Source: a virus. Taken from it: a stretch of 26,688 bases of DNA. Positions 1 through 26,688 of this stretch are shown piece by piece. The notes under the pieces are model-generated. The model did no database searches. It saw only the letters and a program-made list of their open reading frames with translations, and was not told where the DNA came from. A program made the translations under genes and the position numbers. How positions within the stretch are numbered: the stretch's first letter is position 1; each line of letters begins with the position of its first letter. The stretch covers positions 1-26,688 of the IMG/VR virus record IMGVR_UViG_3300003543_000160; one strand, given 5' to 3'.

Positions 1-141
1 TCGGTCAAGAGTTTAAATGAGTTTTTAGACGAGGACACGGATCGGGTCAGCGGATGTGGCGTTATAGCCGAGAGCGGAGTCGCTTATTGTGGCAATGTAA
101 CTATAGGTAGATATTACGAGATGCAGCTCCCAGAAGAGTGA
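1..141 (+). CDS. C-terminal end of an unknown protein (partial)
   Basis: An open frame enters from the left edge and ends at TGA 139-141, giving 46 residues that finish in MQLPEE. The visible part is acidic at first (NEFLDEDTD) and then rich in Gly and Val around two cysteines (SGCGVIAESGVAYCGN), as in a beta-rich fold. No start is in the window and I recognise no family. A hairpin directly after the stop supports this being the true 3' end of a gene. The same-strand reading matches the rest of the left arm. Confidence 0.55.
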   Translation, partial: SVKSLNEFLDEDTDRVSGCGVIAESGVAYCGNVTIGRYYEMQLPEE

Positions 142-144
142 CTC

Positions 145-176
145 CCGATTGCAGATTCTATGAGTCTGCAATTCGG
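145..176 (+). terminator. Hairpin after the first gene, possible terminator
   Basis: The arms ATTGCAGA (148-155) and TCTGCAAT (165-172) are perfect reverse complements around a 9-nt loop. CCG (145-147) and CGG (174-176) extend the stem across a one-base bulge. It begins 4 nt after the preceding stop codon. Only a short T-run follows (TTTT near 183-186), so termination may be weak or the hairpin may only protect the 3' end. Confidence 0.4.
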
Positions 177-214
177 ATGGCATTTTGCTATTCATACATA
201 AATGGAGAATTTCA

Positions 215-412
215 ATGATTGAATTCCTAAATTACAAAAAAGCAACAAACGAAAAGATATTGGCGTTTTTAGCAGAGCATGGGTCAGTTCCAATTATTGC
301 GTGTAGCGATACGGAAATTGGAGTATGGATTAAAGTGAGGAAAGAGGCTCACAAAAGAAAGATAGGACCGTTTTCGTTAAATGTTCAAGAAGCTCGTAGC
401 TGGAAAGTCTAG
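215..412 (+). CDS. Small unknown protein, 65 aa
   Basis: The start is placed at ATG 215 because GGAG (204-207) sits 7 nt upstream; an in-frame ATG at 185 lacks such a site and would lie against the preceding hairpin. The product begins MIEFLNYKKATNEKIL and is mixed alpha/beta in appearance, with a basic middle (KVRKEAHKRK). It has no membrane segment or signal peptide. No family is recognised. It stands alone, with about 200 bp of noncoding sequence after it, and could be a small early host-takeover or regulatory protein, but nothing in the sequence shows that. Confidence 0.6.
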   Translation: MIEFLNYKKATNEKILAFLAEHGSVPIIACSDTEIGVWIKVRKEAHKRKIGPFSLNVQEARSWKV

Positions 413-509
413 CTATTGTAATCCGACTTGTTATATGTATGTTCTTGCCAGCGCAACTCGCGCACAAAAAAGGCTAGCAAAATATATTTTCAAATCGGTC
501 TGTTTAAGG

Positions 510-537
510 TTGTAATAATTTTTTGGACAACTATAAT
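510..537 (+). promoter_or_regulatory. Sigma70-like promoter for the 263-aa gene
   Basis: TATAAT (532-537) is an exact -10 box. TTGTAA (510-515) is a 4/6 match to the -35 consensus with a 16-bp spacer. The predicted transcript starts near 544, about 74 nt before the next start codon, so the leader would begin almost exactly at the hairpin at 551-580. There is no other gene between this site and 618. Confidence 0.55.
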
Positions 538-550
538 TGTCTTTGTTCGG

Positions 551-580
551 TACATGCGGCAAATTAGTTGCCAGCATGTA
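551..580 (+). promoter_or_regulatory. Strong 5'-leader hairpin
   Basis: TACATGC-GGCAA (551-562) pairs with TTGCC-A-GCATGTA (568-580): 12 base pairs with a single bulged A at 573 and a 5-nt loop ATTAG. No T-run follows, so this is not an intrinsic terminator. It would sit at the extreme 5' end of the mRNA from the 510-537 promoter. Two readings are possible: a 5' stem-loop that stabilises the mRNA, or, as DNA, a dyad operator for a repressor. Confidence 0.6.
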
Positions 581-617
581 AGGCTATCAGGCCAATAAAA
601 CTTTTGGAGAAATAAAA

Positions 618-1409
618 ATGAAAGCATTAATAAACGCAAACTTTAAAGCCCTTCGTACTGGAAAATTTGTTCGCGCTGACGAGTCAGTTGGCGAATTCAT
701 TTTTGATGACAAGGCCGACGATGAAAACCAACCGTCTGTTGCGACGCTTTTGGAGATTGCTGCGGCAAACAAAATCAAAGCAAAGAAAGGCAAGAAGAAA
801 GAAGTGGTAGCGATCCTCGCTGCTGGAATCAAATCAATGGAGTTACCAGTTATGTCAGAACGTCCAGTGTCAGAATTAGTTGAAGAGATTGTCAAGAACG
901 GTGTTGCTGCCGATCATTCTGACGATCAAATGTTAATTGCAATTGTTACCGCCGGAGTTAAATTCAAACAGGCTGGGAAATTGTTTAACAATGCAATGAC
1001 AGAAGGCGGCTATCGCGTCTCTGCGAAAGATCGCAAAGTGAATATTCGTGATCATCTTGTTGAAGCCGAGTTTGAACCATCTTCATATTCTGAAATCACA
1101 GAAATGATTAGCTCAATGATAAAAGATCTTTCCGATGTAGATCTTGCCCAAGCTCTCCGTGGGATTAAGGCATACGCAAAAGAGTTTGAACTTGAACTTC
1201 CTAAGCCAGCAAAGAAAGCGAAAGGTGGATTTAAAGTTGTTGTTCAGAATGCAGTCATTGCAAATCCTTCAATCACGCTTGAGGAATTCAAGACTCTTTG
1301 CGAAGAAAACAAGAAAGACGTGGAGCGCTGCGAAAAAACAATGTGGCCTAATGTTTTATTCGCTCAGGCTGTCGTCGCCTCTGCAAATAAAATCGCAAGT
1401 GAAGATTAA
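618..1409 (+). CDS. Unknown phage protein, 263 aa, isolated transcription unit
   Basis: The start ATG 618 has GGAGA (606-610) 7 nt upstream. The product is highly charged and apparently soluble, with helix-rich blocks separated by Lys-rich linkers (KIKAKKGKKKE near residues 53-63; KPAKKAKGG near 196-204) and an acidic end (ASED). There is no signal peptide, membrane segment or catalytic motif that I recognise. It is flanked by its own promoter, a strong leader hairpin and an excellent terminator, so it is transcribed alone. That arrangement and the basic linkers would suit an abundant nucleic-acid-associated or structural protein, but this is only inference. Confidence 0.75.
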   Translation: MKALINANFKALRTGKFVRADESVGEFIFDDKADDENQPSVATLLEIAAANKIKAKKGKKKEVVAILAAGIKSMELPVMSERPVSELVEEIVKNGVAADHSDDQMLIAIVTAGVKFKQAGKLFNNAMTEGGYRVSAKDRKVNIRDHLVEAEFEPSSYSEITEMISSMIKDLSDVDLAQALRGIKAYAKEFELELPKPAKKAKGGFKVVVQNAVIANPSITLEEFKTLCEENKKDVERCEKTMWPNVLFAQAVVASANKIASED

Positions 1410-1440
1410 TTATTAAATAATTGTTTTTCAAGAAAACAGG

Positions 1441-1468
1441 AAGCGTTCCCATTGGGAGCGCTTTTTTT
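1441..1468 (+). terminator. Rho-independent terminator
   Basis: AAGCGTTCCC (1441-1450) pairs with GGGAGCGCTT (1454-1463), a 10-bp stem with one G-T pair and an ATT loop. It runs directly into seven Ts (1462-1468) and lies about 30 nt after the stop of the 263-aa gene. This is a textbook intrinsic terminator and closes that unit before the noncoding repeat region. Confidence 0.9.
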
Positions 1469-1511
1469 ATGCCTGCGATTCTTTGCCTCATAGGGGATTG
1501 TTTTTCAGTAT

Positions 1512-1533
1512 GGCCTATGGCTGGCCTATGGCT
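1512..1533 (+). repeat. Tandem 11-bp direct repeat (2 copies)
   Basis: GGCCTATGGCT occurs at 1512-1522 and again, with no gap, at 1523-1533. The same TATGGC word also begins at 1509, and its complement GCCATA is at 1550-1555 and 1601-1606. The 11-bp period is one helical turn, as for side-by-side protein binding. Confidence 0.75.
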
Positions 1534-1584
1534 GCAAATTGCTTACAATGCCATACAGGGCGCGCCAGCTATAGGTTTTATGCG

Positions 1585-1677
1585 TATATGCCGCCAGAGC
1601 GCCATAGATCGTCGTCTAAGCAACGAAAAGGCAAAATAGCTGCCCATGTAGCCAAAATTTGCGCTCTGTGGCTTATA
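1585..1677. repeat. Long imperfect inverted repeat
   Basis: The left arm (about 1585-1602) contains TATATGCC then CCAGAGCGC. The right arm (1661-1677), read as reverse complement, is TATAAGCC then ACAGAGCGC. The arms match at about 15 of 17 positions with a small gap, and 58 bp lie between them. It could form a cruciform or a long RNA stem. There is no T-run at the end. Confidence 0.5.
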
Positions 1678-1701
1678 ACGGCTATACAAGCCCACACGAG
1701 C

Positions 1702-1727
1702 TGATCAATTTCTGATCAAATTGGTCA
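1702..1727. promoter_or_regulatory. Paired TGATCA palindromes, possible operator
   Basis: TGATCA is found at 1702-1707 and 1713-1718, exactly 11 bp apart, each within CTGATCAA. A near copy TGGTCA follows at 1722-1727. Palindromes on one face of the helix upstream of an operon suggest a dimeric repressor site. The GATC cores would also be Dam sites if the host has that methylase. Confidence 0.35.
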
Positions 1728-1819
1728 TTTTTTAACCAGATGACAAAACACTGTATGGATAAACAGTAGTTTTCTGCATGACGTTTTCTAGCATATTTCC
1801 AGGAACGATTCCCGACATA

Positions 1820-1847
1820 TTGCTTCAGAAAATATAGATGGTAAAAT
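1820..1847 (+). promoter_or_regulatory. Possible promoter of the replication operon
   Basis: TTGCTT (1820-1825) and TAAAAT (1842-1847) are separated by 16 bp. The -10 box is a 5/6 match and the -35 box is poor (3/6). Transcription would begin near 1854, about 35 nt ahead of the first gene. It is placed correctly but could need an activator. Confidence 0.35.
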
Positions 1848-1888
1848 AGATGTTCGTCCAACAATTACTAAAACAAAACGGAGACAAA

Positions 1889-2647
1889 ATGAGAAATATT
1901 AATATTGTTATAACTGGATGCAGCGAGCCAGACAATCTTGGATACATGGTCGCAAGACAACTAAAGAAAGCCGACCCGACTTTTCATATAATTGCGCTGG
2001 CTCATTCTAGCTCTACATTTTTAGAAATTTTGCCAGAACACTTGGACGATATTGTTGAATGCGATTTAAATGACGAAACCGATACCGTGGAAAGTTGTTT
2101 GGAGCTTGAAGGATTGGGTAAAATTTATTGCTTAATAAATTGCGCTGGCCTGAACATGAATCAGTGGTTTCATGAAGCCGACGTAGAAACATTTGACAGC
2201 TTGATGAACGTGAATGCCAGAGCAACATTTATAATTTCTCAAATGCTACTCCCGCAAATTAGTCGTGCAGGAGGAACCATTTTAAATATTGTTTCAAATG
2301 CTGCTCGCGTTCCAATGAGATGTTCTCTTGCATACAATGCAAGCAAGGCCGCTGCAAAAATGATAACAAAACAAATGGCGCATGAACTGACACGTGAAAA
2401 AAACATCACTGTCTTTTCTGTTAGCCCCAACAAACTGGACGGAACAGGAATGAGCAAGTTCGTTGACGCTATTATTCCCGAAAAGCGCGGATGGACCGCT
2501 GAATTTTCAAAACAGTATCAAGCAAACGCACTTACGACCGGAGTTGAAACAGACCCCGAAATTCTAGCGGAATTCATAGCTTTTCTTTTGTCCAAAAAAG
2601 AAAGGCACTTTTATTTATCAGGATGTGATATTGAATACGGAGCATAA
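1889..2647 (+). CDS. Short-chain dehydrogenase/reductase (SDR) family protein
   Basis: A 252-residue classical-length SDR, expected to be an NAD(P)H-dependent oxidoreductase of the cytoplasm. Visible marks are the N-terminal nucleotide loop (VITGCSEPDNLGY, residues 7-19, longer than the usual TGxxxGxG), the structural NCAG motif, and the catalytic Ser136-Tyr149-Lys153 with the family's usual 13- and 4-residue spacings (YNASK). The start is set at ATG 1889 because GGAGA (1880-1884) lies just upstream; the longer frame from 1850 has no ribosome site. It is the first gene of the operon, 2 bp before the VOC gene. The substrate is unknown. SDRs are not standard parts of a phage replication operon, so it may serve a nucleotide or cell-surface modification. 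Confidence 0.85.
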   Translation: MRNINIVITGCSEPDNLGYMVARQLKKADPTFHIIALAHSSSTFLEILPEHLDDIVECDLNDETDTVESCLELEGLGKIYCLINCAGLNMNQWFHEADVETFDSLMNVNARATFIISQMLLPQISRAGGTILNIVSNAARVPMRCSLAYNASKAAAKMITKQMAHELTREKNITVFSVSPNKLDGTGMSKFVDAIIPEKRGWTAEFSKQYQANALTTGVETDPEILAEFIAFLLSKKERHFYLSGCDIEYGA

Positions 2648-2649
2648 AT

Positions 2650-3147
2650 ATGTCTATTAAATTAACGCAAATAGCAATCGGTGTCAGAAAAGACTCTAGA
2701 GTATATGTTGAGAATATAAAAAAGCATCTAGGTGCTATTGAGTGGATCTTCGACACAGTTTTGTTTTCTGGTTCTGTATTCGACAGAGAAACAAAATCAA
2801 CAAAAGCCGAATTGAATTTCAATTACGATTTAATTCCCGGGATTGAATTTGAAATCCTTGAATATACCGAAGGTGATAACTGGCATGTGCAAAGAGGTTC
2901 CGGCACATCTAGCGAGCCTTTTATCAGCCACATAGGCGTACACATTGACAACTGGAGCGAGTTTCAGTCGATCAAAAACAAACTTATGGAAAGCGGAATA
3001 GGAATAGCGCAAGAAGCAAAAACATTTTCACATTCAAATGAAAATATTCCTGCCAATAGAAAATATCATTATATAATAATGGACACTGTTTTTCTATTTG
3101 GATTTGACCTGAAACTCATATACAGAAGGAACACGGACGATGAATAG
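2650..3147 (+). CDS. VOC (glyoxalase/bleomycin-resistance fold) family protein
   Basis: 165 residues. The pattern is that of paired beta-alpha-beta-beta-beta modules: an N-terminal half ending in a strand with GIEFEILEYTEGDNWH, then SHIGVHIDNWSEF opening a second half with a helix (FQSIKNKLMESGI) and final strands ending FGFDLKLIYR. His and Glu in these strands (H of SHIGVH, E of FEILEY) are where VOC metal ligands usually lie. The family includes glyoxalases, dioxygenases and isomerases, so the reaction cannot be named. The start has CGGAG (2638-2642) 7 nt upstream. It follows the SDR by 2 bp and overlaps the next gene by 8 bp, so the three are probably translated together. Confidence 0.6.
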   Translation: MSIKLTQIAIGVRKDSRVYVENIKKHLGAIEWIFDTVLFSGSVFDRETKSTKAELNFNYDLIPGIEFEILEYTEGDNWHVQRGSGTSSEPFISHIGVHIDNWSEFQSIKNKLMESGIGIAQEAKTFSHSNENIPANRKYHYIIMDTVFLFGFDLKLIYRRNTDDE

Positions 3148-3433
3148 TGTTAGCGAAAAACTTCAACTCCTTTCCAAAACACAAAAAGAAAAAGAACTAG
3201 AATACGGAGAGGCATATAAAAGAAAAGGCGAGGTGATGCTTGCAATTTTTGGAGATGGCATCGTATTGAATACGAAAGAAGACTTTAATAGATATTCTGT
3301 GTTTGAATTTATGATAAGCAAAATAATTAGATACGGAAATAATTTTCATTGCGGTGGTCACGAAGACTCTTTGAATGACATTTCTATATACTCACAAATT
3401 TTAAAACATCTAGATGAGGAAAACACAAAATGA
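3140..3433 (+). CDS. Small helical protein, possibly a MazG/DUF1599-type nucleotide-metabolism protein
   Basis: 97 residues, all-alpha in appearance. After a Lys/Glu-rich helix come EYGEAYKRKGEV, then FEFMISKIIRYGNNF and finally GGHEDSLNDISIYSQIL. A basic K..RY helix followed by H-x-D-S-L-x-D-x-x-x-Y resembles small phage proteins of the DUF1599 (nucleotide-modification-associated) and MazG-like pyrophosphohydrolase kind, in which the acidic residues would bind metal. This is memory of a pattern, not a search result. The start has GAAGGA (3125-3130) 9 nt upstream. It overlaps the VOC gene by 8 bp and the exonuclease gene by 4 bp. Confidence 0.5.
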   Translation: MNSVSEKLQLLSKTQKEKELEYGEAYKRKGEVMLAIFGDGIVLNTKEDFNRYSVFEFMISKIIRYGNNFHCGGHEDSLNDISIYSQILKHLDEENTK

Positions 3434-3975
3434 AAAGAGACGGAATATGTTTTGATACAGAAACAACGGGTCTTCTTAGACCAAACTTGACAGACTTGAG
3501 CCTACAGCCATTCATGACCGAAATATATTGCGTTAGGATAAATAAAAAATTTAAAGTTGTTGACGAGTTTCACTCGCTTTTGAAAATACCAATTCCTGTT
3601 CCCGAACATATAATTAGAATAACAGGAATAACAGACGAGATGCTTGAATATCAAAATACTTTTGCAGATAAATTTAAAAAGCTTTCAAAATTTTTCAAAG
3701 GAGCAGAATACTCGTTAGGTCATAACGTAAATTTTGATTTAGACATGATAAAATTTGAATCAAGAAGACTAGGACTAGAAAACAAATTTAATTGGCCAAA
3801 AAATGCAAAATGTACTGTTGAGTTGTCTCATCCTGTTGAAAATAAAAGGCTTCGTCTTGGATATTTATATGAGCTTGCCACTGAAAGAAAAATAGAGGGA
3901 GCTCATAGAGCGAAAGCTGATGTTATGGCAACAATAGAATGTTACAAATGGCTTTTGGAGGTCGGACTAGCATGA
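3430..3975 (+). CDS. DnaQ-like DEDDh 3'-5' exonuclease
   Basis: 181 residues, one exonuclease domain. Exo I is FDTETTGL with Asp9 and Glu11, Exo II is HNVNFDLD with Asp103, and Exo III is HRAKADV with His159 and Asp164, giving the complete two-metal DEDDh set. It should remove mismatched 3' nucleotides. The gene starts in an ATGA overlap with the small helical protein and ends in an ATGA overlap with the polymerase gene, so the two products are probably made in fixed ratio and act as polymerase plus separate proofreader, like bacterial alpha and epsilon. I see no clamp-binding peptide. Confidence 0.9.
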   Translation: MKRDGICFDTETTGLLRPNLTDLSLQPFMTEIYCVRINKKFKVVDEFHSLLKIPIPVPEHIIRITGITDEMLEYQNTFADKFKKLSKFFKGAEYSLGHNVNFDLDMIKFESRRLGLENKFNWPKNAKCTVELSHPVENKRLRLGYLYELATERKIEGAHRAKADVMATIECYKWLLEVGLA

Positions 3976-6857
3976 AAAAAATAGTACACTTAGCACTAAG
4001 GACAGGATACTCTTTCAAAAAAGTATATGGACATCTTGACGAAATTCTAAAATATGGATCTGAAACTGGATATATAGGCGTTTCAGACTTGGGAGTAACC
4101 CACTCTCATCCTACAATAGAGCAAAGATTAAACGATTTCAGCAGTTACAAAACCGCTGCATCACAATTTGGCAGAGAGAAAATAGAAAACATAAAACCAA
4201 TATATTCTGTCAGACTAACAGTCGTGAAAGATGCTACCGAAAGGGTAAAACCAAGAGGACAATTCGGATGTGAATATATTTTAATAGCAAAAAACACAGA
4301 TGGTCTTTCTGAAATATATAATTTGGTAAAAATATTTTACGAGAATTTTTATTACCGTGGAAACATAAGTCTCAAAGACATTTATGCACTGAGCGATAAT
4401 GTAATTGTGATTGCAGAAAACTTTGATAAGCCAAAAAGAATAGACTATATAGCATTGACAACAACAACGCCAAAAATGTTTAAAGAATATAAAGGAATTC
4501 CAAAAGTTGCAATCATAAATAATTTCTATCCAAAAGAAGAAGACAGGGACGTTTACGAAATATTTACTTACAGAGACAATTGTCATCAAACATATCCACA
4601 ACATATTTTATCAACGAAGGAATGGTTTGAATTATATAAAAATAATCCTGAAGCAAAATCAGCAATAAAAAACACACACAAAATAGCCAAACAATGCTGC
4701 AACATCCAACTGAAAAAGGCGGATCTAGTAAAATACAAAGGTCCGGAGAAGATTGAGTTTCTTTGCAAAATTGGTGCGAAAAAATTAGGGATAGACATAA
4801 AAAATAAAGGGGAATATAAATCTAGATATGACAGGGAAATAAAACTTATCCTTGAAAAAGGATATCAGGACTATTTTCTTATAGTTGCAGACATGATAAA
4901 AAAAGCAAAAACAAAAATGCTAGTCGGTCCTGCAAGAGGAAGCTCTGGAGGTAGTCTTGTTTGTTATTTGATTGGAATAACAGAATGTATGGATCCAATA
5001 AAGTTTGACCTTCTTTTTGAGAGGTTTATTGATATAAACAGGAGCGACCTGCCTGACATAGATATAGATTTCCCAGACACTAAAAGAAACCTAGTCATCA
5101 AACAACTTATGGAACAATACGGACAAGAAAAAGTAAGACAAATAGCTAATATTTCAACCATGAAACCAAAAATAGCAATTGGAGAATTTGCAAAGTCTTT
5201 GGGGATTCCACCGTATGAAACCGATGCGGTAAAAAATGCAATCATAGAAAGATCTGGCGGCGATGCAAGAGCTGCAATGAGAATGAAAGATACTTTTAAA
5301 ACAACGAGTATAGGAAAAGAATTTATAAAAAAATATCCAGCAATGAACGAGGTCTCAAAAATTGAGAATCATCCAAGACATAGCAGTGTACATGCAGCAG
5401 GAATAATTGTTTGCAACGAAGACATTGATGTTTTCTCTGGAGTAAATGTTAGAGATGGGACAGCGATGGTTGACAAAAAAACATCGGAGTATCTAGGCTT
5501 GTTAAAGATAGATGTTTTGGGTCTAAGAACTTTGTCAATCCTTGAAGAATGTGCTGACATGATAGGAATGAAATACGAGGAGTATTATAAATTGCCACTA
5601 GAATCTAAGAAAACATTTAAAGTTTTTAATAAAATGAGACTTAGCGGCATATTTCAATTTGAAGGATATTCTCTAGGACAATTAACAAAAAAAATGGGAA
5701 TAGATTCTTTTGAAGATATAACAGCGATAACATCTCTTGCTCGTCCTGGAGCTTTGTATAGTGGCGGAGCAGCAAGATATGTAAAATACAGACTAGGAGA
5801 AGACACGCCTGTTTTTTATGGAAACCTACACAAAAAAATAACAAAAGATACATTTGGAATTGTTGTTTATCAAGAACAAATTCTAAAAATCTGTAGAGAA
5901 ATAGGAGGAATGAATTGGACTGATGTAAACGCACTAAGAAAAGCTCTAAGCAAGTCCATGGGAAAAGAATATTTCAACAGATACAAAGAAAAATTCGTCA
6001 AAGGGGCAAAAGAAAGAGAATATTCAGAAGAAGAAGCAGACTTTTTATGGGGCGAAATAGAAAATGGAGGAGCGTATGCGTTTAACAGAAGTCATGCTGT
6101 TGCGTATGCAATAATTTCATATTGGTGTGCTCATATAAAAGCAAGACATCCAAAAGAGTTTCTTGTTGCAAATTTAAATCATGCAAAAGATGACGACAGT
6201 GCAATAAAACTTCTTAGAGACATAACAGTAAATGAAAAAATAAAATATGTTTCTATAGATCCAGACGAATCACTAAAAAAGTGGTCTGTAAATAGCAAGG
6301 GTATTGTCGTTGGTGGTTTGTTGAATATTCACGGAATAGGACCAGCAGCAGCAAACAAAATAATAAAATCAAGAGAGACAGGTGAAAGTCTTCCTCCAGG
6401 AATAATTACAAAAATGCTTCATCCAGAAACTCCATTTAACATTTTGTTCCCGTGTAAACATCACTGGGGAGACTTGTATGACAATCATCAAAAATACGGT
6501 TTGTCTGCTCCACCATCTCTTATAAATGACGTACAAGAAAAGGGAGATTATTTATTTATTGGGAGATTGATGAATAAAAACGTTAGAGACTTAAATGAAT
6601 ATGTGAACTTGCAAAAAAGAAATGGTAAAGTTTTAGAAGATCATACTTTGGAGCTTGCGATAAAGCTAGAAGACGATACCGATAGCATAATGGGAACAAT
6701 TGGCAGATTTGAATATGAAGAAAAAGGTAGAGAAATAGCAGAGGAAGGTACAGTTGACAAAGATTGGTATTTGGTGAAAGGTACAATAAAATACAATAGC
6801 AGATATGTAGTTATAAAACAAATAATGAAGCTCGACGAGTCGATAATAGAAAAATAA
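3972..6857 (+). CDS. dnaE: DNA polymerase III alpha subunit-like (family C) replicative polymerase
   Basis: 961 residues when started at ATG 3972, chosen because GGAGG (3957-3961) lies 10 nt upstream and ATGA overlaps the exonuclease stop; an in-frame ATG at 3939 is less likely. Order: N-terminal PHP domain; palm with GPARGSSGGSL near 318 and DIDIDF with catalytic Asp362 and Asp364; third Asp514 in KIDVLGL; fingers with YQEQ (633-636) and FNRSHAVAYA (704-713); a helix-hairpin-helix (HGIGPAAANKI); and a C-terminal OB-like beta region. The Asp364-Asp514 spacing is close to that of E. coli DnaE. It is about 200 residues shorter than E. coli DnaE, as if the tau-binding tail were missing. The PHP domain is degenerate: HLALR replaces HLRVH. 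The gene is very A-rich on its coding strand. Confidence 0.95.
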   Translation: MKKIVHLALRTGYSFKKVYGHLDEILKYGSETGYIGVSDLGVTHSHPTIEQRLNDFSSYKTAASQFGREKIENIKPIYSVRLTVVKDATERVKPRGQFGCEYILIAKNTDGLSEIYNLVKIFYENFYYRGNISLKDIYALSDNVIVIAENFDKPKRIDYIALTTTTPKMFKEYKGIPKVAIINNFYPKEEDRDVYEIFTYRDNCHQTYPQHILSTKEWFELYKNNPEAKSAIKNTHKIAKQCCNIQLKKADLVKYKGPEKIEFLCKIGAKKLGIDIKNKGEYKSRYDREIKLILEKGYQDYFLIVADMIKKAKTKMLVGPARGSSGGSLVCYLIGITECMDPIKFDLLFERFIDINRSDLPDIDIDFPDTKRNLVIKQLMEQYGQEKVRQIANISTMKPKIAIGEFAKSLGIPPYETDAVKNAIIERSGGDARAAMRMKDTFKTTSIGKEFIKKYPAMNEVSKIENHPRHSSVHAAGIIVCNEDIDVFSGVNVRDGTAMVDKKTSEYLGLLKIDVLGLRTLSILEECADMIGMKYEEYYKLPLESKKTFKVFNKMRLSGIFQFEGYSLGQLTKKMGIDSFEDITAITSLARPGALYSGGAARYVKYRLGEDTPVFYGNLHKKITKDTFGIVVYQEQILKICREIGGMNWTDVNALRKALSKSMGKEYFNRYKEKFVKGAKEREYSEEEADFLWGEIENGGAYAFNRSHAVAYAIISYWCAHIKARHPKEFLVANLNHAKDDDSAIKLLRDITVNEKIKYVSIDPDESLKKWSVNSKGIVVGGLLNIHGIGPAAANKIIKSRETGESLPPGIITKMLHPETPFNILFPCKHHWGDLYDNHQKYGLSAPPSLINDVQEKGDYLFIGRLMNKNVRDLNEYVNLQKRNGKVLEDHTLELAIKLEDDTDSIMGTIGRFEYEEKGREIAEEGTVDKDWYLVKGTIKYNSRYVVIKQIMKLDESIIEK

Positions 6858-6868
6858 CTGGAGACAAC

Positions 6869-7471
6869 ATGAAGAAATACATGGAAACAATATCGAAACT
6901 TGCGTCTGTAAACAGATACTCGGACAGCAGACTTGTGAACAATGAGTCCGTCCTAGAGCATTCGGGATTTGTTTCAGTGATGGCTCTGTTTATATACGAG
7001 GAGCTTCTTTTGGAGGGCAGGAAAATGGATCTTGGAAAACTTCTGTCAAAGGCTATAATGCACGACATTGACGAGGTTTCTACTGGAGACATAGCAATGC
7101 CTGTAAAATACCACAGCAAGGAAATGCGGAGGATAATAAACGAGATGGAAGTTGATGCTGTAAACGAACTGTCTTTATATATTTCTGGATCACACAGACT
7201 GTTTGAAATATGGAGCTCGTCAAAAAAGGGCAAGGAAGGGTCGGTAGTTTCTCTTTGCGATTTGCTTGCTGTTATATACAAAATAAGCGACGAAGTTGCG
7301 ATGAGAGGAAACAGAACTGTTATCCACATTCTTGAGAAGGCCGAGAAGAGCCTAGGAGAAAAGCTTGTAACGATATACAGCGAGTTTAACATCGTTGAGT
7401 CTCCATTTTTAGAGAGGCTAAGAAAAGAATGTTCTGAAATAATTTACGATATAACAAGGAGAGCACAATGA
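6869..7471 (+). CDS. YfbR-like HD-domain 5'-deoxynucleotidase
   Basis: 200 residues, the same length as E. coli YfbR. The HD metal set is complete: His31 (LEHSG), His65-Asp66 (MHDIDE) and Asp131 (SLCDLL). Arg16, Glu69 and Asp74 in EVSTGD, followed by PVKY, match YfbR active-site positions and spacings. YfbR removes phosphate from dNMPs and so adjusts the deoxynucleotide pool. DatZ, the dATP triphosphohydrolase of 2-aminoadenine phages, belongs to the same superfamily, so a triphosphatase role is also possible. GGAG (6860-6863) precedes the start, 11 bp after the polymerase stop, and an ATGA overlap couples it to the ThyX-like gene. Confidence 0.8.
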   Translation: MKKYMETISKLASVNRYSDSRLVNNESVLEHSGFVSVMALFIYEELLLEGRKMDLGKLLSKAIMHDIDEVSTGDIAMPVKYHSKEMRRIINEMEVDAVNELSLYISGSHRLFEIWSSSKKGKEGSVVSLCDLLAVIYKISDEVAMRGNRTVIHILEKAEKSLGEKLVTIYSEFNIVESPFLERLRKECSEIIYDITRRAQ

Positions 7472-8559
7472 AAATTAAAATTATAGAATCGTCATTTGAG
7501 TCTGATGGAAATCATATGTCTAAAGTTGCATGGTGCAACTCCAGACCAAAAGAAAAAATGGAAGAGCTATACGGAAAAATGGTCAGGAGTTTAGATCTTC
7601 CAGTAAACGAGTTTTGCTCAGCATCAATGTTTGTTGAGTCTACTATTTTAGAAAGAGAAATAATTGTAAGCATGAGGAACCACGTCATGTGGGCGCAAAC
7701 ATCTAGAGTTCAGAATATTCTAGAGTTTGAATATCCAGATTGGATAGATGATACCGAGGTTTTTGAAAGAGTGAGAGATCGTATGATTACAGCCTCTGGA
7801 GTTAGCAGACAGGACGATTTCAGAATGGAGCTTCCAATAATGTCTACTACTAAATACTCAATACGAATGTCGGCCAGAGACATAGCACATCTCAGGAATT
7901 ATGCTGTGCATCTTCTTGAGTCTGGAAATTTTAATCATCTTTTAGAAATGTTAGAAAGCTTTATTTACGAATTCGATGCTGTTTTGGTTCATCTAGGATT
8001 TGAGATTGACGCTATCGAGAAATACAAAACGCCTGAAATCCTGAAGAGTATAAAATGCAATAGCAGCGGACATATTGGCGGAACAATAACAATAAGCGCA
8101 AGAATTTCAATATCTCTTAGAGCTCAGCTTGTCAGACACAGAAGCATACTGATAAGGGACAATCTGCGCTCAATGATGATGGATCCAGGAATAGTATACT
8201 CCTCGATCGGAGACAAAATGTTCGTTCAGATATCGGGTTTTGAAGAGGACATGATAGACATCCTCAGAAAAAGAAGCTGCTGGATAGCTCAGTATAATTT
8301 ATGGGCTCCTATTCTTAACGAGATAAGCACGATTATCGAAGCAGATAGCGCTGGTCTTCCGTGCCACGACGGAGAATGTCCTTACGAAAAAGACGCGGAA
8401 CTTCGTCTTGAAGGAAAGGACCCTAACGCGCCGTGTCCAAAACACGCGATTTTAAACAACCTGTCTATAAACTCTCTGCAGAGGGAAAAGATGATAACGC
8501 AAGCAAAAGATGACGACAGACCAGTTTTTTGGAAAGACATAATTTCTATTGTTAAATAG
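7468..8559 (+). CDS. Divergent ThyX-like (flavin-dependent thymidylate synthase family) protein
   Basis: 363 residues, against about 220-260 for typical ThyX. ISLRAQLVRHRS carries the RHR of the ThyX signature at residues 223-225, and C299-H-x3-C304 (AGLPCHDGECP) resembles the GPxC...GxCPEG tail of many ThyX proteins, with Cys323 and His326 following. However, the canonical RHRxxSxNExSxRY reads RHRSILIRDNLRS, so both serines, the Asn and the final Arg-Tyr are lost. The first half contains a weak second ThyX-like pattern (SMRNHVMWAQTSRV, then LPIMSTTKYSIRMSARDIAHL), which may be a degenerate duplication. Canonical ThyX makes dTMP from dUMP; this one may do so, act on another pyrimidine, or have lost catalysis. 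AAGGAG (7456-7461) precedes the start, which overlaps the HD gene by ATGA. Confidence 0.65.
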   Translation: MKIKIIESSFESDGNHMSKVAWCNSRPKEKMEELYGKMVRSLDLPVNEFCSASMFVESTILEREIIVSMRNHVMWAQTSRVQNILEFEYPDWIDDTEVFERVRDRMITASGVSRQDDFRMELPIMSTTKYSIRMSARDIAHLRNYAVHLLESGNFNHLLEMLESFIYEFDAVLVHLGFEIDAIEKYKTPEILKSIKCNSSGHIGGTITISARISISLRAQLVRHRSILIRDNLRSMMMDPGIVYSSIGDKMFVQISGFEEDMIDILRKRSCWIAQYNLWAPILNEISTIIEADSAGLPCHDGECPYEKDAELRLEGKDPNAPCPKHAILNNLSINSLQREKMITQAKDDDRPVFWKDIISIVK

Positions 8560-8571
8560 AAGTAGTTTTAA

Positions 8572-8580
8572 TGTTATAAT
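8572..8580 (+). promoter_or_regulatory. Extended -10 promoter inside the operon
   Basis: TGTTATAAT is a perfect TGn extension plus TATAAT, in the 49-bp gap before the deoxyribosyltransferase gene, the only real gap in the operon after 1889. No good -35 box is at the right distance (TTGTTA at 8549-8554 leaves 20 bp), as expected for extended -10 promoters. The start would be near 8587, with AGGAAG (8595-8600) as ribosome site. Confidence 0.55.
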
Positions 8581-8608
8581 ACAAGAATATTAATAGGAAG
8601 ATCACTCA

Positions 8609-9064
8609 ATGAAAATTTATATAGCATCCCCGTTTTTTAATGATGAACAGCTTGATCTTGTAAAGAGCATAGAGAGGTCTCTAGACTCATCTATGACAGA
8701 GTATTTCTCTCCGAGAAGCTTCGGTGTCATAAAAGATATGACGCCAAGAGAAAAGTGGCTTAGAATGGAAGAGATCTACGATTCTAATATCTCAAACATT
8801 CTTTCATGCGACACAATGATAGCAGTTGTTGACTGGCCTGACACCGGAACAATGTTTGAATTGGGATTTGCGGCTGCGTCTCCAAAAGAAGTCGAGAATA
8901 TAATAACTTTCACAAGCAATCAAAAGCCTGTGAATGTAATGCTGAGATATGCAATATGCGCTCATGCAAGGGGAATCAAAAACCTTGAAGAAATTGTATT
9001 CTCGATAAAACAATGGGGATACGTTGAAGACGACATCACAAATTTTCCAGAGGTGAATACATAA
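8609..9064 (+). CDS. Nucleoside 2-deoxyribosyltransferase family protein
   Basis: 151 residues, the normal size for the family. It begins KIYIASPFF, the family's N-terminal strand and loop, and carries VDWPDTGTMFELG with Asp75, Asp78 and Glu84, where the ribose-binding Asp and the nucleophilic Glu are expected. The family breaks or exchanges the N-glycosidic bond of deoxynucleosides or dNMPs, salvaging bases or supplying unusual ones. AGGAAG (8595-8600) lies 8 nt before ATG. Its stop overlaps the ligase start (TAATG). With the HD nucleotidase and ThyX-like protein it forms a nucleotide-pool module. Confidence 0.85.
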   Translation: MKIYIASPFFNDEQLDLVKSIERSLDSSMTEYFSPRSFGVIKDMTPREKWLRMEEIYDSNISNILSCDTMIAVVDWPDTGTMFELGFAAASPKEVENIITFTSNQKPVNVMLRYAICAHARGIKNLEEIVFSIKQWGYVEDDITNFPEVNT

Positions 9065-10170
9065 TGAAAGATCGAATAGACTTATACAAAAAAGACTCGA
9101 GAGGCAAGATGAGAATTTGGTCTATATGGTCTGATGAAGACTATATAATTATGGAGCACGGAGTTCTTGGAGGTGAAATCCAAGAGAACTCGGAACCGAT
9201 CCATTATGGTCTTGCAAACAGGACAAAAGAAGAACAGATCGCAATGAGGATTAATAGCAGAGTGAGCAAAAAGCTTGATTCGGGACACTGTACGACGCCC
9301 CAGAAAGCCCTTACAGGAAGCAATAGCAATACGCTTGGCTACGCAAGGCAAATGAACGCGCATAGCCTAAAACGTCTGTCAGACACGCCTAGCAATGGCG
9401 TATACATACAGCACAAGTTAAACGGCCACCGATGCAGTATAATAAACGACAATGGCACTATGAAAGCCTATAGCAAAGGAGGAAGGCTAATAACTTCCAT
9501 TCCGGAAATACTTTCCGAATACGAAGGAGTACTAAAGAAAAAACACAGACCTATTGACGGAGAACTTTACCATCACGGAACCCCATTGCAAACGATCGGA
9601 AGCTGGGTTAAGAGGAGACAGCCAGACACCTTGAAACTAGAGTTCAAGTGTTTCGATTATATGGATCCAGAAAAAACCTTCGAAGAAAGAGATATATTCT
9701 TGAGAGCATTTGAGTTCGGTAAAAAATCGGAATACATAAACACTTCTTATTTAGTTGGAGAGTTTAATCTTCTTTCGCTTCTAAAAAGAGCACTCAAGGA
9801 AAAATATGAGGGACTGATACTACGCTTGCCACACGGCATGTATGAGGAGGGCAAGCGTTCCAAAAATGTCCTAAAGGTTAAGCGGAAAATAACTAGTGGT
9901 ACAGAAGAAAGTTTTATGCTGGATGACGAATTTCTAGTTGTTAATATAAAAAGCTCCGTAGATGGATGGGCGATTTTAATTTGCGAAACAGAAAATGGAG
10001 TAAGATTTAGCATGTCAGCTCCAGGAAGTGTTCCCGAAAAAACTCTTATTTTAAAAAATAAAGACGAGTATATTGGAAAGCACATAAGGGCAGAGTTCGA
10101 GGGATACACAAGTGGTAAAAAGCCTGTAGAGGCGGTCGCGTTAATGTTTAGGGAAAAGAGTGATGAGTAA
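9064..10170 (+). CDS. ATP-dependent DNA ligase with N-terminal WGR domain
   Basis: 368 residues. Residues 1 to about 65 are WGR-like (LYKKDSRGKMRIWSIW, then GVLGGEIQ), a nucleic-acid-binding module. The adenylation domain has the nucleophile Lys118 in HKLNGHR (motif I, usually KxDGxR), IDGELYHHG with Glu167 (motif III), FKCFDYM (IIIa), YEGLILR with Glu249 (IV) and LKVKRK with Lys271 and Lys273 (V). A C-terminal OB fold of about 80 residues starts near DDEFLVV. It seals nicks during replication. Asn replaces the usual Asp in motif I. AGAGGTG (9049-9055) precedes the start, which overlaps the previous stop by one base. Confidence 0.93.
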   Translation: MKDRIDLYKKDSRGKMRIWSIWSDEDYIIMEHGVLGGEIQENSEPIHYGLANRTKEEQIAMRINSRVSKKLDSGHCTTPQKALTGSNSNTLGYARQMNAHSLKRLSDTPSNGVYIQHKLNGHRCSIINDNGTMKAYSKGGRLITSIPEILSEYEGVLKKKHRPIDGELYHHGTPLQTIGSWVKRRQPDTLKLEFKCFDYMDPEKTFEERDIFLRAFEFGKKSEYINTSYLVGEFNLLSLLKRALKEKYEGLILRLPHGMYEEGKRSKNVLKVKRKITSGTEESFMLDDEFLVVNIKSSVDGWAILICETENGVRFSMSAPGSVPEKTLILKNKDEYIGKHIRAEFEGYTSGKKPVEAVALMFREKSDE

Positions 10171-10384
10171 AAACACGCATGGATATATTCATATTCCTAG
10201 AAAAGTAATTGATAGTGAGGAGGAAGTCCACAAGGACATTTTGAGGAAGAAGATAGAAGAAGACATTAAAGAATTTCTTAAAGATAAAAATAATTTTATT
10301 GAAAAAATTCCAATAGGAAAAAGCTCAATGGTTTTTGGACTGAGTAAAAAGCAAGCTGAAAGAATAGGAAAAAAGAGTGATTAA
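10163..10384 (+). CDS. Small Lys/Glu-rich unknown protein, 73 aa
   Basis: ATG 10163 is preferred, with AGGGA (10150-10154) 8 nt upstream; a GTG directly before it (10160) is also in frame. The gene overlaps the ligase end by 8 bp, so it is translationally coupled. The product has a charged helical middle (EEVHKDILRKKIEEDIKEFL) and a basic end (KKQAERIGKKSD). There is no membrane segment. No family is recognised. It is the last gene of the + strand operon, and its stop overlaps the stop of the first convergent gene. Confidence 0.7.
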   Translation: MSKNTHGYIHIPRKVIDSEEEVHKDILRKKIEEDIKEFLKDKNNFIEKIPIGKSSMVFGLSKKQAERIGKKSD

Positions 10385-10683
10385 AAATCTCCCTTTTCTG
10401 TCTCTATAAACTTTCTGACTCTAGATTCAATTAATCCTAGTATTGGATAGCAGCAAAAACCAGAGACCATTATTACCCCATATTTATGCTCGCTCTCCGG
10501 AAGCATGTCTCCGGCAACCATTCCTATAAAATAAGACAGTAGTATGTTCGTTAGAAATGTTATTGTTGAAAAGTTCCTGTCAAACTTTTCATTATAATAA
10601 AAATAATTTGCTATTCCTCCTATCAAAGACAGTAATCCAAATTGTGAAAGCTCTAGTATTTTTGTTAGCACTTTAAATTCCAT
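10381..10683 (-). CDS. LydA-like phage holin family protein
   Basis: 100 residues with three likely membrane segments: about 12-30 (LLSLIGGIANYFYY), 40-60 (TITFLTNILLSYFIGMVAG) and 66-85 (GVIMVSGFCCYPILGLI), and a charged tail (ESRVRKFIETEKGDF). The GG after the first segment and G-rich later segments fit the LydA/phage_holin_3 type that forms membrane lesions and lets endolysin out. It is the last gene of the - strand late operon, next to another small membrane protein and an endopeptidase. The ribosome site is weak, so it may rely on coupling. Its TAA overlaps the + strand stop by 4 bp. Confidence 0.65.
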   Translation of the reverse strand: MEFKVLTKILELSQFGLLSLIGGIANYFYYNEKFDRNFSTITFLTNILLSYFIGMVAGDMLPESEHKYGVIMVSGFCCYPILGLIESRVRKFIETEKGDF

Positions 10684-10692
10684 TACGTTTTT

Positions 10693-10992
10693 TTATTTTC
10701 CTGTTTTGATTCTGTTATATATTTCGCTAGTGTCTATTATATACAGAGCCTCGCAAAAGATTACCGAGTATAAAAATATTAAAGAGATAAACTGAAACTT
10801 GTTGGTCGGAGTGTCGCAATAAAGCTCGTACAGACAGAAAACTATCGTTACCGAAGAACATAGGAAGATGCTTGCTATAATGGTTTTTATGCTGCTCAAA
10901 TATCTTCCGTGTCTTGAGAATGCTGTTATAATAACGCATCTAAATACTATCCTTGCGTTCAAGACCATTAACAGAAAAATTATAAATTTCAC
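10693..10992 (-). CDS. Small three-segment membrane protein, possible second holin or antiholin
   Basis: 99 residues. The start is placed at GTG 10992 because GGGAGG lies 4 nt upstream and GTGA overlaps the endopeptidase stop; an earlier in-frame GTG (11004) lacks such a site. Hydrophobic stretches lie at about 2-22, 36-57 and 69-90, separated by a basic loop (SRHGRYLSSIK) and a polar loop (CDTPTNK). The end is basic (YNRIKTGK). The position between endolysin and the LydA-like gene suggests a role in lysis timing, but the sequence gives no family match. Confidence 0.6.
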   Translation of the reverse strand: MKFIIFLLMVLNARIVFRCVIITAFSRHGRYLSSIKTIIASIFLCSSVTIVFCLYELYCDTPTNKFQFISLIFLYSVIFCEALYIIDTSEIYNRIKTGK

Positions 10993-11408
10993 GATACCTC
11001 CCACCGCGCCGCTCCGGTACTTCTGGAATCTACGTGGATTCTATTGACGTAAAGACCAATGCCAAAATGATAATAATTATCATCGAAAAAATCATAAGTC
11101 TCTTTAGGAGACAACTGATTTCCTTTTATGCGTTTCTGATAACGGTCGTGCTCTACTAGATAGAACTTGACGTCTACAGCGCGCGCGAATACGTGCATAC
11201 TGTTTTTAGCGCCGCCTACGTCTACGTTATGCTCGTAACATCTGTTCGGACCTGTTATTTCTATCCAAATTTCTCTCTTATGCCTTTTGGAGAAGTAGTC
11301 GGCGCAATGCTGAAGAGCTGGCAACAGTTCGACGTCTACGGTGTCGAAACCGCAATCGCATTTACACGCAAATTCGCCCCTGCTTAAGTTCTTGGTAAGG
11401 TCGCCCAT
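10989..11408 (-). CDS. M15-family peptidoglycan endopeptidase (endolysin)
   Basis: 139 residues. LSRGEFACKCDCG at the N-terminus, then NVDVGGAKNSMH with His72, RAVDV with Asp79, and NRIHVDSR with His125 form the zinc-binding set of the Peptidase_M15_3 type (L-Ala-D-Glu or D,D cleavage in wall peptides). There is no signal peptide or wall-binding domain, so export would need a holin, which the neighbours can supply. The start overlaps the DUF1353 stop (TAATG). The region from here to the lipoprotein looks richer in G+C than the rest of the arm. Confidence 0.87.
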   Translation of the reverse strand: MGDLTKNLSRGEFACKCDCGFDTVDVELLPALQHCADYFSKRHKREIWIEITGPNRCYEHNVDVGGAKNSMHVFARAVDVKFYLVEHDRYQKRIKGNQLSPKETYDFFDDNYYHFGIGLYVNRIHVDSRSTGAARWEVS

Positions 11409-11857
11409 TACAGTATCTCGTATATTTTTTTGCGGTGACTCGGTAAGGCGGCTCGTCCTTTCGCTAACTTTAAACCAGCCATTGCTATCGGCATTCTAAT
11501 TTTCCATACGGCGCGTGACAGCTTTCGAGCGTAAGAATCACTTCCGCGAGAGGCATCAAGTAACGACAGGATGATCCGACGAAGTATGTAATCGGCTTCG
11601 CGCCATCGTTTGTGGTCTAGCAAGTCCATCCTCATAAGCTGATATAAAGCGTCATGAGCGACCGAGCCGACAATAAAATACGGTGTGTCGATTGTCGGTC
11701 CGCTCGGACCATCCCACGCATATCCGCTTTTTATTATGAGTAATCCACTTAGTTCTAAAATTATGAATTCCGTGACTAGTCTTCTCGTGGGTTTTATCAG
11801 AGTTGGAAACGCCTTTCCTTCTTTTAGCTGATACTTATATCCGTCCGAATATTTCAT
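11408..11857 (-). CDS. DUF1353 family protein
   Basis: 149 residues from ATG 11857, chosen because AGGA lies 9 nt upstream and the start overlaps the lipoprotein stop in TAATG; the frame stays open to 11899 without a ribosome site. The core SGYAWDGPSGPTIDTPYF followed by SVAHDALYQLMR is the DUF1353 signature (W-D-G-x-S-G and HDxLYQ). DUF1353 genes are common beside phage lysis genes and their biochemical role is unknown. Basic residues dominate the C-terminal third. Confidence 0.82.
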   Translation of the reverse strand: MKYSDGYKYQLKEGKAFPTLIKPTRRLVTEFIILELSGLLIIKSGYAWDGPSGPTIDTPYFIVGSVAHDALYQLMRMDLLDHKRWREADYILRRIILSLLDASRGSDSYARKLSRAVWKIRMPIAMAGLKLAKGRAALPSHRKKIYEIL

Positions 11858-12099
11858 TATAATTCCTCGTATATCGGGACTTGTTCCATCTCTCGACACA
11901 TCGCGTTGTACTGTATAAGTCGCTCCAATGTATCGAAGCGTCGCTTAATGGCTCCTACTGGAACGGCTTTACATATTGTCCACAAAGCGTCGTGCAGAGC
12001 AGCGTCTGAAGTTTCTTGTCCATACTGTCCCACGTATGCTCGATACCGAGAGCATCCTGAAACCGAAATAAGCAAAATTAAAAGTGCGAGGTTTTTCAT
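11857..12099 (-). CDS. Small lipoprotein of the lysis block
   Basis: 80 residues from ATG 12099, with AGGA 7 nt upstream; a longer frame to 12150 would run into the hub gene and lacks a site. MKNLALLILLISVSGC is a lipoprotein signal with lipobox VSGC and lipidated Cys16. The mature part of about 64 residues has two more Cys and the pattern TICKAVPVGAIKRRFDTLERL. It may be an outer-membrane spanin-like factor, but it is not proline-rich as Rz1 proteins are and no inner-membrane partner was found. This gene is the main support for a Gram-negative host. Confidence 0.72.
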   Translation of the reverse strand: MKNLALLILLISVSGCSRYRAYVGQYGQETSDAALHDALWTICKAVPVGAIKRRFDTLERLIQYNAMCREMEQVPIYEEL

Positions 12100-12112
12100 A
12101 ATAGAGTCCTGT

Positions 12113-13930
12113 TTAAAAGTTGGATGATTCCAAAAATGCAAAGCCGCCATCTTCGAGAATTAATGGGAAGGCGTCTTCGTTTAAAATTAAGTCGTAGCTC
12201 AATGTTGTACTTAAAGTGAAATGACTTTTGTCGTACCTAATTCCTTTAACTCTGTAAACACCATAGTCTACCATCGTTATTTCAGAAACCCAAAGCAAAA
12301 TGTTTACGCCTCTGACATCGTCCTTTAGCTGAATTATTGTGCCAACTCTAAACATTATCCCTTCGGAATAAACATCAAATTTAATATCAACTCGATCTAT
12401 GCCTCTTGATATTTTTCTTATACCTCTGTTTTGTGCTTGAAGAATTGTTGGCATTCCATACATATTTAAATTAGATTTTATTAATGGAATCTGTCCTGAA
12501 AGCGCAAGAGGATGTCCAATTTCGGTTTCGCTTTCTTTCCAGTTCGCGCTAGAAGTAGTGCTTTCTTTATGTGAAACAACAATGCTATTTGGTAGTCCGC
12601 GATCAGAAGGACCTCCTATGTCTAAAGAGCCAATCCACCTTTCCTGTAACCACGCAAGCCGCCTCACAGCCATCGAAGATATCACGGCAGAAACGCCATC
12701 TGGAGCAATTATTTCTATTGTGCTTGAAGCACCAATAGCCTCGTATGGAAGTCTAAACTCTCCAGAGGCTATTTCAAGAGGCATAATTTCTACGCCGCCA
12801 ATTAGTATTTTTATCCCTGCTCCAGACACTGATTGAATTACTATCATGCAAGAGTAGTCAACGGAGTTTTCTGTAACAATTGTTGAAGAAAGTATTTCGT
12901 CAAAGCCAGAAACATTATTTACGGTCGCGACGCCAGAAGATATTGTCCAAGACCCTCCTTCTGTCCAGCCAGTATTAGAATTAAAATCACCGTTTGTCAA
13001 AACGTCTTTTCCAAAAGGCAAATCTGCGGACAATTCTTTGTCTGGCGACAATAATACTTTTTCTTTATATGGTTGCCAGATACATGCCGCATACTCCGAC
13101 ATCACGTTTAGAACACTTTCTGTTCTTGTTTGTCTGTTGAAGACTACTCCTCCGTGTCCGTGTGGTATGAGAGGATTGTCCTCCAACGGAATGTCACACC
13201 AGTCTTTTGACTCCACAAGCCCATCAAGCTGAGCGCCTAGTCCATACAGCTTGTTTGAGGCAATATCGCCCATCATCAGGGCAAAATTATTTGAAAACAA
13301 ATTTCCAGCTGAATACGAATCGGAATCGGCATAGGGAATTGCAATCGCGGAATGATCTCCACCGTATCTTATATTTCCAATATTAATGCGCCACGAAAAC
13401 ACTTCTAGAGAAGACTCCCAGCCGCCAGAGAAAGACCCGACGTGCCAAGACTTATCTGTTGGGTCATAGATGTATAAGTTGGTGAGGATCGTAAAAACTT
13501 CCATCCCATTAAAAAAGAATACTATTGCTCCGTTTGAATGCTCAATCGTCAAATAGTATTCCGATATCGTCAGACCGCTATATATGACAACACCGTTTGC
13601 AATGTCCCAGCTAATACCGTCAGAAGAAAGATATATTTTCAAAGTGTCTGCGACCCGCTCGACCCAAATACTTTTTTCAATAGTTGAATTTACTAGAATC
13701 GTTCCTCTTGTGACAAGCTCTGCATGTTTTAGTCTCAACTCTGCGGAAATTACATTGAATCCAAAATCAGAAACCACGCCAGCCGGTGAGGCTTTTGCAT
13801 GAGAGAACGTCCTAGAAAAATCAAGGAAAGAAAGTTTTGTTATTGGCGCGGCTCCGGCCTGCGTTTCTAGAAGTCCATCTCCGTCTTGGAGAAGTACGGA
13901 GCCGAGACCATCATTTAATAATAATGACAT
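12113..13930 (-). CDS. C-terminal half of a gpJ-like tail hub, with lectin-like domain
   Basis: 605 residues. Residues 1-25 hold a short motif LLLNDGLGSVLLQDG. About 30-190 look like a jelly-roll lectin domain (NGAIVFFFNG, then SLEVFSWRINIGNIR). From about 200 the sequence follows the middle and C-terminal parts of lambda gpJ-like hubs: SNNFALMMGD, VFNRQTRTESVLNVM, WQPYKEKVLLSPDKE, and at about 450-560 ILQAQNRGIRKISRGI and VGTIIQLKDDVRGV. The last residues repeat the first motif (LILNEDAFPLILEDG). It lacks the N-terminal part of a hub; that part lies 2.7 kb upstream in its direction of transcription. Together they should form the tail tip that contacts the host. The ribosome site is weak (CGAGA). 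Confidence 0.72.
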   Translation of the reverse strand: MSLLLNDGLGSVLLQDGDGLLETQAGAAPITKLSFLDFSRTFSHAKASPAGVVSDFGFNVISAELRLKHAELVTRGTILVNSTIEKSIWVERVADTLKIYLSSDGISWDIANGVVIYSGLTISEYYLTIEHSNGAIVFFFNGMEVFTILTNLYIYDPTDKSWHVGSFSGGWESSLEVFSWRINIGNIRYGGDHSAIAIPYADSDSYSAGNLFSNNFALMMGDIASNKLYGLGAQLDGLVESKDWCDIPLEDNPLIPHGHGGVVFNRQTRTESVLNVMSEYAACIWQPYKEKVLLSPDKELSADLPFGKDVLTNGDFNSNTGWTEGGSWTISSGVATVNNVSGFDEILSSTIVTENSVDYSCMIVIQSVSGAGIKILIGGVEIMPLEIASGEFRLPYEAIGASSTIEIIAPDGVSAVISSMAVRRLAWLQERWIGSLDIGGPSDRGLPNSIVVSHKESTTSSANWKESETEIGHPLALSGQIPLIKSNLNMYGMPTILQAQNRGIRKISRGIDRVDIKFDVYSEGIMFRVGTIIQLKDDVRGVNILLWVSEITMVDYGVYRVKGIRYDKSHFTLSTTLSYDLILNEDAFPLILEDGGFAFLESSNF

Positions 13931-13945
13931 TTTTATATCTCGTTA

Positions 13946-14542
13946 TTAGTCGAAAGTGTATCCAAATTCGTCTATTATCGGTTTGCATTCTTTCTCAACA
14001 TGCTCTTTAAGACCTTCTTCTAGGCTATATATAAACTTCCAGAATCCATCCTTGAATTTTTCAGTTGTTAAAACGCCGTTTACTGGAGGTGTCTTTTTCA
14101 GAGTTCCTATCAAATCTTTTCCAAGTATTTCAGAAATTATTTCAAAAACTTCTTCTCGTCCGGAAACGTCGCCAAGCCAGTCGACTTTCATTCGGTTTTC
14201 GACAGTCCCGTAATAGCCGTGAAAGTATTTCACCATTTCCGAAGCCATGTGGGTTTTTATCTTATGAACGATCTTTTTTCTATTGTCCGGATATCCTCTC
14301 CTATGCTCAACGGACACTCTTAATGTTGAAAAGGAAACGCACCACTCCCACGGATTTCTAACAAATCCGAACTTGTATAAGCTTGGATCTATCTCCTTAT
14401 TGTAGTATCTATCTTCTTTTGTTATGAGGTTGTCAGGGGAAAATAATTTTACGTCATGCTGTCTAGCGATATGCTTTAAAAGAGTCCCTCCTGTTCTTGG
14501 AAGATGATAAAAAGCTACTTTGTTGTCCAATATTACCATCAT
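13946..14542 (-). CDS. PAPS-dependent sulfotransferase family protein
   Basis: 198 residues. FYHLPRTGGTLLKHIA (residues 11-26) is the 5'-phosphosulfate-binding loop of the sulfotransferase fold (PKTGGT type). FGFVRNPWEWCVSFS (58-72), with Arg62 and Ser70, is the 3'-phosphate-binding motif. It should move sulfate from PAPS to a hydroxyl or amino group, probably in the cytoplasm because no signal or membrane segment is visible. The acceptor is unknown: a glycan, a lipid, or a Tyr or sugar on a tail protein are all open. The start overlaps the fibre gene stop (ATGATG, CGGAG about 8 nt upstream), and the hub C-half starts 15 bp after its stop, so it is expressed with the tail genes. Confidence 0.8.
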   Translation of the reverse strand: MMVILDNKVAFYHLPRTGGTLLKHIARQHDVKLFSPDNLITKEDRYYNKEIDPSLYKFGFVRNPWEWCVSFSTLRVSVEHRRGYPDNRKKIVHKIKTHMASEMVKYFHGYYGTVENRMKVDWLGDVSGREEVFEIISEILGKDLIGTLKKTPPVNGVLTTEKFKDGFWKFIYSLEEGLKEHVEKECKPIIDEFGYTFD

Positions 14543-15507
14543 ATCGAAGCTCCGTTATACCATCCAGCTCCAGAGTTGTCTTGAGTGTTTACCGCTGGTC
14601 CACTAACAGGGGTTGCAACGCCAGTAAATTGAATTGTCGAGGCTCCATACTCTATTAATCGACTATTGTTTTTAATTAGTATTCCGATTGAGTATCCGTT
14701 TATGTCAAGCCCTCTAGCATATAAAAAAGACCCTTCATCTAGTATTATTGCGGTTCCCGATCCAACAAGATTTGGAACAGATCCCTTTGGCGATTTCGTC
14801 TTGGCTTCAAGAGTCCTTAATATTGAGTCCTTTTTTACTTTTATGTTCGCAAGAGAAACATCATATAGAGAAAGCACAGATCTGTTTATTACAGAAGCCT
14901 TTTTAATTGTTCCTGTTGTTTTTGAAATGTATGCTTCTGAGTTGTCCAGTGTTAAAGAGAAGTTTGTCCCGAACTCTACCCCATCCATTAGCATTTCTGT
15001 AGAAGCAGAAAGAATGAAATTTACAATAGCTACTCCAGCGAAAGATCCTCGGAACTCGAAGTGTCTGCCGGTGCATTCTGCAAAAATGTTTATTTGGCTT
15101 ATTGCAGTTTCCCACATCATTCCGACTGGAGAAACCGAAGAGCTGTCAAGAACCACATTATAATTTGTGCGAAGAACTATACCAAAATTGTTGACCGCTT
15201 CCGTATAGTTCGCCTCCATCGCAATTATAACATCGCCATCGGTTCCAGACTTCTTTTCTGGATGCTCTGTTAAATAATCAATAGCTTCTTTTATCGTTGT
15301 GAAGTCGCCAGTTGGACCGAGAGTGTATGCAACTTTTGATGGTTGTCCAAGTCCTCCAGACAGGCCGGAAACTAAATTCGCCTTTGTTATTTGTTTTGAT
15401 GTTCCTGCTGGATCGTCAGTTGTATCGCTTGCGTCAACAACATAAATCAGATCAGCATCATCTATCGTTGCTAAAACCGGAAGTCCTGTTAATTTTGTGT
15501 CAGTCAT
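14539..15507 (-). CDS. Tail fibre/spike protein with beta-helix-like body
   Basis: 322 residues. Residues 1 to about 50 (KLTGLPVLATIDDADLIYVV, DPAGTSKQIT) form an N-terminal module shared with the neighbouring fibre. GDFTTIKEAIDYL near 70 is the usual entry to a right-handed beta-helix of pectin-lyase type, and the rest is rich in short Val/Ile/Asn strands as in such helices. The C-terminus is Gly/Asn-rich (AGWYNGASI). It is likely to be a receptor-binding or glycan-processing appendage, though no catalytic residues can be assigned. An AGAGG site precedes the start. Confidence 0.72.
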   Translation of the reverse strand: MTDTKLTGLPVLATIDDADLIYVVDASDTTDDPAGTSKQITKANLVSGLSGGLGQPSKVAYTLGPTGDFTTIKEAIDYLTEHPEKKSGTDGDVIIAMEANYTEAVNNFGIVLRTNYNVVLDSSSVSPVGMMWETAISQINIFAECTGRHFEFRGSFAGVAIVNFILSASTEMLMDGVEFGTNFSLTLDNSEAYISKTTGTIKKASVINRSVLSLYDVSLANIKVKKDSILRTLEAKTKSPKGSVPNLVGSGTAIILDEGSFLYARGLDINGYSIGILIKNNSRLIEYGASTIQFTGVATPVSGPAVNTQDNSGAGWYNGASI

Positions 15508-15532
15508 TTTTCTCTACCTCTTTAATTTTATT

Positions 15533-16621
15533 TTATCCAGCGACAGGGATCATTGTGCTATCGTAAAAAACCCACTCGTTTCCCAAAAAGATCATAGAAA
15601 AGCCCTGATAGAAACTGCCAAAATCCAAACCAACATTTGTTGTCGTTGCTCCGGAAGTCATTATGTCTGCAACAACTTTTGTTCCTCCGTCTATTATAAC
15701 CTGATAGTTAAAGCTAAAAGAAGTTTTAACATATCCAACTCGATCACCTACAGACGGAGAGGAAGGAAGAGTTATTGTTATGTCTTCTTCTGCGGCATCG
15801 CAGTCGCAGTAATAAAATTCTCCGGCCGAAGCGGAAAAGCTTGATATTTTCTTTGTTAAAATTCTACTCCACTCAGAACCCCCAGAAGGAGTTTGCCAAA
15901 CAAGATCTTTATTTGTGGTTCCTGTTCTTGTTAAAACTTTTCCTGAAGATCCATTCGAGGGAAGTGCAGAAAGAAGATCTATATTCGCCAAAAAGTAAAA
16001 TTCAGACCACTCGTTTCCTCCAAGGACTTCAAGAAAACTACCGACATAAAATTTTCTCTGCCAAGTTATTGCATCATCACTGGCTTCAATTTCAAAGCAC
16101 TTGAAAGATCCAGAATCCGTTGCTATTGTTCCAAGAGCTGCATATTGTCTAATTGAAACTATCGCTCTTGGATCTGCACCAAAATCCCACATAAGAAAAA
16201 ATGCAGGATTGGAAACTGTTGTCGCATCCCATAGGCAAGCCGCCGCTATTGGATTAACCTCGCCATTCGCTAATATAGAAGGGGGATTGCCAACGTCTTG
16301 TGATGTTCCTGTCAAGGTTGAAAGCGTTTGAACGGCAACATAATCCCCAGACTGGTCCAGCTCCATTAAATCTATTTCATCCAGCGCTACTGTGAATTCA
16401 CCAGTCGGATCTGTGTTTGCGGTGTTTGCATTGGCTCTTGCGTTTATCAGTCTCCAGTATCGAAACTTTTTTGTTGAGGCTCCGGACACTTGTGAAACCG
16501 TAAGGCGCTTGGAGCTTCCGGCGGGGGAATCTGTTATGTCCAACGGGTCTACAACAACAATCAATTCATCACCAGAAATAATTGGTAGCGCTGGCAGTTC
16601 CGTTATTTTTCTTCCGCTCAT
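15533..16621 (-). CDS. Tail fibre protein with discoidin-like (F5/8 type C) region
   Basis: 362 residues. The first 50 (KITELPALPIISGDELIVVV, DSPAGSSKRLT) match the N-terminal module of the next fibre. From about 53 to 195, RYWRLINARAN, AACLWDATT, WDFGADPRAIVSI and IEASDDAITWQRKF follow the pattern of discoidin-like carbohydrate-binding domains. The C-terminus (ITLPSSPSVGDRVGYV, then FLGNEWVFYDS) is a beta domain common at fibre ends. The role is probably binding a surface sugar of the host. An AGGATGAG site lies before the start, and the hub N-half stop is 5 bp away. Confidence 0.72.
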   Translation of the reverse strand: MSGRKITELPALPIISGDELIVVVDPLDITDSPAGSSKRLTVSQVSGASTKKFRYWRLINARANANTANTDPTGEFTVALDEIDLMELDQSGDYVAVQTLSTLTGTSQDVGNPPSILANGEVNPIAAACLWDATTVSNPAFFLMWDFGADPRAIVSIRQYAALGTIATDSGSFKCFEIEASDDAITWQRKFYVGSFLEVLGGNEWSEFYFLANIDLLSALPSNGSSGKVLTRTGTTNKDLVWQTPSGGSEWSRILTKKISSFSASAGEFYYCDCDAAEEDITITLPSSPSVGDRVGYVKTSFSFNYQVIIDGGTKVVADIMTSGATTTNVGLDFGSFYQGFSMIFLGNEWVFYDSTMIPVAG

Positions 16622-16625
16622 GATC

Positions 16626-17867
16626 TCATCCTATTGAAAAGTTGTCGAAATGACCTATCAGACTGTCAGAAAACGAACCATCATCCAGTGCCATTATACA
16701 AACTCTGCTCTGCTGAACAGAGTGCCCTATGTGAGTGTTGCTTGCCTGTAATATCGTGTCCATCTTTATGCTAAACAGATCTCCGATGATTTCAAACTTA
16801 ACATCATAAGACTGGTCTGCAAGCATCTCCGTAGAACCAACAGACTCACTTCCATTGTATGAAAAGGCAAGATATCTACCTTTAATATAGATCGAAAGCT
16901 CGTTCGCTCCAGTTCCTATAGACATCAAATAATCTTTGTCTGCGCCAGCAAGGGGTCCAGAGAATTCCCCTATAACAACTTTAATATCAACGACAGCATC
17001 CACACTTGCTGGAATTATTGCTATGTCAGAAACAGCACAGTCTCCGGAGTCTATTGTTCTCAAGGACTCTGATCCAGCATACAAAAGTCCGTACGAGGAG
17101 TGCGCGTTACCAACAAGAGACCACACTGCTCCTGAAGTCCCAAGCTCAGAAACAGAATCGGTGGTTCCAAGTGTCCTAAGACCACTAGAGTCTACAACTG
17201 CATTTCCAGTAAGAGACAGATTATAATTCGAAGAAGAATCTGTTCCACCGGATTCAAAATCTACTTCAGCGATATTATCATCGGCATAAGGATCTGTTGA
17301 CGCTACAAGGTCTGGGTCAGTAACTATTGACCCATTGATTATAGCCTTGAAGCTAAGTGCTTTTCCGTCAATTACTGAAGTTTGTATTTTGAAAACCGAA
17401 TAGCAAATCCCTATTCTGTCACCTCGATAATCTATTACACAATCATCCGTATAGCTTGGAATTACGGCAGCAAGCCAAGAGTCTACGAGTTGTGTTTTTG
17501 ATCCAGTATAATTTCTAACCTGAACTCCAGCGGATATAGGCTCGTCATTTATGAAAATCCTTTCTACCGACCCCACTTGTCCCAAGCACCATCCTATAGC
17601 AACATATCTGTAAGCTCCAGAAACTGTCGGAGTAACAATTATATGTCCCTGTATTGGTTGTGTTCCGTAAATTAATGGAACATCACCTCCATCGCCAGTG
17701 ACCGCGGACGAAACCATTCTTGGCGCTGAATACGAGTTTATGTTCCTCAGCGAGGGTCTTGAATTTACGATATTAAACAAAGCTTCCTGAGCCAATGCTG
17801 ATTCAGCCTTTTGTCTGCGAATGAATTCTGCAAATCTTGGATCTGGAGTTATAGCGCCAGCAGCCAT
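16626..17867 (-). CDS. N-terminal half of a gpJ-like tail hub, with C-terminal lectin-like domain
   Basis: 413 residues. After a helical start, residues about 60-200 read like the N-terminal part of gpJ-type tail-tip hubs: DVPLIYGTQPIQGHIIV, AIGWCLGQVGSVERIFINDEP, and a later GICYSVFKI. From about 205 to the end (ADDNIAEVDFESGG to GHFDNFSIG) there is a jelly-roll lectin-like domain, as often inserted in or attached to tail proteins. The gpJ core stops where that domain begins and resumes in the gene at 13930-12113. The start codon overlaps the stop of the upstream 191-aa tail gene by one base. Confidence 0.7.
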   Translation of the reverse strand: MAAGAITPDPRFAEFIRRQKAESALAQEALFNIVNSRPSLRNINSYSAPRMVSSAVTGDGGDVPLIYGTQPIQGHIIVTPTVSGAYRYVAIGWCLGQVGSVERIFINDEPISAGVQVRNYTGSKTQLVDSWLAAVIPSYTDDCVIDYRGDRIGICYSVFKIQTSVIDGKALSFKAIINGSIVTDPDLVASTDPYADDNIAEVDFESGGTDSSSNYNLSLTGNAVVDSSGLRTLGTTDSVSELGTSGAVWSLVGNAHSSYGLLYAGSESLRTIDSGDCAVSDIAIIPASVDAVVDIKVVIGEFSGPLAGADKDYLMSIGTGANELSIYIKGRYLAFSYNGSESVGSTEMLADQSYDVKFEIIGDLFSIKMDTILQASNTHIGHSVQQSRVCIMALDDGSFSDSLIGHFDNFSIG

Positions 17868-18442
17868 TATCTGACCCCTCCTTGAGTTCCTAATACCAAT
17901 TCTCTAGGTGAATCTACATTTTGTAAAGCTCCAGTTCCCCAATTTAAATTATCGCCAGTTGTAGGCATGTGATTGCAAAACTGATTGAATCTAAAAGGAG
18001 GGATCAGCGCTCCAGACAAAGCTCTATGAAGAATTTTCATATTTATAGAAGAGTTTTTGTCATCGTAATTTGAAGAATCTATTTTTCCATCAAGGACAAC
18101 TATTGCGTCTGATAGACTAAACGTCATTGGGGTTCCAATTGGAGCAATTATAAAATATATCTTGCAGTGTCCGTTCCTCCATCTTGAAGACTGTACTTCT
18201 CCAATTCTAACAGGAGTTGCGTTTAACTCTATGCTGGCAGACTGATGAAGCTTCATTCCGCTTATTGAGGCTTGGCCACCGATGTAGCTTTGAGAATCGA
18301 ATTCCAAATTGCCATTGAAAGAAATATATTCTTCGCTTGCTCCGTGGAGTATTTTCATTATCATTATTGGCTTTGTCGCTCCGCTTGACAGTATTGAAAT
18401 CTGTTGCGCTGTCAAGTCGCCAAGAGTATCGTAAAGACTCAC
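17867..18442 (-). CDS. Distal tail / tail-tip assembly protein, 191 aa
   Basis: The start is GTG 18442, overlapping the preceding stop as GTGA, with GGAG 7 nt upstream. The product is beta-rich with SYIGGQASISGMKL, SSRWRNGHCKIYFI and VVLDGKIDSSNY, then FNQFCNHMP near the end. Its position between the tape measure and the hub matches the distal tail and hub-adaptor genes of siphoviruses (lambda L/K region; DUF2163-like proteins in other phages). The DUF assignment is tentative. The Cys near the end could bind metal, but no full motif is seen. Confidence 0.6.
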   Translation of the reverse strand: MSLYDTLGDLTAQQISILSSGATKPIMIMKILHGASEEYISFNGNLEFDSQSYIGGQASISGMKLHQSASIELNATPVRIGEVQSSRWRNGHCKIYFIIAPIGTPMTFSLSDAIVVLDGKIDSSNYDDKNSSINMKILHRALSGALIPPFRFNQFCNHMPTTGDNLNWGTGALQNVDSPRELVLGTQGGVR

Positions 18443-18777
18443 GTCAACACTCCACGGAACGAAAAGCTAACTAGTGCTACATTCCCAGATTCAAAAGTTG
18501 TTTTTGGAGCAGACCAAATATAACCGCGATAAGTTTTTGCAAGATAAACAAAATCAAATTCCTGTGCTTTGTTGTCTCTAACATACTGAGCAAAGTCGTC
18601 AGCCTCCTGCAAATACATTTCCACAAACTTGCATTGTATTATCCTGTAGTCAGAGGCTCCGATCTCTCTAATCGCCATAGACCCATCACTGAATTCGCTT
18701 CTAGATATTGAGTCTACGTCTTCAAATGCGGTCTTTGGAGAAAGACGATAAGTGCTAAGTGGGAAAACGATTGCCAT
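18439..18777 (-). CDS. Distal tail protein, 112 aa
   Basis: A small beta-rich protein starting MAIVFPLSTYRLSP, with SDYRIIQCKFVEMYLQEADDFAQYVRDNKAQEFDFVYLAKTY-type spacing: a strand, a helix and further strands, close to lambda M-like minor tail proteins placed just after the tape measure. It begins one base after the tape-measure stop with AGGGGAAG as ribosome site and overlaps the next gene by 4 bp. The role is inferred from position and size; I did not recognise a specific family. Confidence 0.6.
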   Translation of the reverse strand: MAIVFPLSTYRLSPKTAFEDVDSISRSEFSDGSMAIREIGASDYRIIQCKFVEMYLQEADDFAQYVRDNKAQEFDFVYLAKTYRGYIWSAPKTTFESGNVALVSFSFRGVLT

Positions 18778-18778
18778 T

Positions 18779-21700
18779 TTAAACTTCCCCTACAACTCTC
18801 GGTGAGAATGAAGAGCCAGACGATAAGCTGTTTGCCAAGACGTTTGCTGCCCTTGTGATTAATTCAGCAGCATCAAGAAAAGTGTTTGCTGAAGCTGCGG
18901 TTTTGTCTGCGGTTTCTCGCATTGCTCTTCTAGCATCTGCATTAATTCTATCTTGTGATCTGCTAAGTTCATTAAGAACTTTTGATAACTGCGATTGAGC
19001 AATTTCGTTTGTGCGGTCAACAAAAGATGCGAATTTTTCAGCGTTCACTAATTGTTGCTCTTCACTTAACGCATCAAACAAAACCCTATTGAGCCTTGCG
19101 ATTTCCGTGGCCGCTTGCTGAATTTCTTCGGGAGAGGTTAAAGACCTCAACGACTGTCTTAATTGATTCCTCTCTGTTCTTGCATCTGACAAAACTTCTT
19201 TTTCAGTTTTTACAGAGTCTCTAATGCTTTGCGCGGAGCCTTCTAGAAGATTTCCCAAGCTTTGCTGAAGCTGTAAAACTCCAATCGCCAAAGCTCCAGC
19301 AGCTTGCTTTGTTGCTAGTAGTCCTGCGGCAAGAGTTTCTGTTGCAAGTGCCGTTCCGTCATAAGCTACAGTAATATCCTTCACGGCAGAAAGCTGAGTC
19401 CTGTAAACGCTCATTAAAGAGTTTCCGGAAAGCTCTGCTATTTTTTCGGACTCTATCATTGCTGAATTAAAGTCTTCAACAATTTGTTTTACATTATTAG
19501 ACTCTGTTAGCTCTGATATTGCCCTTAAATTAGAAACGAAAGGCAAAAGCTCTTGAGCAGATCCCTCAAACTCTAAAGCCAGAGTTTTCATTGCTGGAGT
19601 TAGCGCTTCAGAGCTTTTTATTATTTTGTCCATTCCAGCTTCCACAAGCTCCAAAGCGCTATCAAACTTTTCTCCGTCCAATTTAAAACCAGATACATTT
19701 CCAACCCTGACCTTCCCTGAAAAGCTTGATCCGCCTAGTACATCAGAAAAGTCTTTTAGCGCAAGAACTATAGAGTCAACAGCGTCAAGATTTTTTTGAT
19801 CGAATTCGCCGACCCCTCTGGAACTAATCTGTCCGGTTCCAAAATCAAATTCTGATATGGCAGAATTATTGCTTTTTCCACCGATCAGGCTACCTATTCC
19901 GTTTCCAAGGAAGCCACCTATCGCCGCTCCCAATGCGGTTCCAATCACCGGAATTATAGAGCCAACAACACCTCCAACAACCGCCCCGATAGACCCTCCG
20001 GTCGAGCCATTTTTAGAATCACCAAATACGGCATTGCCCAAAAAGTTGCCAGCTATCCCCGCTCCGGCTGTGGCAATTCCTCCAGTTACAAAGTCGGCTC
20101 CGAGATTTCCTGTGCTGCCAAAAAGACCGTTTACATTTTGACCGACCCCTGCGATTCCTTGAGCGACCGATGTTCCTGTTGTCCCTAGTCCAGACAGTGC
20201 ATTAAATCCATTCACCCCAAGCGAACTTATGCTAGTCCCAATTCCAGAAATCCCGCCAGAAAACAGAGAGCTTACAGAAGAGCCTCCACTAATCAGTGAT
20301 GAAAGTCCACCACCTCCTCCGGACAGCAAGCTTGCTCCTTGCGAAAGAATTGACCCGCCGACAGCGCCACCTCCACCGAATAATAATTGCATTATTCCGT
20401 TTGATGCCGCCTGAGCAGCCATCTTTATAAGCATGTTTTTAAAACCGTCAAGGATTCCGCTAAAAGCGTCGCTACCATTTTGCGCCATGTCTACAAAGAA
20501 GTCTGTCATTCCGTCGCGGCCTTCCAGCCACGCTTTTTCTGTTTCCTTCGCCGCTTCTGTTGCTGCCTTTGCAGAGTTTTCAGCAGACTTAACAGCGGCT
20601 TTTTCTGCCTCTCCGGACTTTTTAATACTTATATCTTTTATCTCGTTTATCCATTCAAGATTTTGTTGTTCTATTCGCAGCTCCATAACCTTTCTTTGAA
20701 TAGATCTTCCTTCTGCGGTGTTCGCGGCGACTCCAGCGTCTTTCAAAGCATTATATAATTTCTGCTCCTCGTTTGTCCTGCCTACTGCCGCTATTTCTTC
20801 ATCAAGCTTGTCAAGAACGTCCTGAAGAGAGTCTGAAAGACCGTCCAATTCTTCAGCGGCCAATTCGACCTCGTCTTTTAAATCCTCCGTTGTTGACGCC
20901 GCCTCTTCTCCAGCGTCGCGAAACTCAATTGCTGCTTCTGTGGACTTGTCAACCTCAAGTCTCAATTCATCGTATTTTTTGGCAGTATCTTTTACAACAT
21001 CGCCAAGACTCTTTGTTGGTGAGCGCAAATCATCAATTTCTTTTCCGAACTTTTCAATTTTCTTGGCAGCGCCAGTTCCAAACATTTTATCAAAAGCTTT
21101 CCCTCCAATTTTTGCCAAGTCAACTAAGACTTTCATCATTGAGAGGATGTTGTTTTTTACTTTGTTGACTTCGTTAGATATTACTTCAAATACGGTCTCG
21201 ACCGTCTGTCCTAAGAATAAGAATCCTTTTACCATTTCGCCGCCGACCAAAATGCGAACTATATCTAAATTGTCAAAAAAGTCCTTTGACGATACGGCCG
21301 CTCCTCCAAAAGTTTCTGACAAGAATTCACCAGCACCACTTAAATCCCACAAGAATTTTGTGAGGTCGATAACGCCGCCAACCGCAAAACTTATGCCGTT
21401 AACGAAAGCTGCAAGTCCATCAACCAAAAATGTTAGAGCTCTTCCCAATCCGGTGTCAACGGACATAACAAGAGAAAGCTCTTCAGCTGCAGAACCAAGA
21501 CGCTTCATTGCTCCGTCAAGAGTGTCTGTTTTCGTTGCTGCTTGTTCTTGTGCTATTGAAGTTCCAGTTATATTTTCCGTAAGCGTTGCAAGAGCGGAAG
21601 CGTTTCCATCTATCGCCTGAACGCTTTTTACAAGAATTTCTCCAGCGACCAAGTTTCTATTGCCGAACAGTTTTACTTTTTCCGCCGAAGTTAAGTTCGC

Positions 21701-22645
21701 CTCACCAAGATTTTGCAAGGCCTTTTCTAGCCCTACTACAGAAGGCTTAAACTCGTCGCTCATTTTTGTTTCGAGCGCCAACAAAACGCCTCTTAACTGT
21801 GTTCCAGCTTCTCCGCCTTTGATTGCGTTTGTAGAAAAAATTTGCAATGCCGCATTTGTTTCTTCAAAACTTAACTTGAAAGTTGAAGAAACAACTCCAG
21901 CGAATTTCAAAGACTCGCCCATTTCTGCTATTGAGGCCGCACCGAATTTAGAGCCAGCGGCCAAGACGTTTGTGAATCTCGCGGCTTGATCAGCTTCAGC
22001 ACCAAATTGATTTAATGCACTGGCCATAGTGTTTGCGGCTTCAGGAACCGAAATTCCTGCGGCCTCCGCAAGAGTTATCGCTTCAGCAGTTACAAGGGCG
22101 AGAGCTTCTTTGCTGGAAAGCAAATCGGGCTTTGCACTGGCCACTAGTTGGAAGGCTTGAGCAACTTCAGAGGCGGAAAGAGTTGTAACTTTTCCCATTT
22201 CCCTAGCTTTGTCTGAGTAAAACTCAAGATCTTTTCCGGTTGCTCCGGTGATTGCAGAAAGGTTCGCAATTGACTGATCGAACTCCTTAAACTTTGCAGC
22301 GGTTCCGAGCACAGCTATCCCAATCGCAGCTATTGCAGAGGCGATTCCTAGTTTTGCGAATCCACTAAAAGAAGTTTTTAGGCTTTTAGCTCCTCCGGAA
22401 AGTCCGTGTATAGAGTCGTTTGCCGACTTTGCGCTCTTCGCCATTTTCTTAAAACGCTTGTCAACTTCGCCAGTAGACTTTGCGATTCTTGCGCCAGATT
22501 CTGCTGAGACTTTTGAGGTTTCTTTAAGCTCTTTTTGCAGCTTGTCGTTTCCCTTCTCGATCTTTTTCAGATCGTCAACGATCTTCTTAGACTTCTGTCC
22601 AGAATCAGTTTCGATTTTAACATTTACTAGCGAATTTAATTCCAT
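18779..22645 (-). CDS. Tail tape-measure protein
   Basis: 1288 residues. An N-terminal coiled coil (about 1-75), a hydrophobic segment near 95-115 (IASAIAAIGIAVLG), then a TP901-type core (about 120-330) with FDQSIANLSAITGATG and later SALNQFGAEADQAARF. A second hydrophobic stretch lies near 405-435, a Gly-rich linker at about 748-790, a third hydrophobic stretch near 888-925 (VGGVVGSIIPVIGTALG), and C-terminal coiled coils. It fixes tail length and passes DNA through the membrane. At the usual 0.15 nm per residue it predicts a tail of about 190 nm (inference). An AGAGGAAAGG site precedes ATG, right after the chaperone extension. Confidence 0.93.
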   Translation of the reverse strand: MELNSLVNVKIETDSGQKSKKIVDDLKKIEKGNDKLQKELKETSKVSAESGARIAKSTGEVDKRFKKMAKSAKSANDSIHGLSGGAKSLKTSFSGFAKLGIASAIAAIGIAVLGTAAKFKEFDQSIANLSAITGATGKDLEFYSDKAREMGKVTTLSASEVAQAFQLVASAKPDLLSSKEALALVTAEAITLAEAAGISVPEAANTMASALNQFGAEADQAARFTNVLAAGSKFGAASIAEMGESLKFAGVVSSTFKLSFEETNAALQIFSTNAIKGGEAGTQLRGVLLALETKMSDEFKPSVVGLEKALQNLGEANLTSAEKVKLFGNRNLVAGEILVKSVQAIDGNASALATLTENITGTSIAQEQAATKTDTLDGAMKRLGSAAEELSLVMSVDTGLGRALTFLVDGLAAFVNGISFAVGGVIDLTKFLWDLSGAGEFLSETFGGAAVSSKDFFDNLDIVRILVGGEMVKGFLFLGQTVETVFEVISNEVNKVKNNILSMMKVLVDLAKIGGKAFDKMFGTGAAKKIEKFGKEIDDLRSPTKSLGDVVKDTAKKYDELRLEVDKSTEAAIEFRDAGEEAASTTEDLKDEVELAAEELDGLSDSLQDVLDKLDEEIAAVGRTNEEQKLYNALKDAGVAANTAEGRSIQRKVMELRIEQQNLEWINEIKDISIKKSGEAEKAAVKSAENSAKAATEAAKETEKAWLEGRDGMTDFFVDMAQNGSDAFSGILDGFKNMLIKMAAQAASNGIMQLLFGGGGAVGGSILSQGASLLSGGGGGLSSLISGGSSVSSLFSGGISGIGTSISSLGVNGFNALSGLGTTGTSVAQGIAGVGQNVNGLFGSTGNLGADFVTGGIATAGAGIAGNFLGNAVFGDSKNGSTGGSIGAVVGGVVGSIIPVIGTALGAAIGGFLGNGIGSLIGGKSNNSAISEFDFGTGQISSRGVGEFDQKNLDAVDSIVLALKDFSDVLGGSSFSGKVRVGNVSGFKLDGEKFDSALELVEAGMDKIIKSSEALTPAMKTLALEFEGSAQELLPFVSNLRAISELTESNNVKQIVEDFNSAMIESEKIAELSGNSLMSVYRTQLSAVKDITVAYDGTALATETLAAGLLATKQAAGALAIGVLQLQQSLGNLLEGSAQSIRDSVKTEKEVLSDARTERNQLRQSLRSLTSPEEIQQAATEIARLNRVLFDALSEEQQLVNAEKFASFVDRTNEIAQSQLSKVLNELSRSQDRINADARRAMRETADKTAASANTFLDAAELITRAANVLANSLSSGSSFSPRVVGEV

Positions 22646-22654
22646 CCTTTCCTC

Positions 22655-22972
22655 TTAAATCTCTTTGCTTTCGTTTAGGGCTGCCAAAAAAAATCTATTT
22701 GCAACAGAAATTATTTTGGCAAACTGAAGCGGGTCGTCCTCTGCAATCTCCTTTGCGTAACTGAGTATGTCGCTCAATCCTATAATACCTCTTTCGTCCC
22801 TGAACTCCCTTAAAAAAGCGAATGCCTGTATGTATTGTAAAAGCAATGGGGTAACAACTGGTCTTTCCTCAAGAGCCTTTGGCAACTTCCCTGTCACCAT
22901 ATATATTTTCTCAAGAGTTTCCTCTTCCTCCGACCATCGAACTGACCAAACTAAGTAGTCGGAGAGTCTTCC
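22655..22972 (-). CDS. Tail assembly chaperone, frameshift extension (T part of GT)
   Basis: This frame is open from GGA at 22972 through an ATG at 22900 to its stop at 22655, 105 residues, and lies in the -1 frame of the G gene. It begins GRLSDYLVWSVRWSEEEE and continues TLEKIYMVTGKLPKAL. Reading from the slippery site joins it to 129 residues of G, for a 234-residue GT protein, the arrangement known from lambda and most long-tailed phages. The ATG at 22900 has no good ribosome site, so separate expression is unlikely. GT should bind the tape measure and tail-tube subunits during assembly. Confidence 0.8.
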   Translation of the reverse strand, partial: GRLSDYLVWSVRWSEEEETLEKIYMVTGKLPKALEERPVVTPLLLQYIQAFAFLREFRDERGIIGLSDILSYAKEIAEDDPLQFAKIISVANRFFLAALNESKEI

Positions 22973-22975
22973 CCC
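22928..22975 (-). promoter_or_regulatory. Programmed -1 frameshift site with downstream stem-loop
   Basis: On the - strand, G GGG GAA (22975-22969) sits in the G frame as GGG|GAA. Four nt further, CTCCGAC (22964-22958) pairs exactly with GTCGGAG (22934-22928), extendable by wobble and A-T pairs, around a 23-nt loop holding the G stop TAG (22953-22951). A Shine-Dalgarno-like AGAGGAGGAG lies about 30 nt upstream. The -1 frame has a TGA upstream near 23026, so the shift must occur between there and the TAG, and this is the best site in that interval. Confidence 0.75.
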
Positions 22976-23358
22976 AACTCTTTGATGTTGGTCTCGCGAT
23001 AGTTCTCCTCCTCTTTTGAAATAAGCTCAATTTTTTTGAAAAAGCTATCGTATCGCTTGTCGGAGGCGAGTTGCAAAACATTGTCTTCGTTAAACGGAAA
23101 GTCATTGCCTCCTTCTGTAATTCCTTCCCAGTCTTTCACAATGAAAACCCACTGAGGCCGCATCAACTTGCTTGCTTGTCCGTCAGTGACCGCTCCAGCT
23201 TCTATTTTACGACCATGCTTGCTATACATATTCCGCAAAAACTTTTTGTGCTTTTTGTTAGCCCACTGAGCGATCTTTATTTGGCAATCTTCACCAAATG
23301 GAAACCACGTTCCTTCTTCAGCTGCTTCTAGGTCGGTCTGTAAATCTAAAATGTCCAT
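22951..23358 (-). CDS. Tail assembly chaperone, short form (G)
   Basis: 135 residues, between tail tube and tape measure, the fixed place of G-type chaperones. It begins MDILDLQTDLEAAEEGTWF, has a basic helix (NKKHKKFLRNMY) and WVFIVKDWEGI, and ends in charged residues that cover the slippery site. AGGGA lies 7 nt before ATG. A minority of ribosomes should shift to -1 near residue 129 and make the GT form. It is not expected in the mature virion. Confidence 0.8.
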   Translation of the reverse strand: MDILDLQTDLEAAEEGTWFPFGEDCQIKIAQWANKKHKKFLRNMYSKHGRKIEAGAVTDGQASKLMRPQWVFIVKDWEGITEGGNDFPFNEDNVLQLASDKRYDSFFKKIELISKEEENYRETNIKELGEDSPTT

Positions 23359-23391
23359 AATATTTCCCTGTTAAATATATTCCTGAATGAA

Positions 23392-23461
23392 TTGACCGTG
23401 GAAGGTGTCAGGCTCACTTTTCACCGCAAAACCTAGGAGCAACGCGGCTATCCACAGTCAA
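23392..23461 (-). ncRNA. Structured RNA element after the tail-tube gene (candidate)
   Basis: On the - strand TTGACTGTGGA (23461-23451) pairs with TCCACGGTCAA (23402-23392), 11 bp with one G-T pair, enclosing 48 nt. Inside, CCGC pairs with GCGG, and GGTG with CACC as an alternative, around a CCTAGG palindrome. It starts 5 nt after the tail-tube stop and ends 33 nt before the chaperone start. With no T-run it is not a standard terminator. It may stabilise the tube mRNA 3' end or set the tube-to-chaperone ratio. Confidence 0.45.
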
Positions 23462-23466
23462 ACTTT

Positions 23467-24645
23467 TTACGGAGTGAAGCGATCAATCCTCATCGCTGTT
23501 ACCAACGAAACAGGATCAAGAATAGCCTGAACTTCGCTTTCCACAATCATGTCAGTATCTTTGCTTCCCGCCGCCAAGTTCTGCGTACTAAATTTAACAT
23601 TTGGAAGAGTGAAAATGTAATCGTAACCGTCAGAAGAACTCAGTTGCCAAGACAGAGAGAACGCTCCGTTATTAAGAAACGATTCTAATAGCTCTTTATC
23701 TTCAAAGTACGGATTGATAGTTGCGTTCGCTACGATTGTTCCAGCGACAACATCAATACTTCCAAGTGTTCCAAGAGCTTTTAATTCACGCAGAGCATTG
23801 TCATAAGACAAAGTCAATGACGTGAATCGTATTACGGTAGAAATGCCAACCCCAACTGCGCTAATATTGGTGACATCTCCAACTGCATTCATAATATCAT
23901 TTGTGTGCTTTGCCAGCTCTGTTTGTCCGGCGATTATACTTTCTGTGACGTCACCACTAACACCCAAAAGACCAAACGAAACTTTTGCGAGATCTCCAAC
24001 AGAAAGCTCCATGTTCATTGTCGAAACACGAACACCACGGAAGTTTTGATAAACAACTGGAGAAACACCTCTATGCGCTTTTTGGAAGGTGTATGAGTGA
24101 TCTGCTTTTCCACTTTTTATTGTCTGGCCTTTGTAGGTGACAGTCGCGCCTTCTGCTTCTATAGCAGGAGGAACAGGGAACGTATCAATAGATCCAGCGG
24201 TCAATGATGTTATTCTATAGAAGCCATCTATCGTGGTGTCTGTGAATCCAGACAGACTTATATACTGACCAACTTGTATTCCAGAAGCGATCAGGCCATT
24301 TCCTGAGTCAGTAAATCCAGTTCCGGTGGAGGCAATTGTTGCCTCGCCTCCGTTGTCAGTGGAAGTCCACGTTGAGTCTGTAAGCATTGCACCTTCTAAA
24401 AGCTCGTCAAAGGCAACAGAGCTAAACTCACAGTTTATGTCTCCAGCATTTGACTGATCTGTTAGAACTAGATCAGAAGTAGCGCGATCATCTCGCAATT
24501 CCTCTGACATAGTAGTTGAGTTGCTAGACTGCAAGCTCTCTCCGGTGATTCGCAAAAGCTGCAATGCAGGGCTTACTGGAGTTTCACCAGCTATTAATTC
24601 CTTGATAAAGGAAAGTGTTGTTGAATTACTTGTTCCAATTGTCAT
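23467..24645 (-). CDS. Major tail (tube) protein
   Basis: 392 residues. The N-terminus has LIAGETPVSPALQLLRITGESL, then RDDRATSDLVLTDQSNAGDINCE and FDELLEGAML, the pattern of long-form phage tail-tube proteins that stack as hexamer rings. A middle part (residues about 90-170) with DNGGEATIASTGTGFTDSG, DGFYRITSL and VTYKG looks like an inserted Ig-like or surface domain. GAGGAGAG precedes the start. The genes around it (terminator upstream, chaperone downstream) agree. Confidence 0.85.
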   Translation of the reverse strand: MTIGTSNSTTLSFIKELIAGETPVSPALQLLRITGESLQSSNSTTMSEELRDDRATSDLVLTDQSNAGDINCEFSSVAFDELLEGAMLTDSTWTSTDNGGEATIASTGTGFTDSGNGLIASGIQVGQYISLSGFTDTTIDGFYRITSLTAGSIDTFPVPPAIEAEGATVTYKGQTIKSGKADHSYTFQKAHRGVSPVVYQNFRGVRVSTMNMELSVGDLAKVSFGLLGVSGDVTESIIAGQTELAKHTNDIMNAVGDVTNISAVGVGISTVIRFTSLTLSYDNALRELKALGTLGSIDVVAGTIVANATINPYFEDKELLESFLNNGAFSLSWQLSSSDGYDYIFTLPNVKFSTQNLAAGSKDTDMIVESEVQAILDPVSLVTAMRIDRFTP

Positions 24646-24663
24646 GAGATTACTCTCCTCAGT

Positions 24664-25065
24664 TTAAGAAAATACGTCGTATTGAAAATCGGTTTTAGCA
24701 TTTATTTGATACCAGTTACCGACAGAACCAATTCTGAGAGGCGTAGTCGTAAAACATCTAACGCCACCAAAATTTTTGTTTTGGAAAATAGCCTTGACGC
24801 TATCCACCAAGCTGTTTATTGCTTTCTCTCCTGTTCCAGATGGAACAAAACATTGAACCGTTATTATCCCAGTTATCCTTTGAAAGTCGTCTCCGAGCTG
24901 TGCGTTTTCACTACCAATAACATTGGTTACGATGCGAACCCACTCTGAATTCTGAGGAGGAGTGAAATCGTGATTGTCTCCGTGGTCCACTTTGTCAAGA
25001 GTCGTGTCAGTCCAGTTTGAAACAAACTGGCTCTCGACCGACTGCCTTAATACCTCAAAGCTCAT
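24664..25065 (-). CDS. Tail terminator-like protein (DUF4128 type)
   Basis: 133 residues, alpha/beta. SFEVLRQSVESQFVSNW, then WVRIVTNVIGSENAQLG and QRITGIITVQCFVPSGTGEKAI match the usual pattern of DUF4128/tail terminator (gpU-like) proteins, which form a ring capping the tail. The start overlaps the previous stop as ATGA. It lies directly before the tail tube, where gpU-type genes are found. Confidence 0.75.
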   Translation of the reverse strand: MSFEVLRQSVESQFVSNWTDTTLDKVDHGDNHDFTPPQNSEWVRIVTNVIGSENAQLGDDFQRITGIITVQCFVPSGTGEKAINSLVDSVKAIFQNKNFGGVRCFTTTPLRIGSVGNWYQINAKTDFQYDVFS

Positions 25066-25451
25066 TTGAATTTACTCACAACATCATTAACAACAGATTC
25101 AACAAAATTCTTTGCGGCCTGCTCGCTACTACCCTCATTGAGATAAATAATATGCTCAACAGAGTTTGAGATATTGTATGAGTCTCCAGCTTTTGAAGCA
25201 GACGGAGATGGAAGTTTTGTCGCAGGAGACTTTAGCCGAGCAGCTCCCTTTGCTGGTCTTTTTGGAATTGAAGGGTCGATCGTGTTAAGAGTGAAGTTCC
25301 ATCCAGCTCTAGCTTGACCAAGATCCACAGGAGTTTCAAGAACCAGCCCCTTGTGAATCTCAAGAGCGATTTTGTCAGCTCTGTCTACTGAAGACTTCAA
25401 GACCTGCGCTCCAACCTTTTTTATAAAAGCCTTGTTGAATAAATCAGCCAC
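25062..25451 (-). CDS. HK97 gp10-like head-tail / tail completion protein
   Basis: 129 residues. ETPVDLGQARAGWNF is the hallmark of the HK97-gp10 family (TPVDTGxxRxxW), followed by NSVEHIIYLNEGSSEQA. The Lys/Pro-rich central stretch (KRPAKGAARLKSPATKLP) is probably a flexible arm. It starts at GTG 25451 in an 8-bp overlap with the previous gene and has only a weak ribosome site, so coupling is likely. The role is joining head and tail. Confidence 0.8.
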   Translation of the reverse strand: MADLFNKAFIKKVGAQVLKSSVDRADKIALEIHKGLVLETPVDLGQARAGWNFTLNTIDPSIPKRPAKGAARLKSPATKLPSPSASKAGDSYNISNSVEHIIYLNEGSSEQAAKNFVESVVNDVVSKFK

Positions 25452-25839
25452 TGTTTTTGACGCTCTTTCTAATCTGGATTATGTAAACAATCGCAGCCGA
25501 ACCGCCACCCATCACGGGAGTTGAGTTTACAACTATATAGCTTTGTCCATTGCTTGTTTTTACAACATCGTCAATGTTAGCGTTTACAGAAAGATCAGAG
25601 CCGTTCACTATCAACTTCTCGTCTTCGCTTTTAATATTTGTCCCGTCTATTTCGGCAGAGCCAAAGCTGACAAACACACCACGACTTTCGTATGAAGTCT
25701 CTGAAGAGGTTTTCGTATCAGAGACGGGATCATAAGTCCCATCGGACTTTTTTGTCAATGTAAAAGACACAACAACATCAGACAAGTCATCGTCAAACGC
25801 TTCCGCAAGTGCCTCTTGTATGTCAGAAAGTATTCCCAT
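25444..25839 (-). CDS. Head closure / neck protein, 131 aa
   Basis: After a helical start (SDIQEALAEAFDDDLSDVVV), TYDPVSDTKT, EIDGTNIKSEDEKLIV and DDVVKTSNGQSYIVV follow the known pattern of phage head-tail stopper proteins (YDPxTG ... IDGTxVxxxDxkvlv ... Y.VV), a small beta-barrel. It starts in a TAATG overlap with the previous gene. Position between adaptor and gp10-like gene agrees. Confidence 0.72.
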   Translation of the reverse strand: MGILSDIQEALAEAFDDDLSDVVVSFTLTKKSDGTYDPVSDTKTSSETSYESRGVFVSFGSAEIDGTNIKSEDEKLIVNGSDLSVNANIDDVVKTSNGQSYIVVNSTPVMGGGSAAIVYIIQIRKSVKNSG

Positions 25840-26285
25840 TATCTTCTAATCATTGGGACAGTTGTTATTCCGCCCTTTGTCACTTTCCATCCACCGCTCG
25901 CCATTATAGCTGTCACTTGAGGGAATGGATCTAGCCACTCTGACGAAATGTTTGGGTCATATTTCTTTGTAGACTTCACAGGAGTTGCCTGTACTGTTTT
26001 CTCTATAAGACCTTTTTCTGGAGCGGAGCTTCTTGCGGTGAGGAACAAATCGCTTTTAAGATGCTCGTTTGCCAAAATAGCATTGGAATTTTTAAGAGCA
26101 TCATTTATTTCTGTATCAGAAATATTGACAGGAACCTTATATGTATTTTCAATATACACTCTGCCCCATTGCAAAGAGTCTTCTTTATTGACAGATGTCG
26201 TTGAAATCCAAGGCGCTGAAGTCCCAAGTAAAGAGGTTGCATAAGCAACATCACAATAACCATCTGAAAAACCGACCATAGACAT
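25839..26285 (-). CDS. Head-tail adaptor protein (DnaT-like/gp6 type)
   Basis: 148 residues. DVAYATSLLGTSAPW, SLQWGRVYIENTY and IEKTVQATPVKSTKKYDP correspond to phage proteins often labelled DnaT-like ssDNA-binding, which in practice occupy the head-tail adaptor slot. The Tyr/Trp-rich helical N-terminal part and a loop rich in Thr and Lys are visible. AAAGGT lies about 8 nt before ATG. A true DNA-binding role is not supported here beyond the family name. Confidence 0.65.
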   Translation of the reverse strand: MSMVGFSDGYCDVAYATSLLGTSAPWISTTSVNKEDSLQWGRVYIENTYKVPVNISDTEINDALKNSNAILANEHLKSDLFLTARSSAPEKGLIEKTVQATPVKSTKKYDPNISSEWLDPFPQVTAIMASGGWKVTKGGITTVPMIRR

Positions 26286-26289
26286 AATT

Positions 26290-26634
26290 TTATACCTTTG
26301 TTATATCTTGAGTTATGGAGTATTGTCCTTCAGCGAAAGTAATTTTTTCAGAGTTCGCATCGGTCGCCTGTGCATCATAAAAATATACTCCAACATCGGT
26401 GTTTCCGTCTGGCGAAAACTTCACTCTGCCATCTGTTCCGTCTGTTGCCAATGATCCAGATACCTCAAGAACTTTTGAAGTGTTGTCTGTTGGATTCGGA
26501 GCAGGATCTACAGTCAAGAAGAAGTTTGTCCAAGACGAGATGTCAACAACGGCTCCAGTATCGTCTATTATTTTGAATACAATTCTTTTTGTATCGCCGC
26601 GCTTTCGATCTATATTTATAGTGGTAACAGACAT
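26290..26634 (-). CDS. Small beta-sandwich virion protein, 114 aa
   Basis: ATG 26634 is chosen because it overlaps the previous stop (TAATG); a TTG at 26643 is also in frame. INIDRKRGDTKRIVFKI, DISSWTNFFLTVDP and GVYFYDAQATD give the outline of an RGD-containing beta-sandwich like those found beside head-tail connectors and in baseplate upper proteins. The RGD is structural in such proteins and need not bind integrins. The function is inferred from place only. Confidence 0.6.
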   Translation of the reverse strand: MSVTTINIDRKRGDTKRIVFKIIDDTGAVVDISSWTNFFLTVDPAPNPTDNTSKVLEVSGSLATDGTDGRVKFSPDGNTDVGVYFYDAQATDANSEKITFAEGQYSITQDITKV

Positions 26635-26688
26635 TACGAACAAACCTCTACTTCAAATTCTTTTTCCATTGAAACTTCAAAGTCTTTT
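26634..26688 (-). CDS. C-terminal end of an upstream gene (partial)
   Basis: Seventeen residues, KDFEVSMEKEFEVEVCS, followed by TAA that overlaps the next start by one base. The tight coupling supports a real gene of the late operon whose body lies beyond the window. Too little is visible for a function. Confidence 0.5.
   Translation of the reverse strand, partial: KDFEVSMEKEFEVEVCS

Follow-up and report, generated by a model that had tools for sequence, protein, structure and literature searches.

A probable two-gene tail hub with a fibre-like and putative sulfotransferase cassette in its break

Known tail hubs and the place of the break

The tail tip of phage lambda is a multi-chain hub comprising gpL, gpI and gpJ, in which the domains HDII, HDIII and HDIV encircle the lumen and bind to the tail. 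Because multi-chain hubs are already known from lambda, what is new in the locus described here is the location of the break, which is between the adhesion-like (HDII-ins1) module and HDII, with a gene cassette inside it. As in lambda, hub domains are distributed over several chains encoded side by side: the second chain (C) resembles HDII-HDIV of the gpJ family, and the N-terminal segment of the first chain (N) has its counterpart in the C-terminus of gpI-like proteins. In lambda, however, the break between gpI and gpJ is located before HDII-ins1, whereas in the present phage N combines the plug and adhesion-like modules, and the break follows them and encloses three genes.

Passages of PMC10276861 describe the R4C megatron as passing into peripheral and carbohydrate-binding domains, and the break appears to fall where it does so; the R4C megatron too probably carries an insert at the border between its adhesion-like module and HDII. 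N matches the adhesion-like region of the GTA/roseophage megatrons (RcGTA, R4C, R5C, DSS3P8), whereas C is without a match on the GTA-like C profile. Also in contrast to the present locus, the junction was within one gene in 72/72 and 6/6 of the scored GTA-like loci among the matches listed. The 72 loci are 80 minus eight without a C-part match, in which the contig ends inside the hub ORF, and the six are loci with both N-part and C-part profile matches; L036 and L077 are truncated by their contig ends.

Among the matches listed, no natural break at this junction was identified in 177 scorable hub loci. The locus panels consist of the best matches listed, without dereplication; L143/L051 are one contig, as are L171/L091. 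For Chi-type and Aeromonas-type hubs a single whole profile was used for scoring, and of some lambda-like loci only the end of the N-part is present. L239, in which the N-part is internally divided into two overlapping frames, was classed as joined at the junction, and L248 was excluded because its contig is chimeric. A limited PubMed Central search found no description of a hub interrupted at this border. At another fixed place, the hub was split in 6/72 of the GTA-like loci (5 lineages) among the matches listed, so hub fission recurs. In these split hubs (L150, L156, L162/L177, L165, L171), one hub likewise results from two ORFs, but the break point is another one, and the ORFs abut or overlap with no genes between them.

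Gene order around the break

The window analysed here is a stretch of 26,688 nt (IMGVR_UViG_3300003543_000160), and its tail features are collected in Table 1. N is located after the tape measure gene and two small tail-tip genes, as expected of a siphophage hub; the 191-aa protein, scored as a gpL/HDI candidate, did not outscore shuffled sequences on any of five gpL or neighbour-protein profiles. Seven adjacent genes on one strand (18442-11857) either overlap by 1-38 nt or are spaced 4-25 nt apart, and they are alike in codon use. The 191-aa gene overlaps N by 1 nt, and N is followed by gaps of 4 nt (to fibre 1) and 25 nt (fibre 1 to fibre 2), a 4-nt overlap (fibre 2 and sulfotransferase), and a gap of 15 nt (sulfotransferase to C). 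The earlier note had described a tightly spaced one-strand run with 2.7 kb between the hub halves and 1018 residues in their sum, which is borne out by the ORF coordinates (2695 nt; 413 + 605 aa). For both N and C the codon score was above zero in frame 0 only, with a ribosome site that is strong for N and weak for C.

Table 1. Features of the tail-gene region in the window.
Feature	Position	Strand	Basis
Hub chain 2 (C), 605 aa	12113..13930	(-)	ORF list, profile searches, shuffles, alignment
Inserted module within chain 2 (residues 301-428 as cut; ~305-425)	12647..13030	(-)	Sequence comparison
Putative sulfotransferase, 198 aa, in break	13946..14542	(-)	phrog_3347, E 0.0013
Fibre-like protein 2, 322 aa, in break	14539..15507	(-)	PHROG, shared N-terminus
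Fibre-like protein 1, 362 aa, in break	15533..16621	(-)	PHROG, shared N-terminus
Hub chain 1 (N), 413 aa	16626..17867	(-)	ORF list, profile searches, shuffles, hhalign
Protein at gpL position, 191 aa	17867..18442	(-)	Place in gene order
Protein at gpM position, 112 aa	18439..18777	(-)	Place and size only
Tape measure protein, 1288 aa	18779..22645	(-)	Database profile matches
Tail tube protein, Phage_tube_2, PF18906	23467..24645	(-)	Profile match

The cassette between the hub halves consists of two fibre-like genes and one putative sulfotransferase gene. The fibre labels come from weak PHROG matches and from the first ~90 residues, which are common to both fibres, and the sulfotransferase label of the 198-aa protein from the single weak PHROG match and from sequence motifs. 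Programmed rearrangement was considered and rejected, as the repeats of at least 14 nt in 12000-18500, which comprise 14 families of direct repeats and 16 inverted pairs, include none at the cassette borders. Likewise, an intron or other known RNA was rejected, as a search of the window against Rfam gave nothing at the gathering threshold.

A 46.5-kb IMG/VR contig matches window positions 3116-26588 at full identity, and it is therefore no independent replicate. No other clear hub piece was present among the ORFs in 46.4 kb of this contig, and the next-best hub-profile match after N and C reached 6.8 bits (window plus the other 19.9 kb). As the contig may be incomplete, a hub gene could lie beyond its ends.

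Hub homology of the two chains

N comprises a plug segment and an adhesion-like (HDII-ins1-type) module in residues ~1-185, followed by 228 further residues. It scored 15.7 bits on the GTA-like hub N-part profile (gN) and 15.3 bits on the PY54-like one (pN), with the best of 2000 shuffles at 5.7 and 6.4, respectively, and with E-values of 2.1e-5 and 2.5e-5 when all window ORFs were scored. In the library search N matched positions 113-165 of 1299 in GTA_megatron (E 7.4e-6), a partial match far under the curated cut-off. With hhalign, residues 58-148 of N aligned to residues 58-185 of the GTA-like hub with a probability of 91.5% for one five-sequence set and 70.8% for a four-sequence subset, and at most 6.6% against the other five sequence sets. 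N failed the lambda-family N-part profile (-1.6 bits; best shuffle 5.8), and on the L018-type N profile it stayed below its best shuffle (5.7 vs 7.3). The N-terminal segment, similar to the C-terminus of gpI-like proteins in the lambda family, is part of the hub chain in GTA-like hubs.

C comprises 211 leading residues, HDII/HDIII from ~212, the inserted module, and HDIII/HDIV up to ~575. On the lambda-family/PY54 HDII-HDIV profile (Cpart) it scored 13.3 bits in two colinear pieces (top of 2000 shuffles 6.3; E 6.8e-5 over all window ORFs), and in the library search it matched positions 282-360 of 477 in TipJ_rel (E 0.0045), again partially and far under the curated cut-off. HDII-HDIV of C could be aligned with L018, L025 and a lambda-family hub, and the L018-type HDII-HDIV profile (l18C) gave 8.1 against a best shuffle of 5.8. 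Scored separately, HDII/III of C was barely over its best shuffle (9.9 and 9.2), and HDIV was under it (7.0 and 7.7). The hhalign probability of C was at most 1.2% with all seven sequence sets. The inserted module occurs also in other phage proteins (L019, L009, L044). PDB sequence searches at E 10 returned no match for C and one chance match for N (E 1.4).

Neither half gave a positive score on the profiles matched by the other: C was absent on gN and scored -1.7 bits on pN, and N scored -0.8 bits on Cpart. The match points abut, with six residues between them in the intact 83AMN and PY54 hubs. By profile comparison, N and C cover complementary, abutting parts of siphophage hubs, although some related profiles fail, among them the L018-type full-length profile, on which neither half was above its best shuffle. 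Rather than falling on the same hub part, the halves were thus complementary across profiles and 2000 shuffles, an outcome that favours the split. Since N is plug and adhesion-like and C is HDII-HDIV, the break coincides with a domain border instead of cutting through a domain; the order of the hub domains is kept, with the interruption between 16626 and 13930.

At the break, 228 residues follow the hub strand in N and 211 precede the hub helix in C, and these extra domains have no detectable sequence relation to each other. The earlier note had called them lectin-like, a resemblance seen by eye (in C for part of the stretch); a Pfam search at E 10 gave no match, and the structure models were uninformative. 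AlphaFold models from small alignments had pLDDT values of 34 and 41 for the two halves. Elsewhere the same border carries a short linker (83AMN, PY54) or inserts (L018, L025).

No independent relatives of N or C were found by tblastn in phages (E 1e-5), in viral scans, or in 369 genomes (0/369 for each half), the only hit being the same contig; at E 10, tblastn in phages gave 7 weak partial records per half. Nor did the tube protein retrieve prophage relatives from the genome contigs searched. The closest tail module found was L018 (IMGVR_UViG_3300031676_000030), with ~60% identity in the tube and 59% in the first 430 tape residues; despite this, the tail-tip proteins of the present phage differ from those of L018. 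At the junction in question the L018-type hub has an additional 186 residues, but it is a single chain of 1050 aa. L312, a relative of L018 (55%), has two ORFs of unassigned kind after the hub, and L019, L033 and L083, near in tube protein, have different proteins after the tape gene within the extent of their contigs. None of these relatives displays the state before cassette insertion. The proposal of the earlier note that a lectin domain inside the hub was where the accessory genes landed is not supported: the two extra domains are unrelated in sequence, and no repeat of 14 nt or more flanks the cassette at its borders.

Readings of the locus and their meaning

We consider it likely that the phage makes a gpJ/megatron-type tail hub as two polypeptides, with the fibre-like and sulfotransferase genes between them. 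The split hub proposed in the earlier note is upheld in its complementary homology and gene order, against which stand modest scores and fold models of low confidence; both chains would presumably be assembled in the virion. It is rather unlikely that C alone is a complete minimal hub without HDII-ins domains and N a free-standing adhesin or plug. Such a hub has precedents, T5 and LSH1 being without HDII-ins1/2 in passages of PMC13243795, and it would suit a break at a domain border with a C that covers HDII-HDIV by alignment. N, however, also bears the segment like the gpI C-terminus, which belongs to the hub chain in GTA-like hubs, and holds the gene position of the hub ahead of the fibre-like genes.

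The halves could instead derive from different hubs, N as an old remnant and C as a piece recombined in with the fibres, leaving a hub that may work poorly or only through C. The profile preferences agree with such an origin, N scoring on GTA-like and PY54-like but not lambda-family profiles and C on lambda-family/PY54 but not GTA-like ones, as do tail-tip proteins that differ from those of L018 beside a similar tube and tape start. We nevertheless regard it as improbable: 83AMN, PY54 and L025, each a single protein, match both pN and Cpart (which they also helped to build), the intact L018 hub, used in building neither profile, scores on both kinds (18.5 bits on gN, 11.7 bits on Cpart), and by codon score N and C both look like well-kept genes. 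An assembly artefact, in which the contig fuses two phages or misplaces the cassette, is very improbable. Such errors occur in the panels, as a hub fragment in L248 is fused to other phage genes, coincidentally near the same border, and the hub frame of L313 is broken when that of the near-identical L312 is intact. Three whole genes in a hub are, however, not explicable by a single-base error, the seven-gene run is tightly spaced on one strand with similar codon use, and the gene order is the same in the IMG/VR contig, which is not independent.

In the two-polypeptide hub, chain 1 would comprise the plug segment and adhesion-like (HDII-ins1) module and end in an extra domain, and chain 2 would begin with its own extra domain and continue into HDII, HDIII and HDIV with the further module inserted. 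As the break lies between modules, separate folding of the two chains is possible, and they probably come together again at the tail tip without a covalent link, perhaps in three copies of each by analogy with lambda. The fibres would probably attach at the tip, the hub chains may bind sugars, and the two-gene state may descend from a one-gene hub that was split.

In single-chain hubs, the border between the adhesion-like module and HDII already takes domain insertions. More tentatively, and with less confidence than in the two-chain hub itself, hubs might repeatedly be cut at domain borders into re-assembling chains, and this border might accept whole receptor-binding genes, so that cassettes swap mid-operon without disturbing the channel core. 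The hub opens the tail channel upon receptor binding, and a break holding fibre genes would therefore demonstrate that the core forming the channel is separable from the adhesion modules, each being an exchangeable part. This locus and the split recurring among GTA-like hubs would make the tolerated cut sites of the hub a testable question, by genome comparison and by gene removal or splitting in laboratory phages.

Two hub-like products in the tail-tip gene run

The tail-tip genes, from the tape measure gene to beyond the proposed second hub chain, lie on a single strand with short gaps or overlaps, and an M15 peptidase gene is among the small genes that follow. Both the tape protein and the tube protein (PF18906) of the window are ordinary. 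A 46.5 kb contig, IMGVR_UViG_3300028843_000261, is 100% identical to window positions 3116-26588 in two overlapping pieces and does not represent an independent observation. The replication genes (3430-10170) encode an exonuclease, a bacterial-type DNA polymerase III alpha, a YfbR-like nucleotidase, a ThyX-like protein (weak) and an ATP-dependent DNA ligase.

Tail-tip genes of the window, in order of transcription
Feature	Position	Strand	Location
Tape measure gene	22645-18779	minus	before the 112-aa gene
112-aa gene	18777-18439	minus	directly after the tape measure gene
191-aa gene	18442-17867	minus	between the 112-aa gene and N
N (hub chain 1), 413 aa	17867-16626	minus	after the 191-aa gene
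Fibre-like 1, 362 aa	16621-15533	minus	between N and fibre-like 2
Fibre-like 2, 322 aa	15507-14539	minus	after fibre-like 1
Putative sulfotransferase, 198 aa	14542-13946	minus	between fibre-like 2 and C
C (hub chain 2), 605 aa	13930-12113	minus	after the putative sulfotransferase

In library searches, N and C produced weak matches at complementary profile positions, i.e. GTA_megatron 113-165 of 1299 and phrog_4271 107-184 of 1309 for N, and TipJ_rel 282-360 of 477 and phrog_469 715-785 of 903 for C. Hub profiles were then built from fetched hubs, and each chain was scored among 1000 shuffles of its own sequence. N reached 15.7 bits (best shuffle 5.7) on the N-part profile of GTA-like hubs, and 15.3 bits over residues 63-185 (best shuffle 6.4) on that of the PY54, 83AMN and L025 hubs; C returned no row on the former and -1.7 on the latter. 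On the HDII-HDIV profile, made from 16 lambda/PY54-like hubs, C scored 13.3 bits (best shuffle 6.3) in two colinear pieces, 212-274 and 498-540, and N scored -0.8. Taken singly, the HDII/III piece barely exceeded the best shuffle and the HDIV piece did not exceed it. N failed on the lambda-family and L018-type N profiles, C had no match on the GTA-like C profile, and hhalign of C against seven hub sets gave 1.2% or less in every set. The intact hub of L018 (IMGVR_UViG_3300031676_000030), part of neither profile, scored 18.5 on the GTA-like N-part and 11.7 on the HDII-HDIV profile. When the ORFs of the window, plus those of another 19.9 kb of the contig, were scanned, only N and C matched clearly; the runner-up reached 6.8 bits.

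N and C match complementary rather than identical parts of a hub, as the earlier note had proposed, and the ORF coordinates agree with its cassette of two fibre-like genes and a putative sulfotransferase between them. The fibre-like products (window 14539-16621) have their first ca. 90 residues in common (36% identity, E-value 1e-9), with no match reported beyond. No relatives of N or C were found in phages at E-value 1e-5, in 369 genomes, or in viral contigs except the same contig.

Position of the break and the junction in other hubs

The break falls at the junction between the adhesion-like/HDII-ins1 module, where the N match ends, and HDII, where the C match starts. Measured from typed motifs, as residues between the strand ending the N match and the helix starting the C match, the spacing in intact hubs was 6 (83AMN), 6 (PY54), 21 (lambda gpJ), 31 (L036), 186 (L018) and 190 (L025); N continues for 228 residues past that strand, and C has 211 ahead of that helix. 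In the R4C megatron an adhesion-like domain (46-211) precedes peripheral and carbohydrate-binding domains (212-903; PMC10276861), and because N matches the adhesion-like region, the 211/212 transition may be the same border. In lambda, HDII-ins1 and ins2 directly precede the border (PMC11101478). Together, these data place the break between modules at an insertion-prone site of the hub. Hardies et al. describe a nearby place, where the lambda hub divides into several chains, as a focus of hypervariability (PMC13243795). A further module is inserted within C at ca. residues 305-425 (window 12647-13030); it turns up again in L019 (a protein encoded behind the tape gene), in an Edwardsiella phage protein among head genes (L009), and in L044.

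Both hub parts were in one ORF across the junction in all 26 loci of a first panel with matches to both (20 lambda/PY54-type, 6 GTA-like), L018 and L312 hubs likewise being intact. The same held for 72 of the 80 best GTA-like matches, the other eight running off the contig end, and for 79 of the 80 best lambda-like matches. The exception, L248 (IMGVR_UViG_3300042010_000132), joins other phage genes (head genes by eye) to a lambda-like hub fragment at 5932, and looks chimeric, with the join close to the N/C-type border. The total is 177 loci, not dereplicated, with two contigs counted twice. Since the GTA-like panel was queried with the N-part and the lambda-like panel with the C-part, the search would have picked up a hub divided at the junction.

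Hubs divided at another place

In six of the 72 GTA-like loci, from five lineages, the hub is encoded by a pair of ORFs that abut or overlap (stop-start junctions of the TGATG, ATGA or another close form) and are divided elsewhere, at a fixed place within ca. columns 87-120 of the C-part profile, after an FDxVES-like strand. The positions are 7761 (L150), 4088 (L156), 8307 (L162 and L177), 7671 (L165) and 7908 (L171; L091 is the same contig). An annotated hub gene crosses this place unbroken in six records (five named viruses, one metagenome-assembled genome), picked among 60 listed of 124 matching. Ordinary frame errors do occur: L313 has a broken hub frame (4616) and L312 an intact one, on contigs 99.95% identical over 8.1 kb; the case for a natural split therefore lies in its conservation over five lineages and in the 99%-identical L162 and L177 contigs. 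Tandem hub-gene copies, some cut by locus ends, were seen in L165 (4279-9118), L197, L218 and L220 (two each) and L201 (three).

A probable hub from two chains

The small pre-hub genes differ from those of L018 (112 then 191 aa, against 175 then 110 aa), with no kinship seen on comparison. Gene by gene, the tail-tip modules of the two phages do not appear to be orthologous. In 30 of 80 lambda-like loci (L223-L302, best matches) and in eight prophage loci (e.g. L113 15719-16324), the gpI-like ORF directly before gpJ matches the GTA-like hub profile with its C-terminus, over the first ca. 80 profile columns. This suggests that the N-terminus of a single-chain hub and the end of gpI are one and the same element.

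The chief rival reading, a possible one, is that C suffices as a minimal hub and N is an accessory adhesin or plug; in its favour, the T5 and LSH1 hubs are described as lacking HDII-ins domains (PMC13243795). The complementary matches make it rather likely, in our judgement, that N and C form one gpJ/megatron-type hub as two chains, broken between domains and separated by fibre-like and modifying genes. Hubs built from more than one chain are described for JBD30 and lambda (PMC11445458; PMC11101478), and in JBD30 the hub has sites where fibres can attach (PMC11445458). In a two-chain hub of this type, N and C would each be present in three copies and re-associate non-covalently.
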